Below are positions 1-64,000 of a DNA stretch of 64,000 bases, one piece after another; positions within the stretch are counted from its first letter, which is position 1; each line of letters opens with the position of its first letter. A program made the position numbers and the translations under genes. Source of the DNA: Methylacidimicrobium sp. B4 (GTDB lineage Bacteria > Verrucomicrobiota > Verrucomicrobiia > Methylacidiphilales > Methylacidiphilaceae). The notes under the pieces were generated by a model, which worked only from the letters and a program-made list of their open reading frames with translations, was not told the origin of the DNA and searched no databases. The DNA lies in contig NZ_CP066203.1 of the NCBI RefSeq assembly GCF_017310545.1, forward strand, positions 1,860,001-1,924,000. Direction: 5' to 3'.

Positions 1-158
1 GTCTTCGGGTGGATTTCTACCCGCAAGTCGCGTGCGGGCCCGATGCTCTTTCGGGCCGCGGCAAGCAGGGCCGATTGCATGGCTTCCAGAAAGGCTTCGC
101 GATGAATGCCCTTCTCCCTTGCCATGTATTCGATGATGGCCAAGACTTCTTGATTCAT
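1..158 (-). CDS. nusA: Transcription factor NusA, N-terminal part (runs off window)
   Basis: Read on the minus strand from the ATG at 158, this frame gives 52 residues beginning MNQEVLAIIEYMAREKGIHR and continuing with EAFLEAMQSALLAAARKS. That matches the NusA N-terminal domain, which binds RNA polymerase near the RNA exit channel and modulates pausing, intrinsic termination and antitermination. The rest of the gene lies beyond base 1. A GGAG Shine-Dalgarno sits six bases before the ATG. Upstream it faces lpxI, so nusA is the first gene of its transcript, with no rimP directly before it. A terminator-like hairpin lies in its leader. Identification rests on the conserved N-terminus only. Confidence 0.85.
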   Translation of the reverse strand, partial: MNQEVLAIIEYMAREKGIHREAFLEAMQSALLAAARKSIGPARDLRVEIHPK

Positions 159-180
159 GACGGTCTCCGGCGATACTTCC

Positions 181-223
181 AAAGAAAAAAAGTGGAAACT
201 CTGCAAGTTTCCACCTTTTCTTT
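181..223 (-). promoter_or_regulatory. Intrinsic-terminator hairpin in the nusA leader (possible attenuator)
   Basis: The minus transcript carries stem GTGGAAACT (214-206), loop TGCAG, and stem AGTTTCCAC (200-192), followed at once by seven T, a C and three T (191-181). The stem is a perfect 9 bp, and A/T flanks can extend it. It lies 22 bases before the nusA start codon. No gene ends here, because nusA and lpxI both start outward from this region. It therefore cannot be an ordinary end-of-gene terminator. An attenuator sensed by NusA itself is the natural reading, but that is inference. Confidence 0.75.
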
Positions 224-246
224 GCAGCAGAATCGCCTTGCCAAAA

Positions 247-275
247 AAGTTACGAACGGTTCTTCCAACGGTCAA
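247..275 (-). promoter_or_regulatory. Candidate sigma-70 promoter for nusA
   Basis: On the minus strand, TTGACC (275-270) is followed by 17 bases and TAACTT (252-247). The -35 matches five of six consensus bases and the -10 three of six. Transcription would start near 240 and read through the hairpin at 214-192 before reaching nusA. No better pair is seen between the two divergent genes. Assigned from sequence only. Confidence 0.4.
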
Positions 276-338
276 GGTTTGAATTGCTCCGGGTTGCTCC
301 GGAGCGGCGCGGGACGAGAAAAGCGGAGGCAAAGTCTC

Positions 339-1184
339 ATGCACGGCCACGAGGGCGACCAAACGGATGGCTTGGGGTTGATCGCCGGTCGCGGAGTCTA
401 TCCGGTTTTAGTGGCTCGGGCCGCGCGCCGTGCCGGAGTCGATGGGCTCAGCACGGTCGCCTTCGTCGGGGAGACCGATCCGGAGATCGAGAAGCTCAGC
501 CGTCGGGTCGAGTGGCTCCGCGTCGGGCAGCTGGGGAGCCTGCTCCGCTTCTTTCGTCGTAGCGGCGTCTCCCGGGCCGTCATGGCGGGGGCGGTCGCCC
601 CCTCCCATCTTTTCGACTTGCGGCCCGATCTGAAAGCTCTTTTGCTCCTGGCCCGCCTCAAGGTCAGAAACGCCGCCACCATCTTCGGGGCGATTGCAGA
701 GGAGCTGCGGGGGGTCGGGGTCCTGCTTCTGCCGGCGACGACCTATCTGGAGGAGGAGCTGGCTCCCGCCGGCCATTTCGGTGGGCCGCCTCTTCGTCCG
801 CGACAAAAGGAAGATGCCGAGTTCGGGTTTCGGATGGCGAAGGAGATTGCTCGGCTCGATATCGGACAATCCCTGGTGGTCAAGCAGGGCACGGTGCTGG
901 CCGTGGAGGCGTTCGAGGGCACCGACAAGACCCTGGAGCGCGGGGGCGGCCTCGGGCGCGGCAAGGCCGTTTTAATCAAGGTGAGCAAGCCGGACCAGGA
1001 CTTTCGATTCGACGTGCCGGTGATCGGACGACAGACGATCGAGATGGCCAGCAAGTCGGGGGTGGCGCTCATCGTCTGCGAGGCGGGAAAGACGCTGATC
1101 CTGGAGAAGGAGACGGTCGTCCAGCTCGCCCAGGAGCTGGGAATTTCTCTTTACGGAATGCAGGAGGATGGAGAAAACGCATGA
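339..1184 (+). CDS. lpxI: UDP-2,3-diacylglucosamine diphosphatase LpxI
   Basis: LpxI hydrolyses UDP-2,3-diacylglucosamine to lipid X and UMP in lipid A synthesis, the alternative to LpxH. The 281-residue product has the usual family length. Its N-terminal domain opens with GLIAGRGVYPVLVARAAR. The C-terminal catalytic domain contains SLVVKQGTVLAVEAFEGTD (about residues 178-196) and KSGVALIVCEAGKTLILE. The frame is open upstream to base 9, but ATG 339 has a GGAGG nine bases before it and starts just ahead of the conserved fold, so the earlier start is rejected. The stop overlaps the start of the next gene by four bases, and lpxB follows in the same operon. Confidence 0.93.
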   Translation: MHGHEGDQTDGLGLIAGRGVYPVLVARAARRAGVDGLSTVAFVGETDPEIEKLSRRVEWLRVGQLGSLLRFFRRSGVSRAVMAGAVAPSHLFDLRPDLKALLLLARLKVRNAATIFGAIAEELRGVGVLLLPATTYLEEELAPAGHFGGPPLRPRQKEDAEFGFRMAKEIARLDIGQSLVVKQGTVLAVEAFEGTDKTLERGGGLGRGKAVLIKVSKPDQDFRFDVPVIGRQTIEMASKSGVALIVCEAGKTLILEKETVVQLAQELGISLYGMQEDGENA

Positions 1185-2113
1185 TGCAGCCTATTGAGAT
1201 TGGGGTGATCGGGGTCGGCCATATCGGTCGGCACCACGCCCGTATCTGTTCGGAGCTTCCTCAAACCAAGCTGGTCGGCGTCTTCGATGTCGATGCCCAG
1301 CGCTGCCGAGAAGTAGCAGAGCTCTATCGAACGGAGCGGTTTCGTTCTGTAGAGGAGCTTGCCGCGAGCTCTCAGGCGGTGACGATCGCAACCCCCACCG
1401 GAACGCACTTCCCGGTTGCCGCGGTGTGCCTGGAGATGGGCTGCCATGTGCTCGTCGAGAAGCCGATCGCGGATCAAGTGGAGCATGCGCGGAGGTTGGT
1501 CCTTCTGGCACGCGAGAAGGGCCTGCTGCTGCAGGTAGGCCACGTGGAACGGTTCAACCCCGCCTTCCAGGCCATGGAGCCGCTTCTTCGCGCTCCCCGG
1601 TTCATCGAGGCGCACCGCCTCTGTCCCTATCCTGGGAGGAATACCGAGATCGGCGTCGTCTTCGACCTGATGATTCACGACCTGGAGATCGTCCTCCATC
1701 TGGTTCGGGCGCCGGTGGCCTCGATCGACGCGGTTGGGGTGGCCGTCCTGAGCCCGACCGAGGATATCGCCAACGCGCGCCTCCGATTCGCCGGGGGAGC
1801 GGTTGCGAATTTGACCTGCAGTCGGATCAGCCCGGAAAAGATGCGGAAGATCCGCATCTTTCAGGATGACGCCTACCTCTCCCTCAACTACGGGGAGCAG
1901 TGTGGGGAGATCTATCGCAAGAAGGACGGGAGGATCGAACGGGAGCCGATCCCGATCGAAAGGGATGAGCCTCTTCGGCTCCAGATCGCCTCGTTCATCG
2001 ACTGTGTCCGTTCCCAGATGACACCCCTCGTGGATGGAGGAAAGGGGGTTGCGGCCCTGGACCTGGCGATGCAGATTTCGGATCGGATCGGTGAGGGAAT
2101 GACGTCTCCATGA
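1181..2113 (+). CDS. Gfo/Idh/MocA-family oxidoreductase in the lipid A operon
   Basis: The 310-residue product has an N-terminal NAD(P)-binding Rossmann motif (GVIGVGHIGRHH, residues 8-19), the family EKPIA motif near residue 95 and the C-terminal sugar-oxidoreductase fold. It overlaps lpxI by four bases (ATGA) and lpxB by four, so the three genes are translationally coupled. Members of this family oxidise hydroxyls of nucleotide sugars. GnnA, which makes the 3-keto UDP-GlcNAc for 3-amino lipid A, is one of them. A role on a lipid A precursor fits the context, but no GnnB aminotransferase is present in the window, so the substrate is left open. Confidence 0.85.
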   Translation: MMQPIEIGVIGVGHIGRHHARICSELPQTKLVGVFDVDAQRCREVAELYRTERFRSVEELAASSQAVTIATPTGTHFPVAAVCLEMGCHVLVEKPIADQVEHARRLVLLAREKGLLLQVGHVERFNPAFQAMEPLLRAPRFIEAHRLCPYPGRNTEIGVVFDLMIHDLEIVLHLVRAPVASIDAVGVAVLSPTEDIANARLRFAGGAVANLTCSRISPEKMRKIRIFQDDAYLSLNYGEQCGEIYRKKDGRIEREPIPIERDEPLRLQIASFIDCVRSQMTPLVDGGKGVAALDLAMQISDRIGEGMTSP

Positions 2114-3378
2114 CGAGGTCGTACCGCAGGAGAAAGTTCTATCTGGTTGCCGGCGAGCCGAGCGGCGATACCCTGGGAGCGCTTTTGATCGAAGCGCTCC
2201 GGCGGCAAGAGCCGGGAGTGATTTGCCGCGGCGCCGGAGGGCCCAAGATGGCGGCTGCGGGTCAACGGCAGAGTGTTGACCTCACGAAGCATGCGGTCGT
2301 CGGCCTCGTGGAGGTGTTGCGCCACTACCCGGACCTGCGGAAGATCTTCCGTCGCCTGATCCGGGAAATCGAGGCCGCTCGGCCTGACGCGGTGGTGCTG
2401 ATCGACTACCCCGGTTTCAACCTGCGGCTGGCTGGGGCGCTGCGCCGCCGTTTTCCCTCGGTGAAGCTGATCTATTACGTGAGCCCCCAGGTATGGGCCT
2501 GGAAGTCCGGGCGCGCCGAGCTTTTGTCGGAATCCGTCGATGAGCTCCTCGTCCTCTTCCCGTTCGAAAAGGAGTGGTATGTCCATCGGGGGAGCCCGCT
2601 CGCTGTATCCTGGGTGGGGCATCCGCTCTGGGACCGCCTCCTGGACAACGAGACGGAGGAGCGGAACTCGGGCCGGATGACGGTCGCGCTCCTGCCCGGG
2701 AGCCGGGAAAGCGAAATTGCGCGTCATCTGCCGCTGCTTCTGGAAGCGGCTGCGGAGATGGAACGGCAACGGGATGACTTGGATTTTCTCTGGATTACCC
2801 CCGATGCGCGCCGAGAGGCTTGCGTCCGCGAGGCCTTGGGTCTCTACAGGCCGAGCGGCACGGTCCGCCTTCGCGTCGGTTACGCTCTTTCCCATCTGGC
2901 CCGATGCGATCTGGCGCTCCTCTGCTCCGGGTCGGCTTCGCTCGAATGCGCGGCAGTAGGCACCCCGCAGCTCCTCGTCTACAAGGCCAACCCCATTACC
3001 TACAGCGTAGCCAAGCGGGTGGTCCAGGTCCGCTTCTTGAGCATGGTCAACCTGTTGGCCGACCGGCAGATCGTCCCGGAGCTCGTCCACGAAAGAGTGA
3101 CGCCGGGTGCCATCGCCGAAGCGGCGCTGCAGCTGTTGGCCAAGCCCGACGAGCGCGATCGCATGATTCGGGCGATGCAAGAGACCCTGCGGCCGATCGC
3201 CGCCCCGGGGGCGAGCGCCCGGGCCGCGGCCCGCGTTTTGGCGATAGCCGCCCGCCCGAGCAAGATGCGGAAGGCGGAGCTGCCGGGAATCGGCAGGCGC
3301 ACGCTGGCGAAAAACGCTCCTGCGGTGCCCGAAGCATCCCCAGCGGGCACCTGCGCTTCGGAAGGTCGGCCGAACTAG
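2110..3378 (+). CDS. lpxB: Lipid-A-disaccharide synthase
   Basis: LpxB condenses lipid X with UDP-2,3-diacylglucosamine to form the lipid A disaccharide at the inner membrane. Family motifs are present: AGEPSGDTLGA near residue 14, YYVSPQVWAWKSGR near 127, LLPGSRESEI near 197 and CSGSASLE near 275, typical of GT19 glycosyltransferases. At 422 residues it is about 40 longer than usual. The excess is a basic, alanine-rich C-terminal tail after residue 375. Its ATG overlaps the preceding oxidoreductase stop. A hairpin at 3417-3435 follows. Confidence 0.95.
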   Translation: MTRSYRRRKFYLVAGEPSGDTLGALLIEALRRQEPGVICRGAGGPKMAAAGQRQSVDLTKHAVVGLVEVLRHYPDLRKIFRRLIREIEAARPDAVVLIDYPGFNLRLAGALRRRFPSVKLIYYVSPQVWAWKSGRAELLSESVDELLVLFPFEKEWYVHRGSPLAVSWVGHPLWDRLLDNETEERNSGRMTVALLPGSRESEIARHLPLLLEAAAEMERQRDDLDFLWITPDARREACVREALGLYRPSGTVRLRVGYALSHLARCDLALLCSGSASLECAAVGTPQLLVYKANPITYSVAKRVVQVRFLSMVNLLADRQIVPELVHERVTPGAIAEAALQLLAKPDERDRMIRAMQETLRPIAAPGASARAAARVLAIAARPSKMRKAELPGIGRRTLAKNAPAVPEASPAGTCASEGRPN

Positions 3379-3416
3379 GCGGGACGTCTTCTCCGCTGCC
3401 CGAAGCCTGGTCTTGG

Positions 3417-3435
3417 GCCTTCCCCCGGGGAAGGC
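3417..3435. terminator. Hairpin between convergent lpxB and the TPR gene
   Basis: The stem GCCTTCCCC (3417-3425) pairs perfectly with GGGGAAGGC (3427-3435) around a single central base. It sits between the stop codons of the convergent lpxB and the gene ending at 3436, so it can serve both strands. There is no strong T-run on either side, so it may be a weak or Rho-assisted terminator. Confidence 0.5.
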
Positions 3436-4839
3436 TCACTTCCCTTTCGCGGTGGGCAAGCGCAAGAGCAGCTCGGGCGGGTCGGCTCGCTGAGCCTGCA
3501 GGATCCCGCTGTAAAAGAGGCGAAAGACATAGCCATAGAAGCGCTGGTGCGGGACGGGATGATCGAGGCGATAGGTCACCCGGAGAACCTCGGCGCGATT
3601 GCCTCCCCAGCGCGGAAAGGCATTCTCGAATCCGGCGGTCACCTCGGCATTGGTCGGCACGATGATGCCCGCGTCGATCTGATCATAAGCGTAAAACTGA
3701 TAGCTGATTTGACCGAGCGCGATCTTCGTCCGGGAGTCGGCTCCGATGCGGAAGCGGAAGACCAGTTGCTGACCGAACGGGCTGCCGTTACCGCTGCTCC
3801 GTTCGACTCCGAGGAGCTGGAGGGGCGTTTTGGCCCGATGAAGAAAGGCCGTTTCGCTCGAGTCCATCCCTTCCGCTTGCGCCGCTTCCTCGAGGTGGCT
3901 GCGGGCTCTTTCGTAGGATGCCCCCGCGGCGGGTCCCATCGAAACGAGCCGACTCCAGTACTCCGTCGCCCGGGAAAGATTCTTCTCTTCCTCGGCTAGT
4001 TCGCCCTGCCATTCCAGGATGGCCGGATTTTGCGGATCGAGATCCTCCGCCCGGGAGAGGGCGGCACGCGTGAGCTCCCGGTCGCCCTCGTTCTTGAACC
4101 GCTTCGCTTCCTGAAGCAAAGCGGTGACCCGCTCTCGGTTGGTCAGCGCGGGAGGGGCCAGACGTCCTCCGGTCGGGCGTGGATCGAGCACGAGGGAGAG
4201 GGAATGCCCGTCGTAATGGGTCGATGGAACGGGAGGGCGGGGAGCGAGGAGCGATGGAATCGGCGGACCCTGTGCCGCATTCGCGGCGACCGCGGGGAAC
4301 AGGAGAGCGGGCGCGTGCGTGTCACCCTTGATCCGGTGGCGGAGCCAGAATACCGAAAGGAGTGCCAGTCCTTGGACCGCCACGACGAGGGCGGCGAACC
4401 AGAGGGACCAAGCGTAGATCTTCGAGGCCACTCGCCCCGGCGGCATCGGCGCGCGTGGCGGAGGAGCAGAGGCTTGGGGCAGGGAAGGAGGTGGCGGAGG
4501 CGGAGGAATCGGAGGTGGCGTCTTCACGGGCCCCACGGCGGTCGTAAGAGCGGGAGCCTCCGGAGGGGCTGTTGGGCCTCGCGTGATCGGAGAGCTCGAA
4601 AAAGGAGAGCTCCCCGTTGGAGCCGGAAGGGGGGTGGCATCCCGGTTGCCGGCGAGAAGGAGGGGCAAACGCTTGGCCGCGGCCCGGAGCGCGGCGGCGT
4701 CGATCCTCTTGACCGCAGCAGGGGATGCCAAGCCGGGAGCCAACGAATCGATCGGGGCGGGCGCCGAGGCGAAGGAAGACGTTGATTCTCGATTCGGTGA
4801 GACTAAGCTATCTGCGTCAGCTCTTTTCTGATCTTGCAT
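3436..4839 (-). CDS. Single-span membrane protein with TPR-like periplasmic domain, function unknown
   Basis: About 467 residues. The cytoplasmic N-terminal part is rich in Pro, Ala and Ser, with a proline run near residue 115. One membrane helix follows (WSLWFAALVVAVQGLALLSV), then a TPR-like stretch around AKRFKNEGDRELTRAALSRA and DPQNPAILEWQGELAEEEKN. The C-terminal beta-rich domain has no family I recognise. The start is uncertain: ATG 4839 overlaps the divergent sigma-factor ATG at 4838 and has no clear Shine-Dalgarno, while the frame stays open to 4941. Its position beside the sigma factor suggests an envelope-stress role, but only by context. Confidence 0.65.
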   Translation of the reverse strand: MQDQKRADADSLVSPNRESTSSFASAPAPIDSLAPGLASPAAVKRIDAAALRAAAKRLPLLLAGNRDATPLPAPTGSSPFSSSPITRGPTAPPEAPALTTAVGPVKTPPPIPPPPPPPSLPQASAPPPRAPMPPGRVASKIYAWSLWFAALVVAVQGLALLSVFWLRHRIKGDTHAPALLFPAVAANAAQGPPIPSLLAPRPPVPSTHYDGHSLSLVLDPRPTGGRLAPPALTNRERVTALLQEAKRFKNEGDRELTRAALSRAEDLDPQNPAILEWQGELAEEEKNLSRATEYWSRLVSMGPAAGASYERARSHLEEAAQAEGMDSSETAFLHRAKTPLQLLGVERSSGNGSPFGQQLVFRFRIGADSRTKIALGQISYQFYAYDQIDAGIIVPTNAEVTAGFENAFPRWGGNRAEVLRVTYRLDHPVPHQRFYGYVFRLFYSGILQAQRADPPELLLRLPTAKGK

Positions 4840-5443
4840 GGAAAAACCCACGCCGGATACTCCGATACGAGAGCCTACGGATCGCGAGCTCGTCCTCTCC
4901 TTGCAGAACGGGGATCTTGGCGCGTTCGACCAGCTTGTCAAGCGGTATCAAGCGCGCCTTTATCGCGTGATCTATGGCGTCCTGCTCCATCACGACGACA
5001 CCAATGACGTTCTCATGGAAACGTTTGTGAAGGCGTACCGCAATATGGGCCGCTTTCGGATCGGAGCCTCCTTTTACACCTGGATTTACCGGATCGCAAT
5101 CAATACAGCGATCAGCCACCGGCGAAAGTTCGCCCGCTTGCGGCTGGCCGGCGGCTCCTCCGGCGGTGGAGAAGACGAGGAAAGGACGCCCGAGGCGTTC
5201 GTGGACGAGTCGGCGGGAAAGGAAGCTCTGCGGAAGATCGAGCTTCAAGAGCTGCATCAGGAGCTCGAGCAAGCGCTCCAACAGTTGAGCGAGGCCCACC
5301 GGGCCGTCGTTACCCTCTTCGACATCGAAGGGTTGAGCCATGCCGAAATCGGCAAAATCGTGGGCTGCTCCGAAGGGACGGTTCGTTCCCGGCTCTTTTA
5401 CGCCCATAAACGTTTGCGGGAGTTGCTGCGTAATTATGTTTGA
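4838..5443 (+). CDS. ECF-type RNA polymerase sigma factor (sigma-70 family)
   Basis: The 201-residue product has sigma region 2 at about residues 25-90 (DQLVKRYQARLYRVIYGVLL, then TFVKAYRNMGRF and FYTWIYRIAINTAISHRRK). Region 4 lies at about 145-195, with the HTH GLSHAEIGKIVGCSEGTVRSR. There is no region 3, so it is group 4 (ECF). Between the two domains lies a Gly/Glu-rich linker. The downstream genes encode a membrane protein in the anti-sigma position, a dead HtrA and a MotB-like protein, which suggests envelope sensing. The start codon overlaps that of the minus-strand gene and lacks a good ribosome site. Confidence 0.92.
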   Translation: MEKPTPDTPIREPTDRELVLSLQNGDLGAFDQLVKRYQARLYRVIYGVLLHHDDTNDVLMETFVKAYRNMGRFRIGASFYTWIYRIAINTAISHRRKFARLRLAGGSSGGGEDEERTPEAFVDESAGKEALRKIELQELHQELEQALQQLSEAHRAVVTLFDIEGLSHAEIGKIVGCSEGTVRSRLFYAHKRLRELLRNYV

Positions 5444-5481
5444 CGCCGTCGTCGCCGACGGAGCAAAGTTTGGAGTCAACG

Positions 5482-6003
5482 ATGAAGGGACGGCAAGAGA
5501 GCGAGACGAAATTGAACGAGCAGTTGCGAATCTTTTTTGGTCATCGTCTGGCGGAGAAGGCGACCCCCGAATATTTCGAAGGAATGCTCGGGCAGGTGCA
5601 TCGCCGGTTGCGTCAGGAGCTCGTTGGTCGGCCTCGCTGGTGGGATCGGCTTGCGGAACTGATCGCTCCCTCGCTCCCGGAGGTGCGCCCGCTGCTCGTT
5701 CGGTTGGCCCTCCCGGCAGTCCTTTTCGCCGCGGTTGTGGGCTTCGCTCTGCAGCACGAGCGCCTGACTCCAGCTGCACGGCAGGTGGCGCTTGCGACCT
5801 CGCCTTCGCCGGCTCATCTCGTCAGCACAGGTCCGGATCTGCTCTGGAACTTGAGAGGGGACGGGGAGCCGTCCATCGTCGCGCCGAGAGCGGCGTCGGG
5901 AGTCGGGGAGGAGAGGACAACCAAGGCAAAAGACCGGGAGAATGGAGGACGATCGTTCGTGAGTGTGCTTCCCGTCCGGTATGAAGCCAGCGTTGACTTT
6001 TAA
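5482..6003 (+). CDS. Putative anti-sigma factor (small single-span membrane protein)
   Basis: The 173-residue product has a charged cytoplasmic N-terminus (RIFFGHRLAEKATPEYFEGM and QVHRRLRQEL), one membrane helix near residues 66-88 (VRLALPAVLFAAVVGFAL) and a short polar periplasmic tail. This is the layout of membrane anti-sigma factors, and it directly follows the ECF sigma gene. The zinc-binding HxxxCxxC motif of ZAS-type anti-sigmas is absent, so the assignment rests on position and topology. ATG 5482 has GGAG six bases upstream. A TTG at 5440 overlapping the sigma stop is the alternative. Its 3' end overlaps the next gene by 23 bases. Confidence 0.55.
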   Translation: MKGRQESETKLNEQLRIFFGHRLAEKATPEYFEGMLGQVHRRLRQELVGRPRWWDRLAELIAPSLPEVRPLLVRLALPAVLFAAVVGFALQHERLTPAARQVALATSPSPAHLVSTGPDLLWNLRGDGEPSIVAPRAASGVGEERTTKAKDRENGGRSFVSVLPVRYEASVDF

Positions 6004-7054
6004 GCTTTCCCTTAGCGCCGTTCTTCTCTTCTGGTCGAGCGCGATTTCCTGCTTGGCATGGCAGGAATCGGTCGCCACTCTCGGCTCGGAGGTGAGCCGG
6101 GTGTTCGGCAGCGCACGGAATGGCGCTGTCCGCGTCCGGGTACGGCACGACTCGACGGAGACGGTCGGTAGTGGCTTCTTCATCGATGCCACTGGCACGG
6201 TCGTCACCCTTTCGGATCTGGTCTCTCAAGGACAAGAAATTCGGGTGGAGTCGGAGAGCGGCGTGCTGCCCGCCGTTCTGGTCGGGCAGGATAGCCGCAG
6301 CGGGTTGGCCCTTCTGCGGACTCAATCGAGCCGCGCCACGCCCTTTCTCCGGTTTGCCTCGGGAACCGAGATGGCGCCGGGATCGTTTGTCGTGGGAGTG
6401 GGATACCCCTTCAATCTCTCGGCCTCCCCGATCGTGGGTGTCGTGCTGGGGGCGGACCGGCAGTTTCAGGACCGTCTCTTTTGCGTCTCCCACTTGCGCG
6501 TCGACATCACTGTCAGCCCGGGAGAGCTCGGAGCACCGCTCCTCAACCTGCAGGGCTTGGTTGTCGGGGTTGTTAGCATGGTTGTGAACGAGGGAAGATG
6601 GGCCTACGCGTTGCCCGGAAAGGCTGCGACGCGCGTGATCGGCGACATGCGGCAGTATGGGCGGGTCCGCTACGCATGGGCGGGGGTCGGCGTGGCTCGG
6701 GTCGGAGACGACCGGACGCAGAGCACGGTCATCGTTACCCGACTCTTTCCGAACTCGGCGGGGAAGGCGAGCGGACTGCAGGAAGGAGATCGCCTGGAGC
6801 GGATCAACGGGAAACCGGTCCACCGTCTGTCGGACGTGGTGGATGCCTCCTTTTATGCTCCGGTCGGCCAGCCGATCACCGTTGCCGTCTCCCGAAACGG
6901 GAAAATCAAGCGCTTCTCGCTGCTCGCCGACGAGCGGCCTCCAGACAATCCGGGAGGAGCCCCCGGCTCCCCCTCGGTCACGCTCGAAACGTCGTCGACG
7001 GAGCGCGCTCCCGGAGGACCCGTTGAGAAAACGATCGGAGCCGGTCCAAATTAG
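5981..7054 (+). CDS. HtrA/DegQ-like PDZ protein with the whole catalytic triad lost
   Basis: The 357-residue product opens with a signal peptide or membrane anchor (residues 8-27, KLSLSAVLLFWSSAISCLAW), then a trypsin-like domain of the HtrA type and one PDZ domain near residues 250-320 (FPNSAGKASGLQEGDRLERI). The HtrA scaffold is clear (GSGFFIDATGTVVT, GVGYPFNLSASPIVGVVLGA). At the TNNHVV position it reads TLSDLV (His to Asp79), at the SDLA position SGLA (Asp to Gly108), and at GNSGGP it reads GELGAP (Ser to Leu183). It should not be a protease. A binding or sensing role for misfolded envelope proteins is inferred from the PDZ domain and the sigma-factor operon. Confidence 0.85.
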   Translation: MKPALTFKLSLSAVLLFWSSAISCLAWQESVATLGSEVSRVFGSARNGAVRVRVRHDSTETVGSGFFIDATGTVVTLSDLVSQGQEIRVESESGVLPAVLVGQDSRSGLALLRTQSSRATPFLRFASGTEMAPGSFVVGVGYPFNLSASPIVGVVLGADRQFQDRLFCVSHLRVDITVSPGELGAPLLNLQGLVVGVVSMVVNEGRWAYALPGKAATRVIGDMRQYGRVRYAWAGVGVARVGDDRTQSTVIVTRLFPNSAGKASGLQEGDRLERINGKPVHRLSDVVDASFYAPVGQPITVAVSRNGKIKRFSLLADERPPDNPGGAPGSPSVTLETSSTERAPGGPVEKTIGAGPN

Positions 7055-7111
7055 AGGCTGCGATCGGACGTTGCTTCTCCTTCGGATGCGCCCGATCGGA
7101 GGAACCTCGCG

Positions 7112-8053
7112 ATGACGGACATGGAGAGCCAGAAGCCGGTCGTGATCCCGGTCGACGTTCCTAAGGCACGTCCGAGTGTGGTGCCCTACGGGGGGATCGG
7201 CGGCCTCCTTTTCTGGATCAGCGTCTCCGTCTTCCTCGGCATCAGCACCTTCCACTTCTACGACCATTTTACGGCTCGAGACCGCGAGGCACGCGCCCTG
7301 CAAGGGGACTCGGAGCTTCTGCGGAGCGAGAACCAGAAGCTGCGCTCGGTCGTCGACCAGCTACAAACCGAGCTCAGTCAAACGGGCAGCCTTCTGCGGC
7401 TCCAACAGGATCTCCTGGGACAGACCGCTGCGGTGAACGGAGCCGGGGAAGCGATCCAGGAGAAACCGCGCACGCGAACGCCCTCGGGGACCCTGGAACT
7501 TCGGACCCTGGAGGAGAGGCTGGACAAGGCGTTCGCCGCTCGAGTCCTCGCCAAGGAAGCCGCCATCCTCCCGCAGGAGAGCGGGGTCGTCATCGCCCTC
7601 GACTATCGCGTTCTCTTTCCTGGCCCAGGCCTCAAGATCGGAGCTCCCGGACAAGCGCTTCTTCACGAGGTGGCGGCCGGCTTGCAGCCGCTCTCGGGAG
7701 CCGTAGAAGTGCGGATCGTGGGCTTTGTCGACCCTACGCCAGCAGCCCCCCTGGCCCAGGCAGCCCCGGGCGCTCGCAAGAATCCCATGTCCAACTGGGG
7801 ACTCTCCTCGTTGCGCTCGGCGGCCGTGGCCCGGGTCCTGGTGGACGGAGAGCATCTTGCCGCCGGTCGGGTCACAGCCTCCTGCCGTGGAGCCGAGAAT
7901 CGCGCGGCGGCCGGAGTCGGGTCCAACCCCAACCCAGGGCTTTCCGCCCATCGATTGGAAATCGGGCTCTTCTTGACGGAGCACCCCCCGGGAGAGGGAG
8001 CAGGGGATGCGGGAGGATCGGCCGGCTCTAGCGAGCGCCAAGATGGAAGGTGA
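7112..8053 (+). CDS. Envelope protein with N-terminal anchor, coiled coil and OmpA/MotB-like domain
   Basis: 313 residues. A membrane helix lies at about residues 29-46 (GLLFWISVSVFLGISTFHF). A coiled coil follows from 50 to 110, rich in Leu/Gln/Glu (SENQKLRSVVDQLQTELSQ). A C-terminal domain resembles the peptidoglycan-binding OmpA/MotB fold (VLFPGPGLKIGAPGQALLHE, VEVRIVGFVDPTP, LSSLRSAAVARVLV, GRVTASCRGAENR). It probably spans from inner membrane to the cell wall. GGAGG lies nine bases before the ATG. It follows the dead HtrA in the same direction and its end overlaps the convergent rpsU by 26 bases. No MotA partner is adjacent. Confidence 0.7.
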   Translation: MTDMESQKPVVIPVDVPKARPSVVPYGGIGGLLFWISVSVFLGISTFHFYDHFTARDREARALQGDSELLRSENQKLRSVVDQLQTELSQTGSLLRLQQDLLGQTAAVNGAGEAIQEKPRTRTPSGTLELRTLEERLDKAFAARVLAKEAAILPQESGVVIALDYRVLFPGPGLKIGAPGQALLHEVAAGLQPLSGAVEVRIVGFVDPTPAAPLAQAAPGARKNPMSNWGLSSLRSAAVARVLVDGEHLAAGRVTASCRGAENRAAAGVGSNPNPGLSAHRLEIGLFLTEHPPGEGAGDAGGSAGSSERQDGR

Positions 8054-8222
8054 ACACTTTCAGTCGAGCTTCCTTCGCCTTGCGCCGACGGCGGTCGGAA
8101 GGCTTCTCGAAGGAGCGTCGCGCTCGTACTTCGCGTAGAGTGCCTTCGCGGTCCAGCTTGCGCTTGAGCCGCCGCAGGGCCTTATCGATCGATTCACCTT
8201 TTTTTACTCGGACTTCGGTCAT
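8028..8222 (-). CDS. rpsU: Small ribosomal subunit protein bS21
   Basis: The product is 64 residues, starting MTEVRVKKGESIDKALRRLK with the basic tail typical of S21 (RARRSFEKPSDRRRRKAKEA). S21 sits at the platform of the 30S subunit near the anti-Shine-Dalgarno and helps initiation. The frame is open upstream, but ATG 8222 has GGAGG six bases before it and matches the family N-terminus, so the longer version is rejected. The length is normal. Confidence 0.93.
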   Translation of the reverse strand: MTEVRVKKGESIDKALRRLKRKLDREGTLREVRARRSFEKPSDRRRRKAKEARLKVFTFHLGAR

Positions 8223-8292
8223 TTGCCTCCAGGGTCTGTTTACTCGTTGACGGGAAAGGGGCTCCCCTTTCCGGAAATTCGATCCGTCTGGT

Positions 8293-9282
8293 TCATCTGT
8301 CCGGGAATAGAACGGCCGCACCGGCAATTTGGCCCTCCCGGAGGGCATCGAGTGCCTCGTTCGCCCGCGAGAGCGGGTACGAGTGGATATGAGTACGAAA
8401 ATGGACGCGGCGTGCCAAGGAAAAGAATTCTTCGCCGTCCTCCCGCGTCAGATTGGCTACGGAGCCGATCTCCCTCTCTTCCCAGAGCAGGCGGTAGGGG
8501 AAGGAGGGGATGTGGCTCATGTGGATTCCTGCGCAGACGACCTTCCCACCTCGATCGACGGCCCGCAGGGCGGCCGGGATGAGATCACCCACCGGGGCGA
8601 AGAGAATGGCCGCATCGAGGGGATCGGGGGGTGGCATCGTGGAGGCGCCCGTCCAGACCGCTCCCAGCTCCCGGGCCAGGGCTTGTGCTGCGGCATCGCC
8701 TGCGCGGGTGAAGGCATAGACCTCCTTGCCTTGGGCCACGGCGAGTTGGACGAGCAGATGCGCCGCCGCGCCGAATCCATAGAACCCGAGCCGGTGTGCC
8801 CCCTCCGCCTTCCGGTAGGATCGGTAGCCGATGAGCCCGGCGCATAGAAGGGGGGCGGCTTCCCCGTCCGCGTATCCCTCCGGCAGAGCAAAGACGAATC
8901 GCTCATCGGCCAGCAGATACTCCGCATAGCCGCCGTCGCGGGTGTAACCCGTAAATTCCGGATGTTCGCAGAGATTTTCCCGGCCAGTGCGGCAGAAACG
9001 GCACTCCCCACAGGTCTTGCCCAGCCAAGGGACTCCTACCCGCTCTCCTACGGAGAATCGCCGGGCCCCCGGACCCGACCGGACGACTGTCCCGACGACC
9101 TCATGACCGGGAATGAGCGGCCGCTTCGGCTGGGGCAGCTCTCCGTCGATGACGTGGAGGTCGGTCCGGCAGACGCCACAGGCCCGGACCCGGAGGAGCA
9201 GCTCTCCCTCCCCCGGTTCCGGCGTCGGCAGATCGCGCTCGACAAGACGGCTTCCCGGCCCGTCCCAAACCATGGCTTTCAT
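8293..9282 (-). CDS. Zinc-dependent alcohol dehydrogenase, medium-chain family
   Basis: A 329-residue member of the MDR superfamily. The catalytic zinc ligands are Cys in CGVCRTDLH (near residue 39), His-Glu in PGHEVVG (near 60) and Cys in LLCAGLIGY (near 147). The structural zinc site is CGECRFCRTGRENLCEH with four Cys. The nucleotide-binding motif is GFYGFGAAAHLLVQLA. It oxidises alcohols or reduces aldehydes with NAD(P). The substrate cannot be told from sequence. It stands alone, downstream-adjacent to rpsU and divergent from the gene at 9496. Confidence 0.88.
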   Translation of the reverse strand: MKAMVWDGPGSRLVERDLPTPEPGEGELLLRVRACGVCRTDLHVIDGELPQPKRPLIPGHEVVGTVVRSGPGARRFSVGERVGVPWLGKTCGECRFCRTGRENLCEHPEFTGYTRDGGYAEYLLADERFVFALPEGYADGEAAPLLCAGLIGYRSYRKAEGAHRLGFYGFGAAAHLLVQLAVAQGKEVYAFTRAGDAAAQALARELGAVWTGASTMPPPDPLDAAILFAPVGDLIPAALRAVDRGGKVVCAGIHMSHIPSFPYRLLWEEREIGSVANLTREDGEEFFSLARRVHFRTHIHSYPLSRANEALDALREGQIAGAAVLFPDR

Positions 9283-9495
9283 CGATCGAAGAGATTCCGC
9301 TCCGCCAGGGAGCGGAGGGGAGAATCCAGGCTATCCCCTCGGGCACTCCCCGTCAATGGGATCTCCACTTCTGGTGTCTTGACGAGCGGAGCCAAAAGCC
9401 CATAGCCTAGGCGGAATTGGCTCGAAATCCGGTCCGGAAGAATCGGTCGGGAGCAGGAGGAACGAAACCAACGATTGGACCAGGCGGAAGATCTC

Positions 9496-9951
9496 ATGCG
9501 GATAGACACGTTAATCACTGCGGACTTGGGGCGCCTGAAGGCATATCGGGTGTCGGTCGACGAGCTTTCCGGGAAGACCCATATTCAGATCCTCGCAGAT
9601 CAACTCCTTCCGGAAGCGCACAAGAAGCTCGGCGATCTCGAGACCGACGAGCCGGGCCGTTATTCGGTTCGGACGGGAAAGGTTGCGCTCGGCCGTCCGG
9701 CTGGAGAGGAGCACAACCTTGCGCTGGAAATCCGCAAGCGGTTGCTCTGCCAGCTCGCCCGGGAGATCGAGTCGGTTCTTCATCGAGAGAGCGGTGAGGG
9801 CAAGCGCTGGGGCTTGGCCGCTGGCGCCGAAGTGCTCCCCCGGTTGCTCGAGAAGCTCTCCGCCTCAACCCGGGAAAGGCTCGTCAAGACGATTCCCGCC
9901 GACTTGACGAAGCTCGACAAGGACGAGGTTCTTGCCCGGTTTGCCGCGTAG
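9496..9951 (+). CDS. Host-attachment-family protein (eRF1-like baeRF superfamily)
   Basis: The 151-residue product opens MRIDTLITADLGRLKAYRV and contains KTHIQILADQLLPEAHKK, then GRYSVRTGKVALGRPAGEEH and LALEIRKRLLCQLAREIES. This pattern is that of proteins named after the Agrobacterium host-attachment protein and related to bacterial eRF1-like domains. The cellular role is not established. ATG 9496 is preferred over the in-frame start at 9475 because GGAAG precedes it and the conserved fold begins there. Its last 68 bases overlap the 3' end of the convergent pyruvate kinase gene. Confidence 0.65.
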   Translation: MRIDTLITADLGRLKAYRVSVDELSGKTHIQILADQLLPEAHKKLGDLETDEPGRYSVRTGKVALGRPAGEEHNLALEIRKRLLCQLAREIESVLHRESGEGKRWGLAAGAEVLPRLLEKLSASTRERLVKTIPADLTKLDKDEVLARFAA

Positions 9952-11839
9952 CTCGGCGGGATCGCGCTTTCTGCGAATGAGCATGCTTGGCGGTTGGGCC
10001 GCTGCCTTCCTCGAAGAGATCGGCTAGATGCAGGTGGCGGAGCATCGAACGCTTCTTTGTCTGGTGCGCTGCCATCCGCTGCAAGACATCGTGCAGGAAG
10101 TACAGAGCCTCTTCGATGTGGGGCCCTTTGTTGAGCATCACGCACTCCGAGCGTTCGGCCATGGCCGCATCGGTGACTTCCGCCCGGGAGGGGAGCCCGG
10201 TTGTCGCGAGAGTTTCCAAGACTTGCGTCGCCCAGATCACGGGTAGATGGGCGGCTTCCGCCACCCAGAGGATCTCCTCCTGGACCTCCGCGAGTCGTTC
10301 GTAGCCGCATTCGACCGCCAGGTCGCCCCGGGCGATCATGACCCCGACCGAAGGGCTTTGCATCGCGGTAAGCAGAATTGCCGGGAGGGATTCGAACGCC
10401 TTCCGGGTTTCGATCTTGACCACGATCGGGAGCTCTTCTCCGCCAACTTGGCGGAGCGCTTCCTGCAGCGTCGCAACGTCGGCGGGACTGCGCACGAAGG
10501 AGAGCCCGATCCCATCGGCGTGCTCGAGGATCCAAGGAAGGAGAGAGCGATCCTTTGCGGAAAGGGGAGGGAGGGCGAGGTCGGTCTCGGGGAGATTGAT
10601 TCCGCGGTTGGGTCCGAGCTTTTCCCCCTGCAGGCGCGCGCGGGTCGTTTCGACCACCACTCCCGTCGTCGTGGCGGAGCGGATGACCCCCCCGATACGC
10701 CCGTCGTCAAACCAGATGGTCTGGCCCTTGCGGAGGGAGCGCAAGGCCTCGGCCGGCTCCATTTCGATGGCCGGAAGCGGCCTCCTCCCCCTGGCGGCAG
10801 AGCCCTTGGAACCCGCAGGAATCAAGCGGATGCGGCTTCCCCGCCGAAGCAGCAGGAACGAGCTGGCGTCGCCGAGCGCGCGGGCAAAGGCGGCCCGCTG
10901 GTCCAGATGCTCAAGGCTGGGAGTCGGATCGAAAGGAACGAAGGCCGTCTCCTCCGACACCGTAGCGCCCTGGCGAGATTCCGCGAGCAACCCGTCTTGG
11001 ACCCGCTCTACGATCCGGAGCGAACGGGGTCTGCCCAGGATGTCGAAAAAGAGAACTTCCTTTCCGGGAGCCAGCCGCTGCAGCCATTCCTCGGGGAAAA
11101 GCAGCGCCGCCGAGACTCCTTCGGGCGCGCGGCGGCCACTCCCCTCCGTCGCGAGCCAGATCCGAGCGGGCTCGATCAACCGTCCGAACCGATCGCTTGC
11201 GGGCTTCCAATGGCAGAAGCGCGGTCCATGGCGGATGCCTCCAGTCCTCAATTTCGGTCCCGCGAGGTCCATGATGATGCGGATCGTCCGACTCGCCTCC
11301 TGGGCCCCCCGCCGAAGGTTCTCCACCATCCGCAGCCAGACGGCCTCGCTATCGTGCGTGCAATTGATTCGCGCGATGTCCATCCCCGCCCCCAGAATCC
11401 GCCGGGTGAGCTCGGGATCGTGGGCCGTTTCGGTCGGCATCGTTACCATGATGGCCGAGCTTCGACCCGAGGGCTTGGGGCCCAGCAGAGCGACCGTGTG
11501 CGCCTGCAGGAGCTGGGCGCTCTCGAGTCGGGAGAGCGGAGCGGGATCGGCACGGATCAGGCGTGCGGGAAGCTCCTCCCCCAGGGCCCGCAAGACCGCC
11601 TGCAAGCTGAAGAGCACGCAAGCCTCCGCTCGGCCGAGCGAAGAGAGGCCCCGGTCGGCCAGCTCTTCTTGGAGCGGGCGCAAGTCGAAACGGCGAAGGG
11701 CCAGGTAGTGCACCAGGTTGCGTGCGCTCGCCCGGTGGTGGGGGTGGACCTTTTCGATCGAGCTCCGGAACCTTTCCTCCAGCGCCAGCGCGGCGTCTCC
11801 GATCTCGACAAGCTTCTGGACGACATTGGGTGCGTTCAT
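9884..11839 (-). CDS. Atypical pyruvate kinase: extra N-terminal domain, no C-terminal regulatory domain
   Basis: 651 residues. Residues 1-115 form a helical N-terminal extension unlike usual pyruvate kinase. The barrel starts near 128 (AIMVTMPTETAHDPE, DIARINCTHDSE) and holds a long inserted region. Catalytic and metal motifs are VVKIETRKAFESL (Lys and Glu) and MIARGDLAVECG (Asp). The normal MLSGETA motif reads MLNKGPHIEEA, and the protein ends soon after with a basic tail, lacking the allosteric C-terminal domain. It should convert phosphoenolpyruvate and ADP to pyruvate and ATP, perhaps without effector control. The ATG overlaps the deoC stop (ATGA). The frame is open far upstream, but that would bury deoC. 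Confidence 0.8.
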   Translation of the reverse strand: MNAPNVVQKLVEIGDAALALEERFRSSIEKVHPHHRASARNLVHYLALRRFDLRPLQEELADRGLSSLGRAEACVLFSLQAVLRALGEELPARLIRADPAPLSRLESAQLLQAHTVALLGPKPSGRSSAIMVTMPTETAHDPELTRRILGAGMDIARINCTHDSEAVWLRMVENLRRGAQEASRTIRIIMDLAGPKLRTGGIRHGPRFCHWKPASDRFGRLIEPARIWLATEGSGRRAPEGVSAALLFPEEWLQRLAPGKEVLFFDILGRPRSLRIVERVQDGLLAESRQGATVSEETAFVPFDPTPSLEHLDQRAAFARALGDASSFLLLRRGSRIRLIPAGSKGSAARGRRPLPAIEMEPAEALRSLRKGQTIWFDDGRIGGVIRSATTTGVVVETTRARLQGEKLGPNRGINLPETDLALPPLSAKDRSLLPWILEHADGIGLSFVRSPADVATLQEALRQVGGEELPIVVKIETRKAFESLPAILLTAMQSPSVGVMIARGDLAVECGYERLAEVQEEILWVAEAAHLPVIWATQVLETLATTGLPSRAEVTDAAMAERSECVMLNKGPHIEEALYFLHDVLQRMAAHQTKKRSMLRHLHLADLFEEGSGPTAKHAHSQKARSRRATRQTGQEPRPCRASSSRRESS

Positions 11840-12522
11840 CCCCGGTCCGGGTGCACGATCGCCACGCTCGAGGAGGTGCCCAGCCGTGTCGCTCCGGCGG
11901 CCAAGAGGGCGAGCGCCGTGGTCCGATCGCGAATCCCCCCCGAAGCCTTGATCTGTACCTCCGGGCCGACCAGCGAGCGCATCCGCGCGACCACTTCGGG
12001 GGTGGCGCCCCCAAAGCCGAAGCCGGTGGAGGTCTTGAGGAAGGCCGCCCCCCCTTGGGCGGCGCAGAGGCAGGCCGAGCGAATTTCCGTTTCCGAGAGC
12101 GCCCCGACTTCGAGGATGGCCTTGACCGGGCGAGCAGCCGCCGCCTCCACTACGGCGGCGACATGGGCTTCGACGCAGTCCCAGTCGCCGCTCTTGGCGG
12201 CGCCCAAGGGAATCACCATGTCGAGCTCGTCTGCCCCCTCCTGGACGGCGATCTCGGCGGCGGACGCCTTCATCCGGAGGCTTGACGCACCGTGCGGGAA
12301 GTCGATCACCGTGCAGAGGCGGGCCCCGCTTCCGCAGAGCAGGCGTCGTGCTTCCCCGAGCCAGAGAGGGTGGAGGCAGACCGCATAGAATCCATAGGTG
12401 GCGGCTTCCCGACAGAGCTGAGCGATCATGGCCGAGGTGGCATCGGGTCGCAGGAGAGTGTGGTCGATCCGGGAGGCGAGCTTCCGGCCCGTTTCGTCGA
12501 GGGGGGGAGCCACGGTGGTCAT
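11836..12522 (-). CDS. deoC: Deoxyribose-phosphate aldolase
   Basis: The 228-residue product is a class I aldolase cleaving 2-deoxyribose-5-phosphate to acetaldehyde and glyceraldehyde-3-phosphate. Motifs are IDHTLLRPDATSAMIAQLC at the start, CTVIDFPHGAS, ADELDMVIPLGAAKSGDW, VKAILEVG with one active Lys, and AAFLKTSTGFGFGGAT with the Schiff-base Lys, then VQIKASGGIRDR. ATG 12522 has AAGGAG upstream and fits the family start. It overlaps the pyruvate kinase gene by four bases, so glyceraldehyde-3-phosphate production and the end of glycolysis are co-expressed. Confidence 0.94.
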   Translation of the reverse strand: MTTVAPPLDETGRKLASRIDHTLLRPDATSAMIAQLCREAATYGFYAVCLHPLWLGEARRLLCGSGARLCTVIDFPHGASSLRMKASAAEIAVQEGADELDMVIPLGAAKSGDWDCVEAHVAAVVEAAAARPVKAILEVGALSETEIRSACLCAAQGGAAFLKTSTGFGFGGATPEVVARMRSLVGPEVQIKASGGIRDRTTALALLAAGATRLGTSSSVAIVHPDRG

Positions 12523-12595
12523 CGTCCCTCTCCTTGGGATGAGCGGGAGACCCACTTCCCGTGCTCGCCACAGACCGAGCCTTTCCCGGCCAGCC

Positions 12596-13678
12596 TCATC
12601 TTGCGGACTCCTTGCTGGCCGCGAAGCCAATCTCGCCCTGCACCTCGAGCCGTTCGGTGAATCTCGGGCGCTTTTCGACCTCCTCCAAATAGCGGAAGAA
12701 CTCGTCGGCGGATTCGAAGAGGTGCCCCTTTTCCACGTAGGAGTCGGTGGTGAAGGGAGAGAACCCTCCCGGGAAGATCATGTAGCGGGCCTTCATGTAG
12801 TCCCGGGCATGACCGAGCTCATCCATCATGCCTGCGGAAAGGGGCGGGCGCTCCGGATAGGGGTGGATCGCAACGACAGCATGGACCTTGCCCACATACC
12901 AGTGCAGGTCGCGGTGGACGGTATAGGCGTAGATGACCTCGCGATCGATGGGAGAGTCGAACTCGCGGGCGATCTCGACCGTTTGCGGATCGATGACGAC
13001 CGCGTACTCCCGCAGACGGTGGATCACGTCGTCGACTGTGCGCCGCATCGCCGACTCGGCATGCGTCATCGAGTAACTGACGTAGACCACCCACGGCTTG
13101 GGATAGCGGACCAGCTTGTAGAGGGCATCCGCCGGTTCGTTGACGGCGAGGACGTAATGGGGGATCCCCATATACCGTGCCCAATCCTCGGAGAGCGAAA
13201 CCTCCTCGTTCATCCAGGAAAGAATCTCGTAGATCGTGTGGTGGCGTTCCTTGAGGGTCCGGAGGAAGCGATCGGGTGGATCGCAAGACTCCAGCTCCTT
13301 CTTGATGACCCACTCTGCTTCGATCAAGGTCACGACCGCATCCGGGGCGATGAAATCCCGGAGGATCCGCTGGTCCTTGAACTTCCGGTTGATCCGGTTC
13401 CATTCGATGGTCGCGGGCAGGCGCACGATCACATCGGGGTATCCATGCTTGGCGATCTCGTAGCCGATCTTCTCATACTCCCGCTCGCGAGTGAGCTCGA
13501 AGACGTAGTCGGTCGTCCCCAAGAGACGTTCCAGCGGCTTTTTCCCATGCTTGGTGAACTCGCCCACCGCATCGAAGAGCCGGATCTCCTTACCATTCTC
13601 CTTCCCGAGGGCGACGACCTTTTGCAAATAGGCGGCGTCGCTCATCCCGGCCACCATGCCTGTCACCAAGACCTTCAT
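12596..13678 (-). CDS. Conserved-looking protein with degenerate P-loop-like N-terminus, function unknown
   Basis: 360 residues beginning MKVLVTGMVAGMSDAAYLQK. This looks like the first strand and loop of a P-loop kinase, but the GxxxxGK[ST] pattern is not met (GMVAGMSD). It continues with several Asp/Arg-rich stretches (YPDVIVRLPATIEWNRINRK, DAVVTLIEAEWVIKKELES) and a C-terminal part with FPGGFSPFTTDSYVEKGHLF. There are no membrane segments. A nucleotide-kinase-like fold is possible. It lies 22 bases after the SLOG-FolB gene and 73 before deoC, apparently in one operon. I do not recognise the family. Confidence 0.7.
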   Translation of the reverse strand: MKVLVTGMVAGMSDAAYLQKVVALGKENGKEIRLFDAVGEFTKHGKKPLERLLGTTDYVFELTREREYEKIGYEIAKHGYPDVIVRLPATIEWNRINRKFKDQRILRDFIAPDAVVTLIEAEWVIKKELESCDPPDRFLRTLKERHHTIYEILSWMNEEVSLSEDWARYMGIPHYVLAVNEPADALYKLVRYPKPWVVYVSYSMTHAESAMRRTVDDVIHRLREYAVVIDPQTVEIAREFDSPIDREVIYAYTVHRDLHWYVGKVHAVVAIHPYPERPPLSAGMMDELGHARDYMKARYMIFPGGFSPFTTDSYVEKGHLFESADEFFRYLEEVEKRPRFTERLEVQGEIGFAASKESAR

Positions 13679-13700
13679 GATCCAATTCTCTCAAAAGAGC

Positions 13701-14657
13701 TTAGCGGAGCGGGAGCGGCTGCGACAGCGAATCCGTAGCTCGGGTGGCTTTCCGCCCGGGCTCGCTTGGGGCTTCGCCGCGAAAGCGCCTCAGCGATATG
13801 GCAACCCCTTCCGCATGGGGGAGCGGGAACTTTTCGAGCATCAGCGAGACGCTCCCCACCTTCGGGTGGCGAAGGACGACTTCCGCAATCTCCTCGGCCA
13901 ACCTTTCCAGGAGATTCCGGGGAGGGGAGGCGGCGACGCGCCGGACCTCGCGGGCGAGCTCGTCGTAGTCGAGAGTCTCCTCGAGGCGATCGGAACGGGC
14001 GGCCCGGGAAAGGTCGTCGATTTCCAGGCGGAGGGAGACCCGGAGAGGCTGTGGCCGGCTCCGTTCCGCCTCCGTAATCCCGATCCGGCTTTCGAGCCAA
14101 AGCCCATGGATCTCGATCGCGTCCCCCTTCGTGCCCCAACCCTCCGTCCGTCCCGCCGCCCGGAAATCTGGCGCGGGAAACGAGGGAACGAGGGCTTCCT
14201 CCAAGGTGAGCCAGACGAGTCGGCCTACGCCCGGCTCGCGGCTGCCGCGGGAGCCAGCGACATTGAGCACGCGGATCTGGTGCTCTTCCAGGAAAGCCTG
14301 CAATCTCTCTGCCGGGCACGCACTACTCCCGTGCAGGTGGAGCCAGGGCTTGCGGAGACGCTCGGCTTCTTCCGCGGTGAGGCGGGAGCCGCTACTCAAC
14401 CCCGCAGCAACGGTGAAGATGACCGTTCCCTCGCTGTCCCGCACATTCCAGCAGGTGCGCTCCGCATAATCGTCTCTGGGGGTCTCTTCGAGCGGGTAGT
14501 GCTCGGGGATCATGCCATCCTCGGCGCGCCGGCCGAGCGGACACCATCCTCCCACGGAAAGGCCGTGCGCAATCGCCCAATCGAGAGCCGCTCGATCGGC
14601 CCCGGTCTGCCCGCCCGAAACGATCTTCTGGAGCGGAGGTCGAATCTGCCAGGACAT
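13701..14657 (-). CDS. Fusion of YpsA-like SLOG (putative molybdenum carrier) domain and dihydroneopterin aldolase FolB
   Basis: 318 residues. Residues 10-165 match the cpYpsA / putative molybdenum-carrier SLOG fold: KIVSGGQTGADRAALDWAI, GGWCPLGRRAEDG, YPLEETPRDDYAERT and a GTVIFTVA strand. Residues about 180-300 are a FolB domain: EIHGLWLESRIGITEAERSR with the conserved Glu, TLDYDELAREV and SLMLEKFPLPHAEGVAISLR with the conserved Lys. FolB makes hydroxymethyl-dihydropterin in folate synthesis. The SLOG part is predicted to bind a nucleotide or pterin-like ligand. ATG 14657 starts just before the SLOG domain; the open frame beyond it overlaps the divergent gene. No stop or frameshift separates the two domains. 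Confidence 0.82.
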   Translation of the reverse strand: MSWQIRPPLQKIVSGGQTGADRAALDWAIAHGLSVGGWCPLGRRAEDGMIPEHYPLEETPRDDYAERTCWNVRDSEGTVIFTVAAGLSSGSRLTAEEAERLRKPWLHLHGSSACPAERLQAFLEEHQIRVLNVAGSRGSREPGVGRLVWLTLEEALVPSFPAPDFRAAGRTEGWGTKGDAIEIHGLWLESRIGITEAERSRPQPLRVSLRLEIDDLSRAARSDRLEETLDYDELAREVRRVAASPPRNLLERLAEEIAEVVLRHPKVGSVSLMLEKFPLPHAEGVAISLRRFRGEAPSEPGRKATRATDSLSQPLPLR

Positions 14658-14769
14658 GGACGACTTTCTATCCCGATTCTTCCCTTCTGGCGAGACTCCT
14701 TGGTACCGAAGAGAGCTTCTCGGCCCTTTTTCCCCTTTTGGCGCTTCCGCGATCGTGGCAGAAAAAGCC

Positions 14770-15228
14770 ATGACCGGCCTGCCGCCCGAGCCCCGGATCC
14801 AGACGCGCCTCAAAGTCTACTACTTCGATACGGATGCGGCCGGAGTCGTCCATAACGTGGCCTACTTGCGCCTGGTCGAGGTGGCCCGTTCGGAGCTGGC
14901 CGAGAAGCTCGGCTGGAGCCTCGGGGAAATGGGAAGGTCGGGCATCGTGCCCGTCCTGGTGCGGACCGAGATCGACTACTTGCGGCCGGCCCGGCTCGGC
15001 GAGGGCCTGCTGATCGAATCGCAGCTGGCCCGGCTGGAACGGTTGCGTTTCGTCATCGAGAGCTCGGTGCAGAAGGAGGGAGAGCCGGCACTCCTCGTGC
15101 GCTGCCGTCAGACCCTTGTCACGGTGCGCCTTGCCGACGGACGCCCCCAGGCGGTCCCGCAGTCCTGGGTGCAAGCCTATCCGCATCTGGTGGCTTCTCG
15201 GAGCGGGTCGAATCCTGAGCAAGCGTAG
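14770..15228 (+). CDS. Acyl-CoA thioesterase, YbgC/4-hydroxybenzoyl-CoA hotdog family
   Basis: The 152-residue product has the hotdog-fold motif VYYFDTDAAGVVHNVAYLRL with the catalytic Asp, and the strand VPVLVRTEIDYLRPARLGEG. It should hydrolyse a short-chain or aromatic acyl-CoA. YbgC members often act beside Tol-Pal, but none is adjacent here. ATG 14770 is chosen from the family start. An in-frame ATG at 14656 would collide with the divergent SLOG-FolB start and add an unconserved leader. No strong ribosome site is visible at either. Confidence 0.82.
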   Translation: MTGLPPEPRIQTRLKVYYFDTDAAGVVHNVAYLRLVEVARSELAEKLGWSLGEMGRSGIVPVLVRTEIDYLRPARLGEGLLIESQLARLERLRFVIESSVQKEGEPALLVRCRQTLVTVRLADGRPQAVPQSWVQAYPHLVASRSGSNPEQA

Positions 15229-15353
15229 GCGCACGCCCCGCCACTCAGAGTGGCTCGCCAAGCAGGCGAATCGCCGATGCTGGATCGATCTGCTGGCCTC
15301 CGTTCTGGCATTGGGAATGGGCCCGACGGGGACTCCCGCGAAATGGAGCCCGG

Positions 15354-15426
15354 GGCGGCCGACGGGACTCGAACCCGCAACAGCCAGAACCACAATCTGG
15401 AGCTCTACCATTGAGCTACGGCCGCC
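15354..15426 (-). tRNA. tRNA-His (anticodon GTG)
   Basis: The minus strand folds as a full cloverleaf: acceptor GCGGCCG pairs with CGGCCGC, the D arm is present, the anticodon stem CCAGA pairs with TCTGG around loop TTGTGGT, and the T arm reads GCGGG-TTCGAGT-CCCGT. The extra G-1 at 15426 faces C73 at 15354, the histidine identity pair. No CCA is encoded, since CCG follows. It lies between two plus-strand genes. Confidence 0.96.
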
Positions 15427-15554
15427 GTCTGCTCTCGAGCCACCATAGGGCAGGGCGGGGAGCGGCGCAAGCCCGGCCCCACCGCTTTGCCTTCGTAGGC
15501 GCAGCCACTTCTCGCTTGTTCTCGACCAGCGTCAGGCGCTAGTCAACGAAAACG

Positions 15555-17093
15555 ATGATCATCCTTTCCACCGCAGCCATCCGCAGGATCGAGCAACGGG
15601 AGATGTCGGACGGAGTTTCGCAGGAAGAGTTGATGGAAAGGGCGGGGAAGGGGTGCGCTGAGCGGATTCTCGAGGCATTCCCGGGGAAGAGGCGGGTTCT
15701 TGCCCTGATCGGGCGGGGCAACAACGGGGGCGATGGGCTCGTCATTGCCCGGAGGCTGGCCCGAGCGGGTTGGGAGGCGACGGTATTCCTCTCCTCGGAG
15801 AAGGCGGAGCTAGGCGCACTCTGCGCCCGCCAGCTGGCGGAGTGGGAGCGCCAGGGCGGACGAACGGCCCCCTCCGGCTCTCCCCCGCCGTGGGGGGCGG
15901 CCGATCTGGTCCTCGACGCCCTTCTGGGCATCGGGATGAGCGGAGAGCTTCGGGGAGCGCTGGCCGACCTCGTGGCCACCCTCAATTCCGAGCGGGCCAG
16001 GCGGTTTTTGCGGACGATCGCGATCGACACGCCTTCCGGGCTCTGGGAAGGAGCGAGTCCGGCTTCTCCGGCCGTGGTAGCCGATCTCACCCTGACGATC
16101 GGCTACGGTAAGGAGTTTCTCTTCCGGGAAGCCCTCTCCCGCTTCGTCGGCCGGATCGAGGTGGTTCCGATCTTCTCGACGGGGGAGGAGAGCGCCGCGA
16201 GCGAGGCGATCGTTCCCGAGGAGCTCGCCCGGTGGCTTCCGAGGCGAAGTGCCCACTCCCATAAGGGTCAGTTCGGCCGAGTTCTCCTCTTGGGAGGCTC
16301 CCGAGGGTTCACCGGGGCTCCTGCCATGGCGGCGCATGCGGCCCACCGGGTCGGCGCCGGGCTCGTGACCCTGGGAGTCCGGGAGGAGATCTATCCGATC
16401 GTCGCCTCCCGGTGCCTGCCGGAGACGATGGTCTTTCCGATCTCGGACCTCTCGCTCCTCTCTGCGAACCGCGCCCGGGCGACCGCCGTAGCGATCGGAC
16501 CGGGCCTGGGCCTGGACCGGACGGCCGAGGAGCTCCTCGCCGATCTGGTGGAAGCGAACGAATCCCCCATGGTCCTCGATGCCGATGCTCTCACCCTTCT
16601 GGCGAGGAATCCTGCGCTCTTCGACCGATTCCGCTTTCCGGCGATCCTTACCCCTCACCCGGGAGAGATGGGGCGGCTCCTCGGGCGCGAGATCAAGGAC
16701 GAGGAGAGGGAAGAGGCCGCCCGCGAGCTCGTCGAGAGGCTGCCGGTGACCCTCGTCCTCAAAGGCACGCGGACGCTCGTCGTCCGGAAGGGAGAACCGT
16801 TCTGGTACAACACCACCGGAAATCCTGGCTTGGCCGCCGGAGGCTCGGGGGATACGCTCCTGGGAGTGGTGGCCGGGCTGATTGCCCAGGGAATACCCTC
16901 CTGGGAGGCGGCAAAGCTGGGGGTCTGGCTCCATGGACAGGCCGCCGATCGGCTGCTCCAAGCAAGGGGAGTCGAAGAAGGTGTTCTGGCTACCGAGGTT
17001 GCCGAGAGCCTGGGCGGGGCCATCGCCACCATTCGTGCCGCCGCCGCCCGCGTCCTGCGCGAGAGAGAGGAGCCGCTTTGGGAAGGCTCCTAA
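15555..17093 (+). CDS. nnr: Bifunctional NAD(P)H-hydrate epimerase / dehydratase
   Basis: 512 residues. The N-terminal NnrE (YjeF_N) domain carries IGRGNNGGDGLVIARRLA near residue 55 and epimerises damaged NAD(P)HX. The C-terminal NnrD domain (from about 220) carries GQFGRVLLLGGSRGFTGAP, LTPHPGEMGRLLGREI and GNPGLAAGGSGDTLLGVVAG, the ADP- or ATP-dependent dehydratase of the ribokinase-like fold. The two-domain fusion and its length are standard in bacteria. It stands alone and converges on the lipoprotein gene at 17115. Confidence 0.95.
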   Translation: MIILSTAAIRRIEQREMSDGVSQEELMERAGKGCAERILEAFPGKRRVLALIGRGNNGGDGLVIARRLARAGWEATVFLSSEKAELGALCARQLAEWERQGGRTAPSGSPPPWGAADLVLDALLGIGMSGELRGALADLVATLNSERARRFLRTIAIDTPSGLWEGASPASPAVVADLTLTIGYGKEFLFREALSRFVGRIEVVPIFSTGEESAASEAIVPEELARWLPRRSAHSHKGQFGRVLLLGGSRGFTGAPAMAAHAAHRVGAGLVTLGVREEIYPIVASRCLPETMVFPISDLSLLSANRARATAVAIGPGLGLDRTAEELLADLVEANESPMVLDADALTLLARNPALFDRFRFPAILTPHPGEMGRLLGREIKDEEREEAARELVERLPVTLVLKGTRTLVVRKGEPFWYNTTGNPGLAAGGSGDTLLGVVAGLIAQGIPSWEAAKLGVWLHGQAADRLLQARGVEEGVLATEVAESLGGAIATIRAAAARVLREREEPLWEGS

Positions 17094-17114
17094 GAGCCCG
17101 CCCTGGAGGAAACC

Positions 17115-17702
17115 CTACCACCAGCCGCTGCCCCACCCCGTGACGGTCGGCTCCCAGCCGACGGGATTCCAGTACTGCTCGATGGCTCCGTATTCGTCGA
17201 TCGAGCCGTAGGCGGCGAGCTCCTTCTTCTGCACGTCTTCGATCACCTTGGGCTCATGCGGCCAGAGGCAGAAGCGAATGCCTTCTATCCGAATGGTCGG
17301 GCCGTGGGAGAGAGGCGGAGTGGGGAGGACCCGCCCGGCCACGGTGATCCTCTTGCCCGGGCTGTAGACGGCCGGGTCGAGACGCCCCGGATATTCGGCG
17401 AGGATCCGACCGCCGGATTCTGCGGTTCGGACCGGCTCGTCGTGCTGGGTCAGCGACCGCTGCGAGATGAGCACCAGGCTCTCCTTCTCATAAAGGCGGG
17501 TCTCGATGATCCGGCCACCAAAGACGACGATTCGGCCCTGGTAGGCGGCCGGATCGGCTGCGATCTGTGAAAGAAGCGGCTGACCTTTGGCTCGTTTGCG
17601 CAGGGAGTCCGGAATGGGGCTCATGCTGGCGCATCCCGCGAGCGGAAGGAGCAGAAGAATCCAGAGGGAGGATACTGCCAGCCTTGTCTTCCCGTCTCTC
17701 AT
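17115..17702 (-). CDS. Slp-family outer-membrane lipoprotein
   Basis: The 195-residue product opens with a lipoprotein signal peptide: basic n-region (MRDGKTR), hydrophobic stretch and the lipobox LAGC near residue 24. The body resembles the Slp/YeaY starvation-inducible lipoproteins (YQGRIVVFGGRIIETRLYEK, then RFCLWPHEPKVIEDVQ). The C-terminus is rich in Gly, Trp and Tyr. ATG 17702 is used because it begins the signal peptide; the open frame to 17831 does not. It is divergent from aguB. Confidence 0.8.
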   Translation of the reverse strand: MRDGKTRLAVSSLWILLLLPLAGCASMSPIPDSLRKRAKGQPLLSQIAADPAAYQGRIVVFGGRIIETRLYEKESLVLISQRSLTQHDEPVRTAESGGRILAEYPGRLDPAVYSPGKRITVAGRVLPTPPLSHGPTIRIEGIRFCLWPHEPKVIEDVQKKELAAYGSIDEYGAIEQYWNPVGWEPTVTGWGSGWW

Positions 17703-17863
17703 TCTCGCATAGGAGTGAAGCAGCGTTGACGTTCGTGGCCAAGCCTGGAATGCGCATCCGGTGGATTCGCGAGGTAGCCAGAACAGAAAAAAGGCTTGGC
17801 GGGCCGCCCGAAAATCAGCATGAGAAGGCAATCCGCTCCCACGTAAAGAGGCTCCCTGTCAAC

Positions 17864-18763
17864 ATGCTGCGAGAACCGATGCCATCCCCGAATCGAGTGC
17901 GCGTGGCGCTTCTCCAGGCAAGAGCGGGCACCGACCGTGAGGGCAACCTTCGTCGGCAGGAAAGGCTGTTTGGGGAGGCGGCCGAGCACGGGGCGGGAAT
18001 CATCTGCACCCAGGAGCTCTTTGCCACCCCCTACTTCTGTCAGGAGGAGCGTCTCGAGGCCTTCGCATGGGCCGAAGCGATCGACGGTCCAACCGTCCGC
18101 TTTCTGCAGGGCCAGGCGCAAAAGGCCAAGGCCGTGGTGATCGGTTCCCTCTTCGAGCGGCGCGCTCCTGGCCTCTTCCACAACACGGCGGTCGTGATCG
18201 ACGCGGAGGGGAGGCTGCTCGGCTGCTACCGGAAGATGCACATCCCGGACGATCCCGGGTATTACGAGAAATACTACTTTACCCCCGGAGATCTCGGGTT
18301 TCGCGCCTGGCCGACGTCCGTGGGACGCCTGGGTGTGCTCGTCTGCTGGGATCAGTGGTATCCCGAGGCGGCCCGGCTGACCGCATTGCAGGGGGCGGAG
18401 GTGCTCTTCTACCCGACCGCGATCGGCTGGCATCCGCACGAGAAGGAGAGCGAAGGGGCGGCACAGGTCGACGCCTGGCGGACCATCCAGCGAAGCCATG
18501 CCATCGCCAACGGCTGCTTCGTCGCTGCGGTGAATCGCGTCGGGCGGGAGGAAGGCCCGGATGGACGCGCGATCGAGTTTTGGGGACGGAGCTTCGTGGC
18601 CGATCCGATGGGCCGGATCGTCGCGGAAGCCTCGGGGGAGGAGCAGCTGCTCCTGGCCGATCTCGACCTTGGCCTGATCGAATCCGTTCGGGTTCACTGG
18701 CCCTTCCTCCGTGATCGCCGCATCGATGCGTACGGAGGAATTGCCGCGCGCTTCCTGGAGTGA
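17864..18763 (+). CDS. aguB: N-carbamoylputrescine amidase
   Basis: The 299-residue product is in the nitrilase superfamily. The catalytic triad is Glu in TQELFATPYFCQE (near 44), Lys in CYRKMHIPDDPGYYEKYYF (near 121) and Cys in GVLVCWDQWYPEAARL (near 160). It hydrolyses N-carbamoylputrescine to putrescine, CO2 and ammonia, the second step from agmatine. The next gene, overlapping its stop, is the agmatine deiminase that supplies the substrate. Starts at ATG 17864 or 17879 are both possible. Confidence 0.93.
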   Translation: MLREPMPSPNRVRVALLQARAGTDREGNLRRQERLFGEAAEHGAGIICTQELFATPYFCQEERLEAFAWAEAIDGPTVRFLQGQAQKAKAVVIGSLFERRAPGLFHNTAVVIDAEGRLLGCYRKMHIPDDPGYYEKYYFTPGDLGFRAWPTSVGRLGVLVCWDQWYPEAARLTALQGAEVLFYPTAIGWHPHEKESEGAAQVDAWRTIQRSHAIANGCFVAAVNRVGREEGPDGRAIEFWGRSFVADPMGRIVAEASGEEQLLLADLDLGLIESVRVHWPFLRDRRIDAYGGIAARFLE

Positions 18764-19851
18764 GCACGAAATACGTAGTGGAGGAGAGTGGTCGCGAGCG
18801 GCAGGGGAGGAGCCGGGAGCCGATCCCTCGGAGATTCGGTTTCCGCATGCCGGCCGAGTGGGCGCGGCACCGTGCGACCTGGCTGACTTGGCCGCGCGAG
18901 GAGGGGATCAGCTTCCCCGGGAAGGAGAAGGCCATGGCCTCCTTCTGGGCCGATCTGGTCCGGCTCCTTTCTTCTGGGGAGCTTGTCCGGATCAACTGTT
19001 TTTCCCGCCAGCAGCGACGATCGATCCAGGAGCTCCTCGAATCAAGAGGCCTTGCGATCGGACGGAGGGTCCTCCTCTACGAGAGTCCCGCCTACGAGCC
19101 CTGGTGTCGCGATCACGGACCGATCTTCGTGCAAAACGGATGGGAGACCGCCATCGTCGACTGGGGTTACGATGCCTGGGGGAAGAAGTATCCGCCCTAT
19201 TCTCTGGACGACCTGGTGCCACAGCGGGCCGCCTCCTTCCTGGGGATGCGCTGCTTCGAGCCCGGGATCGTCCTGGAAGGAGGGGCGATCGACACCAACG
19301 GAGAGGGGCTTTTCCTCGTGGGCACCCGCTGCCTCCTCGATCCGGTCCGCAATCCGGGAATGACGCGGGAGCGGATGGAAGCGGCGCTGCGCGACTATCT
19401 CGGTGCGGATCGGGTCATCTGGCTCGAGGGGGAAATCGTGGGCGATGACACCGATGGCCATGTCGACGAGATCGCCCGTTTTGTCGATCGATCCACCATC
19501 GTGGCGGTGCGCGCCCAGGACCCCCAGGATCCGAACCATGGCCCGCTCGAAGAGAACTTCGCCCGGCTGCTGGCGGAGGCGGAAAGGGGCCCCGCACGCC
19601 TGCGCGTGGTCGCGCTTCCGATGCCGTCGGCGATCTACGAAGGGGAGACGAGGCTTCCCGCGTCCTACGCAAACTTCTACTTTGCCAACGACGCCCTGCT
19701 CTACCCGGCCTTCGGTGATCCCATGGACGCCGTAGCGGGGGAGATCTTGGGTGCGCTCGTGCGCGACCGTCCGGCGGTCCCCGTGGCCGCTCGCGACCTC
19801 GTGTGGGGATTTGGCGGCCTCCACTGCATTACGCAGCAGGAGCCGACATGA
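18760..19851 (+). CDS. aguA: Agmatine deiminase
   Basis: The 363-residue product is a guanidino-group-modifying enzyme of the peptidyl-arginine-deiminase type. Key motifs are WPREEGISFPG, YEPWCRDHGPIFVQN (Asp), the ligand motif DDTDGHVDEIARF with the catalytic His, and GFGGLHCITQQ with the nucleophilic Cys near residue 357. It converts agmatine to N-carbamoylputrescine and ammonia. The GTG start overlaps the aguB stop (GTGA), a sign of translational coupling. No arginine decarboxylase is in the window. The N-terminal 20 residues are basic and not conserved. Confidence 0.95.
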   Translation: MSTKYVVEESGRERQGRSREPIPRRFGFRMPAEWARHRATWLTWPREEGISFPGKEKAMASFWADLVRLLSSGELVRINCFSRQQRRSIQELLESRGLAIGRRVLLYESPAYEPWCRDHGPIFVQNGWETAIVDWGYDAWGKKYPPYSLDDLVPQRAASFLGMRCFEPGIVLEGGAIDTNGEGLFLVGTRCLLDPVRNPGMTRERMEAALRDYLGADRVIWLEGEIVGDDTDGHVDEIARFVDRSTIVAVRAQDPQDPNHGPLEENFARLLAEAERGPARLRVVALPMPSAIYEGETRLPASYANFYFANDALLYPAFGDPMDAVAGEILGALVRDRPAVPVAARDLVWGFGGLHCITQQEPT

Positions 19852-19858
19852 GGCAGAG

Positions 19859-20410
19859 ATGATCTACCACGTTCCCTTGAGCCCGGTGGCTCTGCTCGTC
19901 GGCCTGCTCCACGTCCTGGGCGGAGGGCTGGCGCTCTTTTTCCCTGTGGGAACCCAGGGGTTCCTGCAGCGCTTCCCAAGGAACCGCACCCTCGGACGGA
20001 TCCTGCTGGGGGCCGGTACCGCCTGGGCGGCGACGCTCTGCGCCACGATCGACCTCGGGGAGTATGCATGGATCCGTTCGGGTCTCTTCTTCGCATCCTT
20101 GACGCTCGGGGCGCTTGCAATCTGGCTCCTCGACGATTTTCCCTCGGTCCGTGGGTTTTCGATCCTCCTGCTGCTGGGGGCGAACGTCCTGCTCGATGCC
20201 GCCTTCCTGAGCGATCGTCCCGGGAAGATCGCCGTGGTGCTCCTCGCCTATCTTTGGGTAATCGCCGGGATCCTCTTCGTCTGCCTCCCCCATCTCTTCC
20301 GAGATCGGGTCTGCGAGCCCTTGCTCCATTCGACCCTCCTGCGGATCGCCGCCTGGGGCGCGCTCGCGATCGGCGCGGGACTGGTCGCCTTCGGCCTGGG
20401 ACTCGGCTGA
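19859..20410 (+). CDS. Small multi-span membrane protein, function unknown
   Basis: The 183-residue product has five or six hydrophobic helices (SPVALLVGLLHVLGGGLALFF, ILLGAGTAWAATL, FFASLTLGALAIWLL, FSILLLLGANVLLDAAFL, VVLLAYLWVIAGILFVCL, and a last glycine-rich helix). No charged signature identifies a family. It begins seven bases after aguA in the same direction, so it may be co-transcribed, but no polyamine link can be shown. Confidence 0.7.
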   Translation: MIYHVPLSPVALLVGLLHVLGGGLALFFPVGTQGFLQRFPRNRTLGRILLGAGTAWAATLCATIDLGEYAWIRSGLFFASLTLGALAIWLLDDFPSVRGFSILLLLGANVLLDAAFLSDRPGKIAVVLLAYLWVIAGILFVCLPHLFRDRVCEPLLHSTLLRIAAWGALAIGAGLVAFGLGLG

Positions 20411-20546
20411 GGGCCTGCCGGGCTCCCGATGGGAGGAGGATTGACAAGCGGCGCCTCCGCTCCGAAAGTGTTTCCTCTGGTGCAGGAGTGCGGGCTCCCC
20501 GCATCCCGCCAGGGGAATGGACGGGCGGAGTATCTAGGAGCAGGGC

Positions 20547-21713
20547 GTGAGCAGGCGAGCGATCTACTTGGATCACAATGCGACGACGGCGGTACTGCCC
20601 GAGGTGGCTCGGGAGATGGTCCCCTTCCTTTCCGTCTATTACGGCAACCCTTCGAGCGCCTACTCCCTGGGGCAGGAGTCCAAGCAAGCCCTCCGGTCGG
20701 CCCGGCGGCGTGTCGCGCGGCTTCTGGGCGGCCGCGAGGAGGAGATCCTCTTCACAGGTGGGGGCACCGAGTCTGACAATACCGCTCTCTGGTCAGCCCT
20801 CCGCACCTCGGGAAAGCGGGAGCTGGTGACCACCCTGGTGGAGCATCCGGCCATCTATCGTCTCTGCCAGGAGCTGGAGAAGGACGGGTACCGCGTCCGA
20901 TGGATCCCGGTCGGAGCCGACGGGCGGCTCGACCCCGCAGAGGTGGCTCGAGCGATCGGCTCGGAGACGGCGGTCGTCTCCGTCATGACGGCGAACAACG
21001 AGACCGGGGTGCTCTTTCCCATTCGGGAGGTGAGCGAGATCTGCCGAGCCCACGGGGTGCTCTTTCACACCGATGCCGTCCAGGCGACCGCCAAGGTGCC
21101 CGTCGACGTATCCGAGATTCCCGTCGACTTCCTTTCGGTCTCCGCCCACAAGTTCGGGGGCCCCAAGGGCGTGGGTGCCCTCTACGTTCGGGACGGCGTC
21201 CCCTTTCGCCCCTTTTTGTGGGGAGGGAGCCAGGAGCGCGGTCGGCGCGCGGGCACCGAGAACGTCGCAGCGATCGTCGGCATGGGTCGAGCTGCCGAGC
21301 TTGCGGCGGAGCGGGTCGAACAGTATGGGGCCCGAGTCGGGAAGCTGCGCGACCGGTTCGAGCAGGCGATCCTGTCGGGACTGGTCGACGTCCGGATCAA
21401 CGGGCATCCGACCGAGCGGGTCCCGAACACCTCCAATCTCTGTTTTGCGAACATCGAATCGGAAGCCCTGCTTCTCGAGCTCGATCGTCAAGGCATCCAG
21501 GCTTCGGGCGGATCCGCCTGCAGCACCGGGAGCGCTAAGCCCTCGCGCGTCCTCGTTGCCATGGGGCTCAGCCCACGTGAGGCCTTTGCCAGCGTCCGCT
21601 TCTCCCTCGGATGGAATCAGACCGAGGAGGAGATCGATCTTGCAGCCGCTGCGGTGATCGAAGCGGTGTGCCGGATTCGGGAAAAGCTTCCCGCGAGCGT
21701 ACTGACGCGATGA
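20547..21713 (+). CDS. Cysteine desulfurase (NifS/IscS type)
   Basis: 388 residues with PLP fold type I. Motifs are YLDHNATTAVLPEV at the N-terminus, FTGGGTESDNTALW, TANNETGVLFPI, FHTDAVQATAKVPVDV, SAHKFGGPKGVGALY with the PLP lysine, and SGGSACSTGSAKPS with the catalytic Cys in a NifS-like loop. It takes sulfur from cysteine for iron-sulfur clusters or thiolation. GTG 20547 has AGGAG seven bases before it. A perfect TTGACA lies at 20441-20446 but no convincing -10 follows. The stop overlaps the next PLP enzyme by four bases. Confidence 0.92.
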   Translation: MSRRAIYLDHNATTAVLPEVAREMVPFLSVYYGNPSSAYSLGQESKQALRSARRRVARLLGGREEEILFTGGGTESDNTALWSALRTSGKRELVTTLVEHPAIYRLCQELEKDGYRVRWIPVGADGRLDPAEVARAIGSETAVVSVMTANNETGVLFPIREVSEICRAHGVLFHTDAVQATAKVPVDVSEIPVDFLSVSAHKFGGPKGVGALYVRDGVPFRPFLWGGSQERGRRAGTENVAAIVGMGRAAELAAERVEQYGARVGKLRDRFEQAILSGLVDVRINGHPTERVPNTSNLCFANIESEALLLELDRQGIQASGGSACSTGSAKPSRVLVAMGLSPREAFASVRFSLGWNQTEEEIDLAAAAVIEAVCRIREKLPASVLTR

Positions 21714-22891
21714 CCATCGAGCAGATTGTCAATGACGCCGATTTGCGGTCCCGGCTCTTTCCGGTGACCCGGCGGAAGACCTTTCTTGCCCATGCGGGCG
21801 TCGCCCCGATCACGCAGCGGGCCGTCGAGCGGATCCGGATGGCGGCCGAGGAGGGGGCAAGCCAGGAGCAGGAGACCGAAGCGCTGCTTCGGGAGATCGA
21901 AGAGAGCCGCCAGGTCGCGGCTCGGCTCTTGCAGGCCGATCCGACGGAGATCGCGCTGGTCGGTCCGACCGCCTTCGGCCTGAACCTGGTGGCGCAGGGG
22001 ATCGACTTTCGGCCGGGCGACGAGGTGGTGTTCTACCCGGACGACTATCCGGCCAACGTCTATCCCTGGATGCGACTGGCCGAACGCGGGGTCAAGCTGG
22101 TTCGGCTCGAGCCCGACACCTTGGGCCAGCTCACCCCGGAGCTGGTGCTCGAGGCGGTCGGCCCAAGAACCCGCCTGGTAGCGCTCGCCTCCTGCCACTT
22201 TCTCTCGGGCTACCTCCTCGATTACCGGACGATCGGGGCAGAGCTCCGCAGGCGCGGCGTGCTCTTCTGCCTCGACGGGATCCAGTCGCTCGGTGCCGCC
22301 CCCATGGACGCGGCCTACTGCGACTTCCTGAGCGCCGACTCCCACAAGTGGCTCCTGGGCCCGCTCGGAGCGGGCATCTTCTACGTCCGCAAGGAGCGGC
22401 AGGACCTCCTCCGGCCGGCGCTCGTGGGCGCCTGGAACATCCGGTCGCCGGGCTTCATTGCGCAGCCCCAGATCGAGTGCGAGGCGGGCGCGCGGCGCTA
22501 CGAATGCGGGGCGCTCTATGCGTTGGGCATCCTGGGCATGCGGGCTTCGATCGAGCTCCTCCTGGAGCTAGGGATCGAGGCGATTCGGGAGCGGCTCCTC
22601 TCCCTCCATGCCTTCCTGGCCGAAGGGCTTCGCAAGCGCGGATGGCGGCTCCTCGCGGAGGAGTTTCCCGAGGAGGCCCGATCCGGGATCGTGACGGCGA
22701 CCCATGACCGGATCGACCTTGCCGCGGGCGTCCGGCTTCTCAAGGAGCAAGAGATCGTCGTCTCGCTCCGGTGGGATCGGCAAGGGAAGCCGTATCTCCG
22801 CTTTTCTCCCCATTTCTACAACACGCACGCGGAGCTCGCCAAGGCGGTCGGCGTCCTCGACCGGGGCGCTTTCCCCGGTGTCTCTCGCTAA
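21710..22891 (+). CDS. Class V aminotransferase-fold PLP enzyme (SufS/epimerase-like)
   Basis: The 393-residue product is a second fold-type I PLP protein coupled to the cysteine desulfurase by an ATGA overlap. Features are TFLAHAGVAPITQRAVERI near the start, YPDDYPANVYPWMRLA, LVALASCHFLSGYLLDYR, CLDGIQSLGAAPMD and the PLP lysine in SADSHKWLLGPLGAGIFYV. It resembles the isopenicillin-N-epimerase / selenocysteine-lyase branch. The SufS catalytic-cysteine loop is not evident, so desulfurase activity is doubtful. Confidence 0.85.
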   Translation: MTIEQIVNDADLRSRLFPVTRRKTFLAHAGVAPITQRAVERIRMAAEEGASQEQETEALLREIEESRQVAARLLQADPTEIALVGPTAFGLNLVAQGIDFRPGDEVVFYPDDYPANVYPWMRLAERGVKLVRLEPDTLGQLTPELVLEAVGPRTRLVALASCHFLSGYLLDYRTIGAELRRRGVLFCLDGIQSLGAAPMDAAYCDFLSADSHKWLLGPLGAGIFYVRKERQDLLRPALVGAWNIRSPGFIAQPQIECEAGARRYECGALYALGILGMRASIELLLELGIEAIRERLLSLHAFLAEGLRKRGWRLLAEEFPEEARSGIVTATHDRIDLAAGVRLLKEQEIVVSLRWDRQGKPYLRFSPHFYNTHAELAKAVGVLDRGAFPGVSR

Positions 22892-22896
22892 GGCCC

Positions 22897-23691
22897 ATGC
22901 TTTTCGACTACCACACCCATACTCCCCTCTGCCGGCATGCCGTGGGGAGCCCCGCGGAGTATGTCCGGCGGGCCCGGGAAGTCGGCCTGGGCGAGCTGGG
23001 ATTCAGCGACCACAACCCGATGCCAACCGCATTCGATGATTGGCGGATGGGGCCCGAGGAGCTGCCGGGCTATCTCGCCCTCGTCGAGGAGGCGAGGTCC
23101 GAGGCGGGAGAGTTTCCCATCCGCCTCGGGCTCGAGTGCGACTTCCTTCCCGGCTATGAGGATCATCTGCGGCATCTGGCCCAGCAGGCGGATTGGGACT
23201 ACCTGATCGGTTCGGTCCACTACGTGGATCCCCATTGGGACATCGACAACCCGGCCAAGTTGGCCAAGTGGGAAGAAAAGCCCGTCGAGGAGGTCTGGCG
23301 GCTCTACTTCGCCGCCTACGCCCGCATGGCCGGCTCGGGGCTCTTCGATTTTCTCGCCCATCCCGATCTGGTGAAGAAGTTCGGGCGGAAGCCTCCCGGA
23401 GATCTGACCAGCTACTATCGCGATGCGGTCGATGCCATCGCCGACGCGGGTCTGGCCATCGAGGTGAGCACGGCGGGGCTTCGCAAGGAAGCCCGGGAGA
23501 TCTATCCGGCAAAGCGCTTCCTGGAAATGGCCTTCCGTCGCCATATCCCCGTGCTCCTGAGCTCCGACGCCCACCGTCCGGACGAAGTCGGGTACCGCTT
23601 TGACCTGGCGCTCGGCCTGGTCCGGGAAGTGGGTTACCGAGAGCTCGTCCGCTTCGAGCGGAGGAGGCCGATTCCCGTGCCGATCGGCTGA
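22897..23691 (+). CDS. Histidinol-phosphatase, PHP family (HisK type)
   Basis: The 264-residue product begins LFDYHTHTPLCRHAVG, the first PHP metal motif, followed by GLGELGFSDHNPM, LECDFLPGYEDHL, DYLIGSVHYVD, DFLAHPDLVKKFG and LSSDAHRPDEVG with further His/Asp ligands. It should dephosphorylate L-histidinol phosphate in histidine synthesis, as HisJ/HisK proteins do. ATG 22897 lies five bases after the previous stop. No other his gene is nearby. A related phosphoesterase substrate cannot be excluded. Confidence 0.85.
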   Translation: MLFDYHTHTPLCRHAVGSPAEYVRRAREVGLGELGFSDHNPMPTAFDDWRMGPEELPGYLALVEEARSEAGEFPIRLGLECDFLPGYEDHLRHLAQQADWDYLIGSVHYVDPHWDIDNPAKLAKWEEKPVEEVWRLYFAAYARMAGSGLFDFLAHPDLVKKFGRKPPGDLTSYYRDAVDAIADAGLAIEVSTAGLRKEAREIYPAKRFLEMAFRRHIPVLLSSDAHRPDEVGYRFDLALGLVREVGYRELVRFERRRPIPVPIG

Positions 23692-23704
23692 TCGGTCGAC
23701 GTCC

Positions 23705-24295
23705 ATGATTCGGGGGCGGAAGCTCACCCAGGAGGAGTTCCTCCCGGCCGATCCGGCCGACCGGGCGCGCTTCTTCCTCGGCAAACGGCTGGTCTCCTCC
23801 TCGCCGGAAGGACGGGTCAGCGGGCTCATCTGCGAGACCGAAGCCTATGGGGGTGTGGAAGATAAAGCCTGCCACGCGTATGGGAACCGCAAGACGAGGC
23901 GTACCCGGATGCTCTTCCGCGCCGGAGGAGTAGCCTACGTCTACTTTTGCTACGGCCTACACCATCTGCTCAACTTCGTGACCGGTCCGGAAGGAATCCC
24001 CCAGGCCGTGCTGATCCGTGGCATCCGGATCGAGGAAGGCCGCTCCCTGGTTCGAAAGAGAAGGGGGGCGGTGCCGGAGCGCGAATGGACCAACGGTCCA
24101 GCCAAGGTTTGCGAGGCCCTCGGAGTCAATTTGGCCCATAACGGTCTCTCCCTGCTGGGGGAAACCCTTTGGGTCGAGGACCTCGGGCTCACGATCCCGG
24201 AGAAGGAGATTCTCTGTACCCCCCGGATCGGGGTTGCTTATGCGCAGGAGTGGGCCGAACGGCCCTTGCGCTTCGTCTGGCGGCGCGCGCGGTAA
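23705..24295 (+). CDS. DNA-3-methyladenine glycosylase (AAG/MPG family)
   Basis: The 196-residue product matches the AAG/MPG fold: ETEAYGGVEDKACHAYGN with the catalytic Glu, RTRMLFRAGGVAYVYFCYG, LHHLLNFVTGPEG and AVLIRGIRI, then TNGPAKVCEALGV. It removes 3-methyladenine, hypoxanthine and other alkylated or deaminated purines from DNA. The length is normal. It follows the PHP phosphatase by 13 bases and converges on the RND gene. Confidence 0.93.
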   Translation: MIRGRKLTQEEFLPADPADRARFFLGKRLVSSSPEGRVSGLICETEAYGGVEDKACHAYGNRKTRRTRMLFRAGGVAYVYFCYGLHHLLNFVTGPEGIPQAVLIRGIRIEEGRSLVRKRRGAVPEREWTNGPAKVCEALGVNLAHNGLSLLGETLWVEDLGLTIPEKEILCTPRIGVAYAQEWAERPLRFVWRRAR

Positions 24296-24315
24296 CCGGT
24301 GCTCTCGCCCGCCTC

Positions 24316-27189
24316 TTAGATGCGCCCGTTGCGCGCCCGCGCTTCCTCGGGCAGCACTTGGAGATCGCCGCCGGGGGCGCGTGAAATCTCCGGGGGAGCG
24401 GCCGCGGGCGTCTGCCCCTTCGCCTCGCGACGCCGGCAGACGAGCCAGAAGAGCTGCGGAAGGACGATCAGGCTGGCGATCAGGCAGAAGCCGATCGAGA
24501 GCGTCATGAGAAGCCCCAGGCCGAAGAGTCCTCGATAGGAGCTGATCATGAGCGATCCGAAGCCGATTACCGCGGTCAATCCCGAAAGCAGGATCGCCTT
24601 TCCGGTGCTGCTGGAAAAGAGTGCGGCGTTTCCGCTCTCGCAGAACCGGTCGACCGTGTAGATGCCGTAGGCGACCCCCGCTCCGATCGCGAGCGGGAGG
24701 GTGATGATGTTCGCCGGGTTGAACGGAACGTGGAAGAGGACCATGGTGCCGAGGGTCCAAAGCACGGCCATGCCGAGCGGGAGGATGGCCAGGACGCTGT
24801 AGCCCAGGTGCTGGAATCGGATGGCGATCAGGATCACGATCGCGGCGAAGGCCCACTCGGCGGCCTGCACATAGCTCGATCGCAAGAGCTCGATGTACTC
24901 ATAGTTCTGGACGGGCGTTCCGGTCACGTTGGGATCGACGGTTCGCAGATCGCGGACGAAGCGGACGTCGGCGTCGCGGTTCCAGACATTTTCCTTGGGG
25001 AGCACTTCGATCAGGATCTTTCCGTGAGGCGAAAGAAAGCGATGGGCGATCTCGGATGGGAGATCCGACACGCTCACCCCGCGGCTGGTGTCCTGGGCGC
25101 GGAGCCACGAGAGCCCGCTCTGCATCGATCCAAACACCCGCTGATTGGCCATGCGCAGCCGGGAGTCGAGCTCCTCCGGCGGGAGGTTCGCGATCGCTCC
25201 CTCGAGCCGCTCGAGAGCGGGAATCAGCATGCCGAAGACTTCGACCGCGTCGCGAGCCTGCTGGGCCAGAGCCACATACCGCTTGGCCGCCGTGAGCCCT
25301 TCCCTCGACTTGGCAAGCAGCTCTCCCACGGCCATTCGCACCTGCTGCCCATCGAAGGGGGGCGGCTCCCGATCGAGCGGAATCGACTGGACCCGCCGGA
25401 CGATGCGGCGGACGACCGCCTGCTTCTCCTCCTGCCTTTCCGGGAGGACCGAGGAGAGAGAGTGGACCTCGCTCACGGTCGGAAGCGCTCCGAAGGCGCG
25501 GATCCTCTTGGCGGCCTGCTCCTCGTTGTCCGCAATCGAAAGGCCGAAGAGAAAGGCGCGGGCGGGAGAGTTGACCAGCGCCTCTTCCTCCCGGACCGAT
25601 TCGAGCGTCGGGTCCTGGAGGTCCAGGAGGTTGTAGTCGAATCCGACGCGAGGGGCGAGCCAGGCAGCTCCGGCGGATGCCAGCAGAGCGGCGGCGAGGA
25701 TCGTTCGCGGCGCGCAGAAGAGAGTCCGATGGAGCCACGACGGCGAGGACCAGTGCGACCGCAGGGCGGCTTCCCGGAGATGTCCGACCGCCTTCTTCCG
25801 GTCGATCCAGGCGTAGGCGGCCGGAAGGACCAAGAGGCTTCCGGCCAGGCAAAAGAGAATGCCGGAGCCCGCGATGATCCCGAACTCCCGCAGGCCGACG
25901 AAGTCGTTGAAGCACATCGTGAAGAAGGCGACGGCCGTCGTGCTCCCCCCCGTGACCACGGCGACCCCGGTGTGCGCCGCGGTGATCTCGAGTGCTTCGG
26001 CGACCGAGCGGCCGTGTGCCAGCTCCTCCTCATATCGGCCCATGACTTGAATGCTGAAGTCGATCCCCATGCCGAGCACCATCGCCACGAATGCTTGGGA
26101 GATGATGTTCAGATGGCCGATGACGAGGATGCCGAAGGCCAGCGACCAGAAAAGCGCCATGACCAGGACGAGCAGCCCCAGCCCCGGCCGTCGCAGCTCG
26201 CGGTAGCTGAGAAGGAAGAGGAGTGCCACCAGCCCAAAGGCGAGCTCCGCCGCGTGGAGGCTGTCGGTGGAGCTCTGCTCGAGCTGATCCTCATCGAGGA
26301 CCGGCTCTCCCGTCAGCGCGAAGGAGACTTCGGGGTAGTCGGCACCCAGATACTTGAGGATCTCGCGGATCTTGTGAACGGCCTCCGTCCGTCCGGCACC
26401 ATCGAGCGCGTCGGGTCCCGGAGCGGCGGTCACCAGGAAGAGATGGCCGTCTTCATAGGAGATATACTCGTGATCGGCGATCAGCTTCTGGATGTCTCCG
26501 GCTTGCAGGCGGGCGAGGTCGTCCTCGGGAGGATGGCCGGGCTGCTTTCCCCCGTTGCTCGTGGCCGGGGCGGCTGCTGCCGGAGCCGGGCTTTGCGCGA
26601 CCGCATCCGCCATCGCGTTGAGCATGCTGACGAACCGTCCAATGAACGGCTTGAACTCGGTCCAGTTCTCCCTCTTCCGCAGGTAGGAGGCCTCGAACTT
26701 CTGATTCGCTTGCGAGAGCACCGAGGCGATGTTGAGCTTCATCTTGGGCTGAGCCGCCAGTGCCTTGACGTAGCCGTCGACTTCCGTCTCGATCTTGGCA
26801 AGCTCGTCGAGCTCCAGGAAGAGGAGGGCTCTCTTTTCCAAGCTGGAGAAATCGAATCGGTAGGTCACGTCTCGGACGAGCGGCGCGAGCTCCTTCAGCT
26901 GCTCCCCGAGCGCCTGCGCCGCACGCTTGTTGGTCTCCGGGTCGGGAGAGCGGATCGTGACGAGGTACTCCTCGGCGACGCGAAACTCCTGTCGGTAGGC
27001 GAGGTAGTTGCGGTGAATCGGAGAATCGGCGCGGATCAGGGCATTGGTGTCGTTGATGACCCGGAGGCGGGTCACGACCACCCAGGCCGAAAATCCGGTG
27101 GCGACGATAGCGACCGAAAGCACCAGGCCCGGCCAGGCGACGGCAAGCCGCACGAGCCGGACCAGGAGCCATTGCAAGAATCTCTTCAT
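24316..27189 (-). CDS. RND/MMPL-family exporter, HpnN-like
   Basis: 957 residues in two repeats, each with one helix, a large periplasmic loop and a five-helix bundle (first loop about residues 40-320, second about 560-770). The N-terminus is WLLVRLVRLAVAWPGLVLS. The loop motif INDTNALIRADSPIHRNYLA is like that of hopanoid-associated HpnN and other MMPL lipid exporters. MVLGMGIDFSIQVMGRYEEE and GAGVAYGIYTVDRFCESG are the paired RND helix motifs with an acidic residue. It probably moves a lipid, perhaps a hopanoid, to the outer membrane. No hopanoid synthesis genes are in the window, so the substrate is inference. Confidence 0.85.
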   Translation of the reverse strand: MKRFLQWLLVRLVRLAVAWPGLVLSVAIVATGFSAWVVVTRLRVINDTNALIRADSPIHRNYLAYRQEFRVAEEYLVTIRSPDPETNKRAAQALGEQLKELAPLVRDVTYRFDFSSLEKRALLFLELDELAKIETEVDGYVKALAAQPKMKLNIASVLSQANQKFEASYLRKRENWTEFKPFIGRFVSMLNAMADAVAQSPAPAAAAPATSNGGKQPGHPPEDDLARLQAGDIQKLIADHEYISYEDGHLFLVTAAPGPDALDGAGRTEAVHKIREILKYLGADYPEVSFALTGEPVLDEDQLEQSSTDSLHAAELAFGLVALLFLLSYRELRRPGLGLLVLVMALFWSLAFGILVIGHLNIISQAFVAMVLGMGIDFSIQVMGRYEEELAHGRSVAEALEITAAHTGVAVVTGGSTTAVAFFTMCFNDFVGLREFGIIAGSGILFCLAGSLLVLPAAYAWIDRKKAVGHLREAALRSHWSSPSWLHRTLFCAPRTILAAALLASAGAAWLAPRVGFDYNLLDLQDPTLESVREEEALVNSPARAFLFGLSIADNEEQAAKRIRAFGALPTVSEVHSLSSVLPERQEEKQAVVRRIVRRVQSIPLDREPPPFDGQQVRMAVGELLAKSREGLTAAKRYVALAQQARDAVEVFGMLIPALERLEGAIANLPPEELDSRLRMANQRVFGSMQSGLSWLRAQDTSRGVSVSDLPSEIAHRFLSPHGKILIEVLPKENVWNRDADVRFVRDLRTVDPNVTGTPVQNYEYIELLRSSYVQAAEWAFAAIVILIAIRFQHLGYSVLAILPLGMAVLWTLGTMVLFHVPFNPANIITLPLAIGAGVAYGIYTVDRFCESGNAALFSSSTGKAILLSGLTAVIGFGSLMISSYRGLFGLGLLMTLSIGFCLIASLIVLPQLFWLVCRRREAKGQTPAAAPPEISRAPGGDLQVLPEEARARNGRI

Positions 27190-27404
27190 CTCTACCGAAC
27201 GACACCTCCTCCGAGAAAGTGGTGTCCTAGGGAATAAAATTCCACGATCGATCGCCTCCTCAAGCGATGGGCCGCAACCGGCCCGTTTCCCAGATGTAGC
27301 CGTCTATGCCTGAATCAATATGCCTGAATCAATCCAGAAGAAGAACGACTCGATCCGGAGCGTCGAATCCCAAAAAAGGCAGAAGGGGAAGGAGCGACCC
27401 GTTC

Positions 27405-27446
27405 GCCCGAGCCGAGACCGAATGCCAAGCTTTTTTCGGCTCGGGC
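27405..27446. repeat. Perfect 11-bp inverted repeat in the 424-bp intergenic region
   Basis: GCCCGAGCCGA (27405-27415) is perfectly inverted as TCGGCTCGGGC (27436-27446) with a 20-base spacer ending in six T. It lies between the divergent RND and HNH genes, in the only long gap (27190-27613) of this part of the window. The rest of that gap holds a tandem 14-bp repeat (27306-27333) and promoter-like bases, with no gene seen. It could be an operator or an RNA hairpin; neither can be decided here. Confidence 0.45.
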
Positions 27447-27567
27447 AGAAGACCCGAATCCGGCGGGGTCGGCGCTTCCCGCCGTCGCATCGGCAACGAC
27501 ATGATCCTCTTACTCTTTCAGACGCCCACCATCCAAGCAAGAGCGAAACGCACCGGCGACTGGCGAC

Positions 27568-27596
27568 TTGACACAGGGTCCCCGAGTCGCTACCTA
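27568..27596 (+). promoter_or_regulatory. Candidate promoter for the HNH gene
   Basis: A perfect TTGACA (27568-27573) is followed by 17 bases and TACCTA (27591-27596), a weak -10. The predicted start near 27603 would leave a leader of only about ten bases before the ATG at 27614, leaving little or no Shine-Dalgarno. The assignment is tentative. Confidence 0.35.
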
Positions 27597-27613
27597 AAAG
27601 GAGCGGAAGGTCG

Positions 27614-28213
27614 ATGTCGGCGCTAGAAAGTTCCGTCCTCGTTCTCAACCGCCTCTGGCAGGCGGTGAATCTCTGCTCTGCTCGGCGCGCTTTCGGGCTC
27701 CTCTATCAGGGACAGGCCCACGTGGTGCATGCCGAGGAGAGCGACTTCTATTCTCTCGATTTCGCCCGGTGGGCGGAGCACTCCCGCCACTACGAGGGGG
27801 CCGACATCGTGCATACGGTCTCCGCTCGGATCCGGATTCCCCGCGTCATCCTGCTGATTCTCTTCGAGCGGCTTCCCAGCAAGGAGGTCAAATTTACCCG
27901 TCACAACGTCTTCGAGCGGGACAACCACACCTGCCAGTATTGTGGCCATCGCTTCGATAACCGTTCCCTCAACCTCGATCATGTGATTCCGCGGGAGCGG
28001 GGAGGGAAGACGGTCTGGGAAAACATCGTCTGTTCCTGCATCGGGTGCAATAGCCGCAAAGGGAATCGGACGCCGCAGGAGGCGGGGATGAAGCTCCTGC
28101 GCAAGCCGCGCCGGCCGCGATGGCGGCCCCTCGTCGCCGCAGAATCCTCGGGCGTTCCCGAAGCTTGGCGGCGGTTCGTCGACGTCGATTCCTGGAAGGT
28201 CGAGCTGAGCTAG
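27614..28213 (+). CDS. HNH endonuclease-domain protein
   Basis: The 199-residue product opens [20 protein letters not shown]. The HNH nuclease domain is near residues 95-155: zinc Cys pairs CQYCG and [24 protein letters not shown] with the HNH His and Asn, and [13 protein letters not shown]. This stand-alone HNH family is widespread and chromosomal, often of unknown role, rather than part of a restriction system. No methylase or phage gene is adjacent. It diverges from the RND exporter and converges on purH. Confidence 0.85.
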
Positions 28214-28237
28214 CCGCCTGCGGCGATCCATGGCGGC

Positions 28238-29770
28238 TCAATGGCGGAAGTGGCGCCGCCCGGTGAAGACGAGGGCGAGCCCGCGCTCATCGGCCGCGGC
28301 AATCACCTCCGGATCGCGAATGCTCCCTCCCGGCTGGATCACCGCGGTCGCTCCCGCCTCGGCCGCGTGGACGACCGAATCGGGGAAAGGAAAATAGGCA
28401 TCCGAGGCGAGGGCGCTTCCCGCGAGCGAGAGCCCCGCGTTCTTGGCCTTGGCGATCGCCACGCGCACCGCATCGACTCGGGACATCTGCCCCGCACCAA
28501 TCCCGAGGGTGCGATCCGCCGCACCAAAGACGATCGCGTTGGAGCGCACATGCTTGCAGACCCTCCAGGAGAACTCCATCGCTTCCCGTTCTTCCGGGGT
28601 CGGGGAGCGGCGGCTGACGACCTGACGGGCTTCGGAGGAGAGAGGAGCGGTGTCGCGTTCCTGGGCGAGGATCGAATCGGCCACGATCGACCGGAAGGAA
28701 AAGCGGCCGCTCGGAACCTGGGCAAAGTCGGCGCAGAGGAGCCGCAGGTTCTTCTTTTTCTGCAAGAGGACCAGCGCCTGGGGGTCGAATCCCGGTGCGA
28801 TGACGACTTCCGTAAAGATCCCCGAGAGGGTTTCGGCGAAGGGGAGGTCGACGGGTCGATTCGCTGCGACCACTCCGCCGAAGGGAGCCTCGCGGTCGGT
28901 GGCCAGCGCCTTCTCCCAGGCTTCGTGCAGGGTTTCGGCCGAGCCGATCCCGCAGGGGGTGTTGTGCTTGAGGATGGCCACCGTGGGTCGCACGGGAAAA
29001 TCCGCGAGCAGGCCGACCCCACTGTCGATGTCAAGCAGGTTGTTGTAGGAGAGCTCCTTCCCATGAAGCTGCTGGAAATGGCGCCAGAACTCCCCGTAGA
29101 GCGTTCCCCGCTGGTGGGGGTTTTCCCCATAGCGGAGCGCCTGGCCGTTGACCAGCGGCAGGCTCCAAGCGGCGGGAAGCTCGCCAAGGCCAAAGCCCTC
29201 CTGGAGGTAACCGGCGATCGCCGCGTCGTAGGCGGAGACCTGGGCAAAGGCTTTGACCGCCAACCGTTGCCGTAGGCCGAGGCTCGTCTCTCCCGACCGG
29301 GCGAGCTCCCGGATGACCTCCGGGTAATCGCGAGGATCGACCACTACCGTCACATCCCGGCAATTCTTGGCGGCACTCCGGGCGAGGGCGCAGCCCCCGA
29401 TGTCGATCTGCTCGATCGCCTCCTCGATCGCCACCCCCGGTTTCCGGATGGTTTCGCCGAAGGGATAGAGGTTGACCGCGACGAAGCGGATCTCGGGGAG
29501 GCCGAAGGCCTGCCTCTGGCGCTCATGCTCTTCGTTTCCGCGGAGCCAGAGGATGCCTCCGTGAATCTTGGGATGGAGCGTCTTCACCCTGCCTCCCAGG
29601 AGCTCGGGGAAGCCCGTGACCCCCTCGAGATCCTCGACAGGGATGTGGGCATTGCGGAGGGCGACCGCCGTCCCCCCGGTCGAAAGGATGGTCATGCCGG
29701 CCTGGGTGAGCGCATGTGCCAGCGGGAGGATCCCGGTCTTGTCCGATACGGAGATTAACGCAGCACTCAT
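28238..29770 (-). CDS. purH: Bifunctional AICAR transformylase / IMP cyclohydrolase
   Basis: The 510-residue product performs the last two steps of IMP synthesis. The N-terminal MGS-like cyclohydrolase domain shows [18 protein letters not shown] and [13 protein letters not shown], then [17 protein letters not shown]. The transformylase domain shows [19 protein letters not shown], and the C-terminal [20 protein letters not shown] with IQPGGSIRD. Length and order are normal. The ATG overlaps the stop of the PHP gene upstream (ATGA). It is biosynthetic and separate from the purine catabolic island. Confidence 0.96.
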
Positions 29771-30480
29771 TCGCCTCTGCCCGAGGTTGCAGAAACGCGA
29801 TGATGGTGAAAGCGAAAGACATTGTGCCAGGTCTTTCGCAAGGCCTCTTGCGCCTTGATGTAGTGCTCTTCGAGCCTGGATGACTTTTGGCGAAGCGCGG
29901 CGAAGACCCCCGCCACCGAAAACTCCTCCGCCTCCAAGATCACGTAGGCGGTTCCGACCGCCTCGGCTTCATGGGCATCGCTGGCCGCGACCATCGGGAG
30001 CCCCCGCTCCTTGGCGTAGCGAAAGGCCTGGCGGTTGCTCCGGCGCAGTGTCGCTGCCGCATTGAAGACCTCGATCGCATCGAGGGAAAGGGTGTCGAGC
30101 GTCCGGCTCCGGATGCCGGCGCGAAAATAATCGAAGGGATGCGGGGCGATCGAAAATCCACCCTGGTTCCGGATCAGGGACGCGGCGTCCGAGGCGGCAA
30201 TGCCGTGGAGGTCGGGCAGCCGGACGCCCAGAGCCAGGAGATGGCCTTCGCGAGTACTGATCTCCTGCCCCGGGATGACGAGGAAGCCGTCGACGGGCCG
30301 TCCGTCGGCGCGGAGCAGGCCCTGCGATTCGAGGTAGTCGATGCCCGCACAGCTGTTGTGGTCGGTCAACGCAATGGCGTTCAATCCCTTCTGGCGAGCC
30401 ACGCGGATCAGCTCCTCCGGCGGGGAGACCCCGTCGGAAGAAAAATGGGAATGACAATGGAGATCCGCTCGAATCTGCAT
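29767..30480 (-). CDS. PHP-domain phosphoesterase
   Basis: The 237-residue product opens with MQIRADLHCHSHFSSDGVS, then GLNAIALTDHNSCAG, IPGQEISTREGHLLALGV, IAPHPFDYFRAG and VAASDAHEAEAVG, the metal-binding His/Asp/Glu set of the PHP family (like the YciV/TrpH-type 3'-5' nucleotide phosphatases). ATG 30480 is preceded by GGAGG at five bases. The open frame to 30690 crosses the divergent menG promoter and is rejected. It is translationally coupled to purH. Confidence 0.85.
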   Translation of the reverse strand: MQIRADLHCHSHFSSDGVSPPEELIRVARQKGLNAIALTDHNSCAGIDYLESQGLLRADGRPVDGFLVIPGQEISTREGHLLALGVRLPDLHGIAASDAASLIRNQGGFSIAPHPFDYFRAGIRSRTLDTLSLDAIEVFNAAATLRRSNRQAFRYAKERGLPMVAASDAHEAEAVGTAYVILEAEEFSVAGVFAALRQKSSRLEEHYIKAQEALRKTWHNVFRFHHHRVSATSGRGE

Positions 30481-30616
30481 AGACGCCTCCACCATACCAC
30501 ACGGCCGAAAGGGAACTCCAATGTCTTTCGCGACGCGCCGCCCGCCCGCCCGTCTCTTCGCTTGCGCTCGGCGGGCCGGTGCGCGAGCATTCCCCTGCTG
30601 CGCGGAAACTTCGTCC

Positions 30617-31354
30617 ATGGCCTCCTCCTTCTCCTCTCCTCGGCCGGACCCGCTTCCCGAAGAGGGCTGCACCCGGTTGGCGGGCTCCATGGGCGAGCTC
30701 TTCGATTCGGTGGCGCAGCGCTACGACTTTCTCAACCACCTGCTGAGCGGCGGGAGCGACTGGCGGTGGAGGGAGACGGTGGCTTCGGCAGTCGGTCGAT
30801 GTGGGCCCAGGCGGCTTCTCGATCTGGCCACAGGCAGCGGAGACCTGCTGTGGCTCCTCGAGCGCCGCATCACGACCCTCGAGGAGGCCTGGGGCATCGA
30901 CGTCTCCCCTTCGATGCTCGCCGTGGCTCGATCCAAGGGTCTCCACCGTCTGCTCCAGGCTGATGCCCTGGCCCTCCCCTTTCCTGACGGGAGCTTTGAC
31001 GTCGTCACCGTCGCCTTCGGGCTGCGCAACTTTGCCGATCGCACCCGAGGCTTCGCCGAGATGCGGCGCGTCCTCCGCTCGGGAGGAAGCGCGTTCATTC
31101 TCGAGTTTTCCCAACCCTGGGCCTGGCTGGCCCCCGCCTACTTCTTCTATCTGAGGAAGGTCCTCCCGGAAATTGCCCGTCTCTTGGGCGCTCCCCGCGA
31201 AGCCTACCAGTATCTCGCCGCTTCGATCCTCGCCTTTCCTCGCCCGGAGGCGCTCGCCGGGGAGATGGAAAGGGCCGGATTCGCCCAGGTTCGCTTCCGG
31301 CGGCTTACCGGCGGCATCGTCGCCCTGCACGAGGGGGAGAAGCCGACCGCCTGA
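30617..31354 (+). CDS. menG: Menaquinone/ubiquinone C-methyltransferase (UbiE/MenG family)
   Basis: 245 residues. The SAM-binding motif is LLDLATGSGDLLWLL. The UbiE signature appears as LFDSVAQRYDFLNHLLSGG near the start and LPFPDGSFDVVTVAFGLRNF, with GGSAFILEFSQP following. It methylates demethylmenaquinone, or the ubiquinone precursor. The quinone cannot be chosen from sequence, though menaquinone fits the suspected phylum. ATG 30617 is preferred; the in-frame start at 30521 lies in a basic unconserved leader. Confidence 0.88.
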   Translation: MASSFSSPRPDPLPEEGCTRLAGSMGELFDSVAQRYDFLNHLLSGGSDWRWRETVASAVGRCGPRRLLDLATGSGDLLWLLERRITTLEEAWGIDVSPSMLAVARSKGLHRLLQADALALPFPDGSFDVVTVAFGLRNFADRTRGFAEMRRVLRSGGSAFILEFSQPWAWLAPAYFFYLRKVLPEIARLLGAPREAYQYLAASILAFPRPEALAGEMERAGFAQVRFRRLTGGIVALHEGEKPTA

Positions 31355-31369
31355 TCCCAAGCCACTTCC

Positions 31370-32776
31370 TTATCGGGAAATCCTCTCCAGCTCCATGCCG
31401 GGGCGCACGCGGCGACAGCCGAGGAGGAGAAGTCCGGACAACAGGGCGGGGAGAGCTCCGCTCCAGAAGCCTGCCCAGATTCCGCTCATCCCGTGGCGGA
31501 GGGCGAGGCCGAAGAGAGAGGAGCTCACGATTGCACCCAGCGGGCCGATCGCGTTGATGAGCGCCGTGGCGCTCCCCCGGACCCGCGTCGGGAACGATTC
31601 GGCGATATAGGGGAAGGGCGCGGCGTAGGCGCCCGCTCGCCAGAATTCGGCGATCGCATAGAGCAGCGCGACGGCCCAAAACCGTCGAGCGAGGAAGAGG
31701 AGCGCCGCGTAGGCGAGCGCCGAGGCCGCCCAAGCCATTGCCACGGTCTCCCGGCGTCCCACGGCATGGCCCAAGAGGCCGTGAAAGAGGTAGCCAGCAT
31801 AGGAAACGGCGCTGCCCAGGCCAAAGGCGTAGAGCGCCTCCTCGTAGGTCAATCCCTTGAATTGCGTGAGCAGGGTAGTCGCCAAAACCGTGAAGATCTG
31901 TCCGGCAAACCAGTTGAGGAAGAAGGCGGCCAGCAAAAAGAGAAAGTGGCCTTTCAGGTCGGGGCCCAGGAGCTGGGTAAGAAAGAGCTGCCGGGACTTT
32001 TCCGCATCGATGCCATTCTTTTGGGCATAGCGGGCGGCCGTTTCCGGGTTGCGCCGCCGATAGAGCTTGCGGAATCGCTGCAGCCTGCGGAAGTGGGGGC
32101 TCTCCGGCAGCCAGAGGCGAGCGAGCACGATGGCCAGAGCGGGAAAGCTGGCGATCAGGAAGACTCCGCGCCAGCCGACGAAGGGAAGGAGCAGTCCCGC
32201 CGCAGTCGTAGCCAGGAGCTGTCCCATCGGCCACCCTCCTTGCACCAGGCCGTAGAGGCGTCCGCGCCCTCCCGCAGGTTCAAGCTCGGCAAGATAGGCC
32301 GTCTGGATCGCCTGCTCCGCGTACCCGAGACCCGACAGGGACCGGGCGAAGATCAGCGAGAGGGGGCCGACTGCGAAGGCGGTCAATCCCGAGCTCAAGG
32401 CCGCTCCGCCGACCGTGAGGACGAGCGCATTGCGTCGGCCCAAGCCGTCTGCGACCGGGCCGACGAGAAGCGAGGAGAGGAAGCTTGCGACGGCGACCCA
32501 GAACGCAATGGAGACGCTCTGGGCGGGAGTCCAGCCGAGCTCCTTCGCGAGCACCGGAAGGAGAAGCCCGAAGAGCAGGAAGTCATAGACCGCGAATGTC
32601 CAGGCAAGGAAGGCGACGAGAGAGGGATAGAGAACCCGGAAGGGCTTGGAAACGGAAGAACCGGGCAGCGGTCGCTCTTCGCCTCTTCTCGACTTCTGGC
32701 TTTCGCCCCGGTTCACGGTTTCAGGAGGCGGGCAAGGCCGGACACCAAAATCGACGGCCCGGCGATCCTCTTCCAT
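31370..32776 (-). CDS. Major facilitator superfamily transporter at the end of the purine operon
   Basis: About 468 residues with a hydrophilic N-terminus and twelve helices. MFS motifs are VADGLGRRNALVLTVGGAAL between helices 2 and 3, SLSGLGYAEQAIQTAYLAEL, and RVRGSATALINAIGPLGAIV in the second half. It resembles the organic-acid (metabolite:H+ symporter) branch. Position as the last gene after exbB suggests uptake of a purine, an ureide or a product such as glyoxylate. The start is uncertain: ATG 32776 follows the small ORF by 19 bases, while ATG 32881 has a better GGAGG but overlaps that ORF. Confidence 0.85.
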   Translation of the reverse strand: MEEDRRAVDFGVRPCPPPETVNRGESQKSRRGEERPLPGSSVSKPFRVLYPSLVAFLAWTFAVYDFLLFGLLLPVLAKELGWTPAQSVSIAFWVAVASFLSSLLVGPVADGLGRRNALVLTVGGAALSSGLTAFAVGPLSLIFARSLSGLGYAEQAIQTAYLAELEPAGGRGRLYGLVQGGWPMGQLLATTAAGLLLPFVGWRGVFLIASFPALAIVLARLWLPESPHFRRLQRFRKLYRRRNPETAARYAQKNGIDAEKSRQLFLTQLLGPDLKGHFLFLLAAFFLNWFAGQIFTVLATTLLTQFKGLTYEEALYAFGLGSAVSYAGYLFHGLLGHAVGRRETVAMAWAASALAYAALLFLARRFWAVALLYAIAEFWRAGAYAAPFPYIAESFPTRVRGSATALINAIGPLGAIVSSSLFGLALRHGMSGIWAGFWSGALPALLSGLLLLGCRRVRPGMELERISR

Positions 32777-32795
32777 GGTGGCATCGCGCTCCCGG

Positions 32796-33089
32796 TCAAG
32801 AACCAAATGCCCTTTGAGCGCGCCCCGTGTCCTCTTCGACCGGCACGGGCTTTGGATCATCGGGTCGGGGTAGGGCGTCATCGGGGAACGTCTCCTCCGG
32901 AGCGGGAGGGCTTTCGCCCTTGGGCGACTCGGCATCCGGGTGCGCCTGGGGCTCTTCCTCGGCTCCATTGATCGCGCTCGCTCCCGGCAGGCGGAGAAGG
33001 AAAAGGGCCAAGCTCATGGCCCGTGCGGAAGCGGAGAGCCGTCGCTCCCGCAGGAGCCACCGGTTCGTTGGCCTTCCTCGTGCGTGCAT
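32796..33089 (-). CDS. Possible small secreted proline/glutamate-rich protein
   Basis: A 97-residue frame between exbB (30 bases upstream) and the MFS gene (19 bases downstream), same strand. It has a basic start (NRWLLRERRLSASAR), a short hydrophobic core (AMSLALFLLRLPGASA) that could be a signal peptide, and an acidic proline-rich tail (EEEPQAHPDAESPKGESPPA). Spacing suits a real operon member. It has no recognisable family, and a compositional artefact of GC-rich DNA is possible. Confidence 0.4.
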   Translation of the reverse strand: MHARGRPTNRWLLRERRLSASARAMSLALFLLRLPGASAINGAEEEPQAHPDAESPKGESPPAPEETFPDDALPRPDDPKPVPVEEDTGRAQRAFGS

Positions 33090-33119
33090 GGGCCTCTACC
33101 CGAGCTCCCTCTCGGCTCC

Positions 33120-33794
33120 TCAGCCTGCCCCGGGAGTGGCTTCCGCATAGTGGGCGGTAGGCGGCGCAAAGCGGATCTCCCGGCTGCGGCTTTGGAGGAG
33201 GAGCTCCACGTTGGTCGCGGCGGTCTCGAGATCGAACTGGAGGTTTACCACCTTGCGGCCGAAATAGTTGAAGGGGATGAGCGCGAAGATGGCGAGCGCC
33301 AGGCCTGTCGCCGTGGCGATGAGAGCTTCGGCAATCCCGCCGCTGACCTTGACCGCTGCGAGCTCCTCGTTTCCGACGAAGTGGAAGGCATTCATGATCC
33401 CCGTTACGGTTCCCAAGAGCCCGAGAAGGGGGCCGAGCGTCACGATCGTATCGAGGATCGTGAGCCCGCGTCCGGCCTGCTTGAGCTCGAAGCCCGCAGC
33501 GACCTGGAGGGCGTTCTGCAGCGAGGTGTCATGATGGCTCAGCCCCCACCAGATCATCTTCATGACGGGATCCTTGGTGCCTCGCGCCAATCTGACCGCC
33601 TCCTCGATCTGGTCGTGCTTGAGCAGGCTATAGACTTCGGAGAGCCTGCTCCCCTGCCGGCGGAGCCGGACCATCGACCACCACAGGATCCGCTCGACGA
33701 CCGTGACGATCGCGACGACTGCGGTGAGCAGCAAGGGCCACATGATCGGGCCCCCGCGGGAGAAGGTGTTGAGGACGAGGTTGGCAAGGATCAT
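33120..33794 (-). CDS. exbB: ExbB/TolQ/MotA-family proton channel subunit
   Basis: The 224-residue product has three membrane helices: near 17-35 (MWPLLLTAVVAIVTVVERI), near 115-140 and near 155-180. The conserved motif is DTIVTLGPLLGLLGTVTGIM, followed by GGIAEALIATATGLALAIFA, the core of ExbB. With ExbD it forms the proton-driven motor of TonB. ATG 33794 opens the conserved region; the longer frame overlaps tonB's end. It lies 46 bases after tonB. Confidence 0.92.
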   Translation of the reverse strand: MILANLVLNTFSRGGPIMWPLLLTAVVAIVTVVERILWWSMVRLRRQGSRLSEVYSLLKHDQIEEAVRLARGTKDPVMKMIWWGLSHHDTSLQNALQVAAGFELKQAGRGLTILDTIVTLGPLLGLLGTVTGIMNAFHFVGNEELAAVKVSGGIAEALIATATGLALAIFALIPFNYFGRKVVNLQFDLETAATNVELLLQSRSREIRFAPPTAHYAEATPGAG

Positions 33795-33840
33795 TTTCTC
33801 TCCTGGGTTGGGGTGGGCATCGGCTGGATGAGCGGGGCGG

Positions 33841-34566
33841 CTACTCGAGTCGGTAGACGATCGGGATCGTGTAGGTGCCGGAAAGATTGCCCGGCAAGCG
33901 CCAGCGCTGTCGGATCCACTGGCGGGCGTTGGAATCGAGGAGTCCAAAGCCCGAGGATTGGACGACCTCGACGCTCAGGAGCTTCCCTCGGGCGACGGTG
34001 AGCGAGAGCTGGACCGTCCCCTGGTAGCGACGCAGGGCGGCCTCGTAAGGATAGGGGGGCTTGGGCGTGTTCGCGTCGCCGACCCGAGGCGCCGCCGCGG
34101 CATAGCGCATGGCTGGATGCGGCGGAGCGGTCAGCGCCGTCTTCTTGACCGCATGGGCCGGCATGGGCGTGCGAGCTTCCAGTTGGGGCGCTGGCTTCTT
34201 CTCGGGAGGAGGAATGGGCTGAGGCGCAGGCTGCAGCTTGGGCTGCGGGAACTCCGGCTTCGGCTCCGGGGGCGGAGGAGGGGTAAACTCGACTTCGATC
34301 GGAGGGGAAGCCGCTTCCTCCTGCGGAGGGGGAGCGACCGGGGTCACCGCCCCACGGAGAAGCAGGTCTACGATCGACTGCTCCTTATTGGTGGCTCCCA
34401 TCGCGAGCAGCAAGCCAGAGAGCAGGACGACGCAGAGAAGAGCCCAGCGCCCGTGGCGGAGTCCCTCGTCGAGCGGATAGGGGGCATGGCCGAGCGGGAC
34501 GACTTCCGGGCGGCCGCCGTTCCGTGGAACGGCTTGCGGATGGTTTGGATCGGTTCGGGAAGTCAT
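33841..34566 (-). CDS. tonB: TonB energy-transducing protein
   Basis: 241 residues. One N-terminal membrane helix (RWALLCVVLLSGLLLAMG, about residues 40-57) is followed by a Pro/Glu/Lys-rich periplasmic span (VEFTPPPPPEPKPEFPQPK and repeats). The C-terminal TonB domain has PKPPYPYEAALRRYQGTVQL, VARGKLLSVEVVQSSGFGLL and ARQWIRQRWRLPG. It connects the ExbB/ExbD motor to TonB boxes of outer-membrane receptors. The only receptor in the window is at 49761-52340, inside the same purine island. Confidence 0.92.
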   Translation of the reverse strand: MTSRTDPNHPQAVPRNGGRPEVVPLGHAPYPLDEGLRHGRWALLCVVLLSGLLLAMGATNKEQSIVDLLLRGAVTPVAPPPQEEAASPPIEVEFTPPPPPEPKPEFPQPKLQPAPQPIPPPEKKPAPQLEARTPMPAHAVKKTALTAPPHPAMRYAAAAPRVGDANTPKPPYPYEAALRRYQGTVQLSLTVARGKLLSVEVVQSSGFGLLDSNARQWIRQRWRLPGNLSGTYTIPIVYRLE

Positions 34567-34608
34567 CGGGCCATGCTCGTTACCTGTTTTGCGGTATCTT
34601 CTCTCCCC

Positions 34609-35088
34609 TCATGGATGGAGCCCCGGCGTTGGCGCAGGAGAAGCGGAAAGCCCGGAAGCCCCCGAGGCGGGAGCTTCCTCCTTCACCTGGAAGCCGATCT
34701 TCTGAATCCCGGCCGCTCGCACCTTGTCGAGGACCTTCACCACGTCCCCGTGCAGCGTATTCATCTCGGCCTGGACGTAGATGCGGAGGTTGGGCTCCTT
34801 CTCCTTGCGGCGCTTGAGCTCATCGACGAGCGCAGCTCGATCGATCTCCTCCTTCTCGAGAAAGACCTGCCCGGTCTCCTTGATCGACAGGGTGAGGAAG
34901 TCGGACCTGTTTTCGGGGGTGGCGGTCTGCGCCGTCGGCAAGTTGAGCTTGAGGCCGCGCATCCGGATCATCTCGAGGTTGACCATCATCATGCAGGCCA
35001 TGAGAAAGACCATGATGTCGATGAGCGGGATGATCTCGATCCGACCCTTCTTCTCCGGTACCGGGCTCAGAATTTTCATGGGACCCAT
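34609..35088 (-). CDS. exbD: ExbD/TolR-family protein
   Basis: 159 residues. A single helix near residues 20-38 contains the conserved Asp in IEIIPLIDIMVFLMACMMM, and the periplasmic domain runs KLNLPTAQTATPENRSDFL to VLDKVRAAGIQKIGFQVK. The gene order exbD-tonB-exbB is unusual, because exbB commonly comes first. It follows allantoinase by 84 bases. Starts at 35088 or 35079 (MKILSP) are equally possible. Confidence 0.9.
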   Translation of the reverse strand: MGPMKILSPVPEKKGRIEIIPLIDIMVFLMACMMMVNLEMIRMRGLKLNLPTAQTATPENRSDFLTLSIKETGQVFLEKEEIDRAALVDELKRRKEKEPNLRIYVQAEMNTLHGDVVKVLDKVRAAGIQKIGFQVKEEAPASGASGLSASPAPTPGLHP

Positions 35089-35172
35089 GACGGAAAGCAG
35101 CTGGCATGCCAGCCGGGCTGGCTTCTCCCCTTCGCAGCCATTGCCGATCGGCTTCCCGGCGGAAAGGAAGAG

Positions 35173-36543
35173 TCACTTGCCGCGTGTGCAGGGGCCCGGG
35201 AGAAAGCGGCCGCGAGCGCGGAGCGGATGGCCGAAGCGCGAGAAGGCGACCTCTCCGCGCACGAGCGTAAGCAGGATCGACGTCCGACTGGGAAGCCCCA
35301 CATAGGGGCTCAGCGGATGGCGATAGAGAAGATCCTTGGTGGCAATGGGCTTGGGCTCTCCGACCTCGACCAGCGCGAGATCCGCATCGTTGCCGACCGC
35401 AATTGCGCCTTTGCTCGCTATGCCAAAGCGCCGGGCGCTGCCCAGGGCGCAAAGCCGGGCGGCAAGCGGAAAGGCCTGGCTGCCGCTTTCGGCGGCAAGC
35501 CGATCGAGGAGGAGGGGAAGGAGATGCTGGCAACCGGAGATGCCTCCCCAGGCGGCAAAGAAGTCGCTCGTCGCTTTGGCGGCGGGCGGACAGGGAGAGT
35601 GATCCGAGGCGAGCAGATCGATCTGTTCCTGGAGGAGCGCCCGCCAGAGACCTTCGGACTGCCGCCGGCTGCGGAGTGGCGGCGCGCACTTGGCGAGGGC
35701 CCCAAGCCGCTCCAGCTCCTCCTCGCAGAGGACGAGGTAGTGGGGGCAGGTTTCCACGGTGACGTCGACCCCCTTGGCGCGCTCGGCTTGCGCAATCTCG
35801 ACGACCTCCGGAGCGCTCACGTGAACCAGGTGGAGCCGGCAGCCGGTTTCGCCCGCGCAGTCGAGGGCTTGCCGGACCGCCTCGATCTCCGCGGCCAGCG
35901 GCCGGGAGGTCAGATAGTCCCGCCAGCTGCCGCGCCCGTGGGCCCGCAGGCGTTGGGTCAGCTCCGTCACGATCCGTTCCGACTCTGCGTGGACCGCGAC
36001 CGGGAGGCCGAAATCCGCCGCTTGGCGCATCCCTTCGCGCAGGGCAGCGCGATCGACCCACCCAAACTCGGGGGTTCCGGTCGGAGCGAGAAAGGCCTTG
36101 AAGCCGATCGCACCCGCCCGAGCCAATCCTTCCCGCTCCTTTGGATTCCCGGGGACGATGCCTCCCCACAGGGCGAAGTCGGTGACGGCCGTTGCTTCGG
36201 CCGCCCGCTTCTTTTCCAGGAAGCTCTCCACATCGACTGTGGGCGGCAAGGAGTTGAGAGGCATGTCGAAAAAGAGGCTTCCTCCGCCGGCGGCGAGCGC
36301 GCGGGAGCCCGTGGCGATTCCCTCCCACTCCTCCCGGCCCGGCTCATCGAAATGGACATGCGGGTCAATCGTCCCGGGAAAGAGGTATCGTCCTTCTCCA
36401 TTGACCTCCTCCCGGGTCCTTCCCTCCAATGCTCCCTCGATCGCCGCGATCCGCCCCTCCCGCACGGCGACATCCCGCAGGGAGAGGCTCTCGGAGCTCA
36501 CCACGGCTGCCTGTCGAACGATCCAATCGAACTCTTCCGCCAT
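35173..36543 (-). CDS. allB: Allantoinase
   Basis: A 456-residue cyclic amidohydrolase of the dihydroorotase/hydantoinase superfamily. Metal ligands are DPHVHFDEPGREEWEG (HxH near residue 63), the carbamylated Lys in IGFKAFLAPTGTPEFGW, His in VAVHAESERI and LHLVHVSAPEVV, and Asp in LLASDHSPCPPAAK. The NSLPPT and GWVDRAALREG context matches allantoinase. It opens allantoin to allantoate. Allantoate amidohydrolase lies 18 bases upstream in the same operon. Confidence 0.9.
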   Translation of the reverse strand: MAEEFDWIVRQAAVVSSESLSLRDVAVREGRIAAIEGALEGRTREEVNGEGRYLFPGTIDPHVHFDEPGREEWEGIATGSRALAAGGGSLFFDMPLNSLPPTVDVESFLEKKRAAEATAVTDFALWGGIVPGNPKEREGLARAGAIGFKAFLAPTGTPEFGWVDRAALREGMRQAADFGLPVAVHAESERIVTELTQRLRAHGRGSWRDYLTSRPLAAEIEAVRQALDCAGETGCRLHLVHVSAPEVVEIAQAERAKGVDVTVETCPHYLVLCEEELERLGALAKCAPPLRSRRQSEGLWRALLQEQIDLLASDHSPCPPAAKATSDFFAAWGGISGCQHLLPLLLDRLAAESGSQAFPLAARLCALGSARRFGIASKGAIAVGNDADLALVEVGEPKPIATKDLLYRHPLSPYVGLPSRTSILLTLVRGEVAFSRFGHPLRARGRFLPGPCTRGK

Positions 36544-36561
36544 GACTCGATCCGAAGATGC

Positions 36562-37800
36562 CTAGCGCAGGAAGCCCTCCACGAAGCCGACCAGCGCTTC
36601 GAGCGCGCGCGCGATGTCGGGTGGGGAGACCAGCTCCGCGGGATCATGACTGATTCCACCACGGCAGCGGACAAAGAGCATCACCATGGGGACGAGGCGA
36701 CCGAAGACGCCCGCGTCGTGGCCGGCCCCGCTCCAGAGCCGAGGGGCTTCCCCTTGGATCGCGGTGATCACCGAGGAGAGCCGATCCTGCCAATCCGGGT
36801 CCGATCGGACCGGGGGCAGTCGCTGCGTCCTCCGCCACCCGACCTCGATCCCCCGGTCTCTGCCGATCTCCTCCGCCCTCTCCAGGAGCGCCTGGGAGAG
36901 CCGATCCAAGGCGGCCTCCTCGGGATGGCGCAGATCGACCGAGAGGTCGACGCGCTTCGGGATGACGTTGAGGGCCCCGGGGAGACAGCGGAGCTCGCCC
37001 ACGGTGGCGACCGCCTCGGGCTCCCGCCGGGAGGCCTCTTCGACAAAGCCCACGAAAGACGCGGCGGCGCAGAGCGCATCGCGGCGCGCGCTCATCGGCA
37101 CGCAGCCGGCGTGGCCACCCTCCCCCAGGAAGGAGAGGAGCAGCCGTTCCTGCGCGACGATGCCTAGGGCGACCCCGAGCGGCACTCCCAGGGCCTCCAG
37201 CCGCGGACCCTGCTCGATGTGGGCTTCGCAGTAGCCGAAGAGCTTCTCCCGGGGATCGGGTTCCATCCGAGGCCATCCCTGGATTGAAAAGGCGTCGCGG
37301 GCTTCGCGAAGGGAGATTCCGGAGGAGTCCTCGAGATTCCAATCCTTCTCTTCGAGAAGGCCCAGGAAGGCCCGGCTGCCGAGGCAGCCAGAGCGGAAGC
37401 GCGCTCCTTCCTCTTCCTGGAAGGCGAGGATGTCGAGAGCAAAGGGGAGGGAGCCTGCCCGGTCCTGGAGGATCTCCGCGGCGGAGATCCCCAAGAGAAT
37501 CCCGAGCGCTCCGTCGAACCGTCCGCCGCCAGGAACCGTGTCGAGGTGGGAACCAATCAAGAGGACGGGCATTTGGGTTTTCCGCACGCCCCATCCACGC
37601 AGGTTGCCGAAGGCATCGATGGCGGGCCTGAGTCCCGCCTCCTCCATCCAGCGGGCGGTCTCTTCCATCGCCCGGCCAAGGGAGCGGGTGAAGGGAGGGC
37701 GATTCACGGTGCCCTCGCCCTCCGAGATTGCGCCGAGAAGATCGAGCCGCCGCCCGATCCTCTCCGCCTCCCGCAGCCAATCGACCCGCGTTGCGTTCAA
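36562..37800 (-). CDS. allC: Allantoate amidohydrolase (M20/hydantoinase-carbamoylase family)
   Basis: The 412-residue product belongs to the Zn-dependent M20 amidases. Motifs are LLIGSHLDTVPGGGRFDGAL with His/Asp ligands, ILAFQEEEGARFRSGCLGSR with the catalytic Glu, YCEAHIEQGPRLEALGVPLG, GEGGHAGCVPMSARRDA and SGAGHDAGVFG. It converts allantoate to ureidoglycine, CO2 and ammonia. The start is a TTG at 37800 overlapping the puuD stop (TTGA). Without it the frame has no plausible start until well inside. Substrate choice over ureidoglycolate rests on its place beside allantoinase. Confidence 0.88.
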   Translation of the reverse strand: MNATRVDWLREAERIGRRLDLLGAISEGEGTVNRPPFTRSLGRAMEETARWMEEAGLRPAIDAFGNLRGWGVRKTQMPVLLIGSHLDTVPGGGRFDGALGILLGISAAEILQDRAGSLPFALDILAFQEEEGARFRSGCLGSRAFLGLLEEKDWNLEDSSGISLREARDAFSIQGWPRMEPDPREKLFGYCEAHIEQGPRLEALGVPLGVALGIVAQERLLLSFLGEGGHAGCVPMSARRDALCAAASFVGFVEEASRREPEAVATVGELRCLPGALNVIPKRVDLSVDLRHPEEAALDRLSQALLERAEEIGRDRGIEVGWRRTQRLPPVRSDPDWQDRLSSVITAIQGEAPRLWSGAGHDAGVFGRLVPMVMLFVRCRGGISHDPAELVSPPDIARALEALVGFVEGFLR

Positions 37801-39137
37801 GGATCTCTCTCCCTCCTCGCCTGGGCTCCCCTTTCCCGTCCCCGGATCCACTGGCTCAGGAGCAGGCGCTCCTCCTCGGTCATCCCGGTGAGATTGCCCG
37901 GAGGCATCGCTCGCAGCTCGACGGCTTGGGACCAGACGAGCGGGAGAGCTTCGCGCAGCCCCTCCAAGGTGTCGAGGACGACCCCGGAGGGAGGGCTCGC
38001 CAGGTGGGCGAGCGTCGGTTTCGCGGCGTGGCAGCCGGAGCAGCGCCGGAGGAGGATCGCCTCCACTTCCGCATCGGTCGCTTCGCGGGTGGGCGCTCGG
38101 GGAGGCGAGACGACTGGAGTGGGCCGGGCAAAGGTGATGGCGCCGCAAACGAGCGCGGCTCCCCCGAGAAGCCAGGGGACCCAGGGCTGCCGCCGCTGGC
38201 GGAGGTTGACCGCGTGGCGCACCGTCCCTCCCGCGAGGAGCAGGCAGAAGAGAACCAACCAGTTGTCCCTGCCCAGGAAGGCGAATGGGAAGTGGTTGCT
38301 GATCATCGTAAAGAGCACGGGGAAGGCGAGGTAGTTGTTGTGGAGTGAGCGGAGATGCGTGCGCTCGACCTGCGCGGGATCGAGGCGCTCTCCCCGCTGA
38401 GCGGCGTCGAGAAAGCGCCGCTGGGCGGGGATGATCACGAAGAGCACATTCCCCGCCATGATGGTTCCGAGCACCGCCCCGGTCTGCACAAAGGCACCCC
38501 GTCCGCTGTAGAGGTGCGTGAGCGTGAAGGCGAGAGCCGCGAGGAGCAGGCAGGAGAAGAGGGCGAAGAGCCGCGGGCGCTGGAGGAGGGGAGTGGCGGC
38601 GAGCCCGGCATAGGCGAGCCAGCCCGCCGCCAGGATCGCCAGGCTGCAGAGGACGGCCATTCCGGGAGAGAGGGGGGCGATCTGCGGATCGATCAAGGTC
38701 GCTTCCGGATGGGCGTAGAAGAGGAGGATGAGGAGCGCGAATCCGGTCATCCAGGTGAGGTAGGCATCCCAGCGGAACCAGTGGAGAAGGGCCGGGAGGG
38801 GAAGGGGTGCGGTGCGGTATTTCTCGAGCCGGTAGACGCCTCCCCCATGCACGGTCCAGAGACGGCCGGCGAGGGCGCTCTCCCCAGGAAAGCGTTCCAG
38901 GCTGTTCTCGACGAAGATGAAGTAGAAGGAAGCCCCGATCCAGGCGATTCCGTAGATCAGGTGGGCCCAGCGGAGCAGCAGGGGAAGCCAAAGGGAAAGC
39001 AGCGAGGTGCCGAAGCCCGGCAGGGAGCTGAGAGCGAAGAGGGCGGGCAGGAGGGCTCCGGCGATCCCGATCCCGAGGAGGAGAGAAGTCCCGAGGGAGG
39101 ATCTCCTTCCGGATCGTAAAGGGGAGTGCGGTTCCAT
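37797..39137 (-). CDS. puuD: Membrane urate oxidase/hydroxylase PuuD with C-terminal cytochrome c domain
   Basis: 446 residues. The N-terminal part is a bundle of about eight helices (LLLRWAHLIYGIAWIGASF, WTVHGGGVYRLEKYRTAPLP, MAGNVLFVIIPAQRRFLD, SLHNNYLAFPVLFTMISNHF). The C-terminal domain has the haem c site CSGCH near residue 365 and a possible Met ligand in MPPGNLTGMTEEE. PuuD oxidises urate to 5-hydroxyisourate and passes electrons to the respiratory chain rather than making peroxide. No soluble uricase is present, so this is the urate step of the pathway. It starts nine bases after the guanine deaminase gene. Confidence 0.92.
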   Translation of the reverse strand: MEPHSPLRSGRRSSLGTSLLLGIGIAGALLPALFALSSLPGFGTSLLSLWLPLLLRWAHLIYGIAWIGASFYFIFVENSLERFPGESALAGRLWTVHGGGVYRLEKYRTAPLPLPALLHWFRWDAYLTWMTGFALLILLFYAHPEATLIDPQIAPLSPGMAVLCSLAILAAGWLAYAGLAATPLLQRPRLFALFSCLLLAALAFTLTHLYSGRGAFVQTGAVLGTIMAGNVLFVIIPAQRRFLDAAQRGERLDPAQVERTHLRSLHNNYLAFPVLFTMISNHFPFAFLGRDNWLVLFCLLLAGGTVRHAVNLRQRRQPWVPWLLGGAALVCGAITFARPTPVVSPPRAPTREATDAEVEAILLRRCSGCHAAKPTLAHLASPPSGVVLDTLEGLREALPLVWSQAVELRAMPPGNLTGMTEEERLLLSQWIRGRERGAQARRERDP

Positions 39138-39146
39138 CCTCTGGGC

Positions 39147-39668
39147 TTAGTAGTGGATCTTATTCTTCGATTGATTCCAGAGAGCAAAGGCCTGCCGGCA
39201 GGCGGGCAGGTCGATCCGCTCGACCAGAAGGCGCCGCTCTTCCGGAGGAAGCTGCACCTCCTTCCAAAGGGCAACGTCGAGGAAGCCGGCTTCCGCGGCC
39301 AGGGAGGAGGGGGCGCCGCAAACGATCCTCTCGATCCGGGCCCAGTAGGCGGCTGCCAGGCACATGGGGCAGGGATCGCAGTTGACGTAGAGAACGCATC
39401 CTCCGAGATCAAACCGGCCGATCGTCTGGGCGGCCTCCCGAATCGCTTCGATCTCGGCGTGGGCCGTTGGATCGGGACGGGCGGTTACCCGGTTGACTCC
39501 CCGTCCGACGATGGCGCTCTCACGCACGACGACCGCCCCAAAGGGCCCCCCCTCGTTCCGGAGCACGTTTTCGGTGGCCAGCCTGGCCGCCTCTTCGAGA
39601 AATCGGATCTCCGAAGCGCTCCCCCGGGCTCGGCCTCCCCCCGAAGGATCGGACGGTGAAGGGTTCAT
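39147..39668 (-). CDS. guaD: Guanine deaminase, cytidine-deaminase fold
   Basis: The 173-residue product has zinc motifs TAHAEIEAIREAA (HAE near residue 70) and NCDPCPMCLAAAYWARI (PCxxC). The C-terminal KEVQLPPEERRLL stretch and NKIHY tail are typical of bacterial guanine deaminases of this fold. It makes xanthine from guanine, feeding the dehydrogenase encoded just upstream. The ATG overlaps the xdhC stop (ATGA). A tRNA-adenosine deaminase is less likely given the tail and context. Confidence 0.88.
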   Translation of the reverse strand: MNPSPSDPSGGGRARGSASEIRFLEEAARLATENVLRNEGGPFGAVVVRESAIVGRGVNRVTARPDPTAHAEIEAIREAAQTIGRFDLGGCVLYVNCDPCPMCLAAAYWARIERIVCGAPSSLAAEAGFLDVALWKEVQLPPEERRLLVERIDLPACRQAFALWNQSKNKIHY

Positions 39669-40504
39669 GGATCGGGAAGCCCTTCACTTCCCGCTACGTC
39701 CGAGGTGGGGGAGGAGAGGAGGGAGAGGAGCTGTGCTGCGGTTGCAATCGCAATCGCGGCCGGGCTCTTGTCCCCGATCCCCGGGAGGCCGATCGGCGTG
39801 GTGATGCGGCTCCAGGCATCCTCCCCGAAGCCCGCCTCTCGAATCCGCTTCCGGAAATGGGCACGCTTGGCCTCGCTGCCGATCAGACCAATGTAGCGGA
39901 GATCGGTACGGGCCAGGGCCGCTTCGAGGATCGCGAGATCTTCGGCATGGTCGTGGGTGAGGATCACGACGCAGGCTCCCGGAGAGAGGGAAGAGATCCA
40001 TTTTTCCGGAATCAACCCGGGACAGCAGTGGACGTGCGCAGCACTGTCCAGAGCGGGGAGACGGCTCGGGTGAAGCATCTCCGGTCGGGAATCGACGAGG
40101 AAGAGGTCGAGCGGCAGGAGCGAGAGCACCTGCGCGAGCGCCCGCCCCACATGCCCCATCCCGAAGATCGCAACCTGGGGCGCTTCCCGGGTCACCGGCT
40201 CGAGGAAGAGGGAGACTTCGCCGCCGCAGCACTGGGCGCCCCACTCTCCCTTCTCGCCGGCCAGCCGCACCGTGATCGAGCGCGGGCTCCTCTCTCGGCG
40301 CTCCAGCATCTGCCGCGCCTCGGTAATGGCGCTCTGCTCGAGATTCCCTCCGCCGACGGTTCCGAAGCTCCCTTCGTCCGTCACGAGCATTTTGGCCCCG
40401 ATGGCTTGCGGCGCATGGCCGCGCACCCCGGTGATCGTGACGATCGCGACCCGGGCATGCGTGCGCAGCAGCTCGCGGAGCTTGTCGATCCAGGGTGTGG
40501 TCAT
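39665..40504 (-). CDS. xdhC: XdhC, molybdenum-cofactor insertion chaperone
   Basis: 279 residues. The N-terminal XdhC/CoxI part has ATITGVRGHAPQ-type signature (VTITGVRGHAPQAIGAKMLV, GTVGGGNLEQSAI). The Rossmann-like C-terminal part has VAIFGMGHVGRALAQVL, IGLIGSEAKRAHFRKRI and PIGLPGIGDKSPAAIAIA. XdhC binds and sulfurates the cofactor for xanthine dehydrogenase. Four-base ATGA overlaps join it to xdhB before and guaD after. Confidence 0.93.
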   Translation of the reverse strand: MTTPWIDKLRELLRTHARVAIVTITGVRGHAPQAIGAKMLVTDEGSFGTVGGGNLEQSAITEARQMLERRERSPRSITVRLAGEKGEWGAQCCGGEVSLFLEPVTREAPQVAIFGMGHVGRALAQVLSLLPLDLFLVDSRPEMLHPSRLPALDSAAHVHCCPGLIPEKWISSLSPGACVVILTHDHAEDLAILEAALARTDLRYIGLIGSEAKRAHFRKRIREAGFGEDAWSRITTPIGLPGIGDKSPAAIAIATAAQLLSLLSSPTSDVAGSEGLPDP

Positions 40505-42864
40505 GACTGGGACGCTGCTCCCAAGCAGAGCTGCGGGGTCCGTGGATCCGCCCCTCCCGCTTTCTTGCCGGCCTGGCTCCCTCGGCGTGCCGCCTCGATC
40601 GCCCAATAGACGCGCTCGGGCGTGGCGGGAAGTCCGAGATCGACCGGGCCGGGACCGAAGGCGGCGATTCCCGCCTTGAGGGCTTCCCGCACCGAGAGAG
40701 CGAGAAGGAGCGGGGGTTCGCCAACCGCCTTGGATCCGCCGATGGCGGGGCTTTCGGCACCGCGCGAAAAAAAACGGACCGCGAAGCGGGGAGGGAGCTC
40801 GCTCCACGAGGGCAGCTTGTAGGTCGAGGCCCCCGCCGTTCGGAGCCTTCCTTCGCGATCCCAGAGGAGCTCTTCGCAGGCCACCCAGCCGAGACCCTGG
40901 AAGAAGGCTCCTTCCACCTGTCCCCGATCGATCAAGGGGTTGATCGAGCGCCCCACGTCGTGGAGGATCTCCACCGAAAGAATCCGATACTCCCCGGTGA
41001 AGCCGTCGATCTCGACCTCCGAGACGGCGGCTCCAATCGCAAAATAGGCAAAAGGAGTCCCTTGTCCGGTTTCCGGATCGAAGGAGAGCCCCGGGGTCCG
41101 GTAGAACCCTTGGGCAAAGAGGGGGATCGACTGGAGGTAGGCCTCTTCGACGAGCTGGGTAAAGGGAAGAGAACGGGTGGGCTCATGTTCGCAAAAGACC
41201 CGCCCATCCTGGAAGCAGACGAGGCGGGCCGGGCAACCGAGCCGCTTTCCCGCCAGCGGGCGGAGGCGATCGAGAAGCTGGCGGCAGGCTTCGGCGACGG
41301 CCGGGCCGCTCAGGTCGCAGCCGCTCGATGCCGCCGTCGGGGAGCTATTGGGGATCGCGTCGGTCCGAGTCGTCATGACCCGGATCGATTCGAGCGGCAG
41401 GCCGAGCGAGGAGGCCGCGATCTGGCGGATCTTGGTCTGGAGCCCTTGGCCCATCTCGGTGCCCCCGTGGTGGAGCTGCACGCTGCCGTCCCGATAGAGG
41501 AGCACGCTGGCTCCCGCCTGGTTGAGGCAGCCGCGGGTGAAGGAGATCCCGAACTTCACCGGGGTGATCGCGATTCCCCGTTTCCCATGAGGATTGAGCC
41601 GATTGGCCTCCGCGATCTCTTCCGCCCGCTCCGCGTACCGGGTCTGCTTCCAGAGCGAGTCCCAGAGCGCCCGTAGCGATTCGGCTTCGCGAACCTCCTG
41701 GCCATAGGGAGTCGTCTGCCCGGCCCGATAGAGATTGCGTTCCCGAACCAGGGAAGGAGAAAGATCGAGATGATGGGCGATGCGGGTGAGGACCTCCTCG
41801 ATCAGCGCCGCCCCCTGCGGACCGCCAAAGCCGCGGAAGGCCGTCTGAGAGGTCTTGTGGGTTCGGCAGACGAAGCCGACCGCCTCGATTGCGGGAATCC
41901 AGTAGGCATTATCGAGGTGGAGCAGAGCCCGCCAGAGGACGCCGGCCGAAAGGTCCTGGCTCCAGCCGCCATCCGCATAGAGCTCGACCTGGAGTGCGAG
42001 CAGGTTCCCGTCCCGAGTGAAGCCCGCTCGGAATCGCCCGAGAAAGGGATGACGCTTTCCGGTCAGGATCATGTCCAGGGAGCGGGGGAGGCGGACGAGG
42101 ACCGGCCTGCCGGCCTTGAGGCAGCCCAGCGCCGCGATGGCCGCGTAGGGAGCCGCCTGGACCTCCTTCCCGCCAAAGGCTCCGCCCATGCGCGGGCACT
42201 CGACGGTGATCCGATGCCGGGGAAGGCCCAGCACGCGGGCGACGACCTCCTGCGTCTGGCTCGGATGCTGGGTGGAGCTCCGGACGAACACTCCTCCGTT
42301 CGCATCCATCCAGGCCAAGGCCGCCTGCGTCTCCAGGGAGAAGTGCTCCTGCCCCCCCATCCAGAGGGACCCCCGAACCTGAAAAGGACTCCGCTCCCAT
42401 GCGGTGGGAAACTCCCCCCGATTCAGCCGGAACGGTCCGGCGAGCCAGCACTGCGCTTCGATCGCCTCCTCGAGCCCAATCACGCTCGGCAGCGGCTCAT
42501 AGTCCACCGGAATGGCCGCCGCTCCCAGGCGGGCCGCCTCCCGGCTCTCCCCGAGGACCCAGGCGACCGGCTGACCGTGGTAGAAGACCTCCTCGATGGG
42601 CAGGAGCGGCTCATCGAAAACGCCCGAGCTCGTATCGTTCACTCCCGGGACGTCGGTCGCGGTAAGCACGGACGCGACGCCGGGCTGTGCAAAAGCCTCC
42701 TCGCGTCCGATCTGGCGAATGCGGGCGTGCGCATGAGGGCTGAGGACCGGCCAGGCGTGGAGCAGATCGCGGAAGCGCCCGGCAGCGTCGTCGGCATAGC
42801 AGGCCCGTCCGCGGACATGGTCGAAAGCGCTCTCGTGTGGCAGCGGTTGACCGATCGGGCTCAA
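40501..42864 (-). CDS. xdhB: Xanthine dehydrogenase, molybdopterin-binding subunit
   Basis: About 787 residues. Molybdenum-site motifs are GGAFGGKEVQAAPYAAIAA, TAFRGFGGPQGAALIEEVL, HHGGTEMGQGLQTKIRQIA and the catalytic Glu in GGSKAVGEPPLLLALSVR near the end. It oxidises hypoxanthine and xanthine to urate. A TTG at 42864 overlaps the xdhA stop (TTGA), like the coupling of puuD to allC. A TTG at 42888 is also in frame. The conserved sequence starts at GQPLPHESAFDHVRGRA, which favours the shorter form. Confidence 0.94.
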   Translation of the reverse strand: MSPIGQPLPHESAFDHVRGRACYADDAAGRFRDLLHAWPVLSPHAHARIRQIGREEAFAQPGVASVLTATDVPGVNDTSSGVFDEPLLPIEEVFYHGQPVAWVLGESREAARLGAAAIPVDYEPLPSVIGLEEAIEAQCWLAGPFRLNRGEFPTAWERSPFQVRGSLWMGGQEHFSLETQAALAWMDANGGVFVRSSTQHPSQTQEVVARVLGLPRHRITVECPRMGGAFGGKEVQAAPYAAIAALGCLKAGRPVLVRLPRSLDMILTGKRHPFLGRFRAGFTRDGNLLALQVELYADGGWSQDLSAGVLWRALLHLDNAYWIPAIEAVGFVCRTHKTSQTAFRGFGGPQGAALIEEVLTRIAHHLDLSPSLVRERNLYRAGQTTPYGQEVREAESLRALWDSLWKQTRYAERAEEIAEANRLNPHGKRGIAITPVKFGISFTRGCLNQAGASVLLYRDGSVQLHHGGTEMGQGLQTKIRQIAASSLGLPLESIRVMTTRTDAIPNSSPTAASSGCDLSGPAVAEACRQLLDRLRPLAGKRLGCPARLVCFQDGRVFCEHEPTRSLPFTQLVEEAYLQSIPLFAQGFYRTPGLSFDPETGQGTPFAYFAIGAAVSEVEIDGFTGEYRILSVEILHDVGRSINPLIDRGQVEGAFFQGLGWVACEELLWDREGRLRTAGASTYKLPSWSELPPRFAVRFFSRGAESPAIGGSKAVGEPPLLLALSVREALKAGIAAFGPGPVDLGLPATPERVYWAIEAARRGSQAGKKAGGADPRTPQLCLGAASQS

Positions 42865-44261
42865 TGGGGAAGGCGACGGGTTTGCCAATGGAACTTCTCC
42901 AGGAGGTTTTTTGCTACGGCGAGCCGATAGGCCCTGCTCCCCCGGTGATCGTCGATCGGCGCAAGGGATGCTGCGAGGGCTCGCCGGGCTCGCTCGATCG
43001 CCGGGAGCTCCCAGGGCTTGCCCTCAAGCTCTTCCTCCGCCGCCGCGGCACGGAGGGGCCGGTCGGCGACGCCCCCGAGCGCCAAGCCGATCCGCCGCAC
43101 GCGCCGCACGGCATCGAGATCGAGCGCAGCGGCCAGGGAGACGGTGGCGATGTCATCGCTCTGCCGCTTCGCGACCTTGTAGAAGCGGACGATCGAGGGA
43201 TAGGGCTTCGGGATCCGAATGGCGCAGATGACCTCCCCGGGCCGAAGCGCCGTTTTCCGGTAGCCCAGGAAAAATGTGCCCAGCGAGATCTCCCGGCTTC
43301 CTTCGGAGGAGAGAAGCACGATCCGCGCATCGAGGGCGAGGAGCAGCGGGGCCGAGTCTCCCACCGGGGAAGCCGTCGCCAGGTTCCCCCCCAGCGTCGC
43401 GCGGTTCCGGATCAGCGGTGAGGCGAAAAGCGGGAGCCACTCCCGTAGTCCGGGCGGAGGCTCAGGGATCTCCCCGAGACGCTCCTCGATTTCGCGCAGC
43501 GAAAGCCCGGCTCCGATCTCGATTCCTTGGGCGTCCTCGCGGAAGCCGCGCAGCTCGGGGATCCCCTCGAGGCTGACCAGGCAGGGAAAGCGCCGAAAGC
43601 GGAGGTTGCGTTCCACCGAAAGATCGGTCATCCCGGCCGCCCACCGTGCCTCCGGATAGCGGGAGGAGAGCTTCCAGAGCGCATCGAGGCTGGTTGGCCG
43701 CAGGAAGCGTTCGGGACCCGATTCCCAGGAGAGAGGACCGAGCCGGGGCGGAGGAGAGGAAAGGCGTCGGAAGAGCGGATGATCGGCTTCGAGGGGGGGG
43801 AGTCGGAGCGCGGCATCCCGAATCGGCCGATAGCCGGTGCAGCGGCAGAGGTTGCCCGAGAGGGCGCTAAGATCGACTCCTCTCTTCAGACGATCGCTCT
43901 GCTCCGCAAAGAGCGAGACCACGAACCCCGGGGTGCAATAGCCGCATTGCGAGCCCCCTTCCTCCACCATCCCCCGCTGGGCCTGGCACATCCGGTCTCC
44001 CTCGGCCAGCGCTTCGACCGTGTAGATCTCCCGGTGGGCCGCGGCGGCGAGGGGAACCAGGCAGCTATTGATGGCGCGCAGGCACGATCTCCCTTCCCGC
44101 TCCTCGACCCAGAGGAGGGCGCAGGCTCCGCACTCCCCTTCGGCGCACCCCTCCTTCGCTCCCGTGAGGCCGAGCGACCGGACGTAGTCGAGCAGGGTCT
44201 CCCCCGCCTCGCTCGATCCGACGATGCGCACTCGGCCATTGATCGTGAGAGGAAAGCTCAT
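42861..44261 (-). CDS. xdhA: Xanthine dehydrogenase, 2Fe-2S and FAD subunit
   Basis: 466 residues. The plant-type 2Fe-2S site is GCAEGECGACALLWVEE with a fourth Cys downstream. The second cluster is GGSQCGYCTPGFVVSLF with NLCRCTGYRPIRDAALR. The FAD domain has RWAAGMTDLSVERNLRF and IRNRATLGGNLATASPVGDS. It carries electrons from the molybdenum site to NAD+. It is the first gene of the long minus-strand purine operon. The preceding 171-bp gap to the divergent ureidoglycine gene should hold both promoters, though I see no clear consensus pair. Confidence 0.94.
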   Translation of the reverse strand: MSFPLTINGRVRIVGSSEAGETLLDYVRSLGLTGAKEGCAEGECGACALLWVEEREGRSCLRAINSCLVPLAAAAHREIYTVEALAEGDRMCQAQRGMVEEGGSQCGYCTPGFVVSLFAEQSDRLKRGVDLSALSGNLCRCTGYRPIRDAALRLPPLEADHPLFRRLSSPPPRLGPLSWESGPERFLRPTSLDALWKLSSRYPEARWAAGMTDLSVERNLRFRRFPCLVSLEGIPELRGFREDAQGIEIGAGLSLREIEERLGEIPEPPPGLREWLPLFASPLIRNRATLGGNLATASPVGDSAPLLLALDARIVLLSSEGSREISLGTFFLGYRKTALRPGEVICAIRIPKPYPSIVRFYKVAKRQSDDIATVSLAAALDLDAVRRVRRIGLALGGVADRPLRAAAAEEELEGKPWELPAIERARRALAASLAPIDDHRGSRAYRLAVAKNLLEKFHWQTRRLPH

Positions 44262-44432
44262 TGCGTCCAATCACCCGCTTCCCTTCCCGGAAAACCGCAA
44301 CCCCTCTTTCCTTGCGCTGCCTCAGGCAAGCAGAAGGCGTGCCACCGTCTAATCTAGCCGAGATCTTCAGAAACCGGAAGGGGCAGCCGGACGCCGTCGC
44401 GGCACAAAAGTTGCTTATCGTCAGCCGATGGC

Positions 44433-45227
44433 ATGACGGCGACTAGCGGTGGGAAGGAATCCTTCGCGGAGAGGTCGTCGCTCCTCGGCAGCACGCGGAC
44501 GGTGGTCGCAAGAAGGCATGCGCTGCTGGAGCCGGCAAGCCATGTCCGCGGCGGGCTGCCGGGATTCCCTGCCCATGCTGCGGTGATCTTGATCTCCCCT
44601 CAAATCGGTGCCGGCTTCGTCCAGTTCCTCATCCATTTGAAAGGAGAGGAGGGGGGCGGCTCAAGCCTGCCGGGAGTCGAGAGCTTCCTCTACCTCCTTG
44701 CCGGAGAGGCCTCCGCCGATCTCGGCGGGCGAGCAGCTTCGCTCGCCGCAGGCGATTTCTTCTTCTCCCCACCGGGCATCGAATGGAGCCTCCGTGCGGG
44801 CGGCTCCGGTGCTCATGCCGTCGTCTTTCAGAAGACCTATGCCCGCCTGCCGGGAGTGGAGCCTCCTTCGCCGGTCCTCGGACGAACCGAGGAGGGAGGG
44901 GGTCTCCCCTTTTTGGGCGATCCCGATGCCCTTCTCCAGACCTTCCTCCCCGAGGAACCCTCCTTCGACATGGCGGTGAACCTTTTTCACTTCCGTCCAG
45001 GCGCCTCCCTCCCCTTCGTGGAGGCGCACGTGATGGAACATGGGCTGTTGATGCTCCAAGGGAGAGGGATCTACCGGCTCGACGACGCCTGGTATCCGGT
45101 GGTGGCGGGGGATGCGATCTGGATGGCCCCCTATTGCCCGCAGTGGTTTGCGGCCCTCGGTCCCACGCCGGCCCGCTATCTTTATTACAAGGACGTGGGC
45201 CGCCATCCCCTGCGTGGCTCGCCTTGA
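44433..45227 (+). CDS. (S)-ureidoglycine aminohydrolase, bicupin
   Basis: The 264-residue product has two cupin repeats: SLPGVESFLYLLAGEASADL / GDFFFSPPGIEWSLRA in the first and FRPGASLPFVEAHVMEHGLL / GDAIWMAPYCPQWFAALG in the second, the latter with the metal His/Glu set. ARRHALLEPASHVRGGLPGF at the start is typical of the YlbA/UGlyAH family. It releases ammonia from ureidoglycine to give (S)-ureidoglycolate. The next gene, 12 bases on, encodes an amidase fitting the following step. Confidence 0.88.
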   Translation: MTATSGGKESFAERSSLLGSTRTVVARRHALLEPASHVRGGLPGFPAHAAVILISPQIGAGFVQFLIHLKGEEGGGSSLPGVESFLYLLAGEASADLGGRAASLAAGDFFFSPPGIEWSLRAGGSGAHAVVFQKTYARLPGVEPPSPVLGRTEEGGGLPFLGDPDALLQTFLPEEPSFDMAVNLFHFRPGASLPFVEAHVMEHGLLMLQGRGIYRLDDAWYPVVAGDAIWMAPYCPQWFAALGPTPARYLYYKDVGRHPLRGSP

Positions 45228-45239
45228 GAGTGGGCGGAG

Positions 45240-46496
45240 ATGGAGGATCGCTTCGGCTGCGCACCGCTTCCGATTCGCCGAGAGCGGATCGTCTCCCTTC
45301 TGGAAGAGCTGGCGGCCTTTTCCGACCCACCTTCCCCGGGCGTCACCCGGATCCTCTTCTCGCCGCCCGATCTGGCAGCGCGAACGTGGCTCAAGGCCCG
45401 CTGCCGGGAGCAGGGACTCGCCATCCGGGAAGATGCCGCCGGTAACCTCTTTGCTCGATGGGTGGGCCGGGAGCCCGATCTCCCAGCGATTGCCACGGGC
45501 TCCCATATCGACGCTGTCCCGCATTCGGGTCGCTTCGATGGGACCGTCGGGGTCGTGGGAGCGCTCGAGGCCTTCCGGGCCCTCCGCCAATCGGGATTTC
45601 GCCCAAAACGGTCCCTGGAGCTCGTGGTCTTCACCGCCGAGGAACCGACCCGTTTTGGCATCAGCTGCTTGGGCAGCCGGCTCCTCTCCGGAAGAATGCG
45701 GCCGGAGGATCTGGAAAGGTTGCAGGACGAAGCGGGCGAGAGCTTCCCTCGGCTCCGCGAGCGCGCGGGCTTGGCGCAACTCCCACTCTCCGCCCTTGCG
45801 CCGCCCCGTTATGCGGCATTTCTCGAGCTCCACATCGAGCAGGGCCCGGTTCTCGCAGGGACGGGCGAGGCGATTGGAGCCGTCGAGGCGATCGCGGCCC
45901 CGGCCGCCTATCGAGTCCGTTGGGAAGGGGTGAGCGGACATGCGGGCACGCTGCTCATGCCCGATCGGCGAGATGCCCTGGCGGGTGCTGCGGAAGCAAT
46001 CCTTGCCGTCGAGCGCGCAGCCAAGGAATCGGGGTCTCTCGACACGGTCGCCACGGTGGGAGAGATTGCCGTGAGCCCCGGGGCTCTCAACTCGGTTGCG
46101 GGCAGCGCCTCCTTCGGGATCGACCTGCGCGACAGCGATCCGCGGCGACGCGAGCGCGTGGCGCGCGCCATGCGCCAATCCCTTGGGGAGATCGCAAAGC
46201 GACGAGGATTGAAGCTCAGTTGGCAAATCCTCTACGAAGATCCCCCCGCCGCTTGCGATCCCGCGCTCGTCGCACAGATCCTCGAAAGCGCCGATCGGCT
46301 CGGGCTCCGGGCACGGAGGATGATCAGCCGGGCCTATCATGACTCCCTCTTCCTGGCTCTCCTCTGCCCGGTTGCGATGATCTTCATCCCATGTCGAGGA
46401 GGCAAGAGCCACTGTCCGGAAGAGTACTCCTCGCCCGAGCAGATCGAGGCCGGAGTGCATGTCCTGGCCGATTGCTTGCGGGCCTTGGCGGGCTAG
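45240..46496 (+). CDS. Ureidoglycolate amidohydrolase or related M20-type ureide amidase
   Basis: The 418-residue product is a second hydantoinase/carbamoylase-type enzyme. Motifs are IATGSHIDAVPHSGRFDGTV, VFTAEEPTRFGISCLGSRLL, LELHIEQGPVLAGTGEAIG, GVSGHAGTLLMPDRRDALAG and RAYHDSLFLALLCPVAMIF. Because allC lies beside allantoinase and this gene is paired with ureidoglycine aminohydrolase, the simplest assignment is (S)-ureidoglycolate to glyoxylate, CO2 and two ammonia. Allantoate or beta-ureidopropionate remain possible substrates. Confidence 0.82.
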   Translation: MEDRFGCAPLPIRRERIVSLLEELAAFSDPPSPGVTRILFSPPDLAARTWLKARCREQGLAIREDAAGNLFARWVGREPDLPAIATGSHIDAVPHSGRFDGTVGVVGALEAFRALRQSGFRPKRSLELVVFTAEEPTRFGISCLGSRLLSGRMRPEDLERLQDEAGESFPRLRERAGLAQLPLSALAPPRYAAFLELHIEQGPVLAGTGEAIGAVEAIAAPAAYRVRWEGVSGHAGTLLMPDRRDALAGAAEAILAVERAAKESGSLDTVATVGEIAVSPGALNSVAGSASFGIDLRDSDPRRRERVARAMRQSLGEIAKRRGLKLSWQILYEDPPAACDPALVAQILESADRLGLRARRMISRAYHDSLFLALLCPVAMIFIPCRGGKSHCPEEYSSPEQIEAGVHVLADCLRALAG

Positions 46497-46549
46497 CCGG
46501 CTCGCAACCGCCATCGACATGGGCAGATCCCTGCGCGAGGCATTGCCCC

Positions 46550-47734
46550 TCACGCATCCATCTTCGGCAGGATCCTCTTCATGAATCCGTCGAACAAGGG
46601 AACGGTGAATGCCGTATCGCCGTGAGCGGGGCTGTAGATCATCCCTTTGGCAATCAGGCGATTTCGCAGCGGCGCTGCCGAGGTAACCGTCATTCTCAGT
46701 CGTTCCGCGATGTCGCCGGAGCGATGAGGCCCCGCACCGAGCTCCGCCATGGCACGCAGATAACGCTTCTCGGCACGAGTCAGCCTGTCGAAGCGTACAC
46801 GGAAAAAGCCGTCGTCCAACTCCGCCAACGCCAAGGTTGTCGCACGCTCCGCGTCGCTGCGGGAAATTGGCGAAGCATCGGCCAGATTCCAGGCATGCCT
46901 TCCCCATTCCTGGAGAAAGTAGGGATATCCCTGAGTTTGGTCGAGAATCTCCTTGATTGCCAGCGGCTCGAAATCGACGTGCTCCTTTTTGGCTGGTATG
47001 CAGAGCGCGGCGCGAGCGGCGTGATCATCCAGGCGATCAATCTGCACGAACTCGAAGAGCCTTTCTGCGTATGATTTGGCACGTCCCATCTGCCCGATCA
47101 GTTGTGGCAAGCCTGCGGCAAGCATCGTGATCGGCAACTGGCGTTGGCTCGCTTCGTGCAACGCCCGGATCAAGGAAGCGAGCTCATCATCCCGCACATA
47201 TTGGAGCTCGTCGATGAAGAGCGCGACGGCTGTATCGTACTCGCGCGCTGCATGCCCGATGGATGTCAGCAGCTCGGTCAGGTCGATATCCAGATGGCCG
47301 CTATCGGCAAGACCGCGTTCCGGCTCGAACTCCGTGCTGATTTCGATATCCTTGTATTTGATTTTCCAAGCATTCACGAAGCCTGCGAAAGCCTTTCGAG
47401 CTATTCCGAGAGCGGCGCGCACGCGCTGGCCTCTGTCGAGCCGTAGAAGAATGACCCGCAGAATTGGGATCAAGAGTGCGGGCAAGGACCTGCCTTCCGG
47501 CGCTTCGATCTTCACGCTGGCAAAGCCCCGGGCCTCGGCATCGACCTCGATTCGGTTCAGCAGCACCGTCTTGCCGACTCCGCGTAGCCCGTGAAGGATC
47601 AAGCTTCGGGCGGAACGGCCAGACCGTATCCGGTCGAGCGCGATCGCGGCTCGTTCGATCCACGCATCCCGTCCAGCTAGTTCCGGAGGTGGCGTTCCGG
47701 CACCAGGAGCATAAGGATTCTTTCGTGGATCCAT
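46550..47734 (-). CDS. AAA-type ATPase with C-terminal winged helix, likely insertion in the purine island
   Basis: The 394-residue product has Walker A GLRGVGKTVLLNRIEVDA near residue 50, Walker B VALFIDELQYV near 165, and sensor-like TMLAAGLPQLIG. It ends with a winged-helix-like domain (RFDRLTRAEKRYLRAMAELG). This architecture is common in stand-alone STAND/ORC-like ATPases found near mobile DNA, of unknown role. The upstream region is much more AT-rich than its surroundings, and no purine function is expected, so horizontal arrival is likely. Confidence 0.82.
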   Translation of the reverse strand: MDPRKNPYAPGAGTPPPELAGRDAWIERAAIALDRIRSGRSARSLILHGLRGVGKTVLLNRIEVDAEARGFASVKIEAPEGRSLPALLIPILRVILLRLDRGQRVRAALGIARKAFAGFVNAWKIKYKDIEISTEFEPERGLADSGHLDIDLTELLTSIGHAAREYDTAVALFIDELQYVRDDELASLIRALHEASQRQLPITMLAAGLPQLIGQMGRAKSYAERLFEFVQIDRLDDHAARAALCIPAKKEHVDFEPLAIKEILDQTQGYPYFLQEWGRHAWNLADASPISRSDAERATTLALAELDDGFFRVRFDRLTRAEKRYLRAMAELGAGPHRSGDIAERLRMTVTSAAPLRNRLIAKGMIYSPAHGDTAFTVPLFDGFMKRILPKMDA

Positions 47735-47754
47735 TTATACAAAAGTTAGCAGTA

Positions 47755-47785
47755 TTATCATAATGTGATAAGATTAGATAAGAAC
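47755..47785 (-). promoter_or_regulatory. AT-rich promoter and palindrome upstream of the ATPase gene
   Basis: TTATCA (47755-47760) and TGATAA (47766-47771) form a perfect inverted repeat with a five-base spacer. It overlaps a minus-strand -10-like TATGAT (47762-47757). A weak -35 (TTCTTA) lies 16 bases further upstream. The predicted leader is about 20 bases. The palindrome may be a repressor site. The remainder of the 309-bp gap up to 48043 shows no gene. Confidence 0.35.
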
Positions 47786-48043
47786 CGTATAAGGCAACCG
47801 AGCGCCCTGGTCAAGATCCCTTGTCCCGGGAGGGGAATCTACGGAAGAGGCGCCTCCCGGGATCGCCAGGAGGAACCGCTACGGTCCGATCGAACGGGCT
47901 TCCCCTCTCTTCCTTGCCGTTGCCGCAGACAGGGAGGCACCCTGGCCGCGGCTGCCCGTGAACGGGGGAACTTCGCTCCAGCCCGAACGGAGCCAGCGCC
48001 CGCCGTAATGCGAGCCAGGAAGCCTTTCCAGAGGCTGCCTCGA

Positions 48044-49411
48044 TCACCCGAGAGCTGCCGCCTGCTTCTCACGCTGGGTCAGGCTGAGGTAGAGCAGAGC
48101 CGAGACGACGGCGCCAACGATGACCGCACCATCGCCCCATTCGGGATGCGCGGCGGCGATGGGTCCGAGGAACCAAGGCTCTTGCCGGATGAAGGGGAGG
48201 GAAGAGAGAACTCCGCCCAGCCAGCAGAAAAAGCCGATCGACCCCGTGTCGAGGGAAGGGATCCGCGAGAGGCGTGGCCGGAGGTGGGCGATCGCCAGGA
48301 TCGGAAGGCGCGGGAAGATCAGGTAGGCGAGCAGGAAGAGGAGCCCCTCGTACCGCTGGTAGAATTCCTGCTGGCCGAAAAGCGCGACGGCAAGGCCCGT
48401 TGCACCAACAAGGAGAGAGGCTTGGTATTGGGGGAGGCGGAGCCCGGCACCCAGGAGGGAGAGGCCAGCCGAGTAGAGATTGATCATGTTGGCGCTGATC
48501 GTTCCCATCACGATCGCTGCCGCGAGGAGCAGGTGGAGGGAGCCCGGCAGCAAGGAGAAGAGCAGATCTGTCGGGTCTTCGGAGCGGATCGCTCCCCCCA
48601 GGAAGGCGCCGAGGATCTCGATCCAGGTAGTCGAGAGAAAGGCTCCCCAGAAGGTGTGCCAGAAGACCTGCCGCTCGATCGACCGGGGCTCGTTCTCGTA
48701 GCGGAGGTAGCGGGAGTAGTCGGCAGCGAAGAGCATCCAGCCGCCGAGGTAGGAGAGGGAGATGGTTGCCCCGAGGATCCATGCCCCGGGGACCGCTGCT
48801 CCACTCCCAATTTTCGGTGCTGGGCAGGAGCCGACCGGGAGGGGGAGCAGGGCGAGCGCAGAGACGACGGAGAAGAGGAGTACGAGGACCAGGAAGCAGG
48901 CATCTCCCGCCCGAAGGATGAGCTTGTGGCCGATGCTGGCAACCAGGATTTGGACCGCGGCGAGCAGGAGGATCGCCGGGGCGGGAGGGATCGAGAGGAT
49001 ATGCTCGAGGGCATAGGCGCAGACCACCGTGTTGACGGCAAACCAGGAGGCGCCGTTCAAGAAGTTGATCCAAGAGAGCACGCGGTTGCCCGGGCGGCCG
49101 AACCACCGTTCGCAGAGAGCCATCATCGGGACGCCGTAGCGGACGCCGTAGGTGGAGAAGAGGCCGAGCGCGAGGGAGCCCAGGAAGTTGGCGACGGCGA
49201 TCGCCAGCGCGGCCTGCCAGAGCGGGAGGCCGAGGAGGGTGGTCGCGATGGCTCCCGTGCCCAAGGTCGCGATGTTGACGTTGGCGGCCATCCAGAGTCG
49301 GAAGAGGCTTTCCGGCTGGCCGTGGGCTTCTTGCGCCGTGACCCGCTCGATTCCCTTCACCTCGAAGGGAGAGCTCTTCCTCGTGGCTCGCAGGGGCATT
49401 CCCTTCCTCAT
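48044..49411 (-). CDS. NCS1-family permease for cytosine/purines/allantoin
   Basis: The 455-residue product has about twelve helices with NCS1 features: MAANVNIATLGTGAIATTLL near the start, NFLGSLALGLFSTYGVRYGV, FLNGASWFAVNTVVCAYALE and LGGWMLFAADYSRYLR. It should import a nucleobase or hydantoin through the inner membrane. ATG 49411 overlaps the stop of the 5-hydroxyisourate hydrolase gene (ATGA); the open frame beyond is only a shadow of that gene. It likely works with the TonB receptor two genes upstream. Confidence 0.9.
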   Translation of the reverse strand: MRKGMPLRATRKSSPFEVKGIERVTAQEAHGQPESLFRLWMAANVNIATLGTGAIATTLLGLPLWQAALAIAVANFLGSLALGLFSTYGVRYGVPMMALCERWFGRPGNRVLSWINFLNGASWFAVNTVVCAYALEHILSIPPAPAILLLAAVQILVASIGHKLILRAGDACFLVLVLLFSVVSALALLPLPVGSCPAPKIGSGAAVPGAWILGATISLSYLGGWMLFAADYSRYLRYENEPRSIERQVFWHTFWGAFLSTTWIEILGAFLGGAIRSEDPTDLLFSLLPGSLHLLLAAAIVMGTISANMINLYSAGLSLLGAGLRLPQYQASLLVGATGLAVALFGQQEFYQRYEGLLFLLAYLIFPRLPILAIAHLRPRLSRIPSLDTGSIGFFCWLGGVLSSLPFIRQEPWFLGPIAAAHPEWGDGAVIVGAVVSALLYLSLTQREKQAAALG

Positions 49412-49755
49412 TGCCCGCGGTAGACCGTGTAGCTCCATGGGGTGATGAGAAGTGGGATGTGGACGGGATCGGTCGTTCCGCTCATGCCGAAGCGGATCAC
49501 GATCTCGTCGAGGAAGGGCGGCTCGGGAAGCGAGATCCCCGCTTGGGTAAAATAGCCCGCAATCGCAAAGACGATCTCGTACCGCCCGGCTTCGAGAAGT
49601 GCCTTCCCCGGGGGCGTGCAGGCCGCCCTTCCTGTTCGATCGGTCCGGCACTCGGCCAAGAGCTCCTGTGACTCGGCGCGGTAGAGGCGGAGCGGCACCC
49701 CCTCTGCGGGTCTTCCGTGGAACAGATCGAGCACGTGGGTCGTGAGGTCGGTCAT
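49408..49755 (-). CDS. 5-hydroxyisourate hydrolase (transthyretin-like)
   Basis: 115 residues with LTTHVLDLFHGRPAEGVPLR at the N-terminus, the central RTDRTGRA motif, and VHIPLLITPWSYTVYRGQ at the end, equal to the family YRGS-type tail with its active-site residues. It hydrolyses 5-hydroxyisourate, the PuuD product, to OHCU. The OHCU decarboxylase that often accompanies it is absent here. It lies between the TonB receptor and permease genes. Confidence 0.94.
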   Translation of the reverse strand: MTDLTTHVLDLFHGRPAEGVPLRLYRAESQELLAECRTDRTGRAACTPPGKALLEAGRYEIVFAIAGYFTQAGISLPEPPFLDEIVIRFGMSGTTDPVHIPLLITPWSYTVYRGQ

Positions 49756-49760
49756 CCTGG

Positions 49761-52340
49761 CTAGAACTTGTAGGCGACATTGCCCTGGACCCAGAAAGGG
49801 AGGCCCGCCACGATCTGCTCGGTGTCCATCTCTCTCCCGAAGGTCACCCCCGGGCCATAGGGAAACCAGAGATGCCGGTTGTCGGTCAGGTTATAGATAT
49901 TGACTGCGAAATCCCACCGGGGTGTGGCGTAGTAGAGGCGCGCGTTGATGACATATTCGGTGGGGATCTCGAGGTTGTAGGCATAGTCGAGATACTGGTT
50001 GCTCAGGACGAGCGCCGAAAGGGTGACACCCAGTCCTCCGTCGGTCTGGTAGGTGACCATGGCGCTCAAGGTCTGATCGGGCCACCCGACAAAGGCATAC
50101 TTTCCGGGGGGATAGTTGGCCGCGTTGTTGAGCGGAAGCCCCTGGGCGAGTGCAGTCGAGGTCGAATAGGTCTGAAACTGAAAGGGGCCGACGGGCATCC
50201 CCGACCAGTTCTCGGTGCCGTTGGCGAGCATATATTGGACGCGCGCCCAGAAGTTCCTGCTCGGCTGGTAGGTGAGCGCGAGCTCGAATCCCTTGATGTA
50301 GGCTGGCGTCGGAGGCATGCCCATGTTGGCGATGTAGAAATCCTGGCTGAAGCCCGCGGTGGTGATGTAGAGCTTGTCCTGGAGCAGGCTGAACTTGAAG
50401 CCTCCTTCAATGAGCTGATTGACCAGCCGGAACTCCGCCCCATCGTAAAAGGGCGTATAGCCTCCCATGACCCCCACCGCACTCGTATAGCCCCAGTTGT
50501 AGTCGAAGTAGGCGGTCATCCAGGGGAAGGGCTTGTAGACCGGGCTCACGTTGACCATCGGCATGAGCACCGCCGCATCGTATCCGGTCGAGAGGAAGGC
50601 CGGGGTGCCTGGAGGCGTTTGGGCGGTGATGAAGAGGCCGGTTGCCCGGGCGCCGACCAGCAGGGTGAGCTGATCGGTAAAGTGGATGTTGTGCTGGTAG
50701 AAGGGGGCGACCTGCCAGAACTGCGAATCTTCGGTGAGCGAGTAGCCGTTCAAGGGCTCGAAATACCATCCGGCGGGAGCCGATGGGATGGGCCAATCTC
50801 CTCCGCCGTAGGCGAGGGGATTTCCCACTCCCGCTGCGAAGGAGCTCGAAAGGGAGGAGTTCCATAGGTTGGGATTGGCGAGCGCGGGATTGGCCGGGTT
50901 GCTAATGCTCCAGGAGTTCTGCGTGCCAAAGAAAGAGACGGCCTCGTAGTCGACGTTGCGTTGGAAGCCGAGCTCGACTCCCGCATCGATGTGCTGCTCG
51001 AAGAGGGCCTCTTCCGGATGGAGAGTGGCCAGGACCTCCGTCCGATTGAAGACCTCGTAGTCTCCTGTCACGTCGATGTCCTCCCATTGCGCATAGTCGA
51101 TGAGCGAGCTGCGGATGTAGAAGGCGAAGGTGTTGTTTCGAATGCGCAGGTCGTCGTCGATGACGACATTTTGCACTAGTTGAAGCATCCCGCTCATGCC
51201 TAGGGCGCCGCTGGCCGGATTCATCGCGGTCGAGCGGAGGCTGATCGGAACCAGCGGTCCCGCGTAGGTGTTGAAGTTGGGAAATCCGAAGCCGACCTGC
51301 GAAGGGGGAAGGGCGCCGGTCTGGTAGAGGCCGTTGTCGATGAGCTCGTTGGTCGGCCGATTCAGGAAGTCCATCACGTTGAAGTTGTAGGTGCCGAAAT
51401 CGGAGTAGAAGTCGACCGAGTAGTTGTCGGTGGGGCGAGCGCTCAAGGCCAGGTAGAAGTTCTGCTGGTCGTTGTACTGGTACTGATAGTAGCTCCCATT
51501 CTCCATCCCTAGGTAGCTGAAGCGGTAGGCGACCTTCTTCTCCTTGTCGATCGGCCCGCCGATATCCGCACCCCAGAGGTAATTCTGGTACATGCCGGTC
51601 GTGTCCCAGACATTGCCGCGGAACCGGTCGAAGTAGGGCTGCTTGGTGATGTAGTTGACGGCACCCCCGTTGGCCTGGAGCTCGCCGAAGACCGCGTTGG
51701 GTGGGCCCTCGATCACGTCCATCGACTCGACCATGTTGTAGTTCCAGGGAAGGTTCCACCAGCCCGCGTCCTGCATCGTCATCTGCATCCCGTTGATGAA
51801 TCCCAAGGGCGGCATGCCGCGGATCATGGGAGCAAAGACGAGGTTGTTCCCCGCGGCGGCCGTCGAGCCCGGCGAGAGGAAGGCGGTGCTCACTGGATCG
51901 AAGACTCCTTGGGTGCCCGCTCCCTCGGTCTGCAAGATCTTCTGGTTTACGGGGAAAATCTGGCGAGGGGTGTCGAGAACGCTCATCGGCTCTCCGTAGG
52001 CCCCCGACTCCGTCGGTATCGCTGTCGGCAGCATCGACTCGCCGGGGACGGTTGTGGTGACCACCATGCCGGAGAGGCTGCCCTGCTGCTTTGCGGGCGT
52101 TGGCGCACCAGTCGTTCCGAGGGCCGGAGCCGATCCCTCCGTTGGGACGGTCGCTGGATCGGGAGAGAGGGCCTCGGGCCCGGGGCTGGCGGAGGGAGCG
52201 GCGGGAACGGGAAGGGTCTCCGAGGAGGCGAGGGCTGTGCCCGTCGCAACCACCCAGAGAAGGAGGGAGAGCGGTTGTCCTCCCGCTGGTCGGGGAGTCG
52301 TCGAGATCACAACGATTTTCGGAACGCTCGGTGGTCCCAT
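49761..52340 (-). CDS. TonB-dependent outer-membrane receptor of the purine island
   Basis: About 859 residues. A signal-like N-terminus (LSLLLWVVATGTALASS) is followed by a Pro/Ala-rich stretch, a plug domain (PRQIFPVNQKILQTEGAG, FINGMQMTMQDAGWW, VIEGPPNAVFGELQANGGAV) and a 22-strand-type barrel rich in aromatic residues, ending with Phe (GNVAYKF). A TonB-box-like stretch is MVVTTTVPGE. It lies five bases before the hydroxyisourate hydrolase gene and near a permease, so uric acid, xanthine or another purine is a likely ligand. The start at 52340 is tentative. Confidence 0.85.
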   Translation of the reverse strand: MGPPSVPKIVVISTTPRPAGGQPLSLLLWVVATGTALASSETLPVPAAPSASPGPEALSPDPATVPTEGSAPALGTTGAPTPAKQQGSLSGMVVTTTVPGESMLPTAIPTESGAYGEPMSVLDTPRQIFPVNQKILQTEGAGTQGVFDPVSTAFLSPGSTAAAGNNLVFAPMIRGMPPLGFINGMQMTMQDAGWWNLPWNYNMVESMDVIEGPPNAVFGELQANGGAVNYITKQPYFDRFRGNVWDTTGMYQNYLWGADIGGPIDKEKKVAYRFSYLGMENGSYYQYQYNDQQNFYLALSARPTDNYSVDFYSDFGTYNFNVMDFLNRPTNELIDNGLYQTGALPPSQVGFGFPNFNTYAGPLVPISLRSTAMNPASGALGMSGMLQLVQNVVIDDDLRIRNNTFAFYIRSSLIDYAQWEDIDVTGDYEVFNRTEVLATLHPEEALFEQHIDAGVELGFQRNVDYEAVSFFGTQNSWSISNPANPALANPNLWNSSLSSSFAAGVGNPLAYGGGDWPIPSAPAGWYFEPLNGYSLTEDSQFWQVAPFYQHNIHFTDQLTLLVGARATGLFITAQTPPGTPAFLSTGYDAAVLMPMVNVSPVYKPFPWMTAYFDYNWGYTSAVGVMGGYTPFYDGAEFRLVNQLIEGGFKFSLLQDKLYITTAGFSQDFYIANMGMPPTPAYIKGFELALTYQPSRNFWARVQYMLANGTENWSGMPVGPFQFQTYSTSTALAQGLPLNNAANYPPGKYAFVGWPDQTLSAMVTYQTDGGLGVTLSALVLSNQYLDYAYNLEIPTEYVINARLYYATPRWDFAVNIYNLTDNRHLWFPYGPGVTFGREMDTEQIVAGLPFWVQGNVAYKF

Positions 52341-52446
52341 CCTCCGCTTGGCTCCGGAGGGCAGATAAAGCAGCCGCCGTGCCAAGCGGAGAGGACTGCG
52401 ATCGATCTCTGTGGCATATTTTGTGCTTGATTGCCCAAATACTCCC

Positions 52447-54330
52447 ATGGCCAGCCGAAAGAAGCCCTTTGCCGTTCCGCCGCTTGCGAAGATGACCCGT
52501 TGCCTCGCCCTGGTCGCCTCGGGCAGGAGACCTCCCGATCTCATCCTGCGGAGCGCCCGGGTGCTCTGTCCCTATACCGAAGCGATCCTCCCGAATCGGG
52601 AGATCTGGATCCTCGGCGGTCGAATCGCGGCGGTCCAGCCCCAGGGAAGCGCTCCTCCCCGTTGGGGGAGGCGGGAGTACGACGTCCGGGGAGGGATCGT
52701 CGCCCCGGGGCTGATCGATCCGCATGTCCATATCGAGAGCAGCATGGTCGGGGCCTGCGCCTATGCCGAGGCGGCCCTGCGCAACGGCACCACCACGATC
52801 TTCTGCGACAGCCACGAGATCGCCAACGTCCTGGGCCGAAGAGGGATCGAATGGATGCTCGAGGATGCCCGGAGGTCTCCTCTTTCGATCTTTCTCACGG
52901 TCCCGAGCACGGTTCCCGCGACCAACGACCGGATGGAGACCTCGGGCGGCAGCATCGATCGACACGACGTGGCGCGTCTCTTCGACCGCTTTTCCGAGGC
53001 GGTGGCCCTCGGGGAAAAGATGGACTTCGTCGCGGTCGCTGCGGGGCACCCTCAAACCCATGCCATTCTCGGAGAGGCTCTTCGCCGGGGGCGGCCCGTC
53101 TGCGGCCACATCTATGGAGAGGAGTTCGTGGCGGCCTATGCCGCCAGCGGGATCACCGATACGCACGAGGCGGGAGAGGCGGAGATCGCCTTGCAGATGC
53201 TCCAGGCGGGGATGTGGATCTTCTTGCGCGGAGGTCCGCCGCTGACGCCGTGGCACAGCCTTCCCAGGGCGATCGAGGCCGTGAGCCGGCTGGGAGCCTC
53301 TCCCAAGCGGCTCTGCGTCTGCACCGACGACCGCGATCCTGATGACCTGCTCCTCTTCGGGCTCGACTGGGTCGTCCGGGAGGCTTGGCGCCATGGCCTC
53401 AGCCAGCCCCTCGGCTGGAGCCTGGGCTCTCTCCACCCGGCGCTCCGCTTCGGGATGGACCGAGAGATGGGGGGCTTGGCTCCCGGACGCCGAGCCGATC
53501 TGGTGCTGCTCGACGACCAAGGGCGGGTGCGGAATACCTGGCTCGGCGGGGAGCTGCTGGTCGAGGAGGGTGAGAGTACCCCATGCCTGGAGAAGTCCCT
53601 GGCCGCACGCTACCGCTATCCCCGCTCGGCCTACCGGACGGTGCGCTTACCGAGGCGAAGGCTCTGCTCGCCGCGCTTGCCGGAAGGGATGAAGCGTTTC
53701 CACCTTCTCGGGATCGAGCCGCCGGGCATCCTCGTCCGCCATCGGGTGGTGGTGGCTTCCGGTGCCGAGATCTCCCAACGGCTCAAGAAAGAAGACCTCT
53801 GCTGGCTCGCCGTGCTCGAGCGCCACGGGAAGACTGCGGAAATCGCCTGGGGTCTCTTGGAAGGATTCGGCCTGCGGCATGGGGCCGTGGCGTCGACGGT
53901 GGGCCATGATGCACACAATCTCCTTGTCGCGGGGAAGCGCGTGGAGGAGATGGAATTGGCCGCCCGCACCTTGGAGAGCGCCCAAGGAGGGGTCTGCGTC
54001 GTCCTCGGAGAGCGCATCCTGGCGCTGGTCGAGCTTCCTGTCGCGGGACTCCTCTCCGACCGGAGGATCGACGAGGTCGCCGAGGCGATGCGGCGATTGA
54101 AGGCCGCTTGGGGCGAGGTCGGCTGCCAGCTCCCCTACATGGGCTTCAACTTGCTCTCGCTCTCGGTGATCCCCGAGATCCGGCTGACCAACAAGGGGCT
54201 CGTCCTGGTGCCCGAAATGCGCCTCGTTCCTCTCTGGGAAGAGATCCGCGAGAAGAGCGGGCGCCGCAATCGCCGGGGCGATCAGGCGGTGCCGAAGCCG
54301 ACGCCCAGCTCGGCGAGCCAGCGCCGGTAG
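52447..54330 (+). CDS. ade: Adenine deaminase
   Basis: The 627-residue product is an amidohydrolase of the Ade family. Motifs are [75 protein letters not shown] and [13 protein letters not shown], and the C-terminal [20 protein letters not shown]. It converts adenine to hypoxanthine, a feeder into the xanthine branch. It is divergent from the receptor gene. A start at 52492 is also possible. Its end overlaps the convergent Rieske gene by 49 bases. Confidence 0.93.
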
Positions 54331-55319
54331 GCGATGGCAAGGCGGTCGGAAGGAAGGTGGAGCTCCACCTGGAGATCGAGCGGAAGGAGCTCGGGCCGCT
54401 GCGACTCGACGACCGGTCGGTCCTGGGCGAAGACCCGCTCCTGGTGGGCGCGGATCTCCTCGGCGGTAGCGCCTTTTTCCGGGTCCCAGAAGTGCCACAT
54501 CCAGAGAGCGCTTTCCCGCGGCCCGATCGGGTGGACCGCGGCGAGGATCCCATACCTCTTCTTCCCCTCCCCGGTCTTTTGGAAACGAGCGACCAGGGGT
54601 CGAAGAATCTCGTAGGTGTAGGAGACGGTCTGTGCCTGGCCGCTCCCGTCGGGATCGGGTTGCCAGACAGGAATGTCGGCGGCGATCCATCCGCCTTCCG
54701 GCCTGCGTTCGACGCGGTAGGCGGGAATCTCCGGCCGCCTCGGATCGCCCAGGATGCCCTGGTGGACGATCGGCAGGTGGCCCACGTCGAGAAAGTTCTC
54801 GAGGAGGCGGGGAGCCGAGGCGTTCACCCCATAGGGGCCGCAGCGGGTCTTGGCGAGGGAAAGATCATCCCATTCCGGGAAGGATGGGGGATTGCCTGGG
54901 CAAGTGCCGAGGGAGACCCAGATGGCACCGTAGCGTTCCATGGCCGGGAAGGGAAGGATGTGGGCGCGCTGCGGTGGGCGGACTCCCGGGTGGGCCGGGA
55001 TCGCCACGCACTGGCCCTCTTCAGAGTAAATCCAACCGTGATAGGGGCAGTGCAGGCAGCTCTGCGCCACCTTGCCCAGCGAGAGGCGGGCACCCCGGTG
55101 GAGGCAGAGATCGGGCCAGGCATGAATGCCATTCGTTCCACGCCAGAGAACCAGCTCTTGCCCCAGCAGGGAGGCGGCCAGCACCTCTCCCTCGGGTAGC
55201 TCTTCCGAAGCCGCGATCGGGTGCCACTCGTCGAGGAGAGCGTCTCTCATCGTGACCTTCCATAGCAGCTTGCGTACCAAGGGAGCGAGTTGACCCCGGC
55301 GCTCCATCCCGTTGCGCAT
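54282..55319 (-). CDS. Rieske non-haem iron oxygenase, alpha subunit
   Basis: 345 residues. The Rieske 2Fe-2S site is [11 protein letters not shown] with [10 protein letters not shown] (CxH then CxxH near residues 72-96). The mononuclear iron site is [19 protein letters not shown] (Asp-His-His). It belongs to the vanillate demethylase / pheophorbide oxygenase-like monooxygenases. No reductase gene is adjacent. Klebsiella HpxD, a Rieske protein, hydroxylates hypoxanthine, and NdmA-type members N-demethylate methylxanthines. Either role would suit the island but is inference. ATG 55250 is an alternative start with a GGAAGG site. Confidence 0.85.
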
Positions 55320-55409
55320 GCAAAGCTCCTTTGCCTTGCCGTTCGCGCACGGGAAAAGCCGGCAGAGGAGAAGGGAAGATCCGCAAACGATCGGTCTGCT
55401 CCGCCGTTG

Positions 55410-56273
55410 CTAGGCCCGCCACGAAAGGAGTAAAGCCCGTTCGCTCTCTTGCCAAAAGGCGGGGAGCTCCTTCCCTGGGCGTGGTGAAGAATTCTTGTTG
55501 CGCGGCGGGGGCTTGCGCGAAGGAGCCGTCTTCTTGGGTCGCGGCGGTGAAGCGTGTTCGTTCCGCGGGGACAAAGGAGCGATCTTGGGAAGGTAGGGAT
55601 CGAGCTTGTGCGCTTCGGCATCGAGCTTGGCGGCTTGGGTCCCATTCCCCTCGACGTGGTAGACGAGTGCCTGGTTGAGCAGAAGAATGGCGAGCAGCCT
55701 CTTTTGCTGTTCCACGATCTTGCCCGCGCCCCGTCCGGCTTGGATATAGGCTAGCCAGGAATTGAAGGTCGTGTCGGTTTGCGCTTGGCTCAGCGCGCCG
55801 CGCTGAATGCTGATCGCCCGGGCAATCGTCTTGTGGGCCTCCGCATATCTTTTTTGCAGCGTGTAGACGACTGCCAAGTTGTTGTAGCGCACCGCGACTC
55901 GGAAGGCGAATCCCAACATCGATGAGGCCGACTGGAGCTTCTTGGTCGGAGTGAGCTCTCCACCCGCCTGGAGCGAGGCACCGATCCTCACCTCCTTTTG
56001 CGCAATGGCTTCGGCCTCGGAGAGCTGCCCGGCGGCGATCCGCTCCCCGACGGCTTTGCCTTCTCCAGCAGGACCGAAGAGAATCTGAGGAGCTGCGAGG
56101 AGAGGAGCCGCCTTCCTGCTCCCTTCCGCCGTATGGGCGGCGTAGAGGAGTCCCTTGCCCACCAGCAGGGCGAGCGCGAAAAGGAGAAGGGATCGGCGCG
56201 GACCAACGCAAAGGGTAGCAAGGAGCCCGCGTGCCGGAGCACGGGGAAAAGAGCCCTGGAACCAAGAAGGCAC
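55410..56273 (-). CDS. Exported TPR-like protein, function unknown
   Basis: 287 residues. An N-terminal signal or anchor (SLLLFALALLVGKGLLYA, near 29-46) is followed by a helical domain with a TPR-like repeat (VRYNNLAVVYTLQKRYAEAH, then LLNQALVYHVEGNGTQAAKL). The C-terminal tail is basic and rich in Pro, Lys and Ser. No enzyme motif is seen. It lies between the Rieske oxygenase and an ABC ATPase, both on the minus strand, without obvious linkage. Confidence 0.6.
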   Translation of the reverse strand: MPSWFQGSFPRAPARGLLATLCVGPRRSLLLFALALLVGKGLLYAAHTAEGSRKAAPLLAAPQILFGPAGEGKAVGERIAAGQLSEAEAIAQKEVRIGASLQAGGELTPTKKLQSASSMLGFAFRVAVRYNNLAVVYTLQKRYAEAHKTIARAISIQRGALSQAQTDTTFNSWLAYIQAGRGAGKIVEQQKRLLAILLLNQALVYHVEGNGTQAAKLDAEAHKLDPYLPKIAPLSPRNEHASPPRPKKTAPSRKPPPRNKNSSPRPGKELPAFWQESERALLLSWRA

Positions 56274-56385
56274 CGGAAGCTTCGCTCGATTCGTGATCTT
56301 ACCGGTTTCAGCTCGAAGGAGACAAGGCCAATTCCCGTCCAGGCGTTACACGTCTTGAGCCGTCGGCAAGAGGATAGAGACCGCT

Positions 56386-57216
56386 TCAAGCGAGCCTCGC
56401 ATGGTACCAGGCACCGCTCTGGTTCACGCGAATGGGCATGCCGAAGGCGGTGCTCAAGGCGACATCAGTGAGCGTCTTGGCCTTCTTGCCCTGCTGCACC
56501 ATCCTGCCATCCCGCAGCAGCAGGACTTGATCGATTTCCGGCAGGATCTCCTCGATATGATGGGTTATGAGCAAAAGGGTCGTGCCGGCCTGGGCCAAGG
56601 AGCTCAAGCTTTCCAGGAAGCGTCGGCGGCTGACGAGATCGAGGCCTTCGCAGGGTTCGTCGAGCAGCAAGGCCCGGGGGCGGTGGACCAGGGAGCGGGC
56701 GATCAGCACCCGCCTCGCCTCGCCGCTCGAGAGAGTGGCCATCTCGCGGCCGACAAGATGACCCGCGCCGAGCAGGTCGAGCGCCTGGAGCGCCCGTTGA
56801 CGCATCTCCTCGGTAACGGAATGGTTGGGGCCCAACCCGCGTGCGGCAAAGAAGCCGGAGACCACCGCCTCGAGAGCTTCCAAAGGCGGATCGACCGTAA
56901 GATCGCGCTCGAGCGCGGGCGAGACGATGCCGAGCAGTCCCCGCAGCTCTGCCACGTTCCAACGGTCGCGGCCCAAGACCCGCACTCGGGCCCGACCATC
57001 GTCGCAGGCAGAGGGATAGATCTCGCGCGCAATCAGCTTCACCAATGTCGACTTGCCGGAGCCGTTGGGCCCGAGGATGGCCGTATGTCGGCCGATCGGC
57101 AGTCGCAGGCTGAGCCGGTCGAGGATCCACCGCTCACCGCGCCTCACGCTGGCTTCCTCGATCTCAAGCAACGGGCTCTCGAAAGCCCCAGCGGGGAACG
57201 GTTCCTGATGGGTCAT
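56386..57216 (-). CDS. ABC transporter ATP-binding protein, stand-alone
   Basis: 276 residues. Walker A is ILGPNGSGKSTLVKLI near residue 52, the signature is ATLSSGEARRVLIARSLVHR, Walker B is RALLLDEPCEGLDLVSRRRF and the switch is LLLITHHIEEILPEI. No membrane partner is near. Its closest look is to ModF/YlmA-like soluble ATPases or metal-transport ATPases. ATG 57216 starts the conserved region. It marks the last ordinary gene before the eroded region to its right. Confidence 0.88.
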   Translation of the reverse strand: MTHQEPFPAGAFESPLLEIEEASVRRGERWILDRLSLRLPIGRHTAILGPNGSGKSTLVKLIAREIYPSACDDGRARVRVLGRDRWNVAELRGLLGIVSPALERDLTVDPPLEALEAVVSGFFAARGLGPNHSVTEEMRQRALQALDLLGAGHLVGREMATLSSGEARRVLIARSLVHRPRALLLDEPCEGLDLVSRRRFLESLSSLAQAGTTLLLITHHIEEILPEIDQVLLLRDGRMVQQGKKAKTLTDVALSTAFGMPIRVNQSGAWYHARLA

Positions 57217-58089
57217 GCGGCCATTCTCTTGGCGGACGGCAAGGCTCGCAAGCCTTGGGCTCAAGACGTGCTCGGCCCCAGAAAAGCACCCACTCGACCG
57301 GGCGCAGGCGTAGGCGTGGCTCCAAAGGAGCATCCGTCCCTCGTGCTCCGGCTGGCTGCTCGACTAGAAAAGGAGGAATGCCAAAGTCACCGGAGTCCAA
57401 TGGTCGCGATCCTTTCCTGGTTGCGCAGAGCTTGGCCTGAATGCGGCAAGCCCACTCCGATCGTCGACTCAAGCCCAATCTTCCCGCTTTCCCAGCAAGC
57501 GCCGTATCGTCCACGAAGAGAGAAGGAGGTTCCTATGCCCACGACATCTCTTGGAGCCCATACGGTAAAGGATTGTCGTGGTGAAAGTGCTCTCCTCCTC
57601 GACCCGAAAAATCGACCTTGTGGACAAGGTGGAGATCGATCGCGAGGCGGGCGCTCGCCTCCCCGGCCGTAGTCCTTCTGGTGGTTGGCAAAAAAGGTTC
57701 AACCGCTTGTCTATTGGAGCATCAGGGTGGTTCTCCTGGCAGCTAGCCGCCATTTCTCACGAAGGCCGACCAAGACGGGAAGCAAAAAAGCCGGCAAAAG
57801 AGCATAGGAAAGGCCGCCTTTCCCTGGCATACAGTGCGTGAACGAGACGTAATTACAACCAGGAATGAAAATGGCCGTTCCGGACAGAGGGGATCCAAGG
57901 GACTTTCGGGTTTACCGCGCGTTTTTCGCGTCGGGGGAAAGCGGGATTTCCCTAGGTCGGGTTTCGTCGAGCGATGGGGGTGCGATCCTCTGACGAGAAG
58001 CGGATCGGAAGATCGGTTTGTTAAGACGGCTGGAGCGTTGCTTCCGGGATCGACGCCATCGACCCAGGCCTTCCTTTCTTGCGCGAAAG
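57217..58089. other. Eroded region without a supported gene
   Basis: All frames here are short, overlapping and lack family motifs. One ATG at 57535 has an ideal GGAGG site, but its frame closes after 46 residues of no recognisable type. The stretch lies between a housekeeping-like ATPase gene and an ardC remnant and probably consists of decayed mobile DNA. Confidence 0.5.
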
Positions 58090-58367
58090 CTCGCGCTGGT
58101 GAGAAATGGCGGATAGCCAGCTCTCTGGCTCGCAACGCCGTCCTCAATGACGCCACCCCAGAGAATGAGCAGATGGATTCCGGTGCATCGCCGATGGGTC
58201 GCGGCGTTCTGGGGCATGGCGAGCGTCGCTTTCGCCGCCGCTGTCCCCCATGGTTGGACCCACAGTGCGCGGCTCGCCTCCAACTCGGCGATGATCTTGT
58301 CAGTGATTTCGAAAGAGAGGCTTGTCCGGTCCTGGCCGGAACGGGGGCGAGCGGCTGAACCTGACAT
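58090..58367 (-). pseudogene. Remnant of an ArdC-like antirestriction gene
   Basis: On the minus strand from 58367, the translation includes FEITDKIIAELEASRALWVQ, PWGTAAAKATLAMPQNAATH and CTGIHLLILWG. These align with the ArdC N-terminal domain (T-I-A-L-x-PW-PW, PxN, GxNxxxLW). After about residue 80 the expected SWLTF segment continues in another frame (SWLSAISHQRELSRKKG), so a frameshift is present and no protease domain follows. ArdC proteins bind single-stranded DNA and are carried by plasmids and conjugative elements. This marks past mobile DNA. Confidence 0.65.
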
Positions 58368-58617
58368 CGCGGCTCTCCGCGACCAGCGCCGCGAGCCTCT
58401 CTCGCGACCTCCAACCCGTCACGGCAGACCCGGTAAAACTTTCCCTCTGGGGGGAGTTGCGGGGTCTCCCCGCAGATGAGGGTGCGCTGGCGACCTTGGC
58501 GCCGGCCAGGGAGCAGGCCTTCCCCAAAGGGCCGCTCAAGTTCCTGATTTCCAGTCGGCTGCAGATGTGATAAAACCTCTGCTGAATTCTATGTAAGAAG
58601 AGGAAACCTCACGAAAG

Positions 58618-59238
58618 ATGACCTCGATTAGCGCCCAACGGACCCGTGCCCTTGATCTCCTGAAAACCCGGGGAATGCTCCGGCTGAAGGATTTCGTTGC
58701 GGAAGGGATCGGACCGGAGACGCTGGCCCGTCTCATGCGGGAGAAGGCGGTCGTGCGTCCAGCCCGGGGCCTTTATCAGCTCCTAGACGCGCAGATCGAG
58801 GCCGCCCACATGCTCGCCGAAGCCGCGGTCCTGGTTCCCAAGGGTGTCGTCTGCCTGACCTCGGCGCTCCAGTTCCATGAACTGACGCTGCAGATGCCGT
58901 CTGCCGTATGGATGGCAATCGAACGGACCGCTTGGCGGCCCAGAATCGATTATCCGCGAATCCGCTTTGTGCGTTTCACCGGGGCAGCGCTGACCGAGGG
59001 CATTACCCGCCACCGCATTGAGAGTACCAACGTCCCCATCACGGATCCGGCCAGGACGGTCGTGGACTGCTTCCGCTATCGGGCCAAGGTCGGTCTCGAC
59101 GTCGCGATGGAAGGGCTGCGCGAGGGCCTTCGCCGTCGCCGCTGCACGCCCGACGAACTCTGGCGTTACGCGCGGAAGGCTCGAGTCTGGTCGGTGATGC
59201 GCCCCTACGTCGAAGCGATGGCAGCCGATGCCACGTAA
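58618..59238 (+). CDS. abiEi: AbiEi-type antitoxin (type IV toxin-antitoxin)
   Basis: 206 residues. The N-terminal winged helix has ALDLLKTRGMLRLKDFVAEG and ETLARLMREKAVVRPARGLY. The AbiEi C-terminal domain has VPKGVVCLTSALQFHELTLQ, RFVRFTGAALTEGITRH and ITDPARTVVDCFRYRAKVG. It represses the operon and neutralises AbiEii. The start ATG follows AGGAAACC-like spacing without a strong site. It overlaps the toxin gene by 11 bases. The promoter should lie in the AT-richer 58560-58610. Confidence 0.9.
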   Translation: MTSISAQRTRALDLLKTRGMLRLKDFVAEGIGPETLARLMREKAVVRPARGLYQLLDAQIEAAHMLAEAAVLVPKGVVCLTSALQFHELTLQMPSAVWMAIERTAWRPRIDYPRIRFVRFTGAALTEGITRHRIESTNVPITDPARTVVDCFRYRAKVGLDVAMEGLREGLRRRRCTPDELWRYARKARVWSVMRPYVEAMAADAT

Positions 59239-60166
59239 ACCTCGAAATGTCGGCGCATCAGTACGGGCGCGACTCCTCGATCGGGCGCGCGTCCAGCGGT
59301 CTGACTTTCAGATTTTGCTGACGCGCTACGCGCTCGAGCGTCTGCTGTACAGGCTGAGCATTTCAGGGCATCGCGACCGCTTCGTCCTCAAAGGCGCAAT
59401 GCTCTTTGTAACCTGGGTTGCCGATCTGTTCCGGTCGACCCGCGATCTCGATCTACTCGGCTACGGGGACAATGAAGCCAAGGCGATCGCTGAGACTTTC
59501 CGCGCCATCTGTGCCCAGCCGGTCACCGATGACGGTGTCGTATTCGATGTCGCCGGGCTGGAGGCAGCGCCGATCCGTGAGGAGGGAGAATATGGCGGCG
59601 TGAGGGTGCGCGCGAGCGCTACTATCGATGGTGCGCGGATCCCGATCCGGGTCGATATCGGCTTCGGCGATGCCATCACCCCGGCACCGGTCGAAATCGA
59701 TTACCCCGCTTTGCTGGACGCACCCGCGCCGCATCTTCGGGCCTATCCCGTCGAGACGGTCGTGGCGGAGAAGTTCGAGGCGTTGGTTACGCTCGGTATG
59801 GCCAACAGTCGTCTCAAGGATTTCTACGACCTTTGGCTGATCGCGCAGACATTCGAGTTTCATGAGTCAACTCTTGTAGAAGCTGTGCGATGCACGTTCG
59901 AACGGCGTGCGACGAAGCTGCCGGTCGATATCCCGATCGGCCTGAGCGATGAATTCGCGGAGGCATGGGGCGCTCAATGGCAAACCTTCCTGGGGCGTGA
60001 GCGCATGACTGCCGTACCTGGCGCGTTTTCCGCCGTCATCGCCGATCTAGGGGCCTTCCTGATTCCGTTAGCAGGTGCGGCCGAAGACGGGCGGGTGTGG
60101 CTTCCTGGCGGACCATGGTTGCAACCAGCTTCTTCGACTGATGCAAATGAAATGAAAAGCGAGTGA
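59228..60166 (+). CDS. abiEii: AbiEii-type nucleotidyltransferase toxin
   Basis: 312 residues of the DUF1814 nucleotidyltransferase fold: FVLKGAMLFVTWVADLFRST with the Lys-Gly motif, RDLDLLGYGDNEAKAIAE with paired Asp, VDIGFGDAITPAPVEIDYP, and PVETVVAEKFEALVTLGMAN followed by SRLKDFYDLWLIA. AbiE toxins add nucleotides to tRNA or otherwise block growth on phage infection. The pair appears intact. It ends 12 bases before the first copy of the repeat element. Confidence 0.9.
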   Translation: MPRKPRNVGASVRARLLDRARVQRSDFQILLTRYALERLLYRLSISGHRDRFVLKGAMLFVTWVADLFRSTRDLDLLGYGDNEAKAIAETFRAICAQPVTDDGVVFDVAGLEAAPIREEGEYGGVRVRASATIDGARIPIRVDIGFGDAITPAPVEIDYPALLDAPAPHLRAYPVETVVAEKFEALVTLGMANSRLKDFYDLWLIAQTFEFHESTLVEAVRCTFERRATKLPVDIPIGLSDEFAEAWGAQWQTFLGRERMTAVPGAFSAVIADLGAFLIPLAGAAEDGRVWLPGGPWLQPASSTDANEMKSE

Positions 60167-60178
60167 ACACGCTGCCAA

Positions 60179-60440
60179 GCCTCTTCGCTGTTTCCCGTGG
60201 GTAGAGGGGGAAGATCGGGCTGCAGCTTTCCGGCTTTGAGAAACGCGGCAATTCTCCGGGAGCGGAAGCTCCGAAAGCCTCCGGCCATCCGCCGCCAAGG
60301 AGGATCAAGGAAGTCGAAGTGTCCTTGACGGCTTCCTCTCTCCCCAACAATCCGGCGAAGACGGATGGCAAGAACCCCGCTTCTTGCCATCCCTTAACGG
60401 AAAATCTGGTCCCCTTACCCACTCAATTCAGCGAGGAGCC
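60179..60440 (+). repeat. Repeat element copy 1 (MITE-like, imperfect terminal inverted repeats)
   Basis: 262 bp starting GCCTCTTCGCTGTTTC and ending CAATTCAGCGAGGAGCC. The two ends are inverted repeats over about 25 bp (18 matches). Near the right end a perfect 12-bp stem, GGATGGCAAGAA / TTCTTGCCATCC (60363-60392), encloses CCCCGC. A second copy lies at 61977-62266 in the same orientation. The two share their ends and a central block but differ in the left-middle part. No target duplication is visible. It replaces everything upstream of the hsdM tail. Confidence 0.75.
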
Positions 60441-60560
60441 ATCAACTTCAACCGTTTCTTCTACAAGTACACGCCGCCGCCGAAGCTGGAAGACATCGAC
60501 CGGGAGTTGAAGCGCGTGGAGGCCGAGATCGCCGCCTTGCGTGGCGAGGTGACCGAATGA
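60441..60560 (+). pseudogene. HsdM, C-terminal fragment (type I restriction methylase)
   Basis: 39 codons and a stop remain, encoding INFNRFFYKYTPPPKLEDID, then RELKRVEAEIAALRGEVTE, the characteristic end of HsdM proteins. No start codon or ribosome site precedes it. The repeat element abuts directly on its left. The methyltransferase domain is gone, so no modification activity can be expected. The stop overlaps the next ATG (ATGA), preserving the original operon junction. Confidence 0.8.
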
Positions 60561-61609
60561 GCCATCCCGCAACCGACCCAGACTCCCTGCTGACCGAGAT
60601 TCGCGCCTTGATCGAAGAGGCGCGCATCCAGGTTTCCCGGGCAGCCAATTCCGCGCTCACGCTCACATACTGGCGTGTCGGTCGGCGCATTGGCGTTGAA
60701 ATCCTGGGCGGCGAGCGTGCCGCCTATGGAAGCCGGATTATCGAATCGCTGGCGCGACAATTGGAATCCGAGTACGGGCAGGGGTTCGGCGAGAAGAACC
60801 TTCGCCGCATGGTGCAGTTTGCCGAGGTGTTCCCGGAGGAGGCAATTGTCGTATCGCTGATACGAGAATTGACCTGGACACATTTTCTGGCTCTGCTGCC
60901 CCTGAAAGACCCGCTCGCCCGCGAGTTCTACGCCGAAATGTGCCGCGTGGAACGCTGGAGCGTTCGCACACTGCGGCAGAAAATCGACGGCATGCTCTTC
61001 GAGCGTACCGCGCTGTCGAAGAACAGCGAGGAAGTCGTCCGGCAGGAACTGGCCGCCTTGCGCGACGGTCGCATGACGCCGGACATGGTGTTCCGCGACC
61101 CCTACCTGCTCGACTTTCTTGGCCTTTCCGGCTCGTACAGAGAGAAAGACCTGGAAGCCGCCATTCTGCGCGAGATGGAGTCTTTCCTACTCGAAATGGG
61201 CAGCGGCTTCTGTTTCGTCGAACGCCAGAAGCGCATCAGCGTCGGCAAGGATGATTTCTATCTCGATCTGCTGTTCTATCACCGGCACCTGCACCGGCTG
61301 GTGGCCGTGGAACTCAAGCTCGAATCCTTCCAGCCCAGCCACAAGGGGCAGATGGAGCTTTACCTGCGCTGGCTGGACAAGCATGAACGCGCCGCCGACG
61401 AGGAACCGCCTATCGGCCTCATCCTATGCGCGAGCGCCGATGCCGAGCAGGTGGAGCTCTTGCAACTGGACGAAGCCTCCATCCGGGTGGCGGAATACCT
61501 GGTTCAATTGCCGCCGGTCGAGGTGCTGCGCGAGCGCCTGCATCGCGCCATTGCGCATGCCCAGGAGCGTGTCGCGGCGCTGGCGGCCCCGAAAGGAGAC
61601 CCGGCATGA
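60557..61609 (+). CDS. DUF1016/YhcG-family PDDEXK nuclease protein
   Basis: 350 residues. The N-terminal DUF1016 domain includes TLTYWRVGRRIGVEILGGER, YGSRIIESLARQLESEYGQG and KNLRRMVQFAEVFPE with LIRELTWTHFLALLPL. The C-terminal PDDEXK-like nuclease domain shows FYLDLLFYHRHLHRLVAVEL with KLESF. Such genes are commonly found inside type I restriction operons between hsdM and hsdS, as here. The frame is intact although both neighbours are broken. It may have lost its promoter with hsdM. Confidence 0.88.
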   Translation: MSHPATDPDSLLTEIRALIEEARIQVSRAANSALTLTYWRVGRRIGVEILGGERAAYGSRIIESLARQLESEYGQGFGEKNLRRMVQFAEVFPEEAIVVSLIRELTWTHFLALLPLKDPLAREFYAEMCRVERWSVRTLRQKIDGMLFERTALSKNSEEVVRQELAALRDGRMTPDMVFRDPYLLDFLGLSGSYREKDLEAAILREMESFLLEMGSGFCFVERQKRISVGKDDFYLDLLFYHRHLHRLVAVELKLESFQPSHKGQMELYLRWLDKHERAADEEPPIGLILCASADAEQVELLQLDEASIRVAEYLVQLPPVEVLRERLHRAIAHAQERVAALAAPKGDPA

Positions 61610-62277
61610 GCCACTACAAACCGTATCCGGCCTACAAGGATTCCGGGGTGGAGTGGATTGGGGAGGTGCCGGAGCATTGGGAGATTGCCCCGATCAAGCG
61701 GTTAGGAAAGCTCAAAGGCGGAAGCGGATTTCCACCGGAGATGCAAGGACGGCTTGGTAATGAACTTCCGTTCTTCAAAGTTGGCGACTTAGGGAAATCT
61801 CTCGACGGGGTACCGCTTGGGGAAGCAAAACACACAATTAGCCGGGAAGAAGCAGTGAAAATAGGTGCCACGATCTTCCAGAAGAATACTCTCGCTTGGG
61901 CAAAGATGGGAGCCGCATTGTCGCTGAATCGGCGACGAATTCTTCTATCAGATTGCTGCCTCGACAACAACATGAAGCCTCTTCGCTGTTTCAAGTGGGT
62001 AGAGTCGGAAGATCACCGGCCCTTCCGAATCCAGTTGCAGCGCCGCAGCGAAAAGCTTGTTTGCGTCCATCCCGCAAGCATCCACGAGGCAGCCCGGTCT
62101 GGCCATCCGCCCTCAAGGAGGATCGACGAAGTCGAAGCGTCCTTGACGGACTGCAGCCTCCTCTCTGCCCACAGATCCGTCGAAGACGGAGGGCAAAAAC
62201 CCCGCTTCTTGCCATCCCTTAACGGAAATCCGCTCTCCCCTTACCCACTCAATTCAGCGAGGAGCCAGTACATCTAG
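61606..62277 (+). pseudogene. HsdS, N-terminal part, truncated by the second repeat element
   Basis: The first 124 residues are typical HsdS: MSHYKPYPAYKDSGVEWIGE, VPEHWEIAPIKRLGKL, and a first target-recognition domain up to LSDCCLDNNMKPL. From 61977 the repeat element begins and the frame runs on through it to a stop at 62277, adding about 100 unrelated residues. A full HsdS needs two recognition domains and about 400 residues. The missing part and hsdR are not found downstream. The specificity protein should be non-functional. Confidence 0.82.
61977..62266 (+). repeat. Repeat element copy 2
   Basis: 290 bp, same orientation as copy 1, with identical first 16 and last 32 bases or nearly so. 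Terminal inverted repeats match at 19 of 25 positions. The right-end hairpin is conserved with two mismatches (62188-62217). The central block GGCCATCCGCC to GTCCTTGACGG is shared, while the part between about 62014 and 62100 is unrelated to copy 1. It interrupts hsdS. No transposase gene is in the window, so movement would need one elsewhere. Confidence 0.75.
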
Positions 62278-62278
62278 G

Positions 62279-62350
62279 GTTTAACCTTGCGCCCCGGCGG
62301 ACCATTCAGACGCTCTGCTCGTTCACGTCCGCCGAGCTTGAGCGTTGGGT
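62279..62350 (+). other. attC-like recombination site (integron cassette hairpin)
   Basis: The 72-bp stretch begins with GTTTAAC (fits RYYYAAC) and ends with GTTGGGT (fits GTTRRRY), the outer boxes of integron attC sites. Inside, CGGCGGAC (62295-62302) and GTCCGCCG (62327-62334) form a perfect 8-bp stem. The outer boxes pair only partly by G-T wobble, which is weaker than usual. It is a single site, and no second attC or integrase is seen. Confidence 0.4.
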
Positions 62351-62415
62351 GCGCGGGGGAGCATCAGCTCCGATCCAGCGCCCCACTTACCAATGACCAA
62401 GCGAGATGAGGAGGC

Positions 62416-62952
62416 ATGGCTGAGAACCAGTTCCCAATGCAGATGGGTCGCGGGATCACGTTCTTCGGGCACTGCGATATGCCCGTGACCCTGGAGGATG
62501 TCCAAGCTCTCGACGCCGATTCCTCGGCCGGCTACGAGTGGCGAGTCGGGCTACCGAAACGCACGCTCGAAGAAGGGGCCATCTCGCTGGCCGGGGCCGC
62601 GAGCGTGTTGAGCGGGGAACAGGAGTTCCCGGCCTTAGCGAAGCCTCCAGACGCAGAGCGCTTGCGTCTTCTGGTCCAGTTGGCCTGGATTTGCTCGGCC
62701 TGCATCCACGACCGCCAGTTCGCTGCCTGCCTCTCCGGCATCTGCGCGCCGCCTAGCCAGATCGACGTTGTCGATGAGCAGCAGTTCACCAATCCATGGC
62801 AGCGCACGACGCAGGCCAGCGCCGCGATCGACTGCGCGAAGCACGACCGCGGGCGCGAACGGATGCGGCAGCAAGGGTGGGACATCGTGACGGTCCGGTT
62901 CATTGAGATTCGAGCGGAGGCGGCGTCAGTGCAGCGAACAGCGCAAGGATGA
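62416..62952 (+). CDS. Hypothetical protein preceding darT
   Basis: 178 residues without a recognised domain. The middle is helical with Cys residues (LVQLAWICSACIHDRQFAAC). The end, CAKHDRGRERMRQQGWDIVT followed by VRFIEI, has the look of a small nuclease-like strand-turn, but no catalytic set is clear. GAGGAGG stands one base from the ATG, closer than ideal. It starts 66 bases after the attC-like site and 12 bases before darT, so it may belong to the toxin operon or to a cassette. Confidence 0.6.
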   Translation: MAENQFPMQMGRGITFFGHCDMPVTLEDVQALDADSSAGYEWRVGLPKRTLEEGAISLAGAASVLSGEQEFPALAKPPDAERLRLLVQLAWICSACIHDRQFAACLSGICAPPSQIDVVDEQQFTNPWQRTTQASAAIDCAKHDRGRERMRQQGWDIVTVRFIEIRAEAASVQRTAQG

Positions 62953-62964
62953 TGGAGGGCGACG

Positions 62965-63555
62965 GTGAAGCGCGAGGAGTTGCGGGAATTGCATTACATC
63001 GCGCCTATGGTTAACGTATGTTCCATCCTTCAGCGCGGAATCCTGTCAAACAGAAGGGCCTCGAGGATTGACCATGCTTCGGTGGCGATGCCGGAAGTCC
63101 AGGCTCGACGAGCCAACGTTGTCGTCGCCGGCAGCCGAAGGCTGCATGAGTATGTAAACCTGTACGTATGCGCCAGGAATCCGATGCTTTACAGTCGGCA
63201 AGAACAGCACCTCGACCTCTGCGTACTCCAGATAAGCACGGATGTGCTGGACCTTCCAGACGTGGTCGTGACGGACAGAAATGCGTCGAGCGTCTACGTT
63301 CGGTACGCGGCTGCGCCTGCTGGTCTCAGCATCGTAGTTCGAGAGTGGACCTTTGCCGAGTACTGGACAGAGCCGGATCCCACTGTCCAATTGAGGAAGA
63401 AATCCGCCAAGTGCGCCGAAGTTCTGGTTCCGGACAGGGTGGACCCACGGTTCATCCTGGGCGCCTATGTCTCGTGCCAGGTCGCAGCGGACAAGCTGAA
63501 GAGCCTAGGAACCCGAATCGGCATCAGCATCCATCCGCACATGTTCTTCCAATAG
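62965..63555 (+). CDS. darT: DarT, DNA thymidine ADP-ribosyltransferase toxin (DUF4433)
   Basis: The 196-residue product starts at a GTG with GGAGGG six bases before it. Family motifs are LHYIAPMVNVCSILQRGILS near the N-terminus, ARRANVVVAGSRRLHEYVNL, LYVCARNPMLYSRQEQH and CAEVLVPDRVDPRFILGAYV with the likely catalytic Glu. DarT ADP-ribosylates thymidine in single-stranded DNA and stops phage or host replication. The antitoxin gene darG begins 11 bases downstream. Confidence 0.9.
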   Translation: MKREELRELHYIAPMVNVCSILQRGILSNRRASRIDHASVAMPEVQARRANVVVAGSRRLHEYVNLYVCARNPMLYSRQEQHLDLCVLQISTDVLDLPDVVVTDRNASSVYVRYAAAPAGLSIVVREWTFAEYWTEPDPTVQLRKKSAKCAEVLVPDRVDPRFILGAYVSCQVAADKLKSLGTRIGISIHPHMFFQ

Positions 63556-63565
63556 GCAGGGCGTC

Positions 63566-64000
63566 ATGGTGAACGTGCTCATCGATGACATCTTCAAGTC
63601 CAAGGCGCAGACCTTGGTGAACACGGTCAACTGCGTGGGTGTCATGGGCAAAGGGATCGCTCTCGAATTTAAGAAGCGATTTCCCGAGATGTATGAGGAC
63701 TACGTGCGCCGTTGCAAAGCCAAGGAGGTTAAGCTGGGGCAGCCCTATCTCTACCGTTCCCTTCTGCCGCCGTGGATCTTGAACTTTCCGACAAAGGATC
63801 ATTGGCGCTCGGTGTCCAGGCTGGAGGATATCCTCGATGGTCTTGACTACCTCAAGCGGCATCTTCAGGAATGGGGAATCACCTCGCTAGCCGTTCCGCC
63901 TCTTGGATGTGGTCACGGTCGTCTGGAATGGCGGGTTGTAGGACCTGCACTCTACCAGCATCTCAAGCGCCTGCACATTCCCGTGGAACTCTATGCCCCA
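63566..64000 (+). CDS. darG: DarG, macrodomain antitoxin (partial at window end)
   Basis: 145 codons are visible without a stop. The start MVNVLIDDIFKSKAQTLVNT and VNCVGVMGKGIALEFKKRFP are a classic macrodomain, and LAVPPLGCGHGRLEWRVVGP is its second loop. DarG removes the ADP-ribose that DarT adds to DNA, and its C-terminal domain, beyond the window, binds DarT. Order and spacing equal known darTG operons. Confidence 0.93.
   Translation, partial: MVNVLIDDIFKSKAQTLVNTVNCVGVMGKGIALEFKKRFPEMYEDYVRRCKAKEVKLGQPYLYRSLLPPWILNFPTKDHWRSVSRLEDILDGLDYLKRHLQEWGITSLAVPPLGCGHGRLEWRVVGPALYQHLKRLHIPVELYAP

Follow-up and report, generated by a model that had tools for sequence, protein, structure and literature searches.

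An HtrA-fold protein lacking the catalytic triad as a probable non-proteolytic partner of an ECF sigma/anti-sigma pair in Verrucomicrobiota

A stretch of 64,000 nucleotides from Methylacidimicrobium sp. B4 (contig NZ_CP066203.1, positions 1,860,001–1,924,000; hereafter the window) carries a gene for a protein with the fold of an HtrA protease, in which all three residues of the catalytic triad are replaced, directly downstream of genes for an ECF sigma factor and a small membrane protein. The question raised by this locus is what such a protein does if it does not cut. The features on which the analysis is based are collected in Table 1, and the protein is referred to as the pseudo-HtrA.

Table 1. 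Features of the sigma factor, putative anti-sigma factor and pseudo-HtrA locus, in positions of the window.
Feature	Positions	Strand	Basis
ECF sigma factor, 201 aa	4838–5443	+	Pfam Sigma70_r2 (52.3 bits) and Sigma70_r4_2 (56.1 bits)
Single-TM putative anti-sigma factor, 173 aa	5482–6003	+	One TM segment; N-terminal motif common to relatives
Predicted membrane helix of the putative anti-sigma factor, residues 72–90	5695–5751	+	Hydropathy window
C-terminal tail of the putative anti-sigma factor (...YEASVDF), presumed PDZ ligand	5977–6000	+	F/Y end across cassette loci
Pseudo-HtrA, 357 aa	5981–7054	+	ORF, Pfam, pairwise alignments
Triad His position, Asp79 in the pseudo-HtrA	6215–6217	+	Alignments, 95-member family
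Triad Asp position, Gly108 in the pseudo-HtrA	6302–6304	+	Alignments, 95-member family
Oxyanion loop GELGAP, residues 181–186, with Leu183 at the Ser position	6521–6538	+	Alignments
PDZ domain region of the pseudo-HtrA, residues 228–320	6662–6940	+	Pfam

The pseudo-HtrA gene starts within the anti-sigma gene, with an overlap of 23 bases, and encodes a signal-like N-terminal stretch followed by a full-length Trypsin_2 domain (62.7 bits, E = 8.6e-17, model positions 1–144 of 144) and one PDZ domain (Pfam PDZ, 32.8 bits, residues 235–301; PDZ_2, 31.1 bits, residues 245–313). Both domains scored over their cut-offs in the trypsin-like-then-PDZ order of HtrA/Deg proteins, in agreement with the original prediction, made from the letters of the DNA, that the protease scaffold and the PDZ domain are retained. 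The triad that makes an HtrA/Deg protein a protease reads D, G and L. These residues were placed under the His, Asp and Ser of DegP and MucD chains by phmmer alignments, with which a profile search concurred, and the loop reads GELGAP where active HtrAs have GNSGGP; each replacement was confirmed where it had been predicted. Four other HtrA/trypsin-like genes of the B4 genome keep His-Asp-Ser. Against the curated cut-offs of TIGR02037 (Do subfamily; 144.8 versus 416.2 bits) and TIGR02038 (DegS; 73.4 versus 422.95 bits) the protein scored too low, and its Pfam matches were restricted to trypsin and PDZ families, with no RseB/MucB homology among them. Structure prediction from six sequences returned a mean pLDDT of 38.1 and a pTM of 0.33.

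Orthologues were found in six other genomes of the family that were searched and in all seven genomes of the genus, where the three positions read Asp or Glu, then Gly and Leu, together with GELGAP. With a profile of 24 pseudo-HtrA rows (the window protein plus 23 discovery loci), at least 150 of 384 genomes of the class gave a match with an E-value no higher than 1.5e-62. In a draw of 288 genomes from the phylum, 26 matched at E 1e-60, and a single genome (G063) was a holder from another class. The pseudo-HtrA family is large and verrucomicrobial, and its holders span a large part of one class. For closer reading, 95 members were hand-picked to spread over 38 family-level groups, some from genomes beyond the at least 150 matches listed, and divided into a discovery set of 35 (L065–L102 minus three active controls) and a test set of 60 (L132–L191); L001 and L008–L012 were omitted as duplicate loci. 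The catalytic His and Asp were each present in 0/95 and the Ser in 8/95, which answers the question, posed with the original prediction, of whether the replacements are fixed. By comparison, a complete His-Asp-Ser set was read in 30/30 other HtrAs, taken from 19 genomes that lack the pseudo-HtrA family. Because the seven genus genomes and the 95 family members concur, the loss cannot be ascribed to chance or sequencing error.

Three trivial accounts of this loss were rejected. Misalignment is contradicted by the agreement between pairwise and profile alignments and by active HtrAs, for which the same procedure returned His-Asp-Ser in 33/33 (L100–L102; L272–L301). A decaying pseudogene is at odds with conservation over 38 groups and with a dN/dS of 0.14 against the closest relative, which indicates purifying selection. 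As to an alternative triad, which would have overturned the original prediction, none of the remaining His, Ser and Cys columns in the protease domain showed conservation of 80% or more across the 95 members. The lone Ser occurs in the loop (in contexts such as GQSGSP) of L137, L158, L165, L168, L173, L180, L181 and L189, with His and Asp gone.

The setting of the gene was similarly constant. Pfam and TM prediction bore out the ECF sigma factor and the membrane protein proposed upstream; the former carries Sigma70 regions 2 and 4 and scored 99.3 bits with TIGR02937 (cut-off 42.9). Across the family, a same-strand ECF gene lies upstream of the pseudo-HtrA in 90/95 loci (34/35 discovery, 56/60 test), so the association of orthologues with ECF genes reaches far beyond the genus. 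A single-TM protein precedes the pseudo-HtrA in 34/35 discovery and 57/60 test loci, and stands between the two genes in each of the 90 loci with an ECF gene; the three active HtrA controls have neither neighbour. One test locus (L135) has the TM protein, and no ECF gene was found within the stretch examined. A pseudo-HtrA gene standing alone, with the sigma/anti-sigma pair encoded elsewhere, was seen in four genomes, namely G033 and three from group f106. At the lone locus of G033 (L076), a transposase-like frame adjoins the 3' side of the gene and the pair lies on another contig, which suggests that the three-gene set was split there by rearrangement.

The membrane protein is a putative anti-sigma factor. 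Proteins at this place share a conserved N-terminal motif and a TM helix at about residue 70, and their periplasmic part is variable. Pfam gave no match to a known anti-sigma domain in the window protein; among relatives, zf-HC2 was detected at cut-off in L180 and below it in L155 and L168. The best-conserved periplasmic stretch is the extreme end, often PVSYE followed by hydrophobic-x-Phe. The last residue was Phe or Tyr in 88/90 readable cases (34/34 discovery, 54/56 test), the two exceptions finishing in M and N; L190 was left out owing to an N run inside the anti-sigma ORF and, counted as a miss, gives 88/91. In the neighbours from the same loci, an aromatic last residue occurred in 1/185 (ECF 1/90, pseudo-HtrA 0/95). 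The antepenultimate residue is in most cases V, L, F or I, and the VDF of the window protein combines a free aromatic C-terminus with a hydrophobic residue two positions earlier. Peptides with aromatics at the same places, such as YQF and WVF, are ligands of the DegS and AlgW PDZ domains (PMC8545111), and the anti-sigma tail is presumed from its residues to be a ligand of this type. This aromatic tail is a new point, absent from the original prediction, in which shielding of the anti-sigma factor had been one suggestion; that idea gains a concrete basis from the C-terminal Phe.

Anti-sigma proteins were picked with an HMM built from F/Y-ended discovery proteins, which may favour such ends, although relatives without them were also found. 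The test set was chosen on profile score and group code before the tails were read. The match of L081 was weak (E = 0.0056) and its N-terminus may be wrong; its VSF end was counted.

The tail also bears on the idea that the pseudo-HtrA works as a general chaperone of the periplasm and merely belongs to the sigma regulon and operon, the anti-sigma tail serving some other end. HtrA proteins can be chaperones (PMC12826053), and placement in an operon is by itself no sign of binding; yet the pair is conserved over 38 groups together with the tail motif, and in all four genomes where the two genes are no longer linked, the anti-sigma has kept its F end, that is, the tail is retained where the gene has moved away. 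We regard a general chaperone as improbable.

To relate the tail to its presumed partner, related anti-sigmas were sought in 69 genomes, nearly all chosen as being without the pseudo-HtrA, and found in 56; an ECF gene was present in 53 of the 55 such loci read. Over 142 cases, holders of the pseudo-HtrA had an aromatic end in 95 and another end in three (L157, L158 and L238), whereas non-holders had 19 and 25, respectively (raw Fisher p = 6e-13). Tail-loss remnants such as QPVNFEKK stop just before the missing residues. After correction on an ECF tree, from which G064 and G108 were omitted as no ECF gene lay within the stretch examined, the association was not significant: on average 2.3 of 5 contrasts agreed and none opposed. 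The tree holds some six changes of holder state, too few for a sign test to reach significance, so that a link between anti-sigma tail and pseudo-HtrA is suggested only.

The aromatic end is kept where no pseudo-HtrA was found in group f12 (13/13) and in f22 g56 (4/4), and because it persists there, the tail in these groups has or had another reader. These genomes lend some weight to a different account, in which an active PDZ protease (a DegS-like HtrA or Tsp/Prc) would use the tail as its ligand or degron, and the pseudo-HtrA, as a scaffold or regulatory subunit, would recruit or tune that protease, thereby promoting destruction of the anti-sigma factor. Active HtrAs exist in the B4 genome; HtrA trimers, as described in PMC11642142, make mixed oligomers thinkable; and MamO, inactive itself, promotes MamE-dependent proteolysis (PMC4794232). 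Against this, the cassette is linked to no particular active HtrA, and 25 of the 44 non-holder genomes lost the aromatic tail although they keep active HtrAs. A helper of this kind is rather unlikely, and a non-proteolytic protein that itself reads the tail is preferred. The f12 anti-sigma factors are much longer (about 270–295 residues from the motif on) and end in KF, RF or QF in 13/13; at the f12 loci, including L198–L200 and L222–L225, no pseudo-HtrA was found beside the anti-sigma gene.

Which part of the pseudo-HtrA might do the reading is indicated by remote relatives in group f11. In four f11 genomes such a relative (93–121 bits) follows an anti-sigma ending in F, and in a fifth (G079) a relative of 77 bits accompanies an anti-sigma ending in M. 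Four of these five proteins (L226–L229, L238) were scanned: PDZ_2 was over the cut-off in 4/4, and Trypsin_2 appeared once, below it. Because PDZ_2 is retained while Trypsin_2 has faded, the comparison suggests that the PDZ is the part under the stronger need to persist. Speaking against tail binding by the PDZ, Tyr or His occupies the aligned place of the Arg in the usual carboxylate-loop motif, and an Arg sits one residue earlier.

Alternatively, the old active-site cleft could have become a new binding site, marked by Arg173, for the acidic SYE/SYD portion of the tail or for some other ligand, with the PDZ mattering less. Arg173 (6497–6499), which may be a new binding residue close to the inactivated site, lies two residues past His171 and is Arg in 84/95 members, whereas three aligned active HtrAs have Gln; position 171 is His in 60 and Tyr in 24. 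The protease domain is moreover no less conserved than the PDZ (entropy across the 95 members 2.16 versus 2.37). The former triad positions, however, vary strongly, and the protease domain of the f11 relatives went largely unrecognised by Pfam, and we hold a cleft-based site to be most improbable.

Taken at its most general, the pseudo-HtrA is very probably a non-proteolytic partner of the ECF/anti-sigma pair in some form. The non-proteolytic role foreseen in the original prediction is the best reading, as a regulatory one, because the triad loss is fixed, the domains are kept, the gene is under purifying selection and the ECF/anti-sigma setting is conserved far outside the genus. The system would then be a sigma-E-like envelope-stress switch in which the HtrA partner binds and does not cut. 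The ECF sigma factor would be held by the single-TM anti-sigma factor, with its hydrophobic-x-Phe carboxylate end in the periplasm, and the secreted pseudo-HtrA would dock on that end by its PDZ and cap the anti-sigma factor in the manner of RseB. Misfolded outer-membrane proteins, through their Phe termini, would compete for the PDZ and release the cap; the host's BamA has such an end (...GYSF), whereas LptD finishes in ...GSQ, without Phe, which speaks against this signal. Once uncapped, the anti-sigma factor would be destroyed by an active HtrA and an RseP-type protease, setting the sigma factor free. Site-1 cleavage by the pseudo-HtrA is unlikely because the triad is missing, and it need not cut, since the B4 genome encodes an RseP-type site-2 protease over its NCBIfam cut-off as well as active HtrAs that could serve site 1. 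The anti-sigma function of the membrane protein, PDZ-tail binding, protection by binding and misfolded outer-membrane proteins as the signal are what we infer from these elements. That the PDZ caps the anti-sigma factor and is released by competing outer-membrane protein tails has, in our estimate, slightly less than an even chance. The broader proposal, that an ancestral dead HtrA serves Verrucomicrobiota as envelope-stress sensor, its PDZ reading a copy of the outer-membrane-protein C-terminal signal built into the anti-sigma factor and misfolded outer-membrane proteins working by displacement instead of protease switch-on, is put forward more tentatively still.

The envelope-stress pathway of Escherichia coli comprises RpoE, RseA, RseB, DegS and RseP, with RseB capping RseA. 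The present locus resembles it in its ECF sigma factor, single-TM inhibitor and PDZ-bearing HtrA-fold protein, in the RseP of the genome and in Phe-ended outer-membrane proteins as the likely signal. It differs in that the HtrA is without a triad and encoded in the sigma operon, and in that it is the inhibitor that carries the aromatic PDZ-type ligand. By analogy, the proposed working would be most like RseB combined with the PDZ half of DegS. The original prediction had set the protein apart from the DegS paradigm, which holds insofar as it cannot cut; the type of ligand looks DegS-like. The DegS/RseA part of the pathway is treated in PMC11642142.

MucD was the second-best solved structure in the pseudo-HtrA profile search. 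In Pseudomonas, the operon order is AlgU-MucA-MucB-MucD, so an HtrA gene (mucD) likewise lies in an ECF operon, although MucD, like AlgW, is an active protease. The PDZ of AlgW recognises a WVF tail (PMC8545111). This tail belongs to MucE and the anti-sigma factor is without it. MamO, an HtrA-type pseudoprotease of magnetosomes, similarly has an HtrA scaffold that lost proteolysis and gained another task; unlike the protein described here, it retains His and Asp, carries Thr in place of Ser, binds metal and belongs to no sigma system (PMC4794232). In FoxA/FoxR, a partner binds the C-terminal domain of the anti-sigma factor and protects it against proteolysis; there, this role falls to the signalling domain of a TonB-dependent transducer and to no HtrA (PMC11637429).

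Pseudo-HtrAs (MamO) and the protection of an anti-sigma factor by a bound partner (FoxA/FoxR) are already known. No description of the three-gene combination was found in the literature searched, the main ECF reclassification paper lying outside that search. If the proposal is true, the HtrA member of a sigma/anti-sigma system would rely for sensing solely on competition for its PDZ and carry out no proteolysis itself, and a single terminal residue of the anti-sigma factor should decide binding. The little-studied Verrucomicrobiota would gain a testable envelope-stress pathway, and the "serine protease" label given by fold-based annotation would need correcting for the pseudo-HtrA family.

A scan for ECF promoters 5' of the sigma gene gave hits at 6/90 loci against 3.1 expected in shuffles, that is, no signal. 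In the window, the ECF start codon (ATG) overlaps a possible ATG of a divergent minus-strand gene (3436–4839) in the sequence CATG (4837–4840); the two genes would share a start place, leaving no promoter space between them. The gene that follows the pseudo-HtrA (7112–8053) encodes an N-terminal membrane segment, a coiled coil and an OmpA-like domain (28.8 bits); homologues, found in 0/33 other neighbourhood loci, lie 3' of the pseudo-HtrA in five loci of Methylacidiphilaceae (L065–L069).

Follow-up and report, generated by a model that had tools for sequence, protein, structure and literature searches.

In the genome of Methylacidimicrobium sp. B4, two short and similar sequences, A and B, lie at the points where the hsdM and hsdS genes of a restriction-modification locus are broken. 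This raises the question of what these sequences are and of how the genes came to end exactly at them. The stretch of DNA analysed here (the window) is 64,000 nucleotides long, and the coordinates of its relevant features are collected in Table 1. A preliminary description had reported two copies of an undescribed element with shared, imperfectly inverted ends, a strong hairpin near the right end and no target duplication; these observations hold, as do the positions and lengths given for both copies. A and B begin with GCCTCTTCGCTG and end with CAGCGAGGAGCC, as read from the sequence and from a repeat finder, and the ends form imperfect inverted repeats (GCCTCTTCGCTG.../GGCTCCTCGCTG...). The hairpin GGATGGCAAGAACCCCGCTTCTTGCCATCC is present, and the window holds two occurrences of the right-end 26-mer, against 0.00 expected by chance. 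The flanking 8 bases differ for each copy: GCTGCCAA on the left and ATCAACTT on the right of A, and AACATGAA on the left and AGTACATC on the right of B.

The breaks themselves, also placed at the elements by the preliminary description, are exact. Homology to an intact locus from Aeromonas begins at the first base past A, in the last part of hsdM, which retains 39 of about 676 codons (94% gone), and hsdS ends at B. The intact order, hsdM-DUF1016-hsdS-hsdR, is found on plasmids. For example, the Type I locus of the Aeromonas plasmid pMCR5_045096 has its genes in the same order and is 79% identical to the window in nucleotide sequence, whereas in the window hsdM survives only as its end and hsdS only as its start, with the DUF1016 gene between them. 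The presence of a DUF1016/YhcG PDDEXK gene between hsdM and hsdS is common to many plasmid hsd operons. Beyond B, on its right, nothing was recognised as belonging to hsdS or hsdR. Among relatives, the 1.5-kb hsd fragment was not found, save for a 57-bp match in one genome, nor was any relative found with an unrearranged locus at this site.

Table 1. Features of the window at and around copies A and B.
Feature	Coordinates	Strand	Basis or remark
AbiEi	58618-59238	+	Pfam; left neighbour of A
AbiEii	59228-60166	+	Pfam; left neighbour of A
Copy A	60179-60440	+	262 bp; blastn to parent L031:175-1587, 89% and 92% identity
Copy A, left terminal inverted repeat	60179-60206	+	22 genome sites at <=3 mismatches; reversed control 0
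Copy A, deletion junction	60280-60290	+	11-bp imperfect direct repeat TCYGGCMATCC at both parent break points; both alignments span these bases
Copy A, strong hairpin	60363-60392	-	Within parent's transposase leader
Copy A, right terminal inverted repeat	60414-60440	+	20 genome sites; reversed control 0
hsdM remnant	60441-60560	+	Only the final 39 codons, with stop; tblastn match (77%) to plasmid-borne class I SAM-dependent DNA methyltransferases
DUF1016/YhcG PDDEXK nuclease gene, intact	60557-61609	+	Pfam DUF1016_N, YhcG_C; 85% to plasmid homologues in hsd operons
hsdS remnant	61606-61976	+	Start of the gene (123 codons plus 2 nt); tblastn match to restriction endonuclease subunit S
Copy B	61977-62266	+	290 bp; MITE-type derivative; blastn to parent copy L031
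Copy B, left terminal inverted repeat	61977-62004	+	Parent end matched exactly
Copy B, deletion junction	62013-62014	+	TC microhomology, 2 bp; alignment with parent
Copy B, strong hairpin	62188-62217	-	Within parent's transposase leader
Copy B, right terminal inverted repeat	62240-62266	+	Parent end matched exactly
DarT	62965-63555	+	Pfam DarT; right neighbour of B
DarG macro-domain gene	63566 to window end (64000)	+	Pfam Macro; right of B

The preliminary description had proposed a search for further copies and for an autonomous parent sharing their ends; the genome contains both. Copies were gathered by search and by region from its single contig of 2.37 Mb (2,371,269 bases): copy B gives 44 matches and a full insertion sequence (IS) copy gives 53, 13 of them near-complete with 95-100% identity. 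Pairing of left and right ends sets the length of the parent at 1412-1416 bp. One full copy, L031, encodes on the opposite strand a 402-aa transposase that matches the Pfam families DDE_Tnp_ISL3 (1e-61), HTH_Tnp_ISL3 and Zn_ribbon_ISL3 and the NCBIfam model transpos_ISL3 (328 bits, cut-off 180), and it is flanked by the exact 8-bp target duplication AAATTTTT. The parent thus combines a DDE transposase carrying a zinc ribbon and an HTH domain with imperfect GGCTCTTCG-type terminal repeats (GCCTCTTCGCTG / GGCTCCTCGCTG) and an 8-bp target duplication, exact in 12 of the 23 full copies from three species. Published ISL3 elements have the same GGCTCTTCG-type terminal repeats and 8-bp duplication (PMC11448079). 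The named plasmid elements ISAtc2, ISTfe1 and ISIde1 share with the parent the transposase family and a transposase length of about 400 aa; however, the amino-acid identity to members such as ISAtc2 and ISTfe1 is only about 40%, and A and B, unlike these insertion sequences, carry no transposase. Close relatives of the IS copies also occur in LP2A, a congeneric verrucomicrobial strain closely related to the source. An IS110-type element with a guide RNA was ruled out, since the parent transposase is of the ISL3 DDE type and leaves 8-bp duplications. Another full copy (1670395-1671806; 8-bp duplication CGGAAAAT) has landed in an older copy of this IS, within its right end.

The IS also forms larger structures. 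A 7.95-kb composite (348611-356564) is bounded by inverted ISL3 ends and is 99.99% identical to a source copy at 653174-661126; of these two sites, that at 348611-356564 has an outer 8-bp duplication, TGACATCT. Judged from this duplication and from the near-identical source copy, the composite shows that the IS ends were active. Moreover, single IS copies may lack a duplication of their own because they are composite ends. Among the genes carried by both composites are one resembling TnpB, one of the AlbA_2/Schlafen type and, recognised by eye only, an HsdS-like fragment. Elsewhere (2343608-2344867), ISL3 ends corresponding to parent bases 2-120 and about 1305-1413 surround a PIN-domain toxin gene and a weakly MazE-like antitoxin gene, with no transposase, and a second locus 13 kb away (2329890-2330518) shares this middle but has lost much of it. 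Neither is flanked by a target duplication, and the former looks like a mobile insertion cassette with a vapBC-type pair.

Alignment with the parent resolves both copies into two retained parts. Copy A consists of parent bases 2-113 (89% identity) joined to 1252-1413 (92%), and copy B of bases 2-39 (95%) joined to 1167-1413 (90%). The middle segments do differ, as the preliminary description had it; what each copy retains there is another portion of a single parent, not an insert of foreign origin. The B junction recurs in the genome at 862542 and 2341046 and at three loci in LP2A. Flank comparison indicates that the 2341046 copy, which has a second deletion at CTTG, is orthologous to an LP2A copy at 347 kb and that the other copies with the B junction are not orthologous, giving five distinct loci in two species. 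This recurrence suggests an old MITE subfamily and would best be accounted for by a single deletion and later movement in trans. The A junction was found elsewhere only once, in LP2A, where it also adjoins abiEii. The two A copies differ by 9.5%, as against about 2-3% in the neighbouring abiE stretch, and their common origin is therefore not certain.

Both A and B are short, lack a transposase and retain the two parental ends, as expected of MITEs, and the same derivative is present at several loci in the case of B (five) but at one locus in the case of A. Target duplications are usual around MITE copies when these are young. None of the 17 internally deleted copies has an exact one, as against the proportion given above for full copies (Fisher p 0.0003, the copies not being fully independent). 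Transposition of the deleted forms themselves is thus not directly seen, and this would count against the explanation preferred here. In view of the missing duplications and of the junctions common to unrelated loci, on which the assignment rests, B is filed as a probable old, MITE-like derivative. The MITE reading in the preliminary description is borne out by the resident parent and by the several loci of B in two species.

The same description had offered a structured mobile RNA element as another reading. The right-end stems lie upstream of the parent's transposase gene, in its leader, and the stem-loops are nearly invariant among 35 right ends of the IS group from several species. Such conservation would speak for an RNA family in its own right, but the sequence is that of the transposase leader, and the hairpins are lost from a 138-bp copy. 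Being nearly invariant, the stems provide no support from covariation: the 35 right ends show no convincing compensatory changes and mainly one-sided ones. The leader folds only modestly better than shuffled sequences (z-score -2.1), and an Rfam search placed the hairpins in no family. With neither covarying stems nor a known RNA family to its credit, a structured RNA was rejected as the nature of A and B; it is extremely improbable. A scan of the leader gave no intrinsic terminator and no sigma-70 promoter at the thresholds used. By likeness to other IS elements, one might guess that the stems shield the transposase gene from outside transcription. A further proposal, that the stem-loops regulate or shield the transposase, that B-type derivatives keep them as a functional part and that insertions would carry a ready-made attenuator into a host gene, is speculative and quite unlikely.

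The reading of A and B as internal-deletion derivatives of an ISL3-family IS, with later rearrangement of their flanks at the element ends, is very probably correct. The B subfamily would have a single origin in a deletion between parent bases 39 and 1167 and would then presumably have been moved in trans by the ISL3 transposase to several loci, while A is a separate deletion across the 11-bp direct repeat (113/1252), at a locus common to LP2A. Both lack the transposase and keep the two terminal repeats together with the right-end transposase leader. Once the elements were in place, rearrangements with end points exactly at their termini would have removed or exchanged the flanks. The sequences affected would comprise the target duplications, most of hsdM (94%), the last part of hsdS, and hsdR; the 1.5-kb hsd fragment with its intact DUF1016 gene would have stayed behind between A and B.

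Comparison with LP2A bears on this last step. The LP2A abiE operon is 98% identical to that of the window and lies next to an A-type element, from which abiEii is separated by 137 bp containing the start of an ATPase-like reading frame. The window lacks these 137 bp, the missing stretch stopping exactly where A begins, and the right flank of the LP2A element differs from that in the window. Similarly, the element at 2341046 has its left flank (95% identical), but not its right flank, in common with the ortholog in LP2A. On the other side, the DarTG region (62.5-64.0 kb) is 99.7% identical to LP2A, where its homologue lies beside that of window 54.6-57.3 kb; abiE is at another place in that strain. 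In this comparison, window 57277-62500 has the appearance of an exchange site for defence genes. A 178-aa reading frame before darT (62416-62952) has no Pfam or NCBIfam match.

Rearrangement ending at the element termini is indicated by the comparison of flanks with LP2A and by the absence of target duplications around the deleted copies, which it would explain. The preliminary description suggested that recombination between copies had deleted parts of the locus; the rearrangement at the ends is supported, but a deletion made by the transposase next to the element also fits, and both processes would leave the same pattern. They amount to two versions of the final step in the preferred history. 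Homologous recombination between two copies in direct orientation would give one hybrid element with flanks from two insertion sites. Near-identical copies abound in the genome, full copies often lack target duplications, and the left and right flanks of A come from unrelated loci. A published precedent is that of small Tn3-derived elements bordered by fragments of different genes (PMC4133298). A reciprocal product was not found, however: neither the spacer nor the right flank of LP2A has a match in the genome of strain B4. Recombination has about an even chance of being the process involved. In the second version, an element end attacks a nearby site and the intervening DNA is lost exactly to that end. 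The loss of the LP2A spacer precisely up to A and the recurrence of flank differences on one side are in keeping with such an event. Recombination yields an identical pattern, however, and a literature search at the level of titles and counts returned no documentation of adjacent deletion by ISL3 elements; this version is conceivable, though somewhat doubtful.

A and B might alternatively have bounded a small composite transposon that brought the hsd fragment to this site. The genome does contain a composite of the same IS, and the regions outside the abiE and hsd genes adjoin in LP2A. The outer flanks GCTGCCAA and AGTACATC, however, form no duplication, and this origin is unlikely.

As ISL3-derived elements that lost their transposase by internal deletion, A and B belong to an ordinary, well-known kind, since MITEs mobilised by ISL3 elements have already been published. 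In Microcystis aeruginosa, a 187-bp MITE with 31-33 identical copies and 8-nt duplications was attributed to ISL3 transposases (PMC11448079). Like A and B it is short, lacks a transposase, has imperfect ISL3-like terminal repeats and stem-loops, and disrupts genes; in contrast, the copies described here are few, old and diverged, lack duplications and have clear internal-deletion junctions to a resident parent. The TIMEs of Pseudomonas are Tn3-derived miniature elements whose mosaic flanks were attributed to recombination (PMC4133298). These, too, are small (262 bp) and non-autonomous, retain both ends of their parent and have mosaic flanks, but the ends are those of Tn3 and the duplications are of 5-6 bp. 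With its resident parent and exact deletion junctions, the present family is a clean case of the decay of an IS into MITE-like derivatives, whose termini then serve as fixed borders where rearrangements take defence loci apart. The case is of use for the annotation of these verrucomicrobial genomes and leaves the general picture unchanged.
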